64,000 nucleotides of DNA from Hydrogenovibrio thermophilus (lineage in GTDB: Bacteria; Pseudomonadota; Gammaproteobacteria; Thiomicrospirales; Thiomicrospiraceae), in NCBI RefSeq assembly GCF_004028275.1, contig NZ_CP035033.1, forward strand, positions 124,001 through 188,000, read 5' to 3'. The translations under genes were made by a program, and so were the position numbers. Positions 1 to 64,000 of the stretch are shown here, piece by piece (positions within the stretch are counted from its first letter, which is position 1; every line of letters begins with the position of its first letter). The notes below the pieces were generated by a model. The model was not told the DNA's origin. It saw nothing but the letters and a program-made list of their open reading frames with translations, and ran no database searches.

Positions 1-1620
1 TCGCAGGATTACATCAAACTGGGCGGCGGATCGGAAAGCAGCGCCAACGCCGCTTTGCACAAAACCTGGCAGGCGGGGCCGGACGATAACTTTTCGGTGC
101 AATTGTCGCGCCGCCAATCCAACAATAATTGGCGCGAGCACAACCATTTCGACACCACACAATTTTCCGTCAAGCAGGGTCATTTCTTCAGCGACGACAG
201 CACCTTGGAATCGGAGTTGAGCTATCAGGAATCGAACCTGCAATTGCCGGGTTCTTTGAACCAGGACGGTTACGAATATTATAAGCAAACCGGGCGCACC
301 TTGAACGATCCGGCGAATACCGGCTCGGCCTGGACGCAAAGCGCGCGCGACAGTAAAACCTTGTTTTTCAATACCCGCTACAAAACCGATTTGGGCAATG
401 GCGTCAGTTTCAAACCGCAGTTTTACATCAATAAATGGGAGCATTTCCACCCGGTCACCGGTTTCATCAACGATTCCAAGGACAACTATGTGGTGGGAAC
501 CGATTTGATGTTCAACCATCGTCATACCTTGTTCGGACTGCCGGCCAGTCAAGTGTTCGGGGTCACGGTACGGGGCGACATTCGCGATAACAGTAAGAAA
601 TACACTTACGCCGATACGGTGACGATTCCGTCCGGGCGCATCATTAATGTCACGTCGGACCAGAAAGGCGATTTGGCGCAGGTGGAAGACGCCAACAGCC
701 AGTTGAGTGGAGCCTATTTCCAGCAAACTTTCTCTCCGGCCGAGAAATGGACCTTGGAAGCCGGGTTGCGTTATGACCATTTGAATATGGACATTTCCGG
801 TGACGAATATTACGCCTACAGCTATTCGACCGGGAAGTATGTGTCGGGCGGCGGTAAATATTCCTATAAAGCCAGTTACGATCTGTTTGCACCGAAAGCG
901 TCGGTGAATTATGCGTTGACCGATAACAGCCGGACCTATTTTTCCGTCAGTGGCGCGCAACAGGCCCCCACCGACAGCGAAGTGAGCGCCAACCAATCCT
1001 ATGACCAGGCCAATGACTTAAAAGCCTCGACAGCGGTGCAGTACGAATTGGGTTATAAATTGGACGGTAGCCGTTTCTCGACCGCGGTGGCGCTTTATCA
1101 AATCGATCTGACCGATGAAATCGTCTCGGTGCAAGACAATTACGTGACCTATTACGTCAATGCCGGTAAGACTCGTAAACGCGGCGCGGAATTCAGCGTG
1201 TCTTATCGCCTCAATGCCTCGGTGGCCGTCGGCGGAAATCTGGCTTTGCAGGATTATGAATATCTGCAGTATGAAGACGGCGGAAACGATTATTCCGGTA
1301 ACAAGGTGCGTTTCATTCCGGAGCAGCAGTACAACGTTTTCATCGGTTATCAGGCCAAGGGCTTGCAGGCGCGGATTGAGGCTTTGGGCTTCGGCCGTTA
1401 TTACATCGACGACGCCAACACCGAGAAATACGACGGTTACCAGATGGTGTCGAACCTGATGATGGGGTACAGCCTCGGGCATCATAAGCTTCAGTTGAAC
1501 GTCAATAACGTCTTCGACATGCGTTATGCGGAAGAGGTCTCCAAAGACACCCGCGGCAATTACAGCTACACGCCGGGTGCGCCGAGAAACTTCCAGATCA
1601 ATTACCGTTATAAATTGTAA
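1..1620 (+). CDS. TonB-dependent outer-membrane receptor, C-terminal part
   Basis: The frame is open from the first base, so the signal peptide, plug and first strands lie outside the window. What remains is about 539 residues of beta-barrel: alternating amphipathic strands rich in Tyr, Asn and Gly, with long polar loops. It ends with the typical last-strand arrangement, a TPGAPRNF turn followed by a final strand ending YRYKL. Such receptors import siderophores, cobalamin, metals or glycans using TonB energy. No residues seen here fix the substrate. The next gene, a membrane polyferredoxin, starts 11 bases downstream and is probably co-transcribed, which hints at iron or another metal (inference). 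Confidence 0.9.
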   Translation, partial: SQDYIKLGGGSESSANAALHKTWQAGPDDNFSVQLSRRQSNNNWREHNHFDTTQFSVKQGHFFSDDSTLESELSYQESNLQLPGSLNQDGYEYYKQTGRTLNDPANTGSAWTQSARDSKTLFFNTRYKTDLGNGVSFKPQFYINKWEHFHPVTGFINDSKDNYVVGTDLMFNHRHTLFGLPASQVFGVTVRGDIRDNSKKYTYADTVTIPSGRIINVTSDQKGDLAQVEDANSQLSGAYFQQTFSPAEKWTLEAGLRYDHLNMDISGDEYYAYSYSTGKYVSGGGKYSYKASYDLFAPKASVNYALTDNSRTYFSVSGAQQAPTDSEVSANQSYDQANDLKASTAVQYELGYKLDGSRFSTAVALYQIDLTDEIVSVQDNYVTYYVNAGKTRKRGAEFSVSYRLNASVAVGGNLALQDYEYLQYEDGGNDYSGNKVRFIPEQQYNVFIGYQAKGLQARIEALGFGRYYIDDANTEKYDGYQMVSNLMMGYSLGHHKLQLNVNNVFDMRYAEEVSKDTRGNYSYTPGAPRNFQINYRYKL

Positions 1621-1631
1621 GGAGGCGAGTG

Positions 1632-2987
1632 ATGACGATGAAAAACATCTTGTCCTGGCCATTGGTCGGCGGTTTGCTGACGCACCCGATGAGTTTGAAT
1701 GTGTTGCGTTCTCTGGTATTGGTGCTGTTTGCCAGCGCGATTTATTTCGGGCTGACCTATCCGGATGAAATCGATAACCCTTATACGCCGGCGATTTTCT
1801 GGTCTCTGTTTTGGCCGTTCTTTCTGGTGGTGTCGATGGTGACCTTCGGACCGGTGTTTTGCACCGTGTGTCCGCACAGTTTCATCGGCAAATACCTCAA
1901 TAAAATCGGCCCTCAGAAGTTGATGCCAAACTGGCTGCGCAACCGTTGGTGGGGGCTGGGGTTGTTGGTGGTGAGTTACTGGGTGCCGGTGTATGTGTTT
2001 CCGGATTTTCTGAAAATACCCTACGTCAGCGCAATGTATTTTCTGGTGTTGACCGCGGTGGCATTTGTCGGTTTTTACCTGTATCGCAATATGGATTATT
2101 GTCGTTATGGCTGTCCGATCGGGTCGGTGATTAAGTCCTATGGCAAAGTCAGCTTCACTCAACTGCAAACCGACCGTTCGGCCTGTCAAACCTGCCGCAG
2201 TTTCGATTGTGTGAAAGCCTGCCAGTGGAACCTGCGCCCGTATTTGTTCGAGAAGAAGAACAATATGCAGGATTGTACCCTTTGTATGGATTGTGCCCAG
2301 GCCTGCGACTCGGTGGAGTGGAAAGTCACGCGCTTTGCGAAACAGGTCATCGAGCCGGTGAAGCAACTGGACCGGATGACGGTGTGGGCTTTCATCACCT
2401 TGCTGGCCGTCATCACCATGGCGATGCGCTTTCATCATGCGTTGGGTCACAGTCCGTTGAAGGAATCTTTGCCCTGGTATCAAATCGGTTCCTGGTTGGA
2501 GATGGTGATGCCTGCGGTGCCGATGATGGATTGGGTCGGTTTGGTGGCTTTGTTGATGGCGGTGGCCATGACCTTTACATTGACGCTGGGCGGTTTATGG
2601 CTGGCGAGCCGTGTTTCCAAAATCGACTTTTGGACGCTGTTCGAAACCGCCGGTCTAGCGTTTGGCGCCTTGATGTTGGTGGGAGCGCTGAGTCACATCG
2701 GTAGTTTCTTCTTCCTGCATTATGCGCCGGATTTGGTCAATGCCTATTATTGGTTGATGGACTCGGATTCGGTGATGAAGCCCTTGGCCAGCCATCGTGA
2801 CGGTTGGATACACTTGTTCAACCTGTTCAATTTCCTGGCGGTCATCATCAGTGCGGCGGTATTGTATCGCAAGGTGGGGCAGTTAAAGCTGTCTGGCACA
2901 GCCTTCTGGCAGACTTATGCGCTATCAGGCCTAGTCATTTGGGTGTATTTGGGCTTGGTGATCCTGACCCTTTGGGCGCGTTTCTAA
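1632..2987 (+). CDS. Membrane-bound 4Fe-4S polyferredoxin (NapH/NosR/CcoG-like)
   Basis: A 451-residue inner-membrane protein. An N-terminal helix pair is followed by CTVCP (residues 77-81) and CRYGCP (157-162), the paired CxxxCP-type motifs of NapH/NosR-like proteins. Two ferredoxin clusters follow: Cys185/188/193/197 and Cys215/218/221/225. At least four more helices occupy the C-terminal half. The family passes electrons between quinone or membrane donors and periplasmic partners; the partner here is unknown. ATG at 1632 is preferred to GTG at 1629 because AAGGAGG at 1619-1625 then has a 6-nt spacer. Coupling to the upstream TonB receptor suggests reductive handling of an imported metal (inference). 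Confidence 0.85.
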   Translation: MTMKNILSWPLVGGLLTHPMSLNVLRSLVLVLFASAIYFGLTYPDEIDNPYTPAIFWSLFWPFFLVVSMVTFGPVFCTVCPHSFIGKYLNKIGPQKLMPNWLRNRWWGLGLLVVSYWVPVYVFPDFLKIPYVSAMYFLVLTAVAFVGFYLYRNMDYCRYGCPIGSVIKSYGKVSFTQLQTDRSACQTCRSFDCVKACQWNLRPYLFEKKNNMQDCTLCMDCAQACDSVEWKVTRFAKQVIEPVKQLDRMTVWAFITLLAVITMAMRFHHALGHSPLKESLPWYQIGSWLEMVMPAVPMMDWVGLVALLMAVAMTFTLTLGGLWLASRVSKIDFWTLFETAGLAFGALMLVGALSHIGSFFFLHYAPDLVNAYYWLMDSDSVMKPLASHRDGWIHLFNLFNFLAVIISAAVLYRKVGQLKLSGTAFWQTYALSGLVIWVYLGLVILTLWARF

Positions 2988-3014
2988 TCGGTTGAGATGA
3001 GCCCGTCCAAAAGG

Positions 3015-3578
3015 TCATTTATGGACCGGCTTCTTTTGCAATTTACGTTGCAGTGTGCGTCGGTGCATGTTGAGGGCGCGGGCGGTGGCGGAAATATTGC
3101 CGTCGTGTTCCATCAAGGTGCGTTGAATGTGTTCCCATTCGATGCGTTTGGGTGACATGGTGTCGTAATGGGCCGATGGTATAGGGTCGGCTTCTTCCAC
3201 TTCGGTTTCCGTTTCGTCACCGTCCAGTTCGAGGGATTTGAGAATATCGGTGAGCGAGGCCGGTTTGCATAGATAATCACAGGCCCCGTGTTTCATGGCT
3301 TCCACCGTGGTGGCGATGCTGGCGTAGCCGGTCAGAATCACCACCCGGCACGCCGGTTGCCGCTCTACCAGATACGTCAGCAATTTCAAACCGCTGTCGC
3401 CTTGCAGGTTCAGGTCGAGAATCGCGCGTGAGAAACGCGTGGTGTCGATCAAATCTTGAGCCGCACTCACGGTATCGGCGGCATGGATTGGATGGCCCTG
3501 GCGCTGCATCATGCGCGTCAGCGTCGTTAAAAAAGCGCTGTCGTCGTCCACAATCAAAATATCGATCGTTTCATTCAT
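3015..3578 (-). CDS. regA: RegA/PrrA-type response regulator with Fis-like helix-turn-helix
   Basis: 187 residues: a receiver domain with acidic pocket DDD at 11-13, phospho-acceptor Asp55 (LDLNL) and a conserved Lys in LCKPAS, then a short acidic linker and a C-terminal Fis-type helix-turn-helix (ISATARALNMHRRTLQRKL). Length and architecture match the RegA/PrrA/ActR family, which controls redox-dependent genes. ATG at 3578 is chosen because the receiver fold begins there and because it overlaps the stop of the upstream kinase gene (ATGAATGA), indicating translational coupling. The symbol reflects family resemblance; target genes cannot be read from the window. Confidence 0.88.
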   Translation of the reverse strand: MNETIDILIVDDDSAFLTTLTRMMQRQGHPIHAADTVSAAQDLIDTTRFSRAILDLNLQGDSGLKLLTYLVERQPACRVVILTGYASIATTVEAMKHGACDYLCKPASLTDILKSLELDGDETETEVEEADPIPSAHYDTMSPKRIEWEHIQRTLMEHDGNISATARALNMHRRTLQRKLQKKPVHK

Positions 3579-4845
3579 GAGTGGGAGCCTCCATGACGCT
3601 TTTGGAGAGTCGGATTTCCGCACGGGTCTCGTTTTCGGCGCGTTCGAAATGCAATTGTCCTTGATAACGTTCGACAATCATTTGAGTCAGATACAGCCCG
3701 ATGCCTTCGCCGTCGGACTGATCAAGCGGACGTTTGCCGAGTTGTGACAGTTCGGTGTCGCGCAGCCCTTGACCATGATCGATGACTTGGAAAACCAAGC
3801 CATCGTCATTTGATTCACACCGTAACGCCACGTAATCCGGGCTGTAACGGGCCGCGTTTTCCAGCAGGTTCAACACCGCCAGAGACAGGCTGTTGTCGAT
3901 GTGCAGGGTGATCGGCGTGTCGGGCAGGGTGATCGGCAATTCGTGCATCGGGTGCAGTAGGGTAAATTCTTCTTTCACCTCGGCGATGAAATCGGACAAG
4001 GCACATGAAAAACGCCCAGGCCTGGCGGATTGGTCAGCTTTGCGGCGGATATTGCTCAGCGCTTTCTGACAGACATTGAGCTGGTCCGCCATGATGTCGA
4101 GGTCCTGTTGTGCCTGCGATGACGGGCAGGTTTGCCGCAAACTGCTTTCAATCAGGGACAGGGTGTTCAAGGGCGTGCCGAGGCGGTGGGCGGATGAGGC
4201 CGCAAACGTCGCCAAGGCCAGCAAGTATTCGTGTTGCAGGGCTTGTTTCTGGTTTTTCAACAAATCCTGTTGCTGGGCGTCCAGTTTTTGGCGCAACGGG
4301 AAGACAATCATCATTACCAGCACCGAAATGCCGAGAAAAACCGCGGCGGAACCGCTCAAATGCCAGTCGAAGAACGCATTGAGGCTGGGGATTTTCATGC
4401 TCATAATCGGTACATAAAAGCGATTGAGCAGGAAATAAATGGCGGTGGTCAGTAGAATCAGAATGAAAGCGGGCTGGCGCGAGAAAATGACCAGGCCGAT
4501 GGCGATGGGGGCGATTAAAATGTGAATCAGCGGATTGATCGCCCCGCCGCTGTCGTACAGATAGCCGGCCAACACCAGCAAGGAAAACACAAACAAAGCC
4601 AATACCTGGCCTTGGGACAGGCTTTTGAACCTCGGCAAGACGAGATACAGCAAAAAGGTGCCGATCAGTTGCAGCGGCAGCCACAAAAGGTACATGCGGT
4701 CGGGCAAATGGATGTGATAGACCCAATGAAACCAGGATAGAGCCAACACCAGCACACAGGACAGGAACAGCATGTAATGGGCGAAAAATTGCAGTTGGTG
4801 GGCTTGCATCGGCGTGCGCCACCAGCCGGGCAGTGAAATCGACAT
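3571..4845 (-). CDS. regB: RegB/PrrB-type redox sensor histidine kinase
   Basis: Six predicted membrane helices are followed by a soluble kinase core. The quinone-site motif of RegB (GGxxNP) is present as GGAINP. The phospho-acceptor box reads AHRLGTPLN. A cysteine (VCQKAL) lies 39 residues after the His, close to the place of the redox-active cysteine of Rhodobacter RegB. The N and G boxes (NLLENAARYS; GEGIGLYL) complete the ATPase. It would report quinone-pool or oxygen state to the RegA-like partner whose start overlaps its stop. The start is uncertain: ATG 4845 is given, GTG 4887 is possible, and neither has a strong ribosome site. One copy of the CCAGGCCTGG palindrome lies inside (RPG frame). 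Confidence 0.87.
   Translation of the reverse strand: MSISLPGWWRTPMQAHQLQFFAHYMLFLSCVLVLALSWFHWVYHIHLPDRMYLLWLPLQLIGTFLLYLVLPRFKSLSQGQVLALFVFSLLVLAGYLYDSGGAINPLIHILIAPIAIGLVIFSRQPAFILILLTTAIYFLLNRFYVPIMSMKIPSLNAFFDWHLSGSAAVFLGISVLVMMIVFPLRQKLDAQQQDLLKNQKQALQHEYLLALATFAASSAHRLGTPLNTLSLIESSLRQTCPSSQAQQDLDIMADQLNVCQKALSNIRRKADQSARPGRFSCALSDFIAEVKEEFTLLHPMHELPITLPDTPITLHIDNSLSLAVLNLLENAARYSPDYVALRCESNDDGLVFQVIDHGQGLRDTELSQLGKRPLDQSDGEGIGLYLTQMIVERYQGQLHFERAENETRAEIRLSKSVMEAPTHE
4016..4025. repeat. CCAGGCCTGG palindrome
   Basis: Perfect copy inside regB, read as RPG. Confidence 0.85.
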
Positions 4846-4990
4846 GGGTTTCAATCGGGTATTCTTGGAATAGGCTATTGTAGCCACTGCCCCGAATGCG
4901 AGCCTGAGGGGAGTTTGACAAAATCCTTAAGAAATAATGGAAAAGCGAAGCTATCGCCGCCTGGTACGGCGGTTTGGGTTTGCAAAAGGT

Positions 4991-6259
4991 TCAGCGCATG
5001 CCCATGCGTTTGGCTAAGGCACTCTTTTCCGTAGTGGCTTTTTTGTAAAAGGCTTTTAAACCGGCGCACAGGTACTGCAAACCGTCTTCGCCGTCTGGGG
5101 TTTTCAAAAAGCGGTCTTTCGGGCAGTTGCCCCAGCATAGGTTCAAATAATCGCATTGCTTGCAATAATCTGGCAGCGTTTTGTATTTGTCAAAGCCGAA
5201 TGCTTGTTGTTGTTCGGAAAACGCCATATCGCCTTCGTGGGTTTCCAGGATATTGCCGAGCCGGTATTCGGGATAGACGAAATGATCGCAGGAAAAGACA
5301 TCGCCATTATGCTCAACCGCCAGGGCTTTTCCGCAGATTTGTGCCGTCACGCATTTTTGGCTGCCATAGCCGAACATCATCGACACCACGTTTTCGAATT
5401 GGTCGATAAACAGGTCGCCGAAGTCTTTTTTAATCCATTCGTCCCACACCCGGTTGAGGAAATAGCCCCAGTCTTCCGGAAGCACCGACCATTCAGTCAC
5501 AAGGGCACTGTCGCCACTGGCGTCTTGTTTGGGGTTAAATTGGACCGGAATCTGTTGGGTATTCCAGGTGCCGGGCGCCACGGTTGTGAAATCCGCTTTT
5601 TCCACGCAGGGAATGAATTGGATTTGTTTGGCTTTGACTTCGTCACGTAAAAATCGATAGACGTCGATGGGGCGGCGAGCATTGTCGCGGTTGACGACGC
5701 AGAGAGCGGCAAAGGGAATGTCGTGTTTGTGCAACAGCGAAACCGCTCGCATGACACGTTCGTGTGTCGGCTGACCGCCTTTGCTGACTCGGTGAATATC
5801 GTGTAAATTCGCTGGGCCGTCGATGGAAATACCGACAAGAAAATCATGCTTTTTCAAAAAGCGACACCATTCTTCGTTGAGCATAATGCCATTGGTTTGT
5901 AAATCGTTACCAATGCGTTGATTTTCTTTTCGATACTTTTGTTGAAAGCTCACGACCTTTTCAAAAAATTCCAGTCCCATAAGCGTGGGTTCACCACCTT
6001 GCCAGCTGAAAATGACTTCGTCACCGGTTTGCGCTTCGATGTATTGTCGGATGTGTTCTTCCAGAACTTCATCGCTCATGCGTGGCATTTTCGGTTGGTC
6101 TAATAAACCTTCTTTGTGTAAATAAAAACAATAGGAACATTCGATATTACATTGTGAGCCACTGGGTTTCACCATGGTGTGAAAGCGGAAGGTGTCATTT
6201 GTTGAATCGATTGGAAACTGCAGTTCGGGGTGATGATGGCTGTCTTGTGAGGGTGTCAT
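4991..6259 (-). CDS. Anaerobic sulfatase-maturating enzyme (radical SAM)
   Basis: 422 residues. The radical-SAM cluster motif CNIECSYC (Cys37, 41, 44) is followed by the family signature EPTLMGLEF. The C-terminal third holds a SPASM region with Cys-rich stretches (CKQCDYLNLCWGNCPKDR and a late YLCAG) that bind two further 4Fe-4S clusters. Members oxidise an active-site Ser or Cys of sulfatases to formylglycine in the cytoplasm. The sulfatase immediately upstream has a serine-type active site, which needs exactly this enzyme. ATG 6259 is chosen over upstream in-frame codons because the conserved N-terminus begins here and AAGG precedes it. A terminator lies between it and the sulfatase gene, so expression may drop or be independent. 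Confidence 0.92.
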   Translation of the reverse strand: MTPSQDSHHHPELQFPIDSTNDTFRFHTMVKPSGSQCNIECSYCFYLHKEGLLDQPKMPRMSDEVLEEHIRQYIEAQTGDEVIFSWQGGEPTLMGLEFFEKVVSFQQKYRKENQRIGNDLQTNGIMLNEEWCRFLKKHDFLVGISIDGPANLHDIHRVSKGGQPTHERVMRAVSLLHKHDIPFAALCVVNRDNARRPIDVYRFLRDEVKAKQIQFIPCVEKADFTTVAPGTWNTQQIPVQFNPKQDASGDSALVTEWSVLPEDWGYFLNRVWDEWIKKDFGDLFIDQFENVVSMMFGYGSQKCVTAQICGKALAVEHNGDVFSCDHFVYPEYRLGNILETHEGDMAFSEQQQAFGFDKYKTLPDYCKQCDYLNLCWGNCPKDRFLKTPDGEDGLQYLCAGLKAFYKKATTEKSALAKRMGMR

Positions 6260-6360
6260 AACGTACCTTAAATTAAATGCCAAATGGCGGATTTTCCAGC
6301 GTGTTTTTCTAGAGAGTTCAAGCAAACCGTTTTTAGAATAAACCGCTCGTTTAAAAAAGA

Positions 6361-6390
6361 AAAGCCATCTGGCGAACCAAATGGCTTTTT
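6361..6390 (-). terminator. Intrinsic terminator after the sulfatase gene
   Basis: Stem AAAAGCCAT / ATGGCTTTT (6361-6369 with 6382-6390). On the minus strand it is followed by a run of six U. It lies 23 bases past the sulfatase stop. T-runs on both sides could make it work in both directions. Confidence 0.75.
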
Positions 6391-6412
6391 CAGTTAACCA
6401 ACAAAAATCGGA

Positions 6413-8071
6413 TTAATTTCCGGTTGGCATTGGCAGTGAAACGCCCTCTTTTTCCAACTGTTCACGGATGTGTTTAAACCGTTGATAACCACTCAGCGTT
6501 ATCGGCCCAGTGTACACCTCACTTTGCAGTTTGCGTGGTGGGTATTTCACATAGGTTTTAATGAGTTTTTCCATTTCCTCATTGATGGTGACCAGGGTCC
6601 AAGTCCGTTCGGTGAAATTATTCATAAAGAGGTCATAACGTTCCTGCGGATCTTGCCAAAGGTCGAAAATTTGCGGCACCGTCGCAACATAACTTTCTGG
6701 CCCTTTCCAACCAATGTTGGAATCAACCGCTAAGCCACCGGTTTTGGCGCCGTCACCACCGCGCAAGTTGAATACCGCTTTGTAGTTGCCGGCACGTACC
6801 GCACCTGGAGACAGTTCATTTTCGGTGAAGTAGAACCAAGAAGTCCGTTCCGATTTACCTTTGCCGGTTAGAATCGGCGTCATGTCATAACTGTCGAAAA
6901 TGATCGGCTTGCCTTCGCGGTCTTTTTTCGGCAACTTCACATCGGCCACCGAAGCGAACGTGGCCATTAAGTCCAGACCACCGACAATGTCGTGGTTTTT
7001 GGTATTTGGCTTGATTTTACCAGGCCAGACCGCAATCGCCGGAACACGGTTACCGCCTTCACGAACCGTTCCTTTTGTGCCTCGGAAAGGGGTATAACCC
7101 GCATCCGGGTAAACGTCCTGCCAAGCCCCGTTATCGGTGGTGTAAACCACCAAGGTATTTTTATCCAGCTTCAACTCTTTCAGCTTGTCCATGATTCGGC
7201 CGATTCGGGCATCCAATTCCACCACCGAGTCGGCGTATTTGCTCTTCGACATCGATTTGTGTTTATAGTCCGGGTCCGGCATGTTCGGTTGATGGTTCTT
7301 CATGAAGTTGACGTTGATGTAAAACGGCTTGCCTTTTTTATGCTTGGCGGAGTCTTCCAAAAATTCGACCGCGGCTTTTTCAACGTAACGATCGAAATAT
7401 GGAATCCCGACCACGCCTTTTTCCGGCGTGTTGACGTACTGGCCGTTAATCTTGAAGTCTTCGTGGACTTTTTCACCGGCTTTGCCGGACAAAGAGCCTT
7501 TGGTCACCTTCTGGAACATTTTCCGTAATTTCGGATCCATGTCCGGGAACCAGGTCGGATCGGCATAGGTGTAAGCGTTCAGATGGTACAGACCGACGTA
7601 TTTCATTTCGTCGTAACCCTGGGCATTCGGTAAGGCATAGTCGGCTTCACCCAAGTGCCATTTCCCGGTGAAATAGGTGTTATAACCGCCTTTTTTCAGG
7701 ACGGAGCCCAGTGTCCATTCCGCTTTCGGCAAGCCGCCACCCTGGCCTTGGAAGGCCACGGTCGTCATACCGCTTCGGTTGGGAATGCGCCCGGTTTGCA
7801 TGGCTGCACGGCCGGGCGTGCTGCTCGGTTGAGCGTAAAATGAGAAGAAGGTCATCCCTTCTTCGGCCATTTTGTCGATGTTCGGGGTCGGCATACCGCG
7901 ACCGACACCGCCCCCGTAAGGCCCCAAATCACCGTAGCCGGTATCGTCCGATACAATCAGCAGGATATTGGGCTTATCGGGGTCGGTGGACGCCGCTTGC
8001 GCCGACGGCATGGTGGCCGGCAACGCAAGTGCGCCTGCGATGGCCACATTGAGTAGGTTTTTTTTCAACAT
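6413..8071 (-). CDS. Secreted serine-type sulfatase (arylsulfatase family)
   Basis: 552 residues with a Sec signal peptide ending near AQA (residues 24-26). Metal ligands appear as SDD (41-43). The modification site is Ser84 in STPGR, the S-x-P-x-R form that an anaerobic maturase converts to formylglycine. Further family blocks are GKWHLG and TDNGAW. It hydrolyses sulfate esters in the periplasm or outside the cell; the natural substrate is not evident. AGGAGA lies 8 nt before ATG 8071. The neighbours are a secreted HAD phosphatase upstream and the maturase downstream, so the three look like a scavenging or ester-hydrolysis set. Confidence 0.92.
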   Translation of the reverse strand: MLKKNLLNVAIAGALALPATMPSAQAASTDPDKPNILLIVSDDTGYGDLGPYGGGVGRGMPTPNIDKMAEEGMTFFSFYAQPSSTPGRAAMQTGRIPNRSGMTTVAFQGQGGGLPKAEWTLGSVLKKGGYNTYFTGKWHLGEADYALPNAQGYDEMKYVGLYHLNAYTYADPTWFPDMDPKLRKMFQKVTKGSLSGKAGEKVHEDFKINGQYVNTPEKGVVGIPYFDRYVEKAAVEFLEDSAKHKKGKPFYINVNFMKNHQPNMPDPDYKHKSMSKSKYADSVVELDARIGRIMDKLKELKLDKNTLVVYTTDNGAWQDVYPDAGYTPFRGTKGTVREGGNRVPAIAVWPGKIKPNTKNHDIVGGLDLMATFASVADVKLPKKDREGKPIIFDSYDMTPILTGKGKSERTSWFYFTENELSPGAVRAGNYKAVFNLRGGDGAKTGGLAVDSNIGWKGPESYVATVPQIFDLWQDPQERYDLFMNNFTERTWTLVTINEEMEKLIKTYVKYPPRKLQSEVYTGPITLSGYQRFKHIREQLEKEGVSLPMPTGN

Positions 8072-8145
8072 ATTGATGGTCTCCTAGGACGAGATATTAT
8101 GTAAAACGTCTTGTGTACAATGCCGAACGGAAATGGTTGAAGTGC

Positions 8146-9153
8146 TCAGAAATCCGGGTAAATGGTTTTCCAATCGCTTTTCATGTCCACAACGGTCCAG
8201 CCTTGTTTGGTTGCCATATCCAGCGCTTTGTCCAGATGGCCGAATGTCGATTTTCGGTCGTAAGCCCATTCCCGTTTTGCATCGGTGTGGTGAACGAGCA
8301 AGCCGAAACGTTTGCCTTTACCGGAGGTGGTCCATTGCAGCATTTCCAAATCGCCGTCGGAATTCCCGAAGGCCGCAATGGGCTGACGCCCGATGTGTTG
8401 GTTGATGCCAATGGGTTTACCGGCTTTATCATCGATGAAGTTAATTCCCGCCTCGCGAACAATGACCGGTTGACCGTTCATGACTTTGTATTGGGTTTTC
8501 ACGCTGCTGCCCACCACTTGTTCCGGTGGAATGCCATAGACTTGTTCCGTCCAGGGGCGCATGAACGCGATGCCGCCACCCGAAACGATAAAGGTTTTGA
8601 AGCCATTGGCACGTAGGTAAGTCAGTAACTCCAGCATGGGTTGATAGACCATTTTGGTGAAGGGACGGCCGGTGGTTGGGTGTTTGGCGGTGGCGATCCA
8701 TTCTTTGACGATGTTTGAAAAGTCTTCGGAGGTCATGCCGGCATGGGTGGCCATGACCAACTCGATAAGCGCTTTTTTCCCTTCGGCCGTGGTGGCGCCT
8801 TTGAGGTCACCGTTTAAAATCGATTTAAAAGGTTCTTTTTGTTTCCATTCCGGATGCTTAGGCGCCAGGGCTTTCAAGCGGTCAATGGCGAAAAATAATT
8901 GCGCGTACATCGGTTGTTCGGCCCAGAGAGTGCCATCATTATCAAAAGTGGCGATGCGTTCCGGCACGGGAACGAAGTTGGGGGATTTGGGGTCAGTGAT
9001 GTCTTCGACAAAGGCGATAATGGCTTGTTTGGTGGGCGTATTTTGCCAGGAAGGTAATGGGCCATCCGCTGTGGATACAGCAGAGTATGAAAATAGGAGC
9101 GTGGCCAAGAGGATGGCATTTACGAATTTGTTTAGCCTTAAAGCCTGTCGCAT
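8146..9153 (-). CDS. Secreted HAD-superfamily phosphatase
   Basis: 335 residues with an N-terminal hydrophobic signal segment (about 10-29). HAD motif I is FDNDGTLW (Asp71 nucleophile, Asp73), motif II is SGGG, and motif IV is FGNSDGD. This arrangement is that of phosphoserine-phosphatase-like HAD enzymes, here exported and so probably a nonspecific acid phosphatase. It lies 74 bases upstream of the sulfatase on the same strand and is likely the first gene of that unit. The substrate cannot be fixed from sequence. ATG 9153 is preceded by a modest AGGTA ribosome site. Confidence 0.85.
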   Translation of the reverse strand: MRQALRLNKFVNAILLATLLFSYSAVSTADGPLPSWQNTPTKQAIIAFVEDITDPKSPNFVPVPERIATFDNDGTLWAEQPMYAQLFFAIDRLKALAPKHPEWKQKEPFKSILNGDLKGATTAEGKKALIELVMATHAGMTSEDFSNIVKEWIATAKHPTTGRPFTKMVYQPMLELLTYLRANGFKTFIVSGGGIAFMRPWTEQVYGIPPEQVVGSSVKTQYKVMNGQPVIVREAGINFIDDKAGKPIGINQHIGRQPIAAFGNSDGDLEMLQWTTSGKGKRFGLLVHHTDAKREWAYDRKSTFGHLDKALDMATKQGWTVVDMKSDWKTIYPDF

Positions 9154-9560
9154 AACGGGTACCTGTTTTTTGTTTTTATTGTGGGGCTGCTGCGCTCAGG
9201 CGCGGTATGTTACTTAGATTACCTAGATAAATTACGTAATACAAGCAATTTTTGTAATGTTAAAAAATTTTTACTCCCTTGATTTTATTGAAATTTTTAT
9301 AAACCTGTTTTTGGAACCAATCGTTTCCGGTTTTGTTCGTCATGCAGTCGATTTGGCTTAACGGTTGGTCCCGGTTATAAATGGCTTCTGGCGGTTGATA
9401 ACCAGAATTGAATGGGCAAGCCGGATGGGCACCTTTATAATGCGGCGGGTTTTGAAAGAAAACAGCACTGGGTGAAAAGATTGCAATCGGTTGCTGACTT
9501 GTGTCAAATGAAACTTTCTGAAACCCAAATGTCGAATCGGTGAAGGCCAAAGGATGACGA
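9154..9560. other. 407-bp intergenic region between divergent units
   Basis: An AT-rich stretch (9160-9300) separates the minus-strand HAD gene from plus-strand lplT. A TATAAT at 9436-9441 could be a -10 for lplT, but no good -35 lies upstream. On the minus strand one frame stays open from the lplT start to 9262 and ends in a plausible protein-like tail (NKTGNDWFQKQVYKNF), but it has no ATG inside the gap. It may be a gene remnant. Nothing else is recognised. Confidence 0.4.
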
Positions 9561-10850
9561 GTGAATAACGGATTTTTTCTGACAAGACGGTTTTTTCCGC
9601 TGTTTTGGGTGCAGTTTTTAGGCGCCTTTAACGACAATCTGTTCAAAAACGCTTTGGTGATGCTGATTACCTTTCGCCTGGCGGAAAGCCCGGAGCAGGC
9701 CGGACTCTTGATTACGCTGGCGGCGGGCATTTTCATTCTGCCGTTTTTCCTGTTCTCGGCGTTTGCCGGGCAGTTGGCGGATAAATACGAGAAGACCGCG
9801 CTGATTCGAAAAATCAAGCTGGCGGAAATTCTCATTATGCTACTCGGTGCCATGGCTTTGATGACTCAGAGCGTCGAGCTGTTGTTTGCGGTGCTGTTTT
9901 TGATGGGGGTGCAGTCGGCATTTTTCGGCCCGATCAAATACGCCGTCTTACCGGAACATTTGGCCGATCAAGAGTTGTTGGATGGCAACGGTTGGTTCAG
10001 CGCCTCCACGTTTGTGGCGATTCTGTTGGGGACGATTGCCGGCGGTTGGGTGGTGTTGACGGACGGTGGAGAAACCGGCATGGCGGCGGCCATTTTGGTG
10101 GTGGCGGTGCTGGGCTATGTCGCCAGCCGGTTTGTGCCGACCAGTGCGGCGGGAGACGCATCCTTGACGGTGCAATGGAATCTGTGGCGTAACACCCGTC
10201 AGGAAATGGCGTTGCGCCATGATTTCCCACAAGCGTTTTTCGCGGTGTTGGCGATTTCGTGGTTCTGGTTTCTGGGGGCGACCTATTTGAGTCAAATTCC
10301 GGTGCTGGTGGCCGACCAGCTTGGTGGCGATGACAAAGTGGTTTTATTGTTTCTGACGGTGTTTTCCGTCGGGATTGCGTTGGGTGCCTGGTTGGCGGGG
10401 TGCTACCAAAAGCCGGTGCGCAGTCTGACCAATGTGCGTTGGTTAGTGTGGCTGTTGATGGCGATTTCAGTGGTGATTCTGATTGGAAACCTGGCCATGA
10501 ACCAGGTGGTGTTGGCGGATGACCTTGTCGGTATTTCGATGTTTTTGACCCAATGGCCGTCGGTGGTGGTGTTATTGACAATGCTGTTGATCGCCACTTT
10601 CGGCGGTTTGTTTACGGTGCCGCTTTACACGTTGCTGCAAGTGAAGACACCGCATCATTTCCGTTCGCGAATGGTGGCGGTCAATAACATCACCAATGCG
10701 TTGCTGATGGTGGTGTCGTCCGTCTTCATTATGGCGTTGTATGCATTTGAATTCGATTTGACGCAAATTTTATACAGTGTGGCACTGTTGAATCTATTGG
10801 TTGCCTTCTGGTATCTGAAACGCGGGCGTGTGTTGACACAACCTTCGTAA
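9561..10850 (+). CDS. lplT: MFS transporter, LplT-like lysophospholipid flippase
   Basis: 429 residues with about 12 membrane helices; starts with the family-typical FLGAFNDNLFKNAL and has a loop motif QLADKYEK after helix 2. LplT moves lyso-phosphatidylethanolamine into the cytoplasm for re-acylation by Aas. The aas homologue follows 49 bases downstream, which strongly supports the assignment. The start is GTG 9561, preceded by AAAGG with a 7-nt spacer; a nearby ATG is out of frame. Both genes are on the plus strand and probably form one operon. Confidence 0.85.
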   Translation: MNNGFFLTRRFFPLFWVQFLGAFNDNLFKNALVMLITFRLAESPEQAGLLITLAAGIFILPFFLFSAFAGQLADKYEKTALIRKIKLAEILIMLLGAMALMTQSVELLFAVLFLMGVQSAFFGPIKYAVLPEHLADQELLDGNGWFSASTFVAILLGTIAGGWVVLTDGGETGMAAAILVVAVLGYVASRFVPTSAAGDASLTVQWNLWRNTRQEMALRHDFPQAFFAVLAISWFWFLGATYLSQIPVLVADQLGGDDKVVLLFLTVFSVGIALGAWLAGCYQKPVRSLTNVRWLVWLLMAISVVILIGNLAMNQVVLADDLVGISMFLTQWPSVVVLLTMLLIATFGGLFTVPLYTLLQVKTPHHFRSRMVAVNNITNALLMVVSSVFIMALYAFEFDLTQILYSVALLNLLVAFWYLKRGRVLTQPS

Positions 10851-10899
10851 GCCGGGCGGATCGGTCGATTTTGTTCATCTTAAAAAAAGGAAAACAATA

Positions 10900-13056
10900 A
10901 TGGTGAGCCTGATTATCAAATTTTTATTGAAAGTCTTCTACCGGGTGGAAATCACCGGATTGGAGCATTACCATCGGCTGGATCAATCCGGCGAACCGAT
11001 GTTGATTGTCGCCAACCATACCTCGCTGTTGGACGGCGTGCTCATCAGTACTTATCTGCCGGGCGACACCGCTTTTATGATTGACGAAACTCACACTCGA
11101 AAATGGTATGAACGGTTTTTGCTGAGTTTTGTCGATCACTTTAAAGTCGAATTCCATAACCCTTATGCCACCAAAAAAGTCATTCAAGAGTTGAAGAACG
11201 GCAAACACTGCATGATTTTCCCGGAAGGGCGCATCACCACCACCGGCAGTTTGATGAAAATCTACGAAGGCACCGGCTTGGTGGCGCATAAAGCCAAAGC
11301 CAAAATTCTGCCGATTTACATTCAAGGGGCGCAAAAAACCCATTTCTCCTATTTGGACGGCATGAAGATGGCGTATATGAAACGCCAGTGGTTGCCGAAA
11401 ATCACTTTAAAGGTCTTGCCACCGGAAACCATTGAATTGCCAGCCGGTTTGAAAGGGCGTCAAAAACACCAATTTTTTAAAAATCGTGTTTTCACGCTGA
11501 TGCGCGACAATCAGTTCCACGCTAATTACACACCTAAATCTTTGTATCGGGCCTTGGTGGATTCGGCGCGGGAATATTCCGCGTCCGATATTTGCGTTGA
11601 AGACATCAACGAAGTGGCCTTGTCGCGTAAAAAACTGCTGTTGGCGTCGCGTATTCTGGGTAAAAAATTGCACCGGATTTTGAAGGACGAAAAACGGGTG
11701 GCGGTGTTATTGCCGAATGTCAGCGGCATGCCGACCACCTTTTTCGCGCTGCAGGCTTACGGCTATGTGCCGGCCATGTTGAATTTCACCGCTGGCTTGG
11801 GGCCGATGAAATCGGCCTGTGAAACGGCGGAAATTCAAACCGTGCTGACATCGCGGAAATTTGTGGACGCTTATGAGTTGCATGCCACGGTCGAGGCCTT
11901 GTCCGAACAGGTACGCTTCCTGTATCTGGAAGACATTCGCGCCACGGTGGGGCTGGGCGATAAATTGGCCGCTTTACTGAGCCGCGCTTCGGCGGTGCCG
12001 GGGTACAGTTTGTCGCCGGATGAAGAAGGTGCGGTGTTATTCACTTCCGGTTCGGAAGGCGCGCCGAAAGGCGTGGTCCTGTCGCATAACAACCTGTACA
12101 GCAATGTCGAGCAGATTTCCGCGATGCTGACCTTATTGCCGGGCGAGCAGTTGTTCAATGCCTTACCGACCTTCCACAGCTTCGGCTTGACCGCCGGATT
12201 GTTGTGGCCGTTGTTGAAAGGCGGCAAGGTGTTTTTGTATCCGTCGCCGCTGCATTACGGGGTGATTCCGGAATACGTTTACAACTTGAACGTGAAAATT
12301 CTGTTCGGTTCCGATACCTTCTTCAGTGGCTACGCCAAGAAAGCCGACCCATACGACTTTTACAGTGTGCGTTATTTGGTGGCGGGGGCGGAAAAACTGC
12401 GCCCGGAAACCCGTCGTTTGTATGCCGATGAATTCTTGACGCCGATTCTGGAAGGTTACGGCGTGACCGAAACCTCACCGGTTTTGGCGGTGAACATTCC
12501 GCTCAGCTTCAAAAACGGCACCGTCGGACAACTGGTACCGGGCGTCGATTATCGGTTACGTAAAATCGACGGTATTCAAGAGGGTGGCAGTTTGGTGGTG
12601 AAAGGCCCGAATATCATGATGGGCTATTTGATGCCGGACCAGCCGGGTGTGCTGCAATCGCCGAAGGACGGCTGGCACGATACCGGTGATGTGGTGGACG
12701 TGGACGAAGACGGCTTTATCAGCATTAAAGGGCGCGCCAAACGCTTTGCCAAAATCGGCGGGGAAATGATTTCGTTGGCAGCGGTGGAAAGTTACATTAA
12801 TAAAGCCAGCCCGGAAGGTCATCACGTGGTGGTGGCCGTGGCGGATGAACGTAAAGGCGAGCAGTTGATTCTGGTCACCAATGACGAGTCCCTGAGCCGC
12901 CATACCGTCAAGGAAGCCGCCAAAGCCGCACAGGTGTCGGAAATCATGGTGCCGAGAACTGTGATTCTGGTTGAGGAAATGCCGGTACTGGGTACCGGAA
13001 AAACCAATTATCCGGCGGTGCAGAAAATCGCTGACGGTCACTTCAAAAGCGATTGA
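10900..13056 (+). CDS. aas: Bifunctional acyltransferase / acyl-ACP synthetase Aas
   Basis: 718 residues, nearly the length of E. coli Aas (719). The N-terminal glycerophospholipid acyltransferase has the HX4D motif NHTSLLD (His40, Asp45) and FPEGRI. The C-terminal AMP-forming domain has the P-loop SGSEGAPKG and the later GYGVTE and DTGD blocks. It re-acylates 2-acyl-lysophospholipids imported by LplT, so the pair repairs membrane lipid damage. The ribosome site is AAGGAAAA before ATG 10900. It converges on the Bat operon (28-bp gap). Confidence 0.92.
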   Translation: MVSLIIKFLLKVFYRVEITGLEHYHRLDQSGEPMLIVANHTSLLDGVLISTYLPGDTAFMIDETHTRKWYERFLLSFVDHFKVEFHNPYATKKVIQELKNGKHCMIFPEGRITTTGSLMKIYEGTGLVAHKAKAKILPIYIQGAQKTHFSYLDGMKMAYMKRQWLPKITLKVLPPETIELPAGLKGRQKHQFFKNRVFTLMRDNQFHANYTPKSLYRALVDSAREYSASDICVEDINEVALSRKKLLLASRILGKKLHRILKDEKRVAVLLPNVSGMPTTFFALQAYGYVPAMLNFTAGLGPMKSACETAEIQTVLTSRKFVDAYELHATVEALSEQVRFLYLEDIRATVGLGDKLAALLSRASAVPGYSLSPDEEGAVLFTSGSEGAPKGVVLSHNNLYSNVEQISAMLTLLPGEQLFNALPTFHSFGLTAGLLWPLLKGGKVFLYPSPLHYGVIPEYVYNLNVKILFGSDTFFSGYAKKADPYDFYSVRYLVAGAEKLRPETRRLYADEFLTPILEGYGVTETSPVLAVNIPLSFKNGTVGQLVPGVDYRLRKIDGIQEGGSLVVKGPNIMMGYLMPDQPGVLQSPKDGWHDTGDVVDVDEDGFISIKGRAKRFAKIGGEMISLAAVESYINKASPEGHHVVVAVADERKGEQLILVTNDESLSRHTVKEAAKAAQVSEIMVPRTVILVEEMPVLGTGKTNYPAVQKIADGHFKSD

Positions 13057-13083
13057 TTCCGACCGACCCGGCGGTTCGTTGTC

Positions 13084-14763
13084 TTAAGATTCGTTTGGAT
13101 AAATCGGTTCCAGATTTTGGCCGGAACCGGTTTTGGCAGGCGCGTTTTGCGCTTGGCGTTGCAGATGTTGGATTTCCGCACAAATGTCGGCCAGCGTCTG
13201 CGGTGCCAGCGGTTCCTGATGATACAGATGCGCCTTGAGGCGCTGTAAGTCCGTTAACAAACGTTTACTGCTCTCAATGGATGCCTGTTGTTGCCAGGCC
13301 AAAACGGCGCGGTACAGTGATTTGGCGTCCAATTCCGTTTCATCACAGACCGTGTCCATTTCCGGCGATTTTGACCAGGCCTGGTCGTTTTTCAGATTCG
13401 CGGTTTCCGTTGGTTCTCTCGGTAAATTTTGCAGTGCCCGACGCCATTTCAGCGCATACCAAAGCGTTATCAACCACAGTCCCAGTAGCAGAACGCTGAA
13501 CCAGGAAACCGACCAAGTGGTTGAATCCGTTGTGGATGTTTCACGTGAAACGGTTTCATGGGTTTCCGGCAAAGTTGCGGTATCAAAGGTGTTGCTTTGA
13601 GATGTCAGCGCCGGTAACACCGTCAGGGTTTTGGACGGCAGGGTAATGGTTTCCAAGGTGTTTTGTTCGGTGTTCCACCAGTGCAGAGTCAGTTCCGGCA
13701 ATACGATGTCACCCGGTTCGGTCGGAACGATGGCGAGCTTTTCCACCTTCTGACTTTGCATGCCGTTTTCGGTGGCTTGATTATTGGTGTGGGGCTGATC
13801 CGGATAAATGTGGAAATGGGCCTGCTCTTTGAACTGGAAATCCGGCAGTTGCGAGGCCAGGAGCCCATCCGCTTGCAGGGTCAGGGTTCGGGTAATGGAG
13901 TCGCCGACCCGAATCGGATTCGGCGTTTGCCAGTCTTCGGTGAGGCGAACCTCTTTGGCTGGTAACCAGGCGGATTGCACCGGATAGGTGTCCGGTTGCG
14001 GTTGTACATTCAACTCAATCGGTTGGGTTTTATCCTGCACCAGTTTCAGCACGCCGCGGTATTGAATCCGGCCATTAAAGCTTTGCGGCGGAATGGTCAT
14101 GGCACCGCTTTTTTGCGGGTAGAAAGCCCAGGTCCATTCGTAGACTTCGTACAGTTTCCCGCCGATACGCTTTTGGTAATTGAACTGGTTGCGGATGTTC
14201 TGGGTGATGGCGTGGTCGAAACTCGGCGGGCGGATATTACCGTTGAGGAACTGACCGAGATGATAAAACCGCAGGGTGAACAGCACTTCTTGCTGCACAT
14301 AGGGTTCTGTGATGTTCACGCTGGATTCGAGAAAGCTGCTGCCCAGTTCACGAGGGTCGGCTTTCGGCGCTTCCGAAACATGCAGCACGATTGGGTCGCT
14401 GAGCTCGCCGTCGACATTGAATGGGGGAATCACCAGGTCGCCGGCTTGTTTCGGCGTAAGGCGCACGTCCCAGCGGGAATAAGCCTGATAGTTACCGTTG
14501 ACGATTTGAATCTGACTGCTGCGCTGGCTGCCCAGCACTTCGAACTGGTCGTCCAGGCTGTGGAAGTCGGGCGAGTCGAAGGTTTGGAAATCGGTTTTCA
14601 CCACCAGAGTGATGATGTCGCCCATTTCGGCGTCCTGATGGTCGATTTGCGCGGTTACACCGCGGGCAAACGCCTGGCTGGTCACCAACAGGATGAGAAT
14701 CAGTGCCAGGGTAATCAGAATCACCCTTTTCAAGTATCGGCGAGTGTGTGCTTGTGTCATCAT
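13084..14763 (-). CDS. batD: BatD-family protein, Bat operon A
   Basis: 559 residues: signal/anchor helix (about 11-33), two tandem extracytoplasmic beta-rich BatD domains, a second membrane helix near 425-445, then a charged cytoplasmic tail with helical repeats. BatD proteins are inner-membrane partners of MoxR-associated VWA complexes; their exact chemistry is unknown. It is the last gene of the minus-strand Bat operon, starting 34 bases after the VWA-TPR gene. A perfect parS-like site (13538-13551) and one CCAGGCCTGG copy lie inside the coding sequence. A diverged paralogue is at 40297. Confidence 0.85.
   Translation of the reverse strand: MMTQAHTRRYLKRVILITLALILILLVTSQAFARGVTAQIDHQDAEMGDIITLVVKTDFQTFDSPDFHSLDDQFEVLGSQRSSQIQIVNGNYQAYSRWDVRLTPKQAGDLVIPPFNVDGELSDPIVLHVSEAPKADPRELGSSFLESSVNITEPYVQQEVLFTLRFYHLGQFLNGNIRPPSFDHAITQNIRNQFNYQKRIGGKLYEVYEWTWAFYPQKSGAMTIPPQSFNGRIQYRGVLKLVQDKTQPIELNVQPQPDTYPVQSAWLPAKEVRLTEDWQTPNPIRVGDSITRTLTLQADGLLASQLPDFQFKEQAHFHIYPDQPHTNNQATENGMQSQKVEKLAIVPTEPGDIVLPELTLHWWNTEQNTLETITLPSKTLTVLPALTSQSNTFDTATLPETHETVSRETSTTDSTTWSVSWFSVLLLGLWLITLWYALKWRRALQNLPREPTETANLKNDQAWSKSPEMDTVCDETELDAKSLYRAVLAWQQQASIESSKRLLTDLQRLKAHLYHQEPLAPQTLADICAEIQHLQRQAQNAPAKTGSGQNLEPIYPNES
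13375..13384. repeat. CCAGGCCTGG palindrome
   Basis: Perfect copy inside batD of operon A, read as QAW. Confidence 0.85.
13538..13551. other. parS-like centromere site
   Basis: GTTTCACGTGAAAC, a perfect 14-bp palindrome. With one flanking base on each side it matches the classic 16-bp parS (TGTTTCACGTGAAACA) at 15 of 16 positions. It is embedded in batD, where it encodes VSRET. Confidence 0.8.
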
Positions 14764-14797
14764 GCGTTACCGTTTCGTTTTTCAGTCGTGTTGGGCG

Positions 14798-16810
14798 TTA
14801 CCACATTTTATCCTCATATTTCGGATTGGACGAGCCGCCTTGTTGCTGGTATTGGTATTCGAATTTGCGTTTCAGGAACAGAGCCGGTTCGTCGGGAATC
14901 TGTTTCAGCCAGTTTTGGCGCGCCTGTTCCTCTTCGGATTGTTGGGCGGTCAGCGCTTTGCCGTCGCCGTTGGGGCCGGCGTCGGATTCGGACAGTCCTT
15001 GCCCCAATTCCTGGCCGGGTTTTTTGGGTTGCTTCGGTTGTTCGCCGCCTTCTTTCGATTGTAAATCGCCGTCACGCGGTTCCGCATTTTCATCGTTTTC
15101 GCCCAGGCCTGGTGATTTTGGCTCCTGTGCCTTTTCCGAAGGCTTGGGTTGATAAGGCTCGTTTAAATCGTTGTTTTGCGACTGACCATTGGGTTGTGTT
15201 TGCCCGTTTTCGCCACTTTGGCCGCTTTCGCCGTTTTGATTCGACTGGGCGTTGGACGACGGTTGGTTGTTGTCGGAGGACTGATCACCGTCCTGCGGTT
15301 TGGGTTGACCTTGTTGATCCGGTTGCTGTTTATCGGGGCCTTGGCGTTCCTTGTCGCCGGATTCCTGAGCGTTTTGTTGCTTTTGCACCTCGAGAATCTG
15401 GTCCATTAAATCGAGATTTTTTTGGGCGTCCGTGAGTTTTGGATCGACTTTCAGCGCCTTTTCATATTGTTCTTTGGCGTCTTCAAACTGGCCGAGTTTG
15501 GCCAGTGCATTACCCCGGTTGTAATGCCCTTGGGCGCTTTCGTCCAGACTGAATTGTTTGGCGGCTTCTTTGTATTTGCCTTGTCGATACAAGCTGGCGC
15601 CGCGCCAGAGAGGGTCTTCGAATCGGTCCAACGCCGTGTCGTAATCCTGTTTCAGCCATTTTTCATAGCCTTGTTGGTCGGGCGATTTGAATACGTCTAG
15701 CAAGGTAACGCTGGTGTTGTCATCGGTTTTGACCTCTTTCGCCCAGGCCGGAGACGGTGAAATGAGGCCGCCGGAAAGCATTAAGCCCAGCAGACCGACG
15801 CTTAACCAGGAAAACGCCCAGCCGCGTCGGTACGCCAACGCGCCCAGCGGCACCAGCAACCACAGCAGGTACACGCCTTCGTCCAGCCAGTTCGACAGGG
15901 TTTTATCGGATGAGGGTTGATTGTCCGAGTCGAATCCGCTCAAACTGTCCGGCAGCAATTGGGTGGTGTCGACGTCTTGCATGGATAAAGTCGAGAGGGT
16001 GGCATCGGTTTGTTGCGCCAAGGATTGGAAGCGTTGGAAAGGCACTTTCGCCATGACGATTTTGCCGTTTTCGTCCTTGATGAGCCCGTAATTCGGCACC
16101 TGAATCGGCCCGCCGTTCGGTGTGCCGACCACCAGAATGCTGAGTTGCAAATGGTGTTGTTTGACCTGTTCGGTGATGGCGGCGAGCTCCGACGCTTCGA
16201 CATCGTCGGTGACCCACAGGATGTGCCCCTGTTTGACATGGGCGCCTTTGAATAAGGTTTGGGCCTGTTCGAAACCGGCCACGGCATTGGCGCCGAAACT
16301 TGGCATAATCAAAGGACTGAGATTGGGCGTCAGCGCCAGCAAGGTCTGGTTGTCTTCGGAAATCGGCGCGATGGTGTGCGCGGTGCCGGCATACGCCACC
16401 ATGCCGACATTCAATTCCGGATGGGCTTTCAGTAGGTCGAGCACTTTATAGCGGGCGCGACTCAAACGGTTGGGTTTGAGGTCGTCCGACAACATCGACA
16501 GTGATAAGTCGAACAAAATGACCGTGCCCTGACGGTTCTTTTCCGCCGGGACATCGACTTGTTTCCAGCTCGGGCCGGACAGGGCGATGATAGCGATGCT
16601 CCACAGAATCGCCAAACCGAGCACTGGCCAGGGGAAGACGCTTTCTTCGGATTTCTCGCCCAGCAGGACCGGTTTGAAACGCGGTGAGATAATCGCGTTC
16701 CAGGCGCCTTGTCGTCCGCTTTGTTTCCAAAGTTTCCAGACCAGCCAGAACGCCGGAATCAAGGCCAACAGCCATTCGGGGCGGAGGAAGTGCAAAGTGG
16801 CGTTTTCCAT
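14798..16810 (-). CDS. VWA-TPR membrane protein (BatB/BatC fusion), Bat operon A
   Basis: 670 residues. Two N-terminal helices are followed by a von Willebrand A domain with an intact MIDAS motif DLSLS (from Asp101), then two more helices, then a periplasmic or cytosolic tail with TPR units (GHYNRGNALAKLGQFEDAKEQYEKAL) and a long Gln/Pro/Asn-rich low-complexity region. This is the BatB plus BatC arrangement. ATG 16810 overlaps the stop of the upstream VWA gene (TGATG), so the two are translationally coupled. It likely docks with BatA and MoxR. One CCAGGCCTGG copy is inside. Confidence 0.87.
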   Translation of the reverse strand: MENATLHFLRPEWLLALIPAFWLVWKLWKQSGRQGAWNAIISPRFKPVLLGEKSEESVFPWPVLGLAILWSIAIIALSGPSWKQVDVPAEKNRQGTVILFDLSLSMLSDDLKPNRLSRARYKVLDLLKAHPELNVGMVAYAGTAHTIAPISEDNQTLLALTPNLSPLIMPSFGANAVAGFEQAQTLFKGAHVKQGHILWVTDDVEASELAAITEQVKQHHLQLSILVVGTPNGGPIQVPNYGLIKDENGKIVMAKVPFQRFQSLAQQTDATLSTLSMQDVDTTQLLPDSLSGFDSDNQPSSDKTLSNWLDEGVYLLWLLVPLGALAYRRGWAFSWLSVGLLGLMLSGGLISPSPAWAKEVKTDDNTSVTLLDVFKSPDQQGYEKWLKQDYDTALDRFEDPLWRGASLYRQGKYKEAAKQFSLDESAQGHYNRGNALAKLGQFEDAKEQYEKALKVDPKLTDAQKNLDLMDQILEVQKQQNAQESGDKERQGPDKQQPDQQGQPKPQDGDQSSDNNQPSSNAQSNQNGESGQSGENGQTQPNGQSQNNDLNEPYQPKPSEKAQEPKSPGLGENDENAEPRDGDLQSKEGGEQPKQPKKPGQELGQGLSESDAGPNGDGKALTAQQSEEEQARQNWLKQIPDEPALFLKRKFEYQYQQQGGSSNPKYEDKMW
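15103..15112. repeat. CCAGGCCTGG palindrome
   Basis: Perfect copy inside the operon A VWA-TPR gene, read as PGL. Confidence 0.85.
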
Positions 16811-17880
16811 CAGTGACGCCCTCCGGTTTTGGGAGCGGTTGGGCGACGTCGCCAGCGATTCGGATGCCATTGCGGATAGACCCGAAGCATCACCACCAGC
16901 AAACTCAGCAGCATCGCCAGCCCCAGTGGCCAATGGAACAGTTCGTCGCGCAGGCGATAGCTGTTGACGTCGTGTTCACTGGATTCCAGTTGGTTGATGA
17001 GGGTGTAAATCTCATTGAGTTTGTCGGTATCGGTGGCGAGGAAAAACTGGCCGCCGGTCAGTTTGGCGACTTGTTGCAGCGTGCGGGTGTCCATATTATG
17101 ACCGCGGCCGAACAGGAAGTCGTCGATGGCGGCGGGGTCTTTTTGGCCGATGCCGATGGTGTAGATTTTCAAACCCATTTTTTCCGCCTGCTTGGCGGCA
17201 TCCAACGGGCGAACCGCACCGGCGGTGTTGGAGCCGTCGGTGAGCAGAATCAAGACGGCGTTTTCCTGTTTGGCTTTGTGCAGGTGTTTGAGAGCGATGC
17301 CGATGGCATCACCAATGGCGGTGTTGTTGCCCGCCATGCCGATTTCGGTTTCCTTGAGCAGGGTTTCCACGGTATTGAGGTCATAGGTCAACGGGCTTTG
17401 CAGAAACGCCTGGGAACCGAATACCACCAACCCCATCCGGTCGCCTTGGCGGTTCTGGATGAAATCTTTCACCACGTGTTTGACGGCGGTCAGCCGGTCG
17501 ACACGGTGGCCACCGAGCATCATATCGTCCTTTTCCATACTGCCGGACAGGTCCACGGCCAGCATCAGGTCTTTACCGCTCGCTTGAAAAGGCGTGGTGT
17601 TTAGAAACCACACCGGGCGCATGGCGGCCAGAATCAACAGTATCCATAACAGCAGCGCCCAAGGCGGCAACCGATACGGGTGGGCCTTGTGTTGCAGCAG
17701 GGTGCTTTTTCGTGCACTTTCCAGCCGTTGCATTAAATGCGGGGCCAGTAATGGAATCTGTCGTTTCGCGGCCGGTTTCAACACCAGGCGAATCACCCAG
17801 GGCAAGGGCAGAAACGCCAGCATCCACGGCCAGAGAAAATCGAATTGTTGCCACAGCGCGGTCCAGTCGTTAAAGGTCAT
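16810..17880 (-). CDS. batA: BatA-like VWA membrane protein, Bat operon A
   Basis: 356 residues: two N-terminal membrane helices (about 15-35 and 72-92), a von Willebrand A domain with canonical MIDAS DLSGSM (Asp110) and later threonine/aspartate ligands (NNTAIGDA; LTDGSN), and a C-terminal helix near 315-335. Its start overlaps the DUF4381 gene stop by four bases and its stop overlaps the next start, so translation is coupled through the operon. VWA domains of this type bind metal and protein partners next to MoxR ATPases. Confidence 0.88.
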   Translation of the reverse strand: MTFNDWTALWQQFDFLWPWMLAFLPLPWVIRLVLKPAAKRQIPLLAPHLMQRLESARKSTLLQHKAHPYRLPPWALLLWILLILAAMRPVWFLNTTPFQASGKDLMLAVDLSGSMEKDDMMLGGHRVDRLTAVKHVVKDFIQNRQGDRMGLVVFGSQAFLQSPLTYDLNTVETLLKETEIGMAGNNTAIGDAIGIALKHLHKAKQENAVLILLTDGSNTAGAVRPLDAAKQAEKMGLKIYTIGIGQKDPAAIDDFLFGRGHNMDTRTLQQVAKLTGGQFFLATDTDKLNEIYTLINQLESSEHDVNSYRLRDELFHWPLGLAMLLSLLVVMLRVYPQWHPNRWRRRPTAPKTGGRH

Positions 17881-18356
17881 TTGTGGTGTCCTTTAATCCA
17901 GTTGCGGGCGTAATCCAGTGTGTCACGGATGGCGGCTTCCGATTGAATCGGGTTGGGCCGATAAGCCGATTCCAGACAGGCTTGCAGGTGTTCCGGCTGG
18001 TCGATGTAGAGCGCGGTCTGATGCAGGAAATTCACCCAGGCCTGGCCGCTGAGTTCGGCCACCTGGCGACGGCCATAGTTGGTGATGGCGACCTGTTTGA
18101 GCAGTTTATTGGCCAATTGCAGTTGCTGTTGTGGGGTGTCTGCTTGGGTGACTTGCTGGTCGAACAGGTTCAAGGCTTCTTCGCGGTAGCGGTTATTGCG
18201 TTTTTGGGTCAGGTAATACCAGGTTAAGCCAATCAGAATCCCACCGATGCCGACGAACAGGCCGATCAGCGTCTGTGACAGCGGCCACCAGCCGACCGGG
18301 TCGGGGACGGCGATGTCGTTCATCTGAGCCAGCAATTGTTCGATTTTCGGATCCAT
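17877..18356 (-). CDS. DUF4381 membrane protein, Bat operon A
   Basis: 159 residues with one membrane helix (about 26-48) followed by a helical cytoplasmic domain (YREEALNLFDQQ onward). DUF4381 proteins occur between DUF58 and VWA genes in Bat-type operons and have no known enzymatic role. ATG 18356 overlaps the TAA of the DUF58 gene (TAATG). One CCAGGCCTGG copy lies at 18036. The operon B paralogue is at 36694. Confidence 0.82.
   Translation of the reverse strand: MDPKIEQLLAQMNDIAVPDPVGWWPLSQTLIGLFVGIGGILIGLTWYYLTQKRNNRYREEALNLFDQQVTQADTPQQQLQLANKLLKQVAITNYGRRQVAELSGQAWVNFLHQTALYIDQPEHLQACLESAYRPNPIQSEAAIRDTLDYARNWIKGHHK
18036..18045. repeat. CCAGGCCTGG palindrome
   Basis: Perfect copy inside the operon A DUF4381 gene, read as QAW. 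Confidence 0.85.
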
Positions 18357-19270
18357 TATCGAAGAATTCCTTGTGCCATCAGGCCTTTGACCGGGTCTTC
18401 GTCGGTGGCGATGTCCACCAACGGTAAATGCCAGGGCGCGAGCTGTTGATGCAGGGTTTGCCAAGCGCTTTCATACAGTTCGGTGTATTGTTCGCGAAAG
18501 GCGTCATCCAGCGTATTGAGGGCCATTTCATGATCGCCGTCGGTCAGCTTCAGTTGCCCTAAGGTCGGCAGATGAATTTCCAGCGGGTCGTAGACATGCA
18601 GTAGTGTGATGTCGGCATGGCGCTTCAGTTGGGTCAATTTTTCGATGAAGGCGTCGCTGCTGTTCAGGAAATCGCCAATCAGAAACACGCGGGTGCCGGG
18701 CCGCAAATGTTTTTGCAGTTGCGACAGTTGTGTTACCCACTGTTCCGAAGACGAGGTGCCGGGTGAGCTGAGTTGTTGTTGCAGCGCCAGGCTTTGATGC
18801 AAAAACTGCATCACCGAAGTTTGATGGTGGCGTGGCTCGACCCATTGATGCCCGAGGTGGTTAAAGGCCAATCCGCCGAAACGGTCGCCTTGTTGCAGAG
18901 TGACCCAGCCCAGAGCGGCGAGCAGTTGCAAGGCCATATCGGCTTTGAAGCGCGTGCGGGAACCGAAAAACAGTTTCGGGGTTTGCTCCAGCACGCAGAC
19001 CACCGGTTTTTCCAGTTCTTCGGTAAAGACTTTGGTGTGGGTTTTCTGGGTGCGGGCGCTGACTTTCCAGTCGATGTGGCGCACGTCGTCTCCGGCGGTG
19101 TATTCGCGCACTTCGCTGAATTCCATGCCGCGGCCTTTACGGATGGCCTGGTGGTAACCGCCTTTTTCGGAAATGAGTTTTTGCTGTTGCGCCAGACGTC
19201 GCGGTTTCACGTGAAACCGTAAAGCGATCAAATCGTCCATTTGCGTGTAAGGGCTGGCGGCGTGTGACAT
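18356..19270 (-). CDS. DUF58 protein, Bat operon A
   Basis: 304 residues. It carries the DUF58 signature block EYTAGDDVRHIDWKVSART (residues about 56-74) and a VWA-like fold afterward. Where many members have a MIDAS-like DxSxS, this one reads EQTPKL, so metal binding may be lost. AAGGA precedes ATG 19270. It lies 20 bases after moxR. A perfect parS-like site at 19204-19217 overlaps its N-terminal codons (FHVKP). Confidence 0.87.
   Translation of the reverse strand: MSHAASPYTQMDDLIALRFHVKPRRLAQQQKLISEKGGYHQAIRKGRGMEFSEVREYTAGDDVRHIDWKVSARTQKTHTKVFTEELEKPVVCVLEQTPKLFFGSRTRFKADMALQLLAALGWVTLQQGDRFGGLAFNHLGHQWVEPRHHQTSVMQFLHQSLALQQQLSSPGTSSSEQWVTQLSQLQKHLRPGTRVFLIGDFLNSSDAFIEKLTQLKRHADITLLHVYDPLEIHLPTLGQLKLTDGDHEMALNTLDDAFREQYTELYESAWQTLHQQLAPWHLPLVDIATDEDPVKGLMAQGILR
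19204..19217. other. parS-like centromere site
   Basis: GTTTCACGTGAAAC, perfect 14-bp palindrome, extended to 16 bp as GGTTTCACGTGAAACC. It encodes FHVKP near the start of the operon A DUF58 gene. Confidence 0.8.
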
Positions 19271-19290
19271 GGTGAAATCCTTGCGGTGGT

Positions 19291-20286
19291 TTAAATCACC
19301 GGCACCAGTTTCAAAAGGTCGTCGACCAGGCTGTCGCTGGTTTTGCCGTTGGCTTCGGCTTCGAAGCTGACCAGCAAACGGTGGCGGAACACATCGTGCA
19401 CCACGGCTTGCACTTCTTCCGGTGAAACGAAGTCTTGGCCTTTCAGCCAGGCCAGCGCACGGGCGGTGCGCGACAGTGCGACGGTGGCACGGGGGCTGAC
19501 ACCGTAGTCAATGTAACGCGCCAATTCGGCATCGTATTTTTCCGCCTGACGAGTCGCCATGACCAGTTCGACGATGTAGGTTTTGGTTTCTTCAGACAGG
19601 TACAGGTTGAGGATTTCGTCACGCGCGCTGAACAGTTCGTCTTGCGACATCATTTCCGGAGTGGTGGTCATATCATCACGCGCTTCGCGTTCCACCAAAT
19701 CGAGAATCAATTTTTCCGCCGCCGAATTGGGGTAGTCGATTTTGACGTGCATCATAAACCGGTCAAGTTGCGCTTCCGGCAGCGGATAGGTGCCTTCCTG
19801 CTCGATGGGGTTTTGCGTGGCCATGACCATAAATAACCGTTCCAACGGCAGACTGTGTTTGCCGACCGTGACCTGTTCTTCGGCCATGGCTTCCAAAAGC
19901 GCGGATTGCACCTTGGCCGGGGCGCGGTTGATTTCGTCGGCGAGAATCAGGTTATGGAAAATCGGGCCTCTTTGCAGTGCGAAGTCACCGGTTTCTTGGC
20001 GGTAAATTTCGGTGCCGGTGATGTCGGACGGCAGTAAATCCGGCGTGAACTGGATACGATGGTAGTTGCCTTCGATGAGACTGGCGAGGGTTTTAATCGC
20101 TTTGGTTTTCGCCAGGCCTGGCGGCCCTTCCACCAGCAAATGCCCGTCGGCCAGCAGGGCGATGAGCATGCGTTGTGTCAGATGGGATTGACCAATAATC
20201 TGCTGATCGAGCGTGTCGAGCAGTTGCTGGGCTTTTTGTTGTAGGGCGGTTGTCGCAGTCGTCATGGCGGTCATTGGGCGTTCCAT
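19291..20286 (-). CDS. moxR: MoxR-family AAA+ ATPase, Bat operon A
   Basis: 331 residues, a single AAA+ module: Walker A GPPGLAKT (54-61), Walker B LILADEINRA, sensor MATQNPIEQEGT, and the C-terminal lid. MoxR ATPases act as chaperones for VWA partners, which here follow in the same operon. Starts at 20286, 20274 or 20265 are all possible; the longest is given and none has a strong ribosome site. A promoter with a palindromic -35 region lies about 100 bases upstream. The Walker A codons contain a CCAGGCCTGG copy, as in the operon B paralogue. Confidence 0.9.
   Translation of the reverse strand: MERPMTAMTTATTALQQKAQQLLDTLDQQIIGQSHLTQRMLIALLADGHLLVEGPPGLAKTKAIKTLASLIEGNYHRIQFTPDLLPSDITGTEIYRQETGDFALQRGPIFHNLILADEINRAPAKVQSALLEAMAEEQVTVGKHSLPLERLFMVMATQNPIEQEGTYPLPEAQLDRFMMHVKIDYPNSAAEKLILDLVEREARDDMTTTPEMMSQDELFSARDEILNLYLSEETKTYIVELVMATRQAEKYDAELARYIDYGVSPRATVALSRTARALAWLKGQDFVSPEEVQAVVHDVFRHRLLVSFEAEANGKTSDSLVDDLLKLVPVI
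20112..20121. repeat. CCAGGCCTGG palindrome
   Basis: Perfect copy in the Walker A codons of operon A moxR, read as PGL. Confidence 0.85.
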
Positions 20287-20382
20287 TTGATAACAGGGTT
20301 GTGATTCGGTTTTGTCGCCGTTCCGGTGGGGTTCGCACCCGCGCTTGGTCGGCGTTTCAGTCTTTTATGATTCGCGCGCTTT

Positions 20383-20418
20383 ATTATAGGAGGATAAACG
20401 AATTTCTCAATTGAGAAA
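20383..20418 (-). promoter_or_regulatory. Predicted sigma-70 promoter and palindrome before Bat operon A
   Basis: On the minus strand TTGAGA (20405-20410) and TATAAT (20383-20388) are separated by 16 bases. The -35 lies in a perfect 16-bp palindrome, TTTCTCAATTGAGAAA (20403-20418), a possible operator. The predicted start is about 90 bases before moxR. Confidence 0.55.
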
Positions 20419-20467
20419 AGAGTAAAAGCCTAAGCAATCTTGGAGGAATCTTGACCATCGGTTTTGC

Positions 20468-20477
20468 CCAGGCCTGG
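20468..20477. repeat. CCAGGCCTGG palindrome
   Basis: Perfect intergenic copy between the hybrid kinase stop and the moxR promoter. Flanks are not complementary beyond the 10-mer, so it is not a strong terminator. Confidence 0.85.
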
Positions 20478-20512
20478 CGGTTTTCGGTTTACGGCGTCGT
20501 TAGTGTGGGCGG

Positions 20513-22804
20513 TCACTCTTGGAGAAATTTGCGCAGCACGCGTTTCAGTTCTCGAAGGTTGAGCGGTTTGGCCAGGTATTCGTTCATGCCGGCGCGCAGG
20601 AAACGCTCACGGTCGCCGGTCATGGCGTTGGCGGTCAAGGCGATAATCGGCAGGGATTCACCGATATAGGCCAATTTTCGGATGTGTCGAGTGGCTTCGA
20701 TGCCGTTCATATTCGGCATGTTTTCGTCCATCAACACCAAGTCGTATTCTTTGTGCTGAACCGCTTCCACGGCTTCCACACCGTCGCGGGCGATGTCGAA
20801 TGTCAGCCCTTGTTTCTTGAGGATGGCGGACATCAGCATCTGGTTGGTCTGGTTGTCTTCCACCAGCAGGATATGCCCCTGGAAGGGTTGGGCTTTGTCC
20901 GACGGCTCCGGTGTGGATTGATTCAGTTGCACCACTTCGGCTGGAATACTGAAGGAGAAGGTGCTTCCTTTTCCGAGTTCGGATTTCAGTTGCAGGTGAC
21001 CGCCGAGCATTTCCACCAGTTTGACGCTGATGGTCAAGCCGAGGCCGGTGCCGCCGTATTTGCGGGTGGTGGAGGTTTCCGCCTGGGAAAAGGCTTCGAA
21101 AATGCGTTGCTGGGCGTCTTCGGACATGCCGATGCCCTGGTCTTTGACGGCGCAGAACAGAAAGCCGTCCTGATAGTCGATATCCAATGAAATGCTTTTT
21201 TCCGGGTCGGTGAATTTCACGGCGTTCGACAACAGGTTGGTGAGCACTTGTTTGACGCGCAGGATGTCGGTTTTCAATCCGGAAGGCAAGTTGGAAGACA
21301 GGTTCACGGAAAAGGAAATGTTCTTTTCGCTACAGCGCGCCTTGAAAAGATCGGCGGTGCTGTTGAACTCGACGCGTGGGTCGAATTCGACCGGGTCGTA
21401 TTCCAGTTTACCGCTTTCGATTTTGCTGAAATCCAGAATGTCGTTGATGATGCCGAGCAGCGAATGGCCGGATTTATCGATGGTGTCTAGGTATTTTTTG
21501 GCTTCTTCATCCAACGGCTTGTCTTTCAGCAAGCCGATGAAGCCGAGGATAGCGTTGAGCGGAGTGCGGATTTCATGCGACATATTGGCGAGGAATTCAC
21601 CCTTCGCCTGGGTGGCGGCGAGGGCTTTGTTTTTCTGCTCTTTCAAGTCTTGGTTGATGCGCTCGTTGTCGGAAATATCGAACATCGAAATGATGAAACG
21701 CTGGTATTTATAAGACTTGACCGCGGAGACCTGGAAGATGGTGGTTTTGCCCTTGTAGTCCACTTTCGCTTTATGGGTCAAGTGCGGGTTGTTGATGAGG
21801 TATTCAATCCAGTTTTCGTCGTCTTTTTTGTAAATGTAACCCTCTTCCTGTACGAACAGGTCGCAGATGCAGTCGTAGTCTTTGGCGAACGCTTCCAGAG
21901 AGTCGTAATCCGGGAAGAACTGATAGAAACCGCCACTGGCGTCAATGATGCGCGTGCCGTCGTTGACGATGATGATATTGGTCTGTGAATCGAGGATGTC
22001 CTGAGTGTAGTCCTGGTTGATTTCGATTTGGCGGGTGGTGTTGCTGATGTTGCGGCTCAATGCCCAGAAACCGAGTAAGCCGAGAATCAACGCCGATAAC
22101 GACAGTAGAATTTGCAGGTTGCGGTATTCTTTTTTCTGTTCGTCGACTTCTTTTTGGATTTGCTGGAAGTTCAACGTATTGCGATAGAAGATGCGGTTGG
22201 CGTCTTCTTTGATGCGATGGAAAATCGGTTTGAAGAATTTGACTTCGAGCTTCAGCTCCGTCAGGACCTCGGCCAGTCTCGGGTCGTTGTTCAGGCGCAT
22301 CTGGTCGAGTCGGTCCAAGTGTTCGGTCAGGTCGTTGAGTTTGTCGTTGATGATTCGGAATTTCGGCAGAATGTCGGCGCGGGCAAAGGAAAAGTGGTCT
22401 TTCACGCGGGGTATGTACTGAAAAATTTCGAACTGTTCTTCGGTGTTGGGTAAGTTCAGATCCAGACGGTGCCGGTAAATGCCGCCTTCGTTGAGGATGG
22501 TCAGGGAATGTTCGATTTCGCGTTGCTGTTCGAGAATGTCGCGGGTCAGGATTTTGCGGAGGTGTTTGTTCGGAAACGCCGCCATCTGGAAGAAATCGGA
22601 TTCGATTTTATGGATTTCCAGAATGATTTCCTGGCCGATGAGGTTTTCCACTTCGGAGTTTTTGACTTTCATGTCCAGCTCGTGAATGAAGTTGGACACA
22701 CTTAAGTTCAAAATGGCCTGGGAGCCGAACCCGAAAATGAACACCATCAGCAACAGGAAGAGATTGCGTGGGGTTTTGTTGAATTTTTGTTTGATGCGAT
22801 TCAT
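20513..22804 (-). CDS. Hybrid sensor histidine kinase with receiver domain
   Basis: 763 residues: membrane helix about 15-35, a roughly 190-residue periplasmic helical sensor, a second helix about 229-249, a PAS-like region (about 265-375), the kinase core with H-box [10 protein letters not shown] (His near 409), N box [10 protein letters not shown] boxes DQGIGM and GGTGLGL, and a C-terminal receiver with Asp near 690 (LMDENMP). No HPt domain is present, so a separate phosphotransfer partner is needed. Its ATG overlaps the stop of the binding-protein gene (ATGA). The layout resembles LuxP-LuxQ and TorT-TorS, in which a periplasmic binding protein reports its ligand to the kinase. Confidence 0.9.
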
Positions 22805-23673
22805 TGGCGAGCCTTATGCGGTTCGATTTCTTCCGCTGGTGGTAAGGCCGCGATGGCGTGTTGTAATTCGTCCGGCGTCAGAAAGCCGTATTGAGCAAAG
22901 GTTTCCAAACCGTGTTTCGAGCTGGCAAATGCCATGAATTCTTTGGCGAGTTCCGGTTCGGTGGAAAACGATAGTAAGTTCAGTTCCAGTAGCTTAGGCG
23001 GTGCCAGCGATTTGGGCAACAGGATGGCATCGACATACAATTCGGTTTCCGGCCATTTGGTGGTGGCGTACCAGTTCAACGCCAAATCGGCGTGCCCGTC
23101 TTTAATGGCGGTGAAAATGCGGTGCGAATCGGTGGTGAAGTAGGTGACGTTGTCATACACCTTGTCGGTGATGCCGACTTTGTCGAGCAGCGCCTTGGCG
23201 TTTTTGCCCACCGCTCCGGATTCGGGCGAGGACAGTACCACGGAAATATCCGGGTCGTAGAGTTGATTCAGATTGTCGGTCAGATGTTTGGGGTTGCCTT
23301 CCGGCACCACCAGTGCGATGCGGTTGTAGCCCACGAAAACATGGTCTTTCAGCAGGCCTTCGGCTTGGTGTTTGATGCGGTAGGAGTCGGAACCGGGAAA
23401 GAAGATATCGCCTTTGCGTTCCACCTTCAAAGTGCGGTACAAATAGCCGCTGGCGCCTTGTTTGATGGTGACGTCGACATCATGAATGGCCTCGAACTCG
23501 TAAGCCAGCTGCTGTAAGGGGCGCACCATGGTGATGCCGCTGTAGATGACCAGTTCCGGTTTGTCGCTTTTATCGTCCGAGCCGAGATTCAGCAAAGAGC
23601 CATCCTGAGAGTCGCACCCCAATAACAGCAGGCTAAGCAATAGTACGGACACTAGGCGGAAAGGGTTCATCAT
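22801..23673 (-). CDS. Periplasmic substrate-binding lipoprotein (ModA-like)
   Basis: About 290 residues beginning with a lipoprotein signal; the lipobox LLLG-C places the lipidated Cys at 20. The mature protein has the two-lobed anion-binding fold of ModA/Wtp-type receptors (LVIYSGITMVRPLQQLAYEFE; FPGSDSYRIK; SSPESGAVGKNA). No permease or ATPase gene is adjacent; instead the stop overlaps the start of the hybrid kinase. This suggests a sensory rather than transport role. The ligand may be an oxyanion (inference). ATG 23673 or 23670 is preferred over an upstream codon because the signal peptide begins there. Confidence 0.82.
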   Translation of the reverse strand: MMNPFRLVSVLLLSLLLLGCDSQDGSLLNLGSDDKSDKPELVIYSGITMVRPLQQLAYEFEAIHDVDVTIKQGASGYLYRTLKVERKGDIFFPGSDSYRIKHQAEGLLKDHVFVGYNRIALVVPEGNPKHLTDNLNQLYDPDISVVLSSPESGAVGKNAKALLDKVGITDKVYDNVTYFTTDSHRIFTAIKDGHADLALNWYATTKWPETELYVDAILLPKSLAPPKLLELNLLSFSTEPELAKEFMAFASSKHGLETFAQYGFLTPDELQHAIAALPPAEEIEPHKARQ

Positions 23674-23740
23674 CAGGTATTTCCGGTCAATCTCGAGTCC
23701 TTTCATTCTACCCCAAATCCACCCGGGAAAGCGGGTGAAT

Positions 23741-24739
23741 TTATTTGGGCTTATCTGCCAGCATCACGGCGCGTAATGGCGCAGGATAGCCTTCGACCGT
23801 TTTATTATGGTCATTCGGGTCAAGGAAGTCTTCAAGCGATTTCCAATCCATCCATTCGGTGGAGCGCTGTTCTTCCAGTGAGGTTTGGTTGAGGTCCACG
23901 CAACGGACGTTTTTGAACCCGCACTTTTCCAACCACAGTTGCAACTCGTCTACCGACGGAATGAACCAAACGTTATTCATCTGCGCATAGCGTTCTCTCG
24001 GCACCAGTAATTGACCGAAATCGTCCGGCACCACCAGCGTTTCCAGCACCAATTCGCCGCCTGGGCGCAGCTGACGTTTCAAGTCGAGAATGTGGTCGAT
24101 GGGCGAACGACGATGGTACAGCACGCCCATGGAAAAGACGGTGTCGAACACATCGGACTGCTGGCTGGCCGGAAGCTGTTCCAGTGTCAGCGGTAGGAAA
24201 TAGGCCGGTAAGTCCTCTCCGAGGAAATGCTTGATGGCGAGAAACTGGGTCATGAACAGCATACTGGGGTCAACGCCGACCGCCAGAGACGCGCCGTCGC
24301 CCAACATGCGCCATAAGTGGTAGCCGCTGCCGCAACCGATGTCCAGTACCTTGCGGCCTTCCAGCGGGGCCAGATGCGGTGCGACGCGATCCCATTTCCA
24401 GTCCGAACGCCATTCGGTGTCGATGGCGATGTTTTCAATCTCAAACGGCCCTTTACGCCAAGGGATAAAAGCGCGTAAGGCTTCGGTCAGCTCCACGCAG
24501 TCGGCCTCGGAAAACCCTTCCGAACGGGCGGTGATGGCGCTTTGATTCAGCCAGGCCTGGTCGGAAGTGGGGAATTGCATAATGCGGTCCAACGCCGGTA
24601 GCCAGCGCGGCAAATTGCCGTTGGCATCGGCGTCCAGCGCCATATCCAACGCCGGTGGCAAGCTGGTCAACCAGTGATTGAGACGAAACTTTTCTAATTG
24701 GGGCCAGAAGTTGGCGTAATGTTGGTGATGGTGTTTCAC
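23741..24739 (-). CDS. cmoB: tRNA U34 carboxymethyltransferase CmoB
   Basis: 332 residues, near the E. coli length. The SAM-type fold shows VLDIGCGSGYHLWRM and the CmoB block MGVLYHRRSPIDHI. CmoB uses carboxy-SAM to convert 5-hydroxyuridine at tRNA wobble position 34 to 5-carboxymethoxyuridine. The gene follows cmoA by 35 bases on the same strand, the usual pairing. One CCAGGCCTGG copy at 24551 encodes QAW. Confidence 0.95.
   Translation of the reverse strand: MKHHHQHYANFWPQLEKFRLNHWLTSLPPALDMALDADANGNLPRWLPALDRIMQFPTSDQAWLNQSAITARSEGFSEADCVELTEALRAFIPWRKGPFEIENIAIDTEWRSDWKWDRVAPHLAPLEGRKVLDIGCGSGYHLWRMLGDGASLAVGVDPSMLFMTQFLAIKHFLGEDLPAYFLPLTLEQLPASQQSDVFDTVFSMGVLYHRRSPIDHILDLKRQLRPGGELVLETLVVPDDFGQLLVPRERYAQMNNVWFIPSVDELQLWLEKCGFKNVRCVDLNQTSLEEQRSTEWMDWKSLEDFLDPNDHNKTVEGYPAPLRAVMLADKPK
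24551..24560. repeat. CCAGGCCTGG palindrome
   Basis: Perfect copy inside cmoB, read as QAW. Confidence 0.85.
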
Positions 24740-24774
24740 ATGGAACCTTTATAGTGTCGATTCAAGTCGTTCAA

Positions 24775-25500
24775 TTATTTGATGGCCAGAAAGGACGCGA
24801 AATTATACGCCTGAAACCAGATATTGGCGTGTTCGAAACCGGCTTGTTTCATGCGGTCCAAATGCGTGGCTTCGGTGTCGCTGATGAGCACGTTTTCCAA
24901 AGACGCGCGTTTCTGGCCGATTTCCAATTCGGAATAACCGTTGGCGCGTTTGAATTGCAAATGCAGGTGCTCGATGGTCTGTTGCATCGGTTCGGAATTG
25001 AAATGGATTTTTTCCGATAAAATCAAAATGCCGCCCGGCCGCAATCCTTGATAAATTCGATTAACCAATAACTGGCGCGCCTCCGGTTCAATGAACTGCA
25101 AGGTGAAATTGATGACCACCACCGACGCGTTTTCGATGACGGTCTCGGTCATGTCTTCGCACTGCAAGGTCACCGGAATGTCGGAATGAAACCCTTCAAT
25201 ATGCTCCCGAGCGCGGTCGATCATCGGCTGGGACGTATCCACGGCGATAATGCGGCAACCGGTCAGCGCTTTACGGCGCATGGTCAAGCTGGCCGCACCC
25301 AGCGAACAACCCAAATCGTAAAGCTGGGAATCGGGTTGGGCATATTGCGCCGTCAGCTCCCCGATGCCGGTCAAAATGGTTTGATAACCCGGCACCGAGC
25401 GCTGAATCATATCCGGAAAGACGGCCACGACCGATTCGTCGAACTGAAATTCGCCGACGGCTTCATGTGGCTGGGCATAAATAGTGTCTTTCACAGTCAT
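24775..25500 (-). CDS. cmoA: Carboxy-S-adenosylmethionine synthase CmoA
   Basis: 241 residues with the CmoA signatures VFPDMIQRSVPGY and YDLGCSLGAASL, then INFTLQFI and LRPGGILILSEK. It makes carboxy-SAM from SAM and prephenate, the donor used by CmoB encoded next. The start at 25500 matches the family N-terminus. The 213-bp gap upstream holds a CCAGGCCTGG copy and marks the edge of a low-GC insertion. Confidence 0.95.
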   Translation of the reverse strand: MTVKDTIYAQPHEAVGEFQFDESVVAVFPDMIQRSVPGYQTILTGIGELTAQYAQPDSQLYDLGCSLGAASLTMRRKALTGCRIIAVDTSQPMIDRAREHIEGFHSDIPVTLQCEDMTETVIENASVVVINFTLQFIEPEARQLLVNRIYQGLRPGGILILSEKIHFNSEPMQQTIEHLHLQFKRANGYSELEIGQKRASLENVLISDTEATHLDRMKQAGFEHANIWFQAYNFASFLAIK

Positions 25501-25605
25501 CCGGTCCTATGGGTTGCTTTATGGTGGCTTATTATAAAAGATTTGTGGGAAACAGTGATAGTTGTGATGTTGGGTTGGTTTCAGGGAGTGGCGCAATGAA
25601 TTTAC

Positions 25606-25615
25606 CCAGGCCTGG
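25606..25615. repeat. CCAGGCCTGG palindrome
   Basis: Perfect intergenic copy upstream of cmoA. Confidence 0.85.
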
Positions 25616-25713
25616 TCGTTTTGAGTTAAAAATGAAACTGTAAAATAGAGTTTTAAGGATTAATTAAGTTTACTTCCATTGATTAGCGGTGACGAACCGG
25701 CTGAAGCGACTGA

Positions 25714-26541
25714 TTATATTTTTCCTTCATATATTTTCTTTGCTTCAATTGCTTTATCAAGACGTCTATGCACAAGCGATACCATAGATAATATATCAAG
25801 AGCATCCTGCTCTTCGATTTCCCAAGTTATCTTTGGCGCATGAGCAGTAGTATTTCTAAAGGTACCAAATAAACCCTTAAGTAGATTCATAAAACCTTTT
25901 TGCTCGTTTTTCTCACTTTCAGATTGAAGTGAGTTAAAGGCTAAGTGTGGCACTTCTCTGAATGAGAATGCATCATCAACTAGTGCAGCTCCGTCACTAA
26001 CTAGGCCGGTCTTCATTCTTATTTTCTCAGCAACGCTTTTAGTTGCTTCAAATACAGCATGAAAGTAATTATCTACCACTAGCTCTTCCCGACAAAAAGT
26101 GATGATGTCAGGGTGAACATTTCTGGCAAGTAAATGCTCTTTCAGCTTACACGCTTTCGAGGCTGCTTCACTGATAGTTTCCGCTTTTGAAGAGTAATTG
26201 GCTTTTCCATTCTCTCCAATTGCCAACCCTTCAAAGCTCAGAATCTTGTTAATTTTGTAACGAGTATCATTAAACCACTCAGGATTGTCGTAATGTCTTG
26301 CTGGGCTCAGTGCATGCTGGATGAAGGCAATGACATTATTCGCACAGCCATCAACTTGCTGTTTATTGGCAAGGGCGTTATTTAATCTTTTCCATTTGGT
26401 ATTACCTGAGTCAATGTCATCAATTCTACATTCATGCAACAGCTTTCCTATCTCAGTTCCGGTTAATCCATCTGTGGTGTTTCCAAGAACTTTAGAGATT
26501 GACTCCAAGACGTTTAAATCAAATTGTGTGATTTTACCCAT
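25714..26541 (-). CDS. TIGR02391 (Ymh-type) family protein
   Basis: 275 residues. The C-terminal half has the TIGR02391/Ymh pattern: FCREELVVDNYFHAVFEATK, then GTFRNTTAHAPKITWEIEEQDALDILSMVSLVHRRLD. The RN-x-x-AHAP motif is HEPN-like. Base composition is clearly more AT-rich than its neighbours over roughly 25.62-26.69 kb, suggesting horizontal acquisition between mltC and cmoA. Members are scattered in accessory and phage-related DNA; some HEPN-like relatives act in abortive infection, but function here is unproven. No obvious partner gene is adjacent. Confidence 0.7.
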   Translation of the reverse strand: MGKITQFDLNVLESISKVLGNTTDGLTGTEIGKLLHECRIDDIDSGNTKWKRLNNALANKQQVDGCANNVIAFIQHALSPARHYDNPEWFNDTRYKINKILSFEGLAIGENGKANYSSKAETISEAASKACKLKEHLLARNVHPDIITFCREELVVDNYFHAVFEATKSVAEKIRMKTGLVSDGAALVDDAFSFREVPHLAFNSLQSESEKNEQKGFMNLLKGLFGTFRNTTAHAPKITWEIEEQDALDILSMVSLVHRRLDKAIEAKKIYEGKI

Positions 26542-26674
26542 AGCTTCTCAAATATAACATTTAGTTTAAGGCTCTTTTACCTTGTTATTTTATATTGAAT
26601 TTCTTTTCAGAATTTTTTTGATAATACACTAAATATTTTTGCGTAGCCAGTTGGTGCGTGTTAAACCGTCTTAC

Positions 26675-27808
26675 TCAAACGTAAGCGCGTTTTTTCTGGG
26701 TGACTTTATAGAGGTAATTGCGGGCTTCTTCGTATTTGAGGTTTTTGCGCAGGTGGCTGTACACCGCTGAGGCGCTCATGGCGTTGATTTTGGAAAAGGC
26801 GCGGTCGCGGTTGGAATCGAAGGCGTTGAGCACATTGCCGCTGCCGGTGTTGTAAGCGGCGATGCAGCAGTATTCGCGTGCTTTGGCGTTTTTGACGTTC
26901 GACAGATAACGGGTGAACAAAATGTGCAGATAGGCGGTGCCCATTTCGATGTTGTTGCCCGCTTTGAACAGATAATCCTTGGTGGGGGTGCCGTCTTTTT
27001 TGTACAGAAAACGGTAGGCATCGCGCCCGGCGGATTGCGGCACGATTTGCATTAACCCGTAAGCCGGAATGTGGCTCATGGCGTAAGGGTTGAAGGAGCT
27101 TTCGGTTTCGATAATGGCGTAAATCAAGGCCGAATCCACGCCGAAGCGTTTGCTTTGGCGGTTGACGTAACTGGCGTAATGTTTCTGTTGGGCCTGATTG
27201 TGGTCCTGAATCATGTCGAAGGTGACGTAACGGCGTTTTTTGCCGTTGTAGGTATCGACGTGATAGGTGTGTTTCATCAGGTATTCGGCGTAACGATTGG
27301 CGCGCCATTGGGTGCCGACGGGCTTTTTGTCCTGATCGACGACCAGGTCGTATAAAAACGGGGTTTGCCCGGTTTTGACGGCTTTATCGGACAGTAAATC
27401 GACCTTGGACGGGTTTTCCGGCGTCAGCAAGGTGCTGATAATGGCGGCTTTCAAGGCAGCATCGGGCTTTTTCTCGTCCACGGTTTCCACGCGGATGCGG
27501 CCGGTGTTGAAATTGACGATGGCGCGGCTTTTGTATTGGTCGGTGTATTTGACGTATTCTTTCGGGGTGGCGACCTTTTCATCGCCCCAGGTTTTAGCGA
27601 GTTCCTGAATCATGCTTTTCAGTTGCTTGCGCACCAATTGGTCCAGCGGCGCCACGCCGGTGGAGGGAATCTGCGCACTCAGGGCGGACGGTACGTCGCC
27701 GTTCGACAACTGCTGAGCGGAGGCCAGGCTGCGCCGGATTTCGTTCCCCGTGCAGCCTGACAGCAAGCCGGTGGCGGTCAGCAGGGTGAGAAATTGGCGG
27801 CGTTTCAT
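26675..27808 (-). CDS. mltC: Membrane-bound lytic murein transglycosylase, MltC-like
   Basis: 377 residues. The N-terminus MKRRQFLTLLTATGLLSGC has both a twin-arginine-like motif and a lipobox, so it may be a Tat-exported lipoprotein. A DUF3393-type region is followed by the SLT domain with catalytic Glu in YAIIETESSFNP, then GLMQIVP and YNTGSGN. It cleaves peptidoglycan glycan strands from the outer-membrane inner face. ATG 27808 has GAGGAGA 5 nt upstream. The nuclease gene ends 31 bases before it on the same strand. Confidence 0.9.
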   Translation of the reverse strand: MKRRQFLTLLTATGLLSGCTGNEIRRSLASAQQLSNGDVPSALSAQIPSTGVAPLDQLVRKQLKSMIQELAKTWGDEKVATPKEYVKYTDQYKSRAIVNFNTGRIRVETVDEKKPDAALKAAIISTLLTPENPSKVDLLSDKAVKTGQTPFLYDLVVDQDKKPVGTQWRANRYAEYLMKHTYHVDTYNGKKRRYVTFDMIQDHNQAQQKHYASYVNRQSKRFGVDSALIYAIIETESSFNPYAMSHIPAYGLMQIVPQSAGRDAYRFLYKKDGTPTKDYLFKAGNNIEMGTAYLHILFTRYLSNVKNAKAREYCCIAAYNTGSGNVLNAFDSNRDRAFSKINAMSASAVYSHLRKNLKYEEARNYLYKVTQKKRAYV

Positions 27809-27839
27809 GGCGTCTCCTCGGTTGGTCGCGTGGACCGGG

Positions 27840-28760
27840 TCAATATCGGCTCGGCAAATTGGCCACTTGCGATAATGACCAGGCCTGGGGGGTTTGGCTG
27901 GATTCCAGCGAATGCTCAATAGCATCGTCCAATTGCCAGAAAAAATCAATCCCGGTTTGCACTTCCACGGCGTCGATGGTGGTGACGTATTTCAGCAAAC
28001 TGTCTTTCGGTTTCGCGGTTTGCGGTAGGATAAACGCCAGCGCCACCGGGGCTTTGCCATCATCCGACGGGCGGATGAAAATTTTGTAGAAGGCTTTGGG
28101 GATGGCGATGGGCGCTTTTTGGAAGCGTTTCGGGTCGGCGTCGAAAATCGGCCCGGTCACCACCCAGAAATCGCCGAATTGTTTGGAAAAGAAATCGGCG
28201 CTGACTTCTTCCAGCCGTTGCCAGATCTTCTGATTGAACTGCGGTTTTTGCGGGGTGATGTTGGTCATCAGAAAGGTTTCTTTTTGCGCGGCGAAGCCGT
28301 AACGGCTGGCGATGACGTAATTCGGTGCCATGTGGCCGCGGTCGTAACCGCTGCCGGTGTAGTCGGAATGGCGGATGTGCGCCAGCGAGCGCCAGTCGGC
28401 TTCAAAGCGCGGCCGTTTGCCGTAAGGCACGGTGTCGGGGGTGACCTTGTAAGTCACCCAAACCGGATTGGCCAGCGCTTCGGAATAGGCCAGCATGAAA
28501 CCGTCGTTGCGCAGAACGTGGGTTAAGGTCTGCAAATCGTTTTGGGTTTTCGGCACGCCCATATAGGCCATATTCGGCCGCGCGACTTCGACTTCGTAAA
28601 CGTATTTCAAACCGCCGATGAGCAGTAACAGACCGAAGAGCGTTGGTATCCAGAAAAAACTCAGTTGCAGCAGTTTGGGCTGTTTCGACAGCTCGGAAAA
28701 CAGGGTGTTGAGCAGGCGTTTTTGCGACGCTTTGTGTGAACGGCTGGAAAATCGGGTCAT
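27840..28760 (-). CDS. Membrane-anchored DNA/RNA non-specific endonuclease
   Basis: 306 residues with one membrane helix (about 34-54) and a beta-beta-alpha metal nuclease domain. The catalytic motif DRGHMAP places the general-base His at 143, and the metal-binding Asn block reads TNITPQKPQFNQ. Family members degrade both DNA and RNA without sequence preference. The topology predicts a periplasmic catalytic domain, so roles in nutrient scavenging or DNA handling are possible. The start overlaps the cmoM stop (ATGA). One CCAGGCCTGG copy lies near the C-terminus. Confidence 0.87.
   Translation of the reverse strand: MTRFSSRSHKASQKRLLNTLFSELSKQPKLLQLSFFWIPTLFGLLLLIGGLKYVYEVEVARPNMAYMGVPKTQNDLQTLTHVLRNDGFMLAYSEALANPVWVTYKVTPDTVPYGKRPRFEADWRSLAHIRHSDYTGSGYDRGHMAPNYVIASRYGFAAQKETFLMTNITPQKPQFNQKIWQRLEEVSADFFSKQFGDFWVVTGPIFDADPKRFQKAPIAIPKAFYKIFIRPSDDGKAPVALAFILPQTAKPKDSLLKYVTTIDAVEVQTGIDFFWQLDDAIEHSLESSQTPQAWSLSQVANLPSRY
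27879..27888. repeat. CCAGGCCTGG palindrome
   Basis: Perfect copy near the 3' end of the nuclease gene, read as QAW. Confidence 0.85.
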
Positions 28761-29596
28761 GAATCGGTGTCCGGTTTGTAAGCTAAAAAGTGAACATAAC
28801 GCCCCATGTGGCGATAAGTGGCTTGGCGGCAGTAACGGTATTCCAATGCCAGCAGTTCGTCCAGGTCGCTGTCGGCCAGCACTTGCGGCGTGAGGTAATC
28901 GTGAAATACGCGGATGCCGGTTTGCTGGCGAATTTCGAAACCGAGCGCTTCGAGTTGTTCGATCATGTCTTCCGGGTATTGCGGATTGGGCGGCGTGAGT
29001 TTTTTGCCCTTGCCAATATAGGCGTCGGACAAAATATGCTCCCAGCGCCAGCTGCCTTTGAGCACATTGTTGTAGACGAACGCATTGCGGTTATAGAACA
29101 GCAATGACAAATATCCGCCAGGCCTGACCTTGTCGGCCACGGTTTGCAATCCGGTTTTCGGGTCGGCCAGCCATTCGATGACGGCGTGGAACAGCACTAA
29201 ATCGAAGGCGGGCAATTCCGGTGCCAGGCTTTGTGCCGAACCGTGCAGGAAGGTGGCTTCCAGTTGCTGGTCGGCGAAGTTCTGTTGGGCGCGCGCCAGC
29301 ATTTTGCGTGACAAGTCGCACAGCGTCAAGTCGTGCCCGGCTTCGGCAAACCATTGGCCCATTTGCGCGAAACCGCACCCGGCATCCCAGATGGATAATG
29401 GTGTGGAGAACGGCGTTTGAGCCGAATTACCCAGGCCTGGCGAATTGTGTGAGGCTTCACCATCGCGTAAAAAGCCCAGGTCTTCTTTCAGCAGTTTGAG
29501 GCGCCAATCGCCTTTGACGGTGTCGTAAACCCGTTTTTCGAACTTGTCGATCAGACTGTCGAAATTGCGGTCGGTTTGCACGGTTTTCTTGGGCAT
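28757..29596 (-). CDS. cmoM: tRNA 5-carboxymethoxyuridine methyltransferase CmoM
   Basis: 279 residues. The N-terminal DRNFDSLIDKFEKRVYDTVKG matches the CmoM (SmtA/YcbD-type) family opening, followed by the SAM motif IWDAGCGFAQMG and LFHAVIEWL. CmoM methylates 5-carboxymethoxyuridine made by CmoA/CmoB to its methyl ester at tRNA position 34. All three enzymes of this branch are thus encoded within 6 kb. A promoter is predicted just upstream. One CCAGGCCTGG copy lies in an insertion-like loop (SPGLGNS). Confidence 0.88.
   Translation of the reverse strand: MPKKTVQTDRNFDSLIDKFEKRVYDTVKGDWRLKLLKEDLGFLRDGEASHNSPGLGNSAQTPFSTPLSIWDAGCGFAQMGQWFAEAGHDLTLCDLSRKMLARAQQNFADQQLEATFLHGSAQSLAPELPAFDLVLFHAVIEWLADPKTGLQTVADKVRPGGYLSLLFYNRNAFVYNNVLKGSWRWEHILSDAYIGKGKKLTPPNPQYPEDMIEQLEALGFEIRQQTGIRVFHDYLTPQVLADSDLDELLALEYRYCRQATYRHMGRYVHFLAYKPDTDS
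29431..29440. repeat. CCAGGCCTGG palindrome
   Basis: Perfect copy inside cmoM, read as PGL. Confidence 0.85.
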
Positions 29597-29630
29597 GGGG
29601 CCGTTGGATTCCGGTGGTTTGAAAGTCGAT

Positions 29631-29659
29631 ATTATAGGCCATTTCAGTCCACGTCTGAA
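29631..29659 (-). promoter_or_regulatory. Predicted sigma-70 promoter for cmoM
   Basis: On the minus strand TTCAGA (29654-29659) and TATAAT (29631-29636) are spaced by 17 bases. The expected start is about 28 bases before the cmoM ATG. Confidence 0.5.
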
Positions 29660-29754
29660 ACGGGATTCAACGCCGATAAGGCGGGCTTATCAAGAAATCG
29701 AGTCGCCCATATAAAAAACTTATAAAAAGTAATGATTATTTGTTTTAAGATGGC

Positions 29755-31062
29755 GTGATTGAGGTTGAACCCATTACCTTTGCGATTAATCACCCTTTTC
29801 GGGTGTTCGACACCGGGAGCCGACTCTTGCAGCAAAAAATCATCGATTTGATTAACAACAGTGAAACCGTGGTGTTTTATTGCGAGTATGCGCCCAAATG
29901 GCCGGTGCGTTATCTCACCGATAATTTCGCGGCGTTCGGCTACGACCCGGAGGCGTTGTATCGGCAGGAATTGTGTTATCAGGATTTGATTCACCCCAAG
30001 GATTTGGCGCCGTTGGAACAGGAAGTCGCGGCCAAGGCGCGTGACGGCGATTCGCATCTGGCGAAAACCATCCGTTTGCGCAAACCGGACGGCGATTATG
30101 CCTGGGTGGACATTCGCTTGACCTTCGAGCGGAATGCGGCGGGTGACGTCACCCATTTGCTGGGTAAAATCGTTGATGTGACCGATAAGGTGCAGGCCGA
30201 GGAGCGCCTGAAAATTTTCGCTAAGGTCATCGAGCAAACCGCCGATTTCGTCAAAATTACCGACCGGGACGGCCGATTGGTGTTCGTCAATCAGGCGTTG
30301 CTCGACAAAACCGGTTACACCGAAGACGAGCTGTTAGGCAAAACGCCGGGCATGTTGAAATCCGAGATGCAGGATCAGACGAAAGCCAAGGCGCTGTGGG
30401 ATAAGATTCTCTCCGGACAGGTGTACCAGAATCGCATTATGAACCGTTGCAAAGACGGTTCTACCTACCATGAAGACACTACCATCAGCCCGATTTTCAA
30501 TGCCGACGGCGACATCGAATATTTCGTGTCCACGGGCAAGGATGTTTCCGAACAGGTCAAGATGCAACAGGCGCTGAATGAGATGGCGATGAAGGATGTG
30601 TTGACCGGGCTGTGCAATCGGCGTCATTTGACCGGAGTGATTGAAACGGAAATGCGGCAACGGATGCAGAACGGTCAGACGTTCAGCCTGATTTTGTTCG
30701 ATGTGGATCATTTCAAACAAATCAACGACGATTACGGGCACGATGTCGGTGATGAAATTCTGATTGAAATTGCGCGTTTGGCGAAACGTTTGAGTCCGGA
30801 CATCGACCATGTCGGCCGTTGGGGCGGTGAAGAGTTTTTATTGTTGGGGTTGGATTTGGAGCTGCCGTCGGCATTGGGATTGGCGGAAGTGTTGCGGGAC
30901 GAAGTGGCCTGTTTCGATTTTCCGACCGTTGGACGGGTGACCGTGAGTGTCGGCGTGACCTTGTGCCGGGAGGAGGATACCGAAGCGGATTTATTCAAGC
31001 GGGCCGATCAGGCGCTGTATCAAGCCAAGCATAATGGGCGTAATCGGGTGGAAGTCTTTTGA
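29755..31062 (+). CDS. PAS-PAS-GGDEF diguanylate cyclase
   Basis: 435 residues: two PAS domains (about 25-145 and 150-270; the second has TDRDGRLVFVNQALLDKTGY) and a C-terminal GGDEF domain with active motif GGEEF near residue 357 and FDVDHFKQINDDYGH. It should make cyclic di-GMP. I see no clear RxxD inhibitory site just before the active motif. No membrane helix is present, so it is a cytoplasmic sensor. GTG 29755 is the likely start, with a weak ribosome site. It could feed the LapA-type adhesin encoded 13 kb away (inference). Confidence 0.88.
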   Translation: MIEVEPITFAINHPFRVFDTGSRLLQQKIIDLINNSETVVFYCEYAPKWPVRYLTDNFAAFGYDPEALYRQELCYQDLIHPKDLAPLEQEVAAKARDGDSHLAKTIRLRKPDGDYAWVDIRLTFERNAAGDVTHLLGKIVDVTDKVQAEERLKIFAKVIEQTADFVKITDRDGRLVFVNQALLDKTGYTEDELLGKTPGMLKSEMQDQTKAKALWDKILSGQVYQNRIMNRCKDGSTYHEDTTISPIFNADGDIEYFVSTGKDVSEQVKMQQALNEMAMKDVLTGLCNRRHLTGVIETEMRQRMQNGQTFSLILFDVDHFKQINDDYGHDVGDEILIEIARLAKRLSPDIDHVGRWGGEEFLLLGLDLELPSALGLAEVLRDEVACFDFPTVGRVTVSVGVTLCREEDTEADLFKRADQALYQAKHNGRNRVEVF

Positions 31063-31083
31063 CATCAAGGTCGGGAGGGTGAT

Positions 31084-31110
31084 AAAAAAGTGGCCGGATA
31101 AACCGGCCAC
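31084..31110 (-). terminator. Intrinsic terminator after the hydrolase gene
   Basis: Perfect 8-bp stem GTGGCCGG (31090-31097) / CCGGCCAC (31103-31110), loop of five. On the minus strand it is followed by six U (31084-31089). Confidence 0.85.
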
Positions 31111-31154
31111 AGGGGAAACATCAAGGTTTCTTAACGTTTCAAGGGGGAAGTCGA

Positions 31155-32078
31155 TTATTCGCCTTTGATGAATTCGGCGGCGTTATCGGCCAGGTCTTCG
31201 GCGAAGAAGTCGCGGAAGAAGTGTCCGGCTCCGTCTACAACGGTTACGGTGACTTGTTCGCTTTCAACACCGTTCATTTTCTCTTCCAGGTCGGTGACCA
31301 CCGTGTCGGCGGAACCGATAACGACCAGCGTCGGTTTCTTGGCGTCTTTCAACAAGGTCGGTGTGTCCATGCGCGGCTCGTTTTTGTAGTAACTGACCAC
31401 GGCATTGGCCGTTGCGGACGTGTCTTTACAGTAAATGAAGTTGATGTTTTTGATCAGCGTATCGCCTTTACCTTCGGCCACCAGCTTCTCGGCTTTGGCC
31501 AGAATCGGCTCGATGGATTGACCGTATTTTTTCTTGTAGTCGGCTTTTTCGGCATCATAGTTCCAAGTGGCCGGGGCAATCAGCACAACGCGTTTGACGG
31601 CTGGGTCATCCTGTTCAACACTGAACCAGGCGGTTTGGTTGCCGCCGCGTGAGTGGCCCATCAAGGTGATGTCGCTCGCGCCTTGTTTTTTCAGCCAGTT
31701 CAACCAGAAACCGATTTCACCGACAGCGTCTTCATGGCGATGACGGTGCGGGGTTTTACAATCGTATTCACCGTGACGGTCGTCAAGGCCCAAACTCAAG
31801 TTAATGGCCAGAGAGCTGATGCCGCGGTCGGCCAACAGTTGTTGAAGATTGGCGTAGGTGCTGCGCCCGGCATGCGTCAGCGTGCCGTGGGTCAGTAGAA
31901 CCATACCGTCCTGATAGCTTTTGCCGTCCGCCATCAGCAAGTTGGCGTTGACGGTCAAGCTGTTGTATTTCTGTTTGATTTCTTTGCTCTCGGCCGCTTG
32001 CGCGGTCAAGGTGAATACCGACAACAGCAAGGCGACCAGCATAAGTGGCAGTCGGTTGAAGCGAGTCATTGTGTTCAT
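31155..32078 (-). CDS. Exported alpha/beta hydrolase
   Basis: 307 residues with a Sec signal peptide (cleavage near AQA, residues 26-28). The nucleophile elbow GHSRGG puts the catalytic Ser at 143; the late GAGHFF supplies the His (about 287); an Asp in GSADTVV is the probable third member. It is a single-domain periplasmic esterase or lipase-like enzyme of unknown substrate. GAGG lies 9 nt before ATG 32078. It has its own terminator and an inverted-repeat element directly upstream. Confidence 0.8.
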   Translation of the reverse strand: MNTMTRFNRLPLMLVALLLSVFTLTAQAAESKEIKQKYNSLTVNANLLMADGKSYQDGMVLLTHGTLTHAGRSTYANLQQLLADRGISSLAINLSLGLDDRHGEYDCKTPHRHRHEDAVGEIGFWLNWLKKQGASDITLMGHSRGGNQTAWFSVEQDDPAVKRVVLIAPATWNYDAEKADYKKKYGQSIEPILAKAEKLVAEGKGDTLIKNINFIYCKDTSATANAVVSYYKNEPRMDTPTLLKDAKKPTLVVIGSADTVVTDLEEKMNGVESEQVTVTVVDGAGHFFRDFFAEDLADNAAEFIKGE

Positions 32079-32099
32079 GGGAGGTATCCTCTTATTATT

Positions 32100-32260
32100 G
32101 AGGCCTTCACACAGGATGGATACACGGATAAAAATGGTTAAAATTTGTCCGTATCTTCGTTGAAAAACTGGCTAATAGCTCGCTATTAGCGGCGTCTTCC
32201 GCCTTGATACGAAAAATTTTTCCTCATTTTTCTCTCGCGTCCCACCTGTGTAAAGGTCTC
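32100..32260. mobile_element. MITE-like structured element with 16-bp terminal inverted repeats
   Basis: Left end GAGGCCTTCACACAGG (32100-32115) and right end CCTGTGTAAAGGTCTC (32245-32260) match as inverted repeats at 14 of 16 positions. Inside, CGTATC pairs with a later GATACG around two hairpins: GCTAATAGC/GCTATTAGC (32171-32190) and GGCG/CGCC. No open frame of useful length and no clear target-site duplication are seen. It fills the gap between the hydrolase and the ArsR-rhodanese gene. Confidence 0.45.
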
Positions 32261-32360
32261 AGTTGATTTTTCGGATTAAAGTTTAATGTGATTCAAACGC
32301 TGAAATGTGGATTAATTATGATTTTAGAAGCGGCTGATATGGTGATGCCGGGAAGCGGGT

Positions 32361-33035
32361 TTATTCGACTTCGCAGCTTTCGTACGGCAGCCCGGCCGCT
32401 TTCCATTCCGGGAACCCTTCCGAAAGTCGCCAGGCCAGGCGACCGGCGGCCTGCAACTGTTCCACCATCTGATAAGAGTAAACACAATAAGGCCCGCGGC
32501 AATAGGCGACGATGGTGTCGGTTTCGTCCGCTTCCGGCAGTTTCGCCAGGGTGGTGTCGATGTTTTCCGGCAAGACGTTGATGGCGCCTTTAATGTGCCC
32601 TTGCTGGAATTCCTTGGCGGGGCGGACATCCAGAATCAGCACCTTTTCCTGATCGAGTTGTTCGGCCAGCGCTTGGCTGGAAATGACCGGCGTTTGGCTT
32701 TTACCGGGCATGATGGCGTCCATCAAACGATCCACTTCCGCCAGATGGGTTTCGGCGGTTTGACGGAGATGATGAACCAGTTGCACCACATCCGAACCGG
32801 CCAGTTGGTACAAGCGGTTTTTGCCTTGTTTGCGAACCGCGACCAACCCGGCTTGTTTCAGTTGCTGAAGGTGTCGAGAGGTGTTGGCCAGGCTGAGCCC
32901 GGTCAATTGACTGAGTTCTTCGACACTGCGTTCCGCCTGCGCCAAATAATCCATCAGCTCGATGCGCTGCGGCGAGGAAAGGCTGCGTCCGATGAGTGCG
33001 AGTTGTTCGAAAAGTTGTTTTTTAACGGTCGACAC
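32361..33035 (-). CDS. ArsR-type regulator fused to a rhodanese domain
   Basis: 224 residues: an N-terminal winged helix of the ArsR class (SVEELSQLTGLSLANTSRHLQQLKQAGLVAVRKQG, about 36-70) and a C-terminal rhodanese domain with active-site Cys in AYCRGPYC (near residue 180). Such fusions are thought to sense sulfane sulfur or redox signals. The start is GTG 33035, preceded by GGAGA with an 8-nt spacer. It is divergent from an MFS gene whose -35 box sits inside a perfect 13-bp inverted repeat, a probable operator for this regulator (inference). Confidence 0.87.
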   Translation of the reverse strand: MSTVKKQLFEQLALIGRSLSSPQRIELMDYLAQAERSVEELSQLTGLSLANTSRHLQQLKQAGLVAVRKQGKNRLYQLAGSDVVQLVHHLRQTAETHLAEVDRLMDAIMPGKSQTPVISSQALAEQLDQEKVLILDVRPAKEFQQGHIKGAINVLPENIDTTLAKLPEADETDTIVAYCRGPYCVYSYQMVEQLQAAGRLAWRLSEGFPEWKAAGLPYESCEVE

Positions 33036-33173
33036 GGTTTGTCTCCGATGGTTAAAAAGGCTTGTTCGGTTCAGTTTAAGATACTTAGAGCCGTTTTCAC
33101 AATTCTTGTCATATTTTTCCAAGTGACACAGCGTATCTTATCCAAGACAGGGTTCGGCTGTAAAGGCTTTAAT

Positions 33174-33221
33174 TTAACATTCAATTGATTAATTGAATGT
33201 TAAGGAGCGACTCGATATAAT
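33174..33221 (+). promoter_or_regulatory. Promoter with overlapping inverted-repeat operator
   Basis: Arms TTAACATTCAATT (33174-33186) and AATTGAATGTTAA (33191-33203) form a perfect 13-bp inverted repeat with a 4-bp spacer. The right arm contains the -35 TTGAAT (33193-33198); TATAAT (33216-33221) follows after exactly 17 bases. It drives the MFS gene; binding at the repeat would block RNA polymerase. Confidence 0.72.
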
Positions 33222-33259
33222 ACGGCGACTATCCGTTGATTAACAATAGGTCGCCTCTT

Positions 33260-34558
33260 ATGGAACCGCGCCATTCACCCAACCGAACAGACATTGAACA
33301 CGGCATTTTCGTGAATCGCCACCAGTTTGGTTTGCATCTGTTGCAAATCTTTATGGTGGGGCTGACCATCGGCATGATTCGCGTGGTGGTGCCAGGCCTG
33401 GCGGAAACCGAGTTTGGGCTGGCCGATCAGGCATTTTTTCTGCTGACGTCGTTTGTGGTGGTGTTCGGCATCATCAAAGCGGTCATGAATTTATTCGCCG
33501 GGCGTTTGAGCGAACAGTACGGTCGAAAATCGGTCTTGGTCTGGGGCTGGTTGGTCGCGCTGCCGGTGCCTTTTTTGCTGTTGTACGCCAACAGTTGGGG
33601 CTGGGTGATTGCGGCGACCGTTTTGCTCGGCTTTAACCAGGGGTTAGCCTGGTCGATGGCGCTCAACAGTAAACTGGATTTGGCCAAGCCGTCGCAAAAA
33701 GGACTGGTCAACGGCGTGAATGAATTTTCCGGCTATGTTGCGGTCGGGCTGGCGGGCGTGATGACGGCGTATTTCGTGGACTGGTTCGGCGCGCGCGAAG
33801 GGCTGTTCATTTTCAGTCTGGCGGTGATTTTGTTGGGATTGGTTTTGGCGGAGTGGACGATTGTGGAAACCCTGCCTTGGGCGGCACGTCATCAGGCCTT
33901 GGTGGAAAGCCCGGATGCCGAGCCGGACAGTCGCTCGTTCAAACAATTGTTTCGTTTGGCCAGCCGAGACAATACCGCTTTGGTCGCCATCAATCAGGCC
34001 GGCTTGGTGGAAAAATTTACCGATGCGTTGGTGTGGATTTTCCTGCCGGTGTATTTTCTGGCGCAAGGGCTGACCTTGGTGGAAGCCGGAGCGATTATCG
34101 CGGTGTACGGCCTGGTCTGGGGCGGCGGTCAATTGGTGACCGGGCCTTTGTCGGATAAGATTGGCCGCAAGGGCTTGATTGTCTGGGGCATGTGGTTATG
34201 TGGCGCGGGCGTTTTGGCGATTCCGTTGTCGCAGGGTGTGGTCTGGTGGAGCTTGGAAGCGGGGCTGGTCGGGCTGGGCATGGCCATGTTGTATCCGAAT
34301 CTGGGCGCGGCCGCCGGGGATTTTGCGCCGGTGGCCCACCGTGCCAGTGTCATCGGCATTTACCGTTTTTGGCGCGATTCCGGTTACGCTTTCGGTGCTT
34401 TGGCAATGGGCTTGGCGGCGCAAATTTCGCAGGATTTACAAACGCCTTTTTGGTTGGTTGCGGTGTCGATGGGGCTGTCGGGCATTTGGGTCGCACTGAA
34501 AGTGCATTATTCGGATGACAAGGACCCGCCAACCACTGCGAGTGAAAAACGGGGTTAA
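33260..34558 (+). CDS. MFS transporter
   Basis: 432 residues with about 12 membrane helices and MFS loop motifs (GRLSEQYGRKSVLVWG after helix 2; GPLSDKIGRKGLIVWG in the second half). The substrate is unknown. ATG 33260 fits the predicted promoter, leaving a leader of about 30 bases; an upstream TTG at 33236 is unlikely. Divergence from an ArsR-rhodanese regulator suggests export or import of a sulfur species or toxic ion (inference). One CCAGGCCTGG copy lies at 33392. Confidence 0.85.
   Translation: MEPRHSPNRTDIEHGIFVNRHQFGLHLLQIFMVGLTIGMIRVVVPGLAETEFGLADQAFFLLTSFVVVFGIIKAVMNLFAGRLSEQYGRKSVLVWGWLVALPVPFLLLYANSWGWVIAATVLLGFNQGLAWSMALNSKLDLAKPSQKGLVNGVNEFSGYVAVGLAGVMTAYFVDWFGAREGLFIFSLAVILLGLVLAEWTIVETLPWAARHQALVESPDAEPDSRSFKQLFRLASRDNTALVAINQAGLVEKFTDALVWIFLPVYFLAQGLTLVEAGAIIAVYGLVWGGGQLVTGPLSDKIGRKGLIVWGMWLCGAGVLAIPLSQGVVWWSLEAGLVGLGMAMLYPNLGAAAGDFAPVAHRASVIGIYRFWRDSGYAFGALAMGLAAQISQDLQTPFWLVAVSMGLSGIWVALKVHYSDDKDPPTTASEKRG
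33392..33401. repeat. CCAGGCCTGG palindrome
   Basis: Perfect copy inside the MFS gene, read as PGL. Confidence 0.85.
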
Positions 34559-34577
34559 TTCGCCGATAAATTTTTTC

Positions 34578-34625
34578 AAACCGCTTTTGGGGAGATGAAA
34601 GAATGCCCATGGCGGTTTTCTTTTA
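34578..34625 (+). terminator. Possible intrinsic terminator after the MFS gene
   Basis: AAACCGC (34578-34584) pairs with GCGGTTT (34612-34618), with an inner GGG/CCC pairing, followed by a T-rich tail. The loop is large. Confidence 0.4.
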
Positions 34626-34702
34626 TACTGAACATCAAATAAGGATTTTCTGATGGGTTTCGCATTGGGACGTCCGCAACCTCACGGAGCAAAGGAATCA
34701 TT

Positions 34703-35704
34703 ATGACTGCAACCGCCACGACCTCTCAGGCCGACTTCACTGTTCTGAAAACGCATTTGCAAAAAGTCATCGTCGGGCAGGAGGATTTGCTGGACAGGAT
34801 GATGATTGCCATGCTCACCGGCGGTCACTTGTTGTTGGAAGGGCCGCCAGGCCTGGCGAAAACCACGGCAGTGAAAACCTTGGCGGATGCGGTGAAAGCC
34901 TCTTTTCAACGTATCCAGTTTACCCCGGATTTAATGCCGGGCGATGTCATGGGCTCCGATATCCTTGATCCGAATACCGGGCAACTGACCTTTGTAAAAG
35001 GCCCGGTATTCAATGAAATTCTGCTGGCGGACGAAATCAACCGTGCGCCGCCGAAAGTGCAGTCCGCTTTGCTGGAAGCCATGGCGGAGAAACAAGTCAC
35101 CGCCGGTGGACTGACGCGTGAATTGCCGGAGCTGTTCATTGTGATGGCCACGCAGAACCCGTTGGAACAAAGCGGGACTTATCCGTTGCCGGAAGCCCAG
35201 CTCGACCGCTTCATGCTGCACGTGGTATTGGATTACCCGGATGAAGTGGAAGAATTGGAAATTCTGCGCCGTGATCGCGCCCATCATTTCGGTGAGGACA
35301 AAGAGAAATTGTCGGCGTTCTTAACGCCGGAAAAAGTCATGGCGGCGCGCCATCAAATTGCCGAACAATATGTCTCCGAAGCGGTGGAAAAATACATGGT
35401 GGCGCTGGTCGGCGCCACACGTCGTTTGGCGCAATGGGACGCGGACATGGCCGAGGTATTGGAAATCGGCGCTTCGCCGCGCGCGACCTTATCGTTGTTG
35501 CACGCTGCCAGCGCCAAAGCCTGGTTGGAACAGCGCGATTTTGTGACGCCGGACGATGCCATTGCCTTGTTGCCGGATGTATTACGCCACCGTATTCGAG
35601 TCAGTTTTGCCGGTCGCGCGCAGCAGTGGACCGAAGACGCTGTTATCGAGCGCATTATCGAATTGGTGCCGGTCCCGGTTGCAACGGAAGCGCAGCCGGG
35701 TTAA
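34703..35704 (+). CDS. moxR: MoxR-family AAA+ ATPase, Bat operon B
   Basis: 333 residues with Walker A GPPGLAKT (47-54), Walker B ILLADEINRA and sensor MATQNPLEQSGT. It is the first gene of a second Bat operon on the plus strand, paralogous to the MoxR at 19291 but clearly diverged outside the motifs. It should act on the VWA proteins encoded downstream. AAAGGA precedes ATG 34703. A CCAGGCCTGG copy occupies the same Walker A codons as in the other copy. Confidence 0.9.
   Translation: MTATATTSQADFTVLKTHLQKVIVGQEDLLDRMMIAMLTGGHLLLEGPPGLAKTTAVKTLADAVKASFQRIQFTPDLMPGDVMGSDILDPNTGQLTFVKGPVFNEILLADEINRAPPKVQSALLEAMAEKQVTAGGLTRELPELFIVMATQNPLEQSGTYPLPEAQLDRFMLHVVLDYPDEVEELEILRRDRAHHFGEDKEKLSAFLTPEKVMAARHQIAEQYVSEAVEKYMVALVGATRRLAQWDADMAEVLEIGASPRATLSLLHAASAKAWLEQRDFVTPDDAIALLPDVLRHRIRVSFAGRAQQWTEDAVIERIIELVPVPVATEAQPG
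34847..34856. repeat. CCAGGCCTGG palindrome
   Basis: Perfect copy in the Walker A codons of operon B moxR, read as PGL. Confidence 0.85.
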
Positions 35705-35714
35705 GGGGACGTCT

Positions 35715-36701
35715 GTGCTTCGTTGGATGCAATCGGCCTTTGCCAACTGGTTTCCCGGCTTGAAGCCGGGAGCCGGCGTGCCCGAAACCGCTCGTCTGAC
35801 CGACCCGATTCTGTCGGCGCGCGCCATTCATGCCTTAGCCGATGAGGTGGCGCAATTGGGCGACAAAATCGGCGTCAATCCGAAAGCCAGTGATGCCCGC
35901 AAACAGGGCGAACAAACCAGTCGTTATCTGGGTTCGGGCATGGAGTACGAAGAAAGTCGCGCGTATCAACCCGGCGATGATGTCCGTCATCTCAACTGGC
36001 GTTTAATGGCACGGACTGGTCAGGCTTATACCAAATTGTTTCAGGAAGAACGTCAGGAAAGTTGGACGGTGATTGTCGATCAGCGCCAGTCGATGCGTTT
36101 CGGCACGCAATCACGATTGAAGGTGGTGCAAGCGGCCAGGGCGGCCGGTTTATTCGCCTGGTTGGCGGAACAAAATGCCCGTCCGTTGGAAGGGGTCGCC
36201 CTGGCGGAAGGTGCGCGTACGTCGCCGATTTTCGAAGGGCGCGGTACTTTCGAACGGTTTATGGAATTTGTCTCGGTGCCTTGTCCGCCATTGCGAAACG
36301 TCACCGAATCACGATTGTCGGATGAACTGTTGGCGTGTTTGAGTCGGTTGCAGTCCGGCTCGCGGTTGGTGATTTTGAGCGATTTTGCCGATCTGGACGA
36401 CGCCAGTCTGCGGGTGTTGGCCGCGCTCAGTGAAAAAGTGATGGTGCAGGCGGTGTTGTTGGAAGATCCGGTGGAGCGGAATCTGCCAAAACTGCCCGGT
36501 TTGAAACTGCAGTCGCTGAACGGCGGGTTTGAATTGGACCATTTGTCGGAACGCCAGCACCACAGTTATCAGCAATGGGCGCAACATTATTTTGACGAAA
36601 AAATACACCGGCTGGCAGGCCTGGGCATTTCGGCGGTGTCGTTATCGACAGTCGATTCACTGGCGCATTTGACGGAAGCGTTGGGAGAACAATATGGCTG
36701 A
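35715..36701 (+). CDS. DUF58 protein, Bat operon B
   Basis: 328 residues. The DUF58 block YQPGDDVRHLNWRLMARTG lies near residue 82-100, followed by a VWA-like region with VDQRQSMRFGTQSRL. The GTG at 35715, ten bases after the moxR stop and preceded by AAGGGGA, is the probable start; an ATG at 35727 is possible. Its stop overlaps the DUF4381 start by eight bases. It keeps the Asp of the MIDAS-like loop that the operon A copy lacks. Confidence 0.86.
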   Translation: MLRWMQSAFANWFPGLKPGAGVPETARLTDPILSARAIHALADEVAQLGDKIGVNPKASDARKQGEQTSRYLGSGMEYEESRAYQPGDDVRHLNWRLMARTGQAYTKLFQEERQESWTVIVDQRQSMRFGTQSRLKVVQAARAAGLFAWLAEQNARPLEGVALAEGARTSPIFEGRGTFERFMEFVSVPCPPLRNVTESRLSDELLACLSRLQSGSRLVILSDFADLDDASLRVLAALSEKVMVQAVLLEDPVERNLPKLPGLKLQSLNGGFELDHLSERQHHSYQQWAQHYFDEKIHRLAGLGISAVSLSTVDSLAHLTEALGEQYG

Positions 36702-37221
36702 TACCCAAGCGATGCAAATGGCGGAAAACACCTTAATCGACATTGAAGTGCCCATGCCGCCGGGGATTGACTGGCTAGGCGGTTTGTTGATGTTGGGCTG
36801 GGGCTTGCTGGCTGTGTTGGTTGTGCTGTTGTTGGGCACGATGGTCTGGTTTGTTTGGCGCCGGGCTCAGTTGTATTGGCGTTTGGAGCGTCTCAAGCGT
36901 GCGCTTGCGAAATCATCTTCTGAACATGGCGCAGTGCAGTTGTATCAAGCGCTGCAAACCGCCAAACGCCATGATTTATTGACTTCTGACGCCGAAGCGC
37001 CGCTCAAGCAGGCAATCGATCAGGCCTGCTTCGGGCCGAAAACCGTTTCACGTGAAACCTTGTCTTCTTTGATTCAAACCTTTCAAGCGGAATTGAAAGC
37101 CGCAGCGCCTTCAATGGGCGACGCTGTACGCGCCTTGCCGACGATTGTGCGCACCGGTCTGAAGCGGTTAGGCCTTGGGCGCGCAAACGCCGAACAAACC
37201 CTGCGAGGCAATCACAAATGA
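36694..37221 (+). CDS. DUF4381 membrane protein, Bat operon B
   Basis: 175 residues with one membrane helix (about 27-53) followed by a helical domain. It overlaps the DUF58 gene by eight bases and the next VWA gene by four (ATGA), so the whole operon is translationally coupled. GGGAGA is 5 nt before ATG 36694. A perfect parS-like site (37045-37058) encodes VSRET in the cytoplasmic domain, the same peptide as at the site in operon A batD. Confidence 0.8.
   Translation: MADTQAMQMAENTLIDIEVPMPPGIDWLGGLLMLGWGLLAVLVVLLLGTMVWFVWRRAQLYWRLERLKRALAKSSSEHGAVQLYQALQTAKRHDLLTSDAEAPLKQAIDQACFGPKTVSRETLSSLIQTFQAELKAAAPSMGDAVRALPTIVRTGLKRLGLGRANAEQTLRGNHK
37045..37058. other. parS-like centromere site
   Basis: GTTTCACGTGAAAC, perfect 14-bp palindrome inside the operon B DUF4381 gene, encoding VSRET. 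Confidence 0.8.
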
Positions 37222-38309
37222 CTTGGGAAGCCTTGATTGATGCTTTGAAATCCTGGCACGAAGTGACCTTTCAAATGCCGTGGGCGTTTGCCGCGTTGAT
37301 TCCGGTCGGTTTGCTATGGGCATGGCATGTCTGGCGGCCAGCGCGTTCCGATTGGGATCAGACGGTGATCGCGCAGTCGTTATTGTTCCGCCATTCGTTG
37401 ATTGACCGGCTCGGGTACGATGCGGCCAAACCGCGTTCCCATAAAAGCTTGCGTTGGCTGTTGAATGGTTTGCGGGTATTGATTTTTTTAGCGTTGGTGA
37501 CGGCGCTGGCGCAGCCGGTCAAGAAAGTGCCGTTACCACCGGAACCGCAAACCAAAACCGTGCGCGACATCGTGTTCGTGGTGGAAACCTCGGTCAGTAT
37601 GGTGTTGGAGGATTATCAGCTCGGCGGTGAATCGAAAAGCCGAATTGAGGTGATTCGAAATGTGCTGGATCGGTTTATTTCCGGTTTGGCCGGGAATCGC
37701 TTTGGCTTTATTTTGTATGCCGATGAGGCCTTTACCTTGATGCCGTTGACGTCCGACGGCACGACGGCGCGTTTGATGTTGAAACGATTGGAACCTTATC
37801 TGGCGGGCCGTACCGATGAGGGTACCGGTGCGGCTTTGGGCTTGGCGTTGCAACAGGTCGAGCAGGGCACCGACACCACGGAAAACCGGGTCATCGTCTT
37901 GATCTCCGACGGTTCGACCCGCGACAGCGCCATCCCGATTTCGGAAGCGATTAATTATGCGCAAGGTTTGAACGTGCCGATTTACACGGTCGGTATCGGT
38001 TCGCGCTCCGACGACGCCGACCAGCGCGAATTCCGCGGGTTGTTGTATGAACCGCTGGAATCCGGGTCTTTGAAACAAATCGCGGCGGAAACCGGCGGGC
38101 GTTATCATCAAGTGGGCAGCGGCGCCGATTTACAACAGGTGTTGCAGGCGATTGACCAGACCGAAGGCGTGAGCATTGACGTGCCGCGTCCGAAATTTCG
38201 TGAAATCGCCCTGTATCCGTATTTCGTCGCCTTGGCGTTGGCGCTGTTTATTGTGTATTTTGCCTCGGTGCAGTTGCTGGCCGGACGTTTGCAGCAGGAG
38301 GCCGCGTGA
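37218..38309 (+). CDS. batA: BatA-like VWA membrane protein, Bat operon B
   Basis: 363 residues: helices near 22-38 and 82-99, a von Willebrand A domain and a C-terminal helix near 335-355. The MIDAS motif reads ETSVS (Glu123) instead of DxSxS, a conservative but unusual change; downstream ligands TDEGTGAAL and LISDGS are present. Start and stop both overlap neighbours (ATGA and TGATG). It is expected to pair with the VWA-TPR protein encoded next. Confidence 0.86.
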   Translation: MTWEALIDALKSWHEVTFQMPWAFAALIPVGLLWAWHVWRPARSDWDQTVIAQSLLFRHSLIDRLGYDAAKPRSHKSLRWLLNGLRVLIFLALVTALAQPVKKVPLPPEPQTKTVRDIVFVVETSVSMVLEDYQLGGESKSRIEVIRNVLDRFISGLAGNRFGFILYADEAFTLMPLTSDGTTARLMLKRLEPYLAGRTDEGTGAALGLALQQVEQGTDTTENRVIVLISDGSTRDSAIPISEAINYAQGLNVPIYTVGIGSRSDDADQREFRGLLYEPLESGSLKQIAAETGGRYHQVGSGADLQQVLQAIDQTEGVSIDVPRPKFREIALYPYFVALALALFIVYFASVQLLAGRLQQEAA

Positions 38310-40303
38310 TGGATGCCTGGTTGCAATGGGAGTGGCGCGACGCGACGACGCTGTGGTTTTTATTGGCGCCATTGGTGTGGGGACTGGTTTCGACTTGGTT
38401 GCGACGCCGCCAAACCGCGCAATACGCCGAAAGCCATTTACTGCCTTGGGTGAAGGTCACGCCGGAGGCGTTATTGGCCGAAGCGGCACAGGTGGAACAG
38501 ACCACACAAAGACGCAAACTGGCCAGGCCTGGGCGTTTTGTGCGCGGCCTGTGGCGATTTGTAGCTGGGTTATTCCAACCGAAATGGTTGCTGTCGTTGG
38601 CGTGGATGTGTTTGATTATCGCCTTGGCGGGGCCGCGCACCTTGGTGCCGTCGCCACAGGAATCGACGCGCGCCGGTGTCGATATTCTGGTGGCGTTGGA
38701 CACTTCGCGTTCCATGCTGGTTCAAGATGTGGCGCCGAACCGTTTCTTGCAAGCCCGTGCCTTGGTGGAGTCGTTGGCCAATCGTTTGGAACCGGATGAC
38801 CGTTTGGGACTGATGGTGTTTGCCGGTCGGCCGCATTTGGTGGCGCCTTTGTCATTTGACCGAGCCTTGTTCGAGCATTATCTGAACTTGGTGCGTCCCG
38901 GCATTTTGCCGACGCGCGGTTCCGATGAAGAAGCTGCCGTGGCGTTTGGTTTGGAACACCTCCAACAGACAGCCGGCCCCGCCAAGGTGCTGTTGATGTT
39001 TACCAATGGTCAGCCGGCTCCGGAGTCGCTGGAAGCGGTTTCCGAGCGATTGAAAGCGGCGGTGGCTTCGGTCAAGGAAAGTCAAACCCAGGTGGTGTTG
39101 GTTGGTGTCGGACGTGAAACCCCCAGCCCGATACCGTCAATGAATCACCCCAGTGGCACCGTGTATGTGCATGGTCGTCAGGTGCGTTCCCAGCTGGAAA
39201 GCGCGGAATTGAGCAAACTGGCAGCGCAGTTGGGCGGGGATTATGTGACGGCGAACCGTTCCGGTGATTTTTTGGAACAACTGTTGAATTTGGTGGCACA
39301 ACAGGCGGAAAAACGTACTTTCCAAGCCTCTCAGCCGGTGTGGCAGGATCATGCGGAAGGCTTTCTTTGGGCGGCGTTTTTCGCGTTATTGTGGAGTTTT
39401 TTCCCGGTCAAACGACGTTTTGTCGATCAACGCTTTTCAGCAAAAAGCAGCTCGAAAGCCAACCTAACGGTTGGGCTGGCGGTGGTTGGCGTCGCTTTGA
39501 TGAGCGGGCTTCAACCGAAGCCGGTGTGGGCGGACACTCAGGTGGGCACCGCTCAAAAGGCGTATGAGGCGTTTCAATCACAGGATTACGATACGGCTCA
39601 GGAAACTTATAACGAATTATCGACGTATCAAGGCCTGTTCGGCGCCGGTGCGGCTGCTTACCGCAATAAAGACTTCGAATCTTCGGTGGCGTATTTTCGT
39701 GACGCCGCGGTGTTGGGGTTAACCGATTCCGAACGGGCTCAAGCCTTGTTCAATTTGGGGAACAGTTATTATCAGGCCGGTCTATTGCCACAGGCGATTG
39801 AAGCCTATGAACAGGCGTTGGTGTATCAGTCGGATTACGATAAAGCCAAACATAATTTAGCCTTGGCAAAGCGTCAACGACAACGGCAAAGTGGCCAGCA
39901 ACAAAATGAAGAACAAGGCGACGGTCAGGGCGAAGGCACCACCAGCCGCGATGCCGATGGCGCGTTTTACGGCGGACAGCGCCCGAACCCGGATGAAGTG
40001 GGCGAAGGGGCGTCCGGTGACGCGCCGGAAGGCGAAAAGGATGGTCGGGAATTCATTTTGCCGGATCAGCCGGAAGGCACGGATTTTTCATTGGAGTCAG
40101 GGTCTCAAATGCAATTGAACGACACCGCCAATGCGATTTTGGACCAGCAACAGCGGGTGCGCCGTATTGAACAATTTGAGCACGATATGCAGAAAGTGGA
40201 CGATAATCAGTCGTTATTATTGAAAAACCTGTTTGAGCGAGAGGAAGGCTTCCAGGCCTCGCAGGACGAACCGCATCCATTGCCGGGGGTGAAACCATGG
40301 TAA
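38309..40303 (+). CDS. VWA-TPR membrane protein (BatB/BatC fusion), Bat operon B
   Basis: 664 residues: two N-terminal helices, VWA domain with intact MIDAS DTSRS (Asp near 131), a helix pair near 350-410, then TPR repeats (ALFNLGNSYYQAGLLPQAIEAYEQAL) and a Gln/Gly-rich tail. ATG 38309 is chosen over GTG 38306 because GGAGG lies 8 nt upstream and the ATG overlaps the previous stop. The tail differs fully from the operon A paralogue, as expected for low-complexity sequence. One CCAGGCCTGG copy is at 38523. Confidence 0.87.
   Translation: MDAWLQWEWRDATTLWFLLAPLVWGLVSTWLRRRQTAQYAESHLLPWVKVTPEALLAEAAQVEQTTQRRKLARPGRFVRGLWRFVAGLFQPKWLLSLAWMCLIIALAGPRTLVPSPQESTRAGVDILVALDTSRSMLVQDVAPNRFLQARALVESLANRLEPDDRLGLMVFAGRPHLVAPLSFDRALFEHYLNLVRPGILPTRGSDEEAAVAFGLEHLQQTAGPAKVLLMFTNGQPAPESLEAVSERLKAAVASVKESQTQVVLVGVGRETPSPIPSMNHPSGTVYVHGRQVRSQLESAELSKLAAQLGGDYVTANRSGDFLEQLLNLVAQQAEKRTFQASQPVWQDHAEGFLWAAFFALLWSFFPVKRRFVDQRFSAKSSSKANLTVGLAVVGVALMSGLQPKPVWADTQVGTAQKAYEAFQSQDYDTAQETYNELSTYQGLFGAGAAAYRNKDFESSVAYFRDAAVLGLTDSERAQALFNLGNSYYQAGLLPQAIEAYEQALVYQSDYDKAKHNLALAKRQRQRQSGQQQNEEQGDGQGEGTTSRDADGAFYGGQRPNPDEVGEGASGDAPEGEKDGREFILPDQPEGTDFSLESGSQMQLNDTANAILDQQQRVRRIEQFEHDMQKVDDNQSLLLKNLFEREEGFQASQDEPHPLPGVKPW
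38523..38532. repeat. CCAGGCCTGG palindrome
   Basis: Perfect copy inside the operon B VWA-TPR gene, read as RPG. Confidence 0.85.
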
Positions 40304-41781
40304 ACCTTTGGCGGCGTTTTGGGGTTCTCATCGGGTTCGGGTTATTTTTACCAGGCCTGGTGTTGGCGGACAGCCGTATGTACCCCGAAGAAGTGGTGCT
40401 TGGGAATCCGGTGACCTGGATTATCAGTGGCGAGCAGGTAGAAAACGATTTCGAACAGCTTGATTTAAGCGTGTTGAAACAACATTTTGTCATTCATGAT
40501 ATTGAAGGGGGCTCCAGCCGCTTACGCCTTCGACTCTACCCATATGAAGCCGGGGTGTTTCAATTACCGGCCATGCATCATGGCGGGCTCCACGTGAAAC
40601 CCATCACCATTCATGTGCAGGAAAACCCGGAAGTTTCCGTTACTTGGCAGGCACCACAAAAACAGGCCTATCCGGACGAAGTGCTGTATTGGCGCGCCGA
40701 TGTTTCGGCCAAAGGGGAGAATATTCCGATCCGTGTTTTAGCGACGGAGAATGACCCGAATCAGGTGTATCAATGGCTGGGGACGGCGGAGCCGAAGGCC
40801 GACCACACCTTGTTTGAAAACCATGTGCGTTTAATTTCCGCGGTGCGTTTTCTGAAACCGGGCGCCTATTCCTTGCCGTCACCGGGGGTGCGAGTGGATT
40901 CATCGGCATATCGTCATGAATTGTTCTTTGCGCCGCCACAAGCGGTTCAAGTAAGGCCGATGCCCTCCTATTTACCGGCTGTGTTGCCGGTTGGTCAGGT
41001 CTCGTTAAGCGCCGATTTCAACCCATTTTGGGTGGTGACAGGGGATTTGTACCACTGGGTTTGGCACTTGAACGGTCAGAATGTCACCGACGAGCAATTG
41101 CCGAATCTGGCCTCGCAATTGACCGATACCGACGGGTTTGAATGGTTGATGCCGACGGTGGAGCGGACTCAGGCGGTGACCGAGTCCGGTTTGATGAGCC
41201 GGGCGGAAATCGACCAGCCATTTCGGATTTTGGAATACGGCTGGGTGCGTTTGCCGGCGTTGCGTGTGACCTATTTCAATCCGCAAAGCGGTCGTTTGGA
41301 GGATGTGGTTTTCCCGGCGCAGTCGATGGTGGCCTTGCCGGGCGCGGTGATCGTGTTCGGGCAATTCTTATTGGCGCTCTTGGCCCTTGTGAGCTTAAGA
41401 GTGATTTGGTTGGGGCTGCGGGAAGCGTTTTTGAAGTGGCGTTTGCTGGCCGGTTTGAAGCAAGCCGATAGTGTGCTTCAGGTTTGGCAATCTGTGGATG
41501 CTTGGTCGCGTCGCCAGCTGAGTCATCGACAAAATGGCCAGGCCTGGCCGGTTCCGGTTATATCAAAAGACGTTTCCGGTTCGCGGCAACCGAGCCTGGG
41601 AAGCTGGTTGCAAGTGTTTGAATCCGAGTACGGTGACAATGCACAGGCGCGGACGCTGGTGGACAGATTGAACGAACAGTTGTATTCAGAACGCCATCCG
41701 GCGGTGAAGTTGGCGGCCCTGGACTGGGCCAAGTCGTTACCGCTGTTTAAAGTATCGTTCAGTCGTTTGCGCCGTTTTTGA
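40297..41781 (+). CDS. batD: BatD-like protein, Bat operon B
   Basis: 494 residues: signal/anchor helix (about 8-24), a long beta-rich extracytoplasmic part, a membrane helix near 350-370, and a cytoplasmic tail. It is shorter than the operon A paralogue and weakly similar; position and topology carry the assignment. It overlaps the VWA-TPR gene by seven bases. Two CCAGGCCTGG copies and a degenerate parS-like site (40587-40600) lie inside. It overlaps the convergent small gene by 23 bases. Confidence 0.75.
   Translation: MVNLWRRFGVLIGFGLFLPGLVLADSRMYPEEVVLGNPVTWIISGEQVENDFEQLDLSVLKQHFVIHDIEGGSSRLRLRLYPYEAGVFQLPAMHHGGLHVKPITIHVQENPEVSVTWQAPQKQAYPDEVLYWRADVSAKGENIPIRVLATENDPNQVYQWLGTAEPKADHTLFENHVRLISAVRFLKPGAYSLPSPGVRVDSSAYRHELFFAPPQAVQVRPMPSYLPAVLPVGQVSLSADFNPFWVVTGDLYHWVWHLNGQNVTDEQLPNLASQLTDTDGFEWLMPTVERTQAVTESGLMSRAEIDQPFRILEYGWVRLPALRVTYFNPQSGRLEDVVFPAQSMVALPGAVIVFGQFLLALLALVSLRVIWLGLREAFLKWRLLAGLKQADSVLQVWQSVDAWSRRQLSHRQNGQAWPVPVISKDVSGSRQPSLGSWLQVFESEYGDNAQARTLVDRLNEQLYSERHPAVKLAALDWAKSLPLFKVSFSRLRRF
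40351..40360. repeat. CCAGGCCTGG palindrome
   Basis: Perfect copy in the signal-peptide codons of operon B batD, read as PGL. Confidence 0.85.
40587..40600. other. Degenerate parS-like site
   Basis: GCTCCACGTGAAAC matches GTTTCACGTGAAAC at 12 of 14 positions and keeps the CACGTG core. It encodes HVKP in operon B batD. Confidence 0.4.
41538..41547. repeat. CCAGGCCTGG palindrome
   Basis: Perfect copy near the 3' end of operon B batD, read as QAW. Confidence 0.85.
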
Positions 41782-42016
41782 GGGCGCCGAAGGTCTGGCG
41801 GTATTTTTTATAAGCAATCGCTAAGGCGTAAATCAGCGCGATCCAGATAATGGTTTGTCCGGCATAAGATAGACCGATGGAAAAGGTGTTTTCACGGATA
41901 AAACTGGGCACCATCAGCAGAACGCCGAGTACCCAGCCCAGAAAAATGGTTTTCAAGGCGATTTTCAAAATGCCTTTCATTAACAGTTGTTTGTGTTCTT
42001 TGGAACCGATTTCCAT
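41759..42016 (-). CDS. Small two-helix membrane protein
   Basis: 85 residues, not recognised. Two hydrophobic segments (about 17-38 and 50-68) with charged ends suggest an integral inner-membrane protein with both termini in the cytoplasm. AAGGAAAG precedes ATG 42016. It lies 33 bases after trxC on the same strand and overlaps the end of the convergent batD by 23 bases. Confidence 0.65.
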   Translation of the reverse strand: MEIGSKEHKQLLMKGILKIALKTIFLGWVLGVLLMVPSFIRENTFSIGLSYAGQTIIWIALIYALAIAYKKYRQTFGALKNGAND

Positions 42017-42049
42017 AGTCTTTCCTTGCCGTTGGAAGAAGTGACCCGA

Positions 42050-42472
42050 TTATAGAGCACTTTTGACCCAATTCACAAAACTTCCCAAATCCATCGCACC
42101 GGATTGGCGGGTGACTTCCTGGCCATTTTCAAAAATGGCCAAGGTCGGGATGGAACGAATATTGAACTGAGCGGCCACCTGTTGTTCATTTTCGGTATTG
42201 ATTTTCACCAAGCGGGCATGGGGTTCCAATTGGGCCGCAGCCTGAGAAAAGGTGGGTGCGAACATTTTGCACGGGCCGCACCAGGGCGCCCAGAAATCGA
42301 CCACCAACGGTTGGTCGGTTTTTTGCAAAGCGCGCAGGAATTGCTGGCCGGTCATTTCCACCGGTTGGCCAGTGAAGACGGGTTGTTTGCATTTTCCGCA
42401 ATTGGGCGATTCAGAGAGTTTTTCGTCTGGAATGCGGTTAAGTCCGCCGCAGTGTGGGCACATGATAATCAT
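42050..42472 (-). CDS. trxC: Thioredoxin 2 (TrxC)
   Basis: 140 residues. An N-terminal zinc ribbon (Cys5, Cys8, Cys25, Cys28) precedes the thioredoxin fold with active site WCGPC (Cys65, Cys68) and the cis-Pro block RSIPTLAIF. This matches E. coli TrxC, a cytosolic disulfide reductase linked to oxidative stress. Start ATG 42472 gives the family N-terminus (CPHCG after four residues). Confidence 0.95.
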   Translation of the reverse strand: MIIMCPHCGGLNRIPDEKLSESPNCGKCKQPVFTGQPVEMTGQQFLRALQKTDQPLVVDFWAPWCGPCKMFAPTFSQAAAQLEPHARLVKINTENEQQVAAQFNIRSIPTLAIFENGQEVTRQSGAMDLGSFVNWVKSAL

Positions 42473-42561
42473 CGTTGGGTTCCTCTAAAAAAGTTCGCTT
42501 AAGCGCGCTCGATAAGGTTAATTTCTCATTTAATAGGGACGATGACGCGCCTTTCAAGCGT

Positions 42562-43017
42562 TTATTTCAACCAGTCCGGTTTGGGACTTTCCCGTTTGCC
42601 GGCTTCAAACCCTTCGTCAACAAAACCGTGCAAGGTAAGATCGTGGCTGTGAATCAGCTCGATTAATTTTGGGTCGTCGGCGGTCAGTTTCGCTTCCACA
42701 CCGTTTTCAATCGCGCGATATTCCATTCGGATCTGATCTTTATATTCGAATAAGGCCGCGAACAGCGGATCCCAGGAGCGGATGGCGCGCCCCATGCCAA
42801 AGCGTTTTTCCATGCCTTGAACATGCGCCTGTAATACTTTCGCCAGTTCCGGGTCATCGCTGGTGGTGCGGGCAATAATGCCGTTTTCCAGCCGTTCGGT
42901 TTCGCGGGATAAGGCTTGGTGGTGTTCCAAGAGTTTTGAGAAGAGGGCTTGGTCTTGGCGATGTTGTTCATCGGTGCCGTGCCCGTGACGATAAGGTTTT
43001 CCGTTAACCGTTTTCAT
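42562..43017 (-). CDS. Conserved protein with an internal duplication, function unknown
   Basis: 151 residues, helical, soluble, without a signal peptide. Two halves look alike: each has a helix with ENGI/ENGV, then DDPEL or DDPKL, then a His pair (AHVQGM and SHDLTLHGF). The spaced His and Glu residues resemble a metal- or haem-binding helical bundle, but no family is recognised. ATG 43017 has GAGG 8 nt upstream. The intrinsic hairpin at 43068-43094 lies just before it, so the gene may be attenuated. Confidence 0.6.
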   Translation of the reverse strand: MKTVNGKPYRHGHGTDEQHRQDQALFSKLLEHHQALSRETERLENGIIARTTSDDPELAKVLQAHVQGMEKRFGMGRAIRSWDPLFAALFEYKDQIRMEYRAIENGVEAKLTADDPKLIELIHSHDLTLHGFVDEGFEAGKRESPKPDWLK

Positions 43018-43061
43018 AAGCAATGCCTCGTTGAAAAGGGAGGTGAGGGTTTATTTTAGAC

Positions 43062-43094
43062 AAAAAAAAGCGCGATAGGGTCAATATCGCGCTT
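43062..43094 (-). terminator. Intrinsic terminator of the candidate small RNA
   Basis: Perfect 10-bp stem AAGCGCGATA (43068-43077) / TATCGCGCTT (43085-43094), followed on the minus strand by eight U. Confidence 0.85.
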
Positions 43095-43205
43095 CGTTCT
43101 ATCTGAGGAGCGGATTCAAAAAGCTGAGGAGACCATTTTGAATCACAATTAATTTTGAGGTTTTAAGGGTAAAACCAACTTAACGTCGTCCTTTTCATTA
43201 AGCTT
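43062..43205 (-). ncRNA. Candidate small RNA or attenuated leader
   Basis: A promoter at 43212-43240 would start a transcript near 43205 on the minus strand, ending at a strong intrinsic terminator (43062-43094). The roughly 140-nt RNA has a hairpin GGTTTTA-CCCT-TAAAACC (43159-43176), then a hairpin ATTCAAAA/TTTTGAAT whose loop carries CUCCUC, then a second unpaired CUCCUC. CUCCUC matches the anti-Shine-Dalgarno sites used by many small RNAs. An 11-codon frame near the 5' end is weakly supported. It could instead be an attenuator leader for the gene starting at 43017. Confidence 0.45.
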
Positions 43206-43211
43206 GAGTTC

Positions 43212-43240
43212 AGTGTATTGGTTTCAATGGAGTTGGTCAA
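43212..43240 (-). promoter_or_regulatory. Predicted sigma-70 promoter of the candidate small RNA
   Basis: On the minus strand TTGACC (43235-43240) and TACACT (43212-43217) are exactly 17 bases apart. Confidence 0.6.
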
Positions 43241-43295
43241 TTCGATAAGCTTGAAGGAGTATGAAGGACTCTTGAAGGAAGTGTGTCCACTATGA

Positions 43296-43319
43296 AAAAC
43301 CGCCAGGCCTGGCGGTTTT
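43296..43319. terminator. Terminator built on the CCAGGCCTGG palindrome
   Basis: A 24-bp perfect palindrome centred on a CCAGGCCTGG copy (43303-43312), with A-run and T-run arms. It lies 15 bases past the stop of the 111-residue gene and should work in both directions. Confidence 0.75.
43303..43312. repeat. CCAGGCCTGG palindrome
   Basis: Perfect intergenic copy forming the stem core of the terminator at 43296-43319. Confidence 0.85.
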
Positions 43320-43333
43320 CGGTTTGATTTCGG

Positions 43334-43669
43334 TTAAACCGGAATCTCGTCTTGTGAGGCCATGTAGTTGGCGCGCAATTGTAAGTCGGATGCGGAACTC
43401 AAGTTGTTAGTGGCTTGGTTCGCGTCGATTGGCGCGTCTTCGACCGATTGCATATCGTTCACCGTCTGGCTTTTCACCAAATCACGGTAATCGACGGCTT
43501 GTGCTTTCGATTGATCCGACAAAGTCACCGTCGTGTTATTGGCGGAAGATGTTTCGGCCGTGGTTTTATCAGTCACTTTCGGCTCTTTCGCCAAAACGTC
43601 CGTCAAGCCGTTCGACTGCGTATAAAGCGCTTGAGTCGCCGAGGCGAGTGCGGGGTTGACGTTGTTCAT
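43334..43669 (-). CDS. Small unknown protein divergent from the giant adhesin
   Basis: 111 residues, rich in Ala, Ser, Thr, Asn, Gln and Asp, with no signal peptide or membrane helix; probably disordered or loosely helical. It is not recognised. An almost perfect ribosome site (AAGGAGGTCATT before ATG 43669) argues that it is strongly translated. It is divergent from the adhesin across a 218-bp gap and has its own terminator. A role linked to the adhesin is only suggested by position. Confidence 0.65.
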   Translation of the reverse strand: MNNVNPALASATQALYTQSNGLTDVLAKEPKVTDKTTAETSSANNTTVTLSDQSKAQAVDYRDLVKSQTVNDMQSVEDAPIDANQATNNLSSASDLQLRANYMASQDEIPV

Positions 43670-43778
43670 AATGACCTCCTTAAATCCATTAAGGGTGTTC
43701 GATAAAGTAACTCTTTGATTTCATTATAGTTAAAAAACAGAAAAAGTCCAGTAAGTATTTGTTTCGTTAGGAAATTAA

Positions 43779-43796
43779 CATATTTGGATAAATATG
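43779..43796. promoter_or_regulatory. Inverted repeat in the adhesin upstream region
   Basis: CATATTT and AAATATG flank GGAT, 92 bases before the adhesin ATG. It could be a regulator site; no promoter hexamers are clear nearby. Confidence 0.3.
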
Positions 43797-43887
43797 ACCC
43801 TAGGTACAGTATGTTTTCCGGCTTAAATCGCTTACTCTATGGTCAGAAAAATATATATAGAAACAAAAATCATCAAGGATTTGCGCT

Positions 43888-46800
43888 ATGGCTGAACAAA
43901 ATTTGACGAGCATCGTGGGTGTGGTGGAGTCTGTGGAAGGCAACGTTGTCATTCAACAAAGCGACGGTGGGCAGAACACACCTGTGTCAGAAGGGATGCA
44001 GCTTGCCGCCAATCAAATTATTCAGACCGGCCCGCAAGGCGCCGTCCTTATCAATCTGGCGAATGGGCAAACCCTGTCGTTAGGGCGTAACACCACGCTG
44101 AAACTGGACGAAGACGTCACCGGAATTGCGGCGATTGAAGACGCTCAAGCCACGGATGAAGACGTTCAGCAGGTCATCGAGAAAGTATTGGCCGGCAACT
44201 TTGATGACATTGAAGAGACGGCGGCCGGTGAGGAAACCGGCATCAGTTCATCCAGCCAGGAAGCCGACATTGTTCAGCATGAACTGGTGACTGGGGACGT
44301 CACATCCGGATTTGATACTCAAACAACCGGTCAGGAAACGACAGGCGTGTCGTTCCGTGAGGCGGCTACCGATAATACTTATGAAGTGCCGGTTATTCTC
44401 GATATCGACAGAATTACGTCTGACTCCGTTGTGAATATGACAGAAGCGAGCGGCATTATTACTGTGACAGGGAGCGTTGCTGCACCCAATATCGCATCTG
44501 GAAACATCACACTAACCGTCAACGGAAATGAATATTACGGCGTGATTGACGGTAATGGAAACTATGCCATCGATATTCCAGGTTCCGAATTTACCGCCGA
44601 TAGCGATCACAGAATCGAAGCTTCCGCTACGGTCACCGATAATAATGGTATGCAAGGGACAGCGACTTCTACGGAGTTTTACTTTGTGGATACGCAGGCC
44701 GGTTCCGATAACAGTGCGCCGGTGGTCACCATTACAGAAGATGCTGACAATGATGGACGCATTACGACAGCAGAGCTCAGTGGTGATATTAATGTTGCTA
44801 TTGGTCTGCCAAATGGAGCAGTGGCCGGTGATACCATCTCCGTTTCAGATGGGGTTTCCAGTGCGGATATCGTGTTGACATCCTCCGATATTGCCAATGG
44901 TCAGGTCTTGACCAGTTTCGCTAACCCCGGAGAAGGCGAAAATATTACCGTCGAAGCGGTTTTAAAAGATCAGTTTGGAAACGTTTCTAATACGGGGCAA
45001 GACAGCGCATTAATCAATGCCGTTCCAGTAGCGGTCGATGACAGCGCCAGCACCACAGAAGACACCGCCTTAACGATCAGTGCGGCGGACATGCTGAGCA
45101 ACGACAGCGATATCGATGGTGATACGCTGAGCATCGACAGCTTCACCCAGCCAGCGAACGGCACCTTAGTGGACAATGGCGATGGCACCTTCAGCTACAC
45201 GCCAAATGCGGACTACAACGGAACTGACAGCTTCACCTACACGGTCAGTGACGGCAATGGCGGCACGGATACGGCGACGGTGAACCTGACGGTCACCCCA
45301 GACAACGACATGCCGGTAGCGGTCGATGACAGCGCCAGCACCACAGAAGACACCGCCTTAACGATCAGTGCGGCGGACATGCTGAGCAACGACAGCGATA
45401 TCGATGGTGATACGCTGAGCATCGACAGCTTCACCCAGCCAGCGAACGGCACCTTAGTGGACAATGGCGATGGCACCTTCAGCTACACGCCAAATGCGGA
45501 CTACAACGGAACTGACAGCTTCACCTACACGGTCAGTGACGGCAATGGCGGCACGGATACGGCGACGGTGAACCTGACGGTCACCCCAGACAACGACATG
45601 CCGGTAGCGGTCGATGACAGCGCCAGCACCACAGAAGACACCGCCTTAACGATCAGTGCGGCGGACATGCTGAGCAACGACAGCGATATCGATGGTGATA
45701 CGCTGAGCATCGACAGCTTCACCCAGCCAGCGAACGGCACCTTAGTGGACAATGGCGATGGCACCTTTCAGCTTACACGCCAAATGCGGACTACAACGGA
45801 ACTGACAGCTTCACCTACACGGTCAGTGACGGCAATGGCGGCACGGATACGGCGACGGTGAACCTGACGGTCACCCCAGACAACGACATGCCGGTAGCGG
45901 TCGATGACAGCGCCAGCACCACAGAAGACACCGCCTTAACGATCAGTGCGGCGGACATGCTGAGCAACGACAGCGATATCGATGGTGATACGCTGAGCAT
46001 CGACAGCTTCACCCAGCCAGCGAACGGCACCTTAGTGGACAATGGCGATGGCACCTTCAGCTACACGCCAAATGCGGACTACAACGGAACTGACAGCTTC
46101 ACCTACACGGTCAGTGACGGCAATGGCGGCACGGATACGGCGACGGTGAACCTGACGGTCACCCCAGACAACGACATGCCGGTAGCGGTCGATGACAGCG
46201 CCAGCACCACAGAAGACACCGCCTTAACGATCAGTGCGGCGGACATGCTGAGCAACGACAGCGATATCGATGGTGATACGCTGAGCATCGACAGCTTCAC
46301 CCAGCCAGCGAACGGCACCTTAGTGGACAATGGCGATGGCACCTTCAGCTACACGCCAAATGCGGACTACAACGGAACTGACAGCTTCACCTACACGGTC
46401 AGTGACGGCAATGGCGGCACGGATACGGCGACGGTGAACCTGACGGTCACCCCAGACAACGACATGCCGGTAGCGGTCGATGACAGCGCCAGCACCACAG
46501 AAGACACCGCCTTAACGATCAGTGCGGCGGACATGCTGAGCAACGACAGCGATATCGATGGTGATACGCTGAGCATCGACAGCTTCACCCAGCCAGCGAA
46601 CGGCACCTTAGTGGACAATGGCGATGGCACCTTCAGCTACACGCCAAATGCGGACTACAACGGAACTGACAGCTTCACCTACACGGTCAGTGACGGCAAT
46701 GGCGGCACGGATACGGCGACGGTGAACCTGACGGTCACCCCAGACAACGACATGCCGGTAGCGGTCGATGACAGCGCCAGCACCACAGAAGACACCGCCT

Positions 46801-49800
46801 TAACGATCAGTGCGGCGGACATGCTGAGCAACGACAGCGATATCGATGGTGATACGCTGAGCATCGACAGCTTCACCCAGCCAGCGAACGGCACCTTAGT
46901 GGACAATGGCGATGGCACCTTCAGCTACACGCCAAATGCGGACTACAACGGAACTGACAGCTTCACCTACACGGTCAGTGACGGCAATGGCGGCACGGAT
47001 ACGGCGACGGTGAACCTGACGGTCACCCCAGACAACGACATGCCGGTAGCGGTCGATGACAGCGCCAGCACCACAGAAGACACCGCCTTAACGATCAGTG
47101 CGGCGGACATGCTGAGCAACGACAGCGATATCGATGGTGATACGCTGAGCATCGACAGCTTCACCCAGCCAGCGAACGGCACCTTAGTGGACAATGGCGA
47201 TGGCACCTTCAGCTACACGCCAAATGCGGACTACAACGGAACTGACAGCTTCACCTACACGGTCAGTGACGGCAATGGCGGCACGGATACGGCGACGGTG
47301 AACCTGACGGTCACCCCAGACAACGACATGCCGGTAGCGGTCGATGACAGCGCCAGCACCACAGAAGACACCGCCTTAACGATCAGTGCGGCGGACATGC
47401 TGAGCAACGACAGCGATATCGATGGTGATACGCTGAGCATCGACAGCTTCACCCAGCCAGCGAACGGCACCTTAGTGGACAATGGCGATGGCACCTTCAG
47501 CTACACGCCAAATGCGGACTACAACGGAACTGACAGCTTCACCTACACGGTCAGTGACGGCAATGGCGGCACGGATACGGCGACGGTGAACCTGACGGTC
47601 ACCCCAGACAACGACATGCCGGTAGCGGTCGATGACAGCGCCAGCACCACAGAAGACACCGCCTTAACGATCAGTGCGGCGGACATGCTGAGCAACGACA
47701 GCGATATCGATGGTGATACGCTGAGCATCGACAGCTTCACCCAGCCAGCGAACGGCACCTTAGTGGACAATGGCGATGGCACCTTCAGCTACACGCCAAA
47801 TGCGGACTACAACGGAACTGACAGCTTCACCTACACGGTCAGTGACGGCAATGGCGGCACGGATACGGCGACGGTGAACCTGACGGTCACCCCAGACAAC
47901 GACATGCCGGTAGCGGTCGATGACAGCGCCAGCACCACAGAAGACACCGCCTTAACGATCAGTGCGGCGGACATGCTGAGCAACGACAGCGATATCGATG
48001 GTGATACGCTGAGCATCGACAGCTTCACCCAGCCAGCGAACGGCACCTTAGTGGACAATGGCGATGGCACCTTCAGCTACACGCCAAATGCGGACTACAA
48101 CGGAACTGACAGCTTCACCTACACGGTCAGTGACGGCAATGGCGGCACGGATACGGCGACGGTGAACCTGACGGTCACCCCAGACAACGACATGCCGGTA
48201 GCGGTCGATGACAGCGCCAGCACCACAGAAGACACCGCCTTAACGATCAGTGCGGCGGACATGCTGAGCAACGACAGCGATATCGATGGTGATACGCTGA
48301 GCATCGACAGCTTCACCCAGCCAGCGAACGGCACCTTAGTGGACAATGGCGATGGCACCTTCAGCTACACGCCAAATGCGGACTACAACGGAACTGACAG
48401 CTTCACCTACACGGTCAGTGACGGCAATGGCGGCACGGATACGGCGACGGTGAACCTGACGGTCACCCCAGACAACGACATGCCGGTAGCGGTCGATGAC
48501 AGCGCCAGCACCACAGAAGACACCGCCTTTAACGATCAGTGCGGCGGACATGCTGAGCAACGACAGCGATATCGATGGTGATACGCTGAGCATCGACAGC
48601 TTCACCCAGCCAGCGAACGGCACCTTAGTGGACAATGGCGATGGCACCTTCAGCTACACGCCAAATGCGGACTACAACGGAACTGACAGCTTCACCTACA
48701 CGGTCAGTGACGGCAATGGCGGCACGGATACGGCGACGGTGAACCTGACGGTCACCCCAGACAACGACATGCCGGTAGCGGTCGATGACAGCGCCAGCAC
48801 CACAGAAGACACCGCCTTAACGATCAGTGCGGCGGACATGCTGAGCAACGACAGCGATATCGATGGTGATACGCTGAGCATCGACAGCTTCACCCAGCCA
48901 GCGAACGGCACCTTAGTGGACAATGGCGATGGCACCTTCAGCTACACGCCAAATGCGGACTACAACGGAACTGACAGCTTCACCTACACGGTCAGTGACG
49001 GCAATGGCGGCACGGATACGGCGACGGTGAACCTGACGGTCACCCCAGACAACGACATGCCGGTAGCGGTCGATGACAGCGCCAGCACCACAGAAGACAC
49101 CGCCTTAACGATCAGTGCGGCGGACATGCTGAGCAACGACAGCGATATCGATGGTGATACGCTGAGCATCGACAGCTTCACCCAGCCAGCGAACGGCACC
49201 TTAGTGGACAATGGCGATGGCACCTTCAGCTACACGCCAAATGCGGACTACAACGGAACTGACAGCTTCACCTACACGGTCAGTGACGGCAATGGCGGCA
49301 CGGATACGGCGACGGTGAACCTGACGGTCACCCCAGACAACGACATGCCGGTAGCGGTCGATGACAGCGCCAGCACCACAGAAGACACCGCCTTAACGAT
49401 CAGTGCGGCGGACATGCTGAGCAACGACAGCGATATCGATGGTGATACGCTGAGCATCGACAGCTTTCACCCAGCCAGCGAACGGCACCTTAGTGGACAA
49501 TGGCGATGGCACCTTCAGCTACACGCCAAATGCGGACTACAACGGAACTGACAGCTTCACCTACACGGTCAGTGACGGCAATGGCGGCACGGATACGGCG
49601 ACGGTGAACCTGACGGTCACCCCAGACAACGACATGCCGGTAGCGGTCGATGACAGCGCCAGCACCACAGAAGACACCGCCTTAACGATCAGTGCGGCGG
49701 ACATGCTGAGCAACGACAGCGATATCGATGGTGATACGCTGAGCATCGACAGCTTCACCCAGCCAGCGAACGGCACCTTAGTGGACAATGGCGATGGCAC

Positions 49801-52800
49801 CTTTCAGCTTACACGCCAAATGCGGACTACAACGGAACTGACAGCTTCACCTACACGGTCAGTGACGGCAATGGCGGCACGGATACGGCGACGGTGAACC
49901 TGACGGTCACCCCAGACAACGACATGCCGGTAGCGGTCGATGACAGCGCCAGCACCACAGAAGACACCGCCTTAACGATCAGTGCGGCGGACATGCTGAG
50001 CAACGACAGCGATATCGATGGTGATACGCTGAGCATCGACAGCTTCACCCAGCCAGCGAACGGCACCTTAGTGGACAATGGCGATGGCACCTTCAGCTAC
50101 ACGCCAAATGCGGACTACAACGGAACTGACAGCTTCACCTACACGGTCAGTGACGGCAATGGCGGCACGGATACGGCGACGGTGAACCTGACGGTCACCC
50201 CAGACAACGACATGCCGGTAGCGGTCGATGACAGCGCCAGCACCACAGAAGACACCGCCTTAACGATCAGTGCGGCGGACATGCTGAGCAACGACAGCGA
50301 TATCGATGGTGATACGCTGAGCATCGACAGCTTCACCCAGCCAGCGAACGGCACCTTAGTGGACAATGGCGATGGCACCTTCAGCTACACGCCAAATGCG
50401 GACTACAACGGAACTGACAGCTTCACCTACACGGTCAGTGACGGCAATGGCGGCACGGATACGGCGACGGTGAACCTGACGGTCACCCCAGACAACGACA
50501 TGCCGGTAGCGGTCGATGACAGCGCCAGCACCACAGAAGACACCGCCTTAACGATCAGTGCGGCGGACATGCTGAGCAACGACAGCGATATCGATGGTGA
50601 TACGCTGAGCATCGACAGCTTCACCCAGCCAGCGAACGGCACCTTAGTGGACAATGGCGATGGCACCTTCAGCTACACGCCAAATGCGGACTACAACGGA
50701 ACTGACAGCTTCACCTACACGGTCAGTGACGGCAATGGCGGCACGGATACGGCGACGGTGAACCTGACGGTCACCCCAGACAACGACATGCCGGTAGCGG
50801 TCGATGACAGCGCCAGCACCACAGAAGACACCGCCTTAACGATCAGTGCGGCGGACATGCTGAGCAACGACAGCGATATCGATGGTGATACGCTGAGCAT
50901 CGACAGCTTCACCCAGCCAGCGAACGGCACCTTAGTGGACAATGGCGATGGCACCTTCAGCTACACGCCAAATGCGGACTACAACGGAACTGACAGCTTC
51001 ACCTACACGGTCAGTGACGGCAATGGCGGCACGGATACGGCGACGGTGAACCTGACGGTCACCCCAGACAACGACATGCCGGTAGCGGTCGATGACAGCG
51101 CCAGCACCACAGAAGACACCGCCTTAACGATCAGTGCGGCGGACATGCTGAGCAACGACAGCGATATCGATGGTGATACGCTGAGCATCGACAGCTTCAC
51201 CCAGCCAGCGAACGGCACCTTAGTGGACAATGGCGATGGCACCTTCAGCTACACGCCAAATGCGGACTACAACGGAACTGACAGCTTCACCTACACGGTC
51301 AGTGACGGCAATGGCGGCACGGATACGGCGACGGTGAACCTGACGGTCACCCCAGACAACGACATGCCGGTAGCGGTCGATGACAGCGCCAGCACCACAG
51401 AAGACACCGCCTTAACGATCAGTGCGGCGGACATGCTGAGCAACGACAGCGATATCGATGGTGATACGCTGAGCATCGACAGCTTCACCCAGCCAGCGAA
51501 CGGCACCTTAGTGGACAATGGCGATGGCACCTTCAGCTACACGCCAAATGCGGACTACAACGGAACTGACAGCTTCACCTACACGGTCAGTGACGGCAAT
51601 GGCGGCACGGATACGGCGACGGTGAACCTGACGGTCACCCCAGACAACGACATGCCGGTAGCGGTCGATGACAGCGCCAGCACCACAGAAGACACCGCCT
51701 TAACGATCAGTGCGGCGGACATGCTGAGCAACGACAGCGATATCGATGGTGATACGCTGAGCATCGACAGCTTCACCCAGCCAGCGAACGGCACCTTAGT
51801 GGACAATGGCGATGGCACCTTCAGCTACACGCCAAATGCGGACTACAACGGAACTGACAGCTTCACCTACACGGTCAGTGACGGCAATGGCGGCACGGAT
51901 ACGGCGACGGTGAACCTGACGGTCACCCCAGACAACGACATGCCGGTAGCGGTCGATGACAGCGCCAGCACCACAGAAGACACCGCCTTAACGATCAGTG
52001 CGGCGGACATGCTGAGCAACGACAGCGATATCGATGGTGATACGCTGAGCATCGACAGCTTCACCCAGCCAGCGAACGGCACCTTAGTGGACAATGGCGA
52101 TGGCACCTTCAGCTACACGCCAAATGCGGACTACAACGGAACTGACAGCTTCACCTACACGGTCAGTGACGGCAATGGCGGCACGGATACGGCGACGGTG
52201 AACCTGACGGTCACCCCAGACAACGACATGCCGGTAGCGGTCGATGACAGCGCCAGCACCACAGAAGACACCGCCTTAACGATCAGTGCGGCGGACATGC
52301 TGAGCAACGACAGCGATATCGATGGTGATACGCTGAGCATCGACAGCTTCACCCAGCCAGCGAACGGCACCTTAGTGGACAATGGCGATGGCACCTTCAG
52401 CTACACGCCAAATGCGGACTACAACGGAACTGACAGCTTCACCTACACGGTCAGTGACGGCAATGGCGGCACGGATACGGCGACGGTGAACCTGACGGTC
52501 ACCCCAGACAACGACATGCCGGTAGCGGTCGATGACAGCGCCAGCACCACAGAAGACACCGCCTTAACGATCAGTGCGGCGGACATGCTGAGCAACGACA
52601 GCGATATCGATGGTGATACGCTGAGCATCGACAGCTTCACCCAGCCAGCGAACGGCACCTTAGTGGACAATGGCGATGGCACCTTCAGCTACACGCCAAA
52701 TGCGGACTACAACGGAACTGACAGCTTCACCTACACGGTCAGTGACGGCAATGGCGGCACGGATACGGCGACGGTGAACCTGACGGTCACCCCAGACAAC

Positions 52801-55800
52801 GACATGCCGGTAGCGGTCGATGACAGCGCCAGCACCACAGAAGACACCGCCTTAACGATCAGTGCGGCGGACATGCTGAGCAACGACAGCGATATCGATG
52901 GTGATACGCTGAGCATCGACAGCTTCACCCAGCCAGCGAACGGCACCTTAGTGGACAATGGCGATGGCACCTTCAGCTACACGCCAAATGCGGACTACAA
53001 CGGAACTGACAGCTTCACCTACACGGTCAGTGACGGCAATGGCGGCACGGATACGGCGACGGTGAACCTGACGGTCACCCCAGACAACGACATGCCGGTA
53101 GCGGTCGATGACAGCGCCAGCACCACAGAAGACACCGCCTTAACGATCAGTGCGGCGGACATGCTGAGCAACGACAGCGATATCGATGGTGATACGCTGA
53201 GCATCGACAGCTTCACCCAGCCAGCGAACGGCACCTTAGTGGACAATGGCGATGGCACCTTCAGCTACACGCCAAATGCGGACTACAACGGAACTGACAG
53301 CTTCACCTACACGGTCAGTGACGGCAATGGCGGCACGGATACGGCGACGGTGAACCTGACGGTCACCCCAGACAACGACATGCCGGTAGCGGTCGATGAC
53401 ACAGTGACGTTAAATGAAGACGCTGTGATTACGGGGCAAATGGATGCGACGGATGTGGATCTACCGCTAGGTGAGAACCTAACATTCAGCACGACTGCCG
53501 ATGTGGAAGGTTTGACTTTTAATAGTGATGGTTCTTATACCTTTGATGCATCTAGTTATGACGATTTAGATCAGGGTGAAACACAACAGATTATTATTCC
53601 TGTGACGGTTACAGACGATCAAGGGGCAACAGCTGATGCAACATTGACCATTAACGTGGAAGGTTTGAACAATGATCTGACCTATGTTTCTGAAGCGGCC
53701 AGCTACCATAATGTTGTTGGCTATTTTGAAGTCGATGAAAATGGTCTCCCGGTCGGAGAGGGAACAGTTGTTATTGATAACCAAAATGGCATGACAGGCG
53801 GTACTCACTTGGCCGATTTGGACCCAAGTAAAGAGTACGGTTTCTTTATCATTTCGAATGCGGCGAATGACGTTAGCGGAAATAGCACGATTACATTTGA
53901 TGTATCGGGCGATACCCCTGTATTGCTAATTGATGGTGCTGAAGCGACACAACCTGTTTACTATGATACGCCGTCTTTTAATCCAGATGGAAAAGATCAT
54001 TTCATCTTGGAAAATGATGGACAGGGCGGAACGACCATATCAATTGAAGATTTGAATTTAGGGGATGCAGACTTTAATGATATTGTTATGCACACAAATT
54101 TTGAACTTCAAAATAAAATTGATGTGACAGCGGATTTAGCGGCTTCGAGTGATACAGGTGACAGTTCTACCGACGATTTGACGAAGGATAATACGCCTTT
54201 GATTACAGGGATGACCGAATCAGGAGCCTCTGTAGTGATTACAGATTCGTCCGATAATGTTGTCGGTCAGGGTGTGGCAGACCAATATGGAAATTATTCT
54301 ATAACGACCACTGCGCTACCGGATGGCGAGCAGACGTTAACCGTGACGGCAACCGATGTGAATGGAAATGAAGCCGTAACGACTCAAACCGTCACAATCG
54401 ATACAGTCGCCGAAGCCGGTGTGGTGACGGTGAACAGCATTACCGACGATGATGTGGTGAATGCAACCGAAAGTGGTCAGATCATCACCGTTTCGGGTAC
54501 GGCAACGGGTGGTGACATCAGTTCGGGTGACCTGGTCGTCATGACGATTAATGGAACCGATTATTCAACCAGTGTCGATGGCGACGGAAATTGGCATGTC
54601 GATGTGAGTGGTGCTGATTTGGCCAGCGATACGGCTTTTGACGTTAATGTGGTATCGAACGATGCGGCCGGTAACAGCGTGACGACCACTGGAAATTCAA
54701 CGCATACCGTTGATACCCAGGCCTGGGCACATATCGATGTATTGACCATTTCGCCCGACAATGTGATCAGTTCGTCGGAACTTTCACAGAATATTCCAGT
54801 AATCGGTTATGTTAAATGGGATGCGAAGCCTGGTGATCCAATCAAATTGTATTTGGATGGAGAAATGATTGCCGAAGGTACGGTTTCCAGTGACACAAAT
54901 GACCAAGGTTTCTATACCTTTAGCATTGATGTTCCAGGTTCTGTCCTGGCTCAAACCGATCAAATCATACCGGAGTTGACAGCTGTCGTCACTGCGACAG
55001 ATTCAGCCGGTAATTCTTTCACAGCCAGTACCACGGAAGTATATGGTGTTGATACCGAAGCAACGCCGGGTACGGTCACCATTGATAGCGTGACCGGGGA
55101 CAACGCAGTGGACACGGATGAAAGTACTCAAATGGTCCCTATTTCAGGAACCGCCAATGGTGGAGACATCCAAGCCGGTGATGAAGTGACCGTTACCGTC
55201 AATGATCAGGAATATTCCACAACAGTTGGCAGCGATGGGCGTTGGAGTATTGATGTCAGCGGAAGCGATTTGGTCGCTGATGCCGACTTGACAATCACTG
55301 CAAATGTGCTTTCTTCGGATGCATATGGTAACCAAGTGGAGAGCGAAGGCAGTCGAACGTACGATCTAATCGAAAACACCGCTCCGGATGCCCAGGATGA
55401 CGGTGCGATTTCATCTTCTTTGTTCTTTGGCCTACAGGGTGAATACTTTGGTACCAATACGCAGTTGTCCAATATTTCTCAGTTTAGGGAGTTGGTTGAG
55501 AACAACACGCCGGATGCGACCTTTAAAGCCCAAAATATTGATTACCAATATGGTTCGGGCGACGTTGGGCGTGGCACCAACCTGCAAACTTTCCTGGGAA
55601 GTGATGCTGATAGCTTGAGCAACGATCCGGGTAATACGTCAGATGCGGGTATCCATTTGTATGGATCGATTTATCTTGAAGCTGGCACCTACAACTTTAA
55701 AGTCAATGCCGACGATGGTTATCAGATCATGATTGACGGTAATGCGGTGGCTGAAGTCGACTATAACCAGTCTTCGACAACTCAAACGCACGCCGCCTTC

Positions 55801-58599
55801 ACCATCACGGAAAGCGGTTACCATTCCATTGATATGATTTGGTGGGATCAAGGCGGCAGCTATGTCTTCCAGCCTGAGTTAAGCTCGGATGGTGGTCATA
55901 CTTATTCGACGTTGGATCCGTCCAGTCTACTGTCTTCAGAAAATGCGTCAGATGGACTGATTGTCGCTGAAGATAATACTTTGGAGATTGCGCCAGAGCA
56001 GTTGTTGGCGAATGATACGGACGCCGATGGCGATAGCTTGTCCATTACGGATGTCAGTAATGCCCAAAACGGCCAGGTGGTGTTAAACGGAGATGGTTCC
56101 GTGACCTTTACACCGGCACCGGACTTCTTTGGAGCAGCATCGTTTGATTACACCATCAGTGATGGAAATGGCGGGACGGATACCGCGACAGTAACCGTTA
56201 ATGTCTTGCCGGTTAATGATGTGCCGGTGGCCCATGATGAAACGGTTGAGATGGACTTTGAAGCCGCTTCATCGAACCCCGGTTCTGGAGACGGAAGTAC
56301 GACAACATCGATTACGACAAATGTCGTGATTGCGTTGGATATCTCCGGCAGTATGGACAGCGATAACCGTCTAGAATTGGCGAAAGATGCACTGGAAAAC
56401 ATGATCAATGCTTATGATGGCCAAGGCAGTGTTAATGTAAAACTGGTGACCTTCAATTCGTCTGGCGAAGTGCAGACCAATACCCAAAGTGAAGTTTGGA
56501 TGACCGCGGAAGAAGCGATCAATGTCATTGAAAGCTTGGATGCGAATGGTTACACCAACTATGAAGATGCGGTGTACGAGACATATCATAATTATTCCGA
56601 ACCGCAAGCGGATCAAACCGTCGCCTACTTTATCTCCGATGGCGAACCGACAACTGAACGATCCGGCGATGGCGATTACGATTACTTGAGCTCGTGGGCG
56701 CAAGATGGTTGGAATGCTTTCGTCGGCCAGTATGTGGACAGCTTGAATGTCGTGGCCTTAGGTGATGGTATTTCGGACTTGTCTTATCTGGAAACCTTAG
56801 CCGGTGCCGGCAACGATGTTTCAGAGGTCATTGAAGTGCGAAACGCATCCGAACTGGATGAGGCATTAACCCCTGCCGGAACAACTTTGTCCGTGACCGG
56901 TGACCTGACGGATAATGTCACGGATCAGGAAGGCGATGTGTCCTTTACGTCCATCAGTGTTGGAGGTGTGGCTTACACCGCATCCGACTTTGCGAATGGA
57001 CAGACCATTGCATTGGATGGCGATGGTCAATTAAGTGTCGATTTTGCAAACGGAACCTATACCTACACTGCTTCGGCTTCCGAATTTGATTCGGATGTTG
57101 TCAAAACCTTTACGGTCAATGCGCAGGATGAAGATGGGGCGACGGTCAGCTTTAATGTCAACATTGACGTCAATGTTGACGATCAGGCTTCCGCGCCGAA
57201 CGTGTCATTGAACATCGGTGATGCGGTTGAAGTTCAGGAGCCGGTTTCGAACCAAAATGTCTGGCAAGGGTTTGATAGCAAATCGGATGTCATTACGAAT
57301 CCGACTTACTCAACTTACAATTACAACCATTCGAGAAATTTCTCGGACGACAGTGATCAAATCGACATCGGGAATAAATCAAACCAATGGATTGAAACTG
57401 AAGGCGGTGACGATGCCGTTTACATCGGCAACGATGACAATGGCGGAATCAACACTGGCGACGGTGATGATCGTGTTCTGATCGGTGACGATGCCAACGC
57501 GACCATTGAATTGGAAGGCGGGAACGATCAGCTGGATATCCGCGGGGACGCCGATTACATCAATGCCGGCAGCGGCAACGATCAAGTCCACATTGGAGAC
57601 GATGCCACGGGTACGATTGAACTTGGTGCGGGCGATGATGAACTGAATATCGGCGATGATTCCGACTACATCAATGCCGGTGAGGGCAATGACCGAGTCT
57701 ACATCGGTGATGAAGTTAAAGGTACCATCGATATGGGCAGCGGGAACGATTACCTGTTTGTTGGTGGGCGACTGAATGGTTATATCTACGGTCAATCCGG
57801 TACCGATTCCTTGGTTCTGGACCATTACTCCTTGGCGGACTATCAAAATAATGTCGATGGCTTACGCTGGAAAGTGAACGGTTTTGAAAACATTCTGTTT
57901 GGAGATGGTGAGGTCATCGGTGACAGCAGTGCTTTCGCTTCTGGAGAAGCGACTTCATACCACTATGCATTGGACGTCTCGGCGAGTCTGACCGATCAGG
58001 ACGGTTCCGAAACCTTATCGGATGTCACCATTAACGGTTTGCCTGCGGACAATTCCGTCAGCTTGCAAGGCACGGGTGTGTTCGATAACGGTGACGGAAC
58101 CTATCGTATTGAATTGCAAGAAGACGGTTCCATTGCCGATGACGTCACTATGGTGTCTTCGCGTGAATTGACCGAATCGGAACTGTCGGATGTGCATGCC
58201 GCGGTCACTGCGACGGAAGCCGCCGGTGGCGATACGGCGACCACTGAGGTCAATGAAGACGAGGTACACTTCCTATACGGTGACGATAATGAAGCCGAGC
58301 ACTTTGTCATCCATGACGAGGCTCAAAGCGTCGAAATCGAAAACTTCGATATCGAACACGATACCTTGGACTTGAGCGAAGTCATTGACGATACACCGGT
58401 GGATGCCGACGACCTAAGCAATTATCTGAATATGATTGATAATGGCGACGGCACCACGACAGTCAATATCGATTCTGATGGTGACGGAGACTCTAGTACC
58501 GGTGAGCAGACACAGGTAGTGCTGGATACTTATGTCGACACGAACACCGACTTGAACATTCAAATTGACGATCAGAACATCGATTATCAAAATGAGTGA
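43888..58599 (+). CDS. LapA-type giant RTX adhesin, interrupted by compensating T insertions
   Basis: If four T insertions (six bases in all: +2 near 45767-45774, +1 near 48528, +1 near 49466, +2 near 49802-49810) are removed, one frame of about 4,901 residues results. Order: N-terminal retention module (1-80), LapG-type dialanine site TAAG (111-114), Ig-like domain, 29 identical 96-residue cadherin-like/VCBS repeats (about 381-3164), a VCBS variant, a DUF4114 region (about 3260-3400), Ig-like domains, a PA14 domain (about 3840-4010), a VWA domain with DISGS (about 4140-4325), RTX-like Gly-Asp repeats (about 4490-4630), and a C-terminal type I secretion target. Such proteins stay anchored in their secretion pore and bind surfaces or cells with their C-terminal domains. 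The ribosome site AAGGAT is 8 nt before ATG 43888. Secretion genes are not in the window. Confidence 0.88.
45028..53385 (+). repeat. 29 tandem 288-bp repeats in the adhesin
   Basis: The unit encodes 96 residues, from VAVDDSASTTEDTALTIS to VTPDNDMP. Distances between the first and last units give 29 copies after removing six inserted T. By eye the copies are identical at the base level, which points to recent expansion, ongoing homogenisation or an assembly effect. Confidence 0.93.
54717..54726. repeat. CCAGGCCTGG palindrome
   Basis: Perfect copy in the adhesin after the repeat array, read as QAW. Confidence 0.85.
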
Positions 58600-58602
58600 G
58601 AT

Positions 58603-58626
58603 AAGGCACCGTCAGGTGCCTTTTTT
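58603..58626 (+). terminator. Intrinsic terminator after the adhesin
   Basis: Stem AAGGCACC (58603-58610) / GGTGCCTT (58615-58622), loop GTCA, then a T run to 58626. Confidence 0.88.
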
Positions 58627-58725
58627 ATTCGAGTGTCAGGAACTAGGTTGTCAGCAAAAACTTAATTCGTTGTTTCATTTTTTTGATAATATGAATTTTC
58701 ATAAAACTGCGTAGGTTCGTTTGTT

Positions 58726-60099
58726 ATGTCTCAGACCCGGTCTGTCAAAAATCCGATTTACATTCAGGATGATTTATCGGACATCAAGTTGCTTTGTGAA
58801 GAAGGTTCCTTATCGGTATTCACCGCCAAGCAAACTTCTGAAAGCGGAGACAGCAAACAAACCGTGCGGGTGTTGACGGACATTCACAATCACTATGCAC
58901 TGAAGCGCGAAAAAGACCTGCTGCATTATCTCAACAAATTTTCTGATGATTTTCCCAAGTTCAACGAAATCCGAAAGGAAGGCTTCAGTTACCTGAAGTT
59001 TTTCGATTTTGTCGGTAAAAAAAGCTTAAAAGACGTTGTTAAGAAAAAAGGCGTTTTGTCACCGGAAGAAGCCAAAAAACTTCTGGAACACATGGTTTCC
59101 GCGCTTGATAAGGTGCACGGCGTCGGGTTTGTGCACACGCGCATCCGCCCGGAAAACATCATCGCCGGAAAAGACCATTATTATCTGGTCGACTGGGGCG
59201 GCGCGATTCCCGCCTTGTCGTCGTTTGAAACCGAAGTCCTGCTCGGCGACCAAAAATATTGCCCGCCGGAGCGTTTAAACGGTGAATACGATGCCGCCGG
59301 CGACATTTATCTTTTGGGGTGTGTTCTGTATTTTGCCTTGACCGGCAAACACATTTATCGCCTGAATAAGGTGGAGCATTACTTCGACCAATTGTATGCC
59401 CATGCGTTCCATACGCCGCGTAAGCTGAATGCGTTGCCGGTGTTTTGGCGACAATTGATTGTCTGGATGACGCAAAAATCGCCCAAAGATCGGCCAGGCC
59501 TGGTCGATTTACAACAATGGTTGAAAGATGAAAGTGTGCCGAAAGAAATCCGTCAACAAAAACCGGAAACCGTTAAAGGCTTTCCGGAAGACAGTTTGGC
59601 GGTGCTGGCCGACTCGCATTATCTGTACGCGTTGTTCAAAAAGGCCACATTGCACGATGCTTCCGGCGACGTTGAATCGGCCTTTAATCTCTATGAAACC
59701 TGCGCTTTCCGAGGCTATACCCGAGCGGAAAACAACCTCGGGCTGATGTATGAAAAAGGTAAGGTTGTGCGTCAGTCTTACATCAAAGCGATGAATATGT
59801 TTTATCAGGCTTATGAAAAGGGTAACCCTTATGGCGCTTACAATCTGGGCTATATTTTTGAAAAAGGCTGGGGCGTCGACGTTAATTTAGCCAAAGCGTA
59901 TCAGCTTTATAAATACGCCGCCATGCGCGGTCATCTTGCGGCGCAGAACCGGTTGGGTGAATGTTACCTGGACGGCAAAGGGGTGGATGTCGACGTGGTT
60001 CAGGCCCGTTTCTGGTTCGGTATGGCGGCACACTACGGCAATGAGATGGCCTCTCAAAATATCCGTCGGTTGCTGACCGAAACCCGCCGCGCGGTCTGA
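58726..60099 (+). CDS. Pseudokinase-like protein with Sel1 repeats
   Basis: 457 residues. The first about 265 have a Ser/Thr kinase fold, but the catalytic loop reads HTRIRPEN (137-144) where active kinases have HRDxKPEN: the catalytic Asp is Arg and the Lys is Arg. The glycine loop is not recognisable. The metal Asp is kept (DWG, 156-158), as is PPE. The C-terminus has at least three Sel1-like repeats (AENNLGLMYEKGK; GAYNLGYIFEKGW; AQNRLGECYLDGK), a scaffold for protein binding. It is probably a catalytically dead, cytoplasmic scaffold. It follows the adhesin by 127 bases, after a terminator. Confidence 0.8.
   Translation: MSQTRSVKNPIYIQDDLSDIKLLCEEGSLSVFTAKQTSESGDSKQTVRVLTDIHNHYALKREKDLLHYLNKFSDDFPKFNEIRKEGFSYLKFFDFVGKKSLKDVVKKKGVLSPEEAKKLLEHMVSALDKVHGVGFVHTRIRPENIIAGKDHYYLVDWGGAIPALSSFETEVLLGDQKYCPPERLNGEYDAAGDIYLLGCVLYFALTGKHIYRLNKVEHYFDQLYAHAFHTPRKLNALPVFWRQLIVWMTQKSPKDRPGLVDLQQWLKDESVPKEIRQQKPETVKGFPEDSLAVLADSHYLYALFKKATLHDASGDVESAFNLYETCAFRGYTRAENNLGLMYEKGKVVRQSYIKAMNMFYQAYEKGNPYGAYNLGYIFEKGWGVDVNLAKAYQLYKYAAMRGHLAAQNRLGECYLDGKGVDVDVVQARFWFGMAAHYGNEMASQNIRRLLTETRRAV
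59494..59503. repeat. CCAGGCCTGG palindrome
   Basis: Perfect copy inside the pseudokinase gene, read as PGL. Confidence 0.85.
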
Positions 60100-60101
60100 C
60101 A

Positions 60102-60560
60102 TCAAAGGTCGGTGTCGGATGTTGCTTTCGGCTTGTCGCCGGTTTTGAATAAAGCGCTGTTCTCTTTTAAATCCGCCGTCAGACGTTTCAACCATTGATT
60201 CAAGACCGGCATTTCGTGATGGGTGATTTCCAACACATCCGCCAAACGGTAAGACGATAATGGATAACCGGCACTCATACAGGCCGCTTTAATCAAAAAT
60301 AAGCGCTCTTCCTGGCGAAATTCCGAGTTGGGAATGAAGTAGGTGCATTTCGCCAATAAAGTCGCTTTGAGGATGGGTTCCCAGTAGCTGGACGGGACTT
60401 TTTTGCGTTGCAGTAATTCTTTATCCGGTTCATTGGTTTGCAGAGCCATCAAGAGTTCGCCCAATGAATAGGTGCCCATGAAGTCCAGCGCAATGTCGCG
60501 GGCATGGGGCGGCAACTCATGAAGCAAGGCTTGCTCGAATTCGTTTTCGATTAAAGGCAT
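60102..60560 (-). CDS. Unknown soluble protein
   Basis: 152 residues, mostly helical, no signal or membrane helix, no family recognised. It is convergent with the pseudokinase gene, with only two bases between stops. No good ribosome site precedes ATG 60560, but codon use resembles the neighbours and the frame has no better alternative. Confidence 0.6.
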   Translation of the reverse strand: MPLIENEFEQALLHELPPHARDIALDFMGTYSLGELLMALQTNEPDKELLQRKKVPSSYWEPILKATLLAKCTYFIPNSEFRQEERLFLIKAACMSAGYPLSSYRLADVLEITHHEMPVLNQWLKRLTADLKENSALFKTGDKPKATSDTDL

Positions 60561-60699
60561 GGAAAAAGTCTTGTATAATGCAAAAAGTTCAAATCAATAA
60601 GCCTATTTTACCAATTCACAACTCGGTAAGATAACTTTAAAAAATAACGTCAAATCAAGCCGAATAGACTGAAAACCAACCTACTGAAGACAGGTCATT

Positions 60700-61218
60700 A
60701 TGAGCCAGCACCCTCTTGCACAATACTTAGATGCCGTGCCCGATTTCCCGAAGCAGGGTATCTTGTTTCAAGATATTTCACCGTTGTTGAAAACCCATTT
60801 CAAGGAAACCATCGACGCCATGTCCGGCCTTTTTACCGAAGCGGAATGGGCCGAAGTCGATTATCTGGTCGGCATCGAATCCCGCGGGTTTATTTTCGCC
60901 TCCGCGCTGGCCTACAAGCACGATAAAGGTTTTATCAAAGTGCGCAAGCCGGGCAAATTGCCGAATGTGCATTCTTCAATGGAGTACGGTTTGGAATACG
61001 GCTCCGATAAGCTGGAAATGCAAAAAGGCGATGGCAAAAAAGTGTTTTTATTCGATGACCTGGTCGCGACCGGCGGCTCTTTGCAAGCCACGATGAAACT
61101 ATGTGAAAAAGTCGGCTATGAAGTGATCGGCATCGGTTGTCTGGTGGACTTGAAAGCCCTGAACAGCTTCGAATACAACGGTATGAAAGCCCGCTCATTG
61201 ATTCAGTTTGACGACTGA
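60700..61218 (+). CDS. apt: Adenine phosphoribosyltransferase
   Basis: 172 residues, typical length. The PRPP-binding motif is FLFDDLVATGGSL (about 117-129); ESRGFIF and the N-terminal DFPKQGILFQDISPLL are Apt signatures. It converts adenine and PRPP to AMP in purine salvage. It ends at a bidirectional terminator shared with argH. A TATAAT at 60574-60579 may be its -10, with a poor -35. Confidence 0.95.
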   Translation: MSQHPLAQYLDAVPDFPKQGILFQDISPLLKTHFKETIDAMSGLFTEAEWAEVDYLVGIESRGFIFASALAYKHDKGFIKVRKPGKLPNVHSSMEYGLEYGSDKLEMQKGDGKKVFLFDDLVATGGSLQATMKLCEKVGYEVIGIGCLVDLKALNSFEYNGMKARSLIQFDD

Positions 61219-61249
61219 CGTTCCTCTATTTCAAGCCATTCTAAATATG

Positions 61250-61277
61250 AAAAACGCCCAGGCCTGGGCGTTTTTTT
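61250..61277. terminator. Bidirectional terminator built on the CCAGGCCTGG palindrome
   Basis: A 26-bp perfect palindrome (61250-61275) centred on CCAGGCCTGG, with A and T arms. It separates the convergent apt and argH genes and can serve both. Confidence 0.85.
61258..61267. repeat. CCAGGCCTGG palindrome
   Basis: Perfect intergenic copy forming the stem core of the apt/argH terminator. Confidence 0.85.
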
Positions 61278-61335
61278 GTATGGGACGAAAAGACGTGAAA
61301 AGCCGCGACGTGAAAAACCGCTATGGGTGGGCGCA

Positions 61336-62724
61336 TTAGAGTTCGGATTTGGCGCGTGCAATCGCCGCCTTAACCTGTTCCGGTGCCGTGCCGCCCAAAT
61401 GGCTTCGAGCCGACACCGATCCTTCCAACGTCAATACCTCAAAGACATCATCCGTGATGCTGCCGTGGAAGCCTTGCAAGGTTTCCAGCGACATTTCCGA
61501 TAAATCCTGCCCGGTTTTCAAACCATGCGCCACGGCCAGCCCGACCACTTCGTGCGCATCGCGGAACGGCAACCCTTTATTGACCAGATAATCCGCCAAA
61601 TCGGTGGCGGTTGAGAAGCCGCGTTTGGCCGCCTTATAGGTCACGTCACGATTGACGATAATGGCCGGCACCATGTCGGCAAACGCTCGCAAGCTGCCGC
61701 GTACGGTATCGACGGTGTCGAACAAGGGTTCCTTATCTTCCTGATTGTCCTTGTTGTACGCCAGCGGTTGGGACTTCATCAGCGTCAGCAAGCTGATCAG
61801 GTGGCCGTAAACGCGACCGGTTTTGCCGCGCACCAGCTCCGGTACATCCGGGTTCTTCTTTTGCGGCATGATGGACGAACCGGTACAGAAACGGTCCGGC
61901 AAATCGATGAAATTGAATTGCGCAGACGACCACAGCACTAGTTCTTCCGAAAAGCGCGATAAATGCATGAGGAAGGTGGCGGCAAAAGCCGTGAACTCGA
62001 TGGCGAAATCGCGGTCGGAGACACCGTCCAAGGAATTTTGCGAAATCCGTTCGAAGCCCAGCAATTCGGCGGTCATCTCGCGGTCAATCGGGTAGGTGGT
62101 GCCGGCCAGTGCCGCGGAGCCCAGCGGCATGGTGTTGACGCGCTTGCGGCAGTCTTCCAAACGTTCGACGTCGCGCTTGACCATTTCAAACCAAGCCATC
62201 ATATGGTGGCCGAAAGTGACCGGCTGGGCGGTTTGCAAGTGGGTAAAGCCCGGCATAATGGTGTCGGCTTCTTTTTCCGCCAGAGACAGGATGCCGTGTT
62301 GTAAACGCGTCATTTCCGGCAGAATGGCGTCAATCTCGTCTCGGATATAAAGGCGGATGTCGGTGGCGACCTGGTCGTTGCGGGAACGGCCGGTGTGCAA
62401 TTTCTTACCGGTGATGCCGATCAGGTCGGTCAAACGCGCCTCGATATTCATGTGAATGTCTTCTTGCTTGATCGACCATTCCATTTTGCCGCTTTCGATG
62501 TCGGCCTGAACCTGTCCGAGTCCCTGGATAATGTCTTCCCGCTCCTGTTCGGTCAGCAGGCCGACTTTGCATAACATGGTGGCATGAGCAATCGACCCTT
62601 GGATGTCCTGACGGTACATGCGTTTGTCGAATTGAATCGAGGCGGTGAACTCTTCGACGAAGGCGTCGGTGGCTTCACTGAAACGGGCACTGGACAGTTT
62701 TTCTTGGTTGTGTTGATTGCTCAT
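61336..62724 (-). CDS. argH: Argininosuccinate lyase
   Basis: 462 residues. The superfamily signature [12 protein letters not shown] is present, with [12 protein letters not shown] and the C-terminal lid region. It splits argininosuccinate into arginine and fumarate, the last step of arginine synthesis. A TATAAT on the minus strand (62784-62789) is a plausible -10. In many gammaproteobacteria argH lies close to hemC, as it does here. Confidence 0.96.
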
Positions 62725-62931
62725 AGTCTTTTCTTTGTGATATGCGTTTTAAAGGTTCAAATCTCTGAATGTATTTGGCGCCTATTATAAAGATTTCTGA
62801 ACGCACTTGCGGCACTCAATTTGCCTCACGACGGTCGCTGCCTCTCGTGGTGTGGAGGCGCCCACCGATTTTGCGCGTTTTCGGCGGCTTGGCGGGTGGT
62901 ATCAGAAGGGCCGAATAGGTCGCTAAAGCGG

Positions 62932-63462
62932 CTATTGTCCGGGCATGGCGTCCAGGCGTAACGGGTTACCCATCTTTTCATAGGCCTGATTCAGATGTTT
63001 ATGAATCAAGGTGGTGTAGAGTTCGATATTGGCAATGCCGACGATGTTCGCGGCTACTTTTTGCCCCTGACCGTCAATGAAAATCACCGTCGGCGTCAGG
63101 TCGGCCTTGTAACGACGTGCCAGTTCATCTTTGCGAATCGGTTGGCCGTTCATGTCGGGGATCGGTTGGTGTTCGTCGATGCTCAAATAGCGCATGAACA
63201 CCACTTTGCCGTCATAATCACCGCCCAAGGCCATGGGGTCGAGCACTTCTTCGCGCAGGATGTGGCAGAATTCACACCATTCGGCCCCGACGGTCAGCAT
63301 AATCGGCAGATTGCGTTCCCGTGCCTCAGCGGCCAGCTCTTGCAGGTTGGTCAGTTCTTTCAGCTTCGAATTCGCGGCGTAACCGGAGGCATTGGCCGCT
63401 TTATCGCAGCCGGCCAGAAACAGAATGGCCGTCAGCGCTGTGGCCAGTAATTTCAAATTCAA
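62932..63462 (-). CDS. Thioredoxin-like lipoprotein (SoxW-like)
   Basis: 176 residues with a lipoprotein signal (lipobox LAGC, Cys19) and a thioredoxin fold with active site CEFC (Cys63, Cys66) and a later cis-Pro block LTPTVIFID. It is an envelope disulfide reductase; SoxW-type proteins reduce partners in sulfur oxidation. The start is TTG 63462, favoured because GGAAGGAG lies 7 nt upstream. It is divergent from hemC. Confidence 0.78.
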   Translation of the reverse strand: MNLKLLATALTAILFLAGCDKAANASGYAANSKLKELTNLQELAAEARERNLPIMLTVGAEWCEFCHILREEVLDPMALGGDYDGKVVFMRYLSIDEHQPIPDMNGQPIRKDELARRYKADLTPTVIFIDGQGQKVAANIVGIANIELYTTLIHKHLNQAYEKMGNPLRLDAMPGQ

Positions 63463-63640
63463 ATTGCTTCTCCTTCCTCGCCAAAGCCAGGCATTTACTC
63501 AGACCTCCATTTTATCGAAAAAACGGCCGTCATTTTGAGTAAAATGGGGAACAATCATGCACAAACACAGACTGTTTTCAGGGAAATTAATCGATTGAAA
63601 ACGTTGTGCGACCATTCATATTCAATTTTCGGAAGGATCC

Positions 63641-64000
63641 ATGAAGAAAACCCTCAGAATCGCAACGCGAAAAAGCCCGCTGGCCATGTGGCAGGCCGAA
63701 TTTGTCAAAGCCGAACTCGAAAAGGCGCATCCCGGATTGACCGTGGAATTGCTGCCGATGTCGACCAAGGGCGACAAGATTCTCGACGTGCCGTTGGCGA
63801 AAATCGGCGGGAAAGGGCTGTTCACCAAGGAACTGGAAGATCGCATGATTGCGGGGGAAGCCGATATCGCCGTGCATTCGATGAAAGACGTGCCGATGGA
63901 ATTGCCGGAAGGGTTTGCGTTGGGCGCCATTTTGGAGCGTCACGAACCGACCGATGCCTTTGTGTCCAATCATTATGAACGTTTTGACGATTTACCGCAG
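63641..64000 (+). CDS. hemC: Hydroxymethylbilane synthase, N-terminal part
   Basis: 120 residues to the window edge. The N-terminus [20 protein letters not shown] and the block [21 protein letters not shown] are diagnostic of HemC (porphobilinogen deaminase), which builds the linear tetrapyrrole of haem synthesis. GGAAGGA precedes ATG 63641. The gene continues outside the window. Confidence 0.96.

Follow-up and report, generated by a model that had tools for sequence, protein, structure and literature searches.

The stretch between an unannotated 111-aa ORF (43334-43669, minus strand) and a gene for a 151-aa protein (42562-43017, minus strand) raises two questions: whether it carries a transcript of its own, and which messages such a transcript would act upon. 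The initial annotation had proposed a small RNA with CUCCUC motifs of the kind that mask ribosome sites. The window, i.e., the whole 64-kb stretch of DNA that was analyzed (G000:C1:124001-188000), is part of a 2.61-Mb genome; trxC lies beyond the 151-aa gene. Elsewhere in the window, positions 43888-49551 encode a very large cadherin/Ig-like repeat protein with tandem units of ~288 bp, in which the frame shifts near 45858 and 48496-48581 could reflect either the true sequence or the assembly of the repeats.

Architecture of the minus-strand unit

The minus strand from 43205 to 43062 very likely encodes a previously undescribed stand-alone small RNA. The features of the locus, all on the minus strand, are as follows.

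43250-43278, minus: direct-repeat box CCTTCAAG-AGT-CCTTCAT-ACT-CCTTCAAG, period 10-11, just 5' of the -35
43212-43240, minus: promoter, -35 TTGACC (43240-43235), 17 nt, -10 TACACT (43217-43212)
43062-43205, minus: small RNA, about 144 nt, its 5' end (43205) placed from the -10
43177-43204, minus: hairpin 1 (family helix 1), two-sided changes in 10 of 10 pairs
43159-43176, minus: hairpin 2, with the preceding GUUGG the predicted ccoN pairing segment (post hoc)
43110-43146, minus: hairpin 3, GATTCAAAA stem, the loop carrying CUCCUCAG
43124-43131, minus: anti-Shine-Dalgarno (anti-SD) seed A, CUCCUCAG within the loop, found chiefly in Hydrogenovibrio
43103-43110, minus: anti-SD seed B, CUCCUCAG after G, unpaired, conserved through the order
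43062-43095, minus: intrinsic terminator, 11-pair stem (43095-43067) and U8
42562-43017, minus: neighboring gene (151 aa), usual downstream neighbor of the small RNA, not required for it

The promoter sequence TTGACC-17-TACACT is present on the minus strand at 43240-43212, as initially reported. Such a match alone is at chance level (four promoter-like sites in 41000-45500 vs. 3.5 expected from shuffles), and we take the small-RNA promoter as real because it is conserved in relatives, not from its match score: in loci aligned on the -10, the relatives' consensus at the same place has ATTG at -35 and TAAACT at -10. Upstream of the -35, TCAATACT and CTTCAA repeats appear in the consensus over 41 loci, some of which have no upstream sequence; this script alignment, anchored on the -10, left out L067, L069, L071, L097, and L098. 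The repeat box at 43250-43278 is possibly an activator site, its CCTTCA direct repeats resembling the site of an OmpR/PhoB-type regulator. The box has no other exact match in the window genome; with two mismatches it matches 10 genome sites, six of them inside ORFs.

The span of ~140 nt described as lacking a convincing gene does so on inspection by eye, each of its three reading frames on the minus strand being either stopped or without homologs of note. The sequence 43205-43058 folds at -42.7 kcal/mol compared with -25.2 for shuffles (z -4.9, the terminator counted in). For the terminator, the U8 stands, and the stem has 11 pairs (43095-43067) rather than the 10 bp first given. Both CUCCUC motifs are located as described, one in a hairpin loop (43131-43124) and the other in the stretch that separates hairpin 3 from the terminator (43110-43103), with seed A unpaired at 81% and seed B at 87% on average in the window copy; the remainder of the 64-kb window has one CTCCTC on the plus strand and two on the minus strand. 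Across 41 RNAs, the seed has a median unpaired value of 0.76, compared with 0.41 for the entire RNA.

Conservation, neighboring gene and opposite strand

The order in question is that of Hydrogenovibrio, Thiomicrorhabdus, and relatives, and in our collection order and family comprise the same 62 genomes. A covariance model built from six Thiomicrorhabdus sequences that do not include the window copy finds the latter blind at 42.3 bits (E 1.8e-7). Sense-strand matches to this model at E<=0.01 occur in 38 of 47 loci (six being its own training sequences), and two of the 47 also give an antisense match at that threshold. The parts of the RNA follow the same order in relatives: hairpin 1, a GUUGG-like linker, hairpin 2, hairpin 3, the unpaired GCUCCUCAG, and the terminator. 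When MAFFT alignments are used alone, A1 (20 loci) recovers just the terminator and misses hairpins 1-3, and A2 (11 loci) recovers hairpin 3 only; hairpins are missed because their arms slide, and the covariance-model alignment was therefore used. In that alignment of 33 sequences, the covariation across relatives suggested as a check is found, with two-sided changes in 37 of 38 pairs, a covariation score of 0.493 (0.164 in shuffles, <=0.109 when slid) and 92.1% paired cells (69.2% in shuffles, 30-46% when slid); being fitted to the covariance model, the alignment leans towards its own structure, and L057 was left out.

Model R2, trained on 33 sequences with the window copy included, matches 46 of the 62 genomes at E<=0.05; the 16 without a match include several with intact cco sites (see below). 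Among 369 genomes drawn from the whole class, four of which are listed as family, there are 8 matches at E<=0.01, of which 3 are from the family; the other 5 are close to the chance expectation (3.7 predicted of 369), and these weak matches outside the family are taken as chance. Two of them, L162 (G284) and L166 (G408), nevertheless have by eye CUCC stretches near a terminator at ~1420-1720, and represent either chance or other anti-SD RNAs. Upstream of the neighboring gene and on the same strand, CTCCTCA followed by the terminator is present in 41 of 47 loci (47 of the 49 neighbor-gene places were used, two in G027 being left out). The loci lacking this arrangement are those of G061, G022, and G082 and of the g2 genomes G011, G017, and G024; G061 has CUUAUUAG at the seed place and matches the six-sequence model weakly (18.8 bits). 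Three further Hydrogenovibrio loci, L155 (1415-1573, plus strand, G003), L156 (1383-1551, plus strand, G010), and L158 (1392-1570, minus strand, G009), encode CUCCUC-bearing, terminator-ended RNAs with weaker model matches, possibly other anti-SD RNAs.

The proposed small-RNA unit is supported for the minus strand, with promoter, hairpins, seed, and terminator all conserved across the order. That the locus is instead chance or decayed sequence without a product is highly improbable: the promoter match by itself is at chance level, but structure, seed, and promoter are conserved order-wide.

The 151-aa gene is present in 48 of the 62 genomes of the family. In most loci, the RNA lies on the same strand just upstream of it, with about 40-150 nt from the U-tract to the first aligned codon, which would fit a regulated leader or attenuator in which read-through past the terminator is the controlled step. 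Against this, in G068, G069, G074, and G075 (L145-L147, L150) the usual gene is gone and the RNA, with promoter and terminator, lies directly before trxC, and in G024 the RNA is 3.6 kb from the gene homolog, next to an ORF that by eye is argB-like. Moreover, the Thiomicrorhabdus genomes G069, G070, G073, and G074 have second copies of the RNA, in which CCCCUAAG replaces CUCCUCAG:

L144, 1417-1539, minus strand: second RNA copy
L148, 1306-1428, plus strand: second RNA copy
L151, 1343-1464, plus strand: second RNA copy
L152, 1380-1507, minus strand: second RNA copy

The second copies in L144, L148, and L152 are convergent with a neighboring ORF (acyltransferase-like by eye). Across L144-L154, the RNA has no constant downstream partner, its neighbor being in some cases trxC, in others an ORF resembling a permease or a convergent gene. 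The initial annotation had named a transcript that is only a leader of the gene at 43017 as the outcome that would overturn a small RNA; this is contradicted by the persistence of the RNA in genomes without that gene. Because the RNA is kept without the usual gene and has convergent second copies, it is no mere leader, and we reject a pure leader of the 42562-43017 gene as its main role, although some transcription may still run through into that gene. The attenuator reading is also at odds with the conservation of the seed within an unpaired stretch, and we consider it improbable.

The 151-aa protein contains an internal duplication, a unit of helix, two strands, and helix occurring twice. 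Searches of its sequence against Pfam, NCBIfam, and PDB gave no match of note, and its structural model (pLDDT 84) has no fold match at E<=0.001; an assignment as hemerythrin-like is unsupported.

A CsrB-like RNA on the plus strand, sequestering CsrA through GGA motifs and ending at the stem at 43296-43319, had been offered as an alternative on the basis of seven GGA copies. Seven are found only when the span is extended to 43062-43300; 43062-43240 holds four. GGA density is 29 per kb in the longer span and 22 per kb in the shorter, above the window mean of 15.7, and the stem is present. However, the stem is a palindrome (AAAACCGCCAGGCCTGGCGGTTTT) that recurs elsewhere in the genome, and three of the plus-strand GGA lie opposite the two conserved CUCCUC seeds and the base run between them, as their complement. 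The plus-strand fold is no better than shuffles (z -0.98), and at this site R2 gives the plus strand 23.7 bits and the minus strand 73.3. It is the minus strand for which conservation of U-tract, promoter, and structure is found, and Rfam gives no match on either strand. While the GGA-rich strand opposite the RNA resembles the CsrA sponges CsrB/RsmY, it differs from them in lacking a better-than-chance fold and in that no conserved promoter or terminator is seen. We therefore reject this reading, on fold, R2 score, and Rfam, despite the GGA density, and regard it as the least credible of those considered here. The palindrome itself is a repeated terminator-like element of the window genome, with 25 genome matches when both strands are counted (13 of 229 candidates scored).

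Predicted pairing with ccoO and ccoP

A search for complements of the seed, made blind, i.e., before any target was in mind, used the pattern CTGAGGAG-N3-10-ATG in five genomes and returned 25 matches, compared with 6 for a reversed control pattern. The sole gene shared between any of the genomes (blastp, frames of at least 25 aa) occurs in all five and is ccoP, identified by TIGR00782 (237 bits). A second search, with TGAGGAGC-N2-12-ATG in six genomes, was non-blind, having been made after the complementarity of ccoO was known; it gave 34 matches vs. 14 in the control, with ccoO as the sole gene shared at all, in six of six genomes (frames of at least 40 aa). Both genes lie in ccoNOQP, the operon of the cbb3 oxidase. 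Over 58 genomes, the typical sites are AUUCUGAGGAGAAUAA at ccoP, predicted to pair with CUCCUCAGA, and GAGUUGAGGAGCACAAACUC at ccoO, predicted to pair with UGCUCCUCAG, over 9-10 bp; the longest predicted ccoO pairing (13 bp) is in G033 and G078.

The whole RNA gives a noisy search of the cco loci and ranks the sites weakly (median rank 3.9% for ccoO, 20% for ccoP, and 6.4% for ccoN), and the ranking was then done with a 14-nt seed, already used for the permutation and ORF-start comparisons. Ranked against every second 26-nt sense window of its own cco locus (26 of 35 cco loci; nine genomes without a usable seed, G061 included, were left out), the seed ranks the ribosome site of ccoO within the top 1% in all 26 genomes and that of ccoP within the top 1% in 20 and the top 5% in 24 of the 26, G073 counting as a ccoP miss with an internal ATG taken as the start. 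For ccoN, which belongs to the same operon and has a real SD (AGGGG), the seed reaches the top 1% in none of 25. In the window genome, seed B scores -16.1 with ccoO and -16.4 with ccoP, compared with -14.7 for the best of 47 window ORF starts picked by a simple script; with seed A, ccoO (-16.4) exceeds any ORF start, and one start (-15.9) beats ccoP (-15.6). The suggestion that CUCCUC masks ribosome sites is supported by this specific complementarity to the ccoO and ccoP sites. G061, in which the seed is lost, is the only one among 58 genomes with UUCAGGAG at ccoO, and G007, in which the RNA was not found (best E 0.57), has CUAAGGAG at ccoP.

Several observations temper this assignment. Across 47 genomes, native RNA-site pairs gain little over permuted ones, at -17.29 vs. 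-16.95 for ccoO (0 of 300) and -14.48 vs. -14.28 for ccoP (15 of 300), and in a swap the ccoO site of G002 is bound more strongly by the RNA of G025 than by that of G002. Compensatory evolution of seed and target in the strict sense would not seem to be indicated, the native-over-permuted gain being small and the swaps showing no strict compensation. Comparing the base before CUCCUC with the base after GAGGAG at ccoO in the 58 genomes, which include related genomes that are not independent, we find G/C in 37, G/U in 1, A/U in 2 (G002 and G006), A/C, a mismatched C, in 4, and GCUCCUU/C in 2; genomes in which no CUCCUC seed was found have U (5), A (3), or C (4) after GAGGAG, with CAGGAG in place of GAGGAG in G061. 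By eye, the ccoO and ccoP ribosome sites lie within small, apparently conserved hairpins (L257-L263, e.g., G000:C1:2317068-2317087), namely GAGUU..AACUC before the ccoO AUG and AUUCU-GAGG-AGAAU before ccoP. These hairpins may explain part of the conservation of the sites. The ccoN site is also conserved (GGGGAATC in 24 of 34), yet without a seed match.

These observations bear on a further alternative, that the RNA is a stand-alone anti-SD RNA with a broad target set, for which the cbb3 operon is one of many targets or a non-physiological one, the cco sites being kept because of the hairpins that they form themselves or because of translational coupling. CUCCUC is able to pair with many AGGAG sites, and large target sets are reported for anti-SD RNAs such as AbcR1/2 (PMC8844928); the hairpins at ccoO and ccoP, the ccoN site kept without a seed match, and the small gain of native over permuted pairs point the same way. 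On the other hand, ccoP and ccoO alone recur across genomes in the seed-complement searches, and the complementarity goes past the SD core and places these sites in the top 1% of their loci. We regard a broad target set as unlikely, while giving it appreciable weight.

Proposed mechanism and known systems

We favor, as the probable reading, a trans-acting anti-SD RNA of the order that pairs with the ccoO and ccoP sites and lowers the synthesis of the cbb3 oxidase, probably assisted by Hfq. At the level of sequence, the RNA has its own promoter and terminator, a conserved unpaired anti-SD seed, independence from its neighbor, and complementarity to a target elsewhere, as belongs to this class. 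The small RNA would be transcribed from its own promoter, possibly with the help of an activator bound to the repeat box, and the unpaired GCUCCUCAG would base-pair with two ribosome-binding sites of the ccoNOQP mRNA, that of ccoO (UUGAGGAGCA) and that of ccoP (UCUGAGGAG); in Hydrogenovibrio, the second seed copy in the hairpin loop would pair likewise. Pairing would cover the SD of ccoO and ccoP and block ribosome entry, such that less cbb3-type cytochrome c oxidase would be translated. Hfq, which is encoded in the window genome (101 bits), may act as the helper. The direction (repression), the signal, and the use of Hfq are assigned by analogy with known anti-SD RNAs such as AbcR1/2 (PMC8844928). 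FNR-like boxes (TTGAY-N4-RTCAA) are absent from the five cco loci searched.

A more extensive version of this mechanism can be put forward tentatively, with less than even confidence: an operon tuner in which the hairpin 2 region and GUUGG would pair with ccoN and GCUCCUCAG with ccoO and ccoP, silencing the cbb3 oxidase cistron by cistron, while the duplicated copy with the CCCCUAAG seed, found in one Thiomicrorhabdus clade, may serve other targets. The 5' part of the RNA (a 65-nt segment chosen after the ccoN pairing result was seen) ranks ccoN in the top 1% in 8 of 25 genomes and the top 5% in 12 of 25, a post hoc result; native pairs, likewise post hoc, score -17.1 vs. -15.8 for permuted pairs (0 of 200, n = 20).

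If the favored reading is correct, chemolithoautotrophic sulfur oxidizers have a new small-RNA family that is order-wide and has a concrete target, a high-affinity terminal oxidase that sets the use of scarce oxygen, and the RNA may tune the oxygen respiration of sulfur-oxidizing marine bacteria. The natural losses in G061 and G007 serve as controls for a short testable prediction.

Among the literature matches listed, no small RNA was found reported for this bacterial group, 'Thiomicrospira crunogena' included, and titles and abstract openings name no small-RNA pairing with ccoNOQP; the excerpts of PMC10247376 and PMC8307010 likewise do not show such pairing. In Rfam, the window copy has no family at the gathering threshold on either strand, and 11 homologous loci give five matches below threshold, each to a different family, with suhB/MmgR (RF00519) scoring best. 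This likeness is a weak match of one homolog (L098, 26.9 bits, E 0.093); it differs in falling short of the gathering score of 41 bits, in concerning one of 11 loci, and in having no counterpart in the window at the gathering threshold.

Functional parallels are found in other groups. The HRC-8-4 motif of Rhodobacterales is also a structured RNA linked to cbb3 oxidase genes, but it lies between ccoNOQP and ccoGHIS, belongs to another class and locus, and in its authors' view resembles a terminator riboswitch (PMC8632094). NrrF of Neisseria (sdhCDAB, petABC) is similarly a small RNA that lowers respiratory-chain operons, although it is Fur-controlled, is predicted to pair upstream of the petA SD, and has another sequence and other targets (PMC5586341). 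In mode of action, there is a parallel with AbcR1/2 (alpha-r15) and NfeR1 of Sinorhizobium, trans-acting RNAs that pair at ribosome sites and present an anti-SD motif, CUCCUCCC, in the loop of a hairpin; AbcR1/2 carry another such motif in a single-stranded stretch that separates two stems (PMC8844928). These RNAs are alphaproteobacterial and target mainly transport and metabolic mRNAs, whereas the window RNA matches no Rfam family at threshold, carries the CUCCUCAG seed, and has one predicted target, a respiratory operon.
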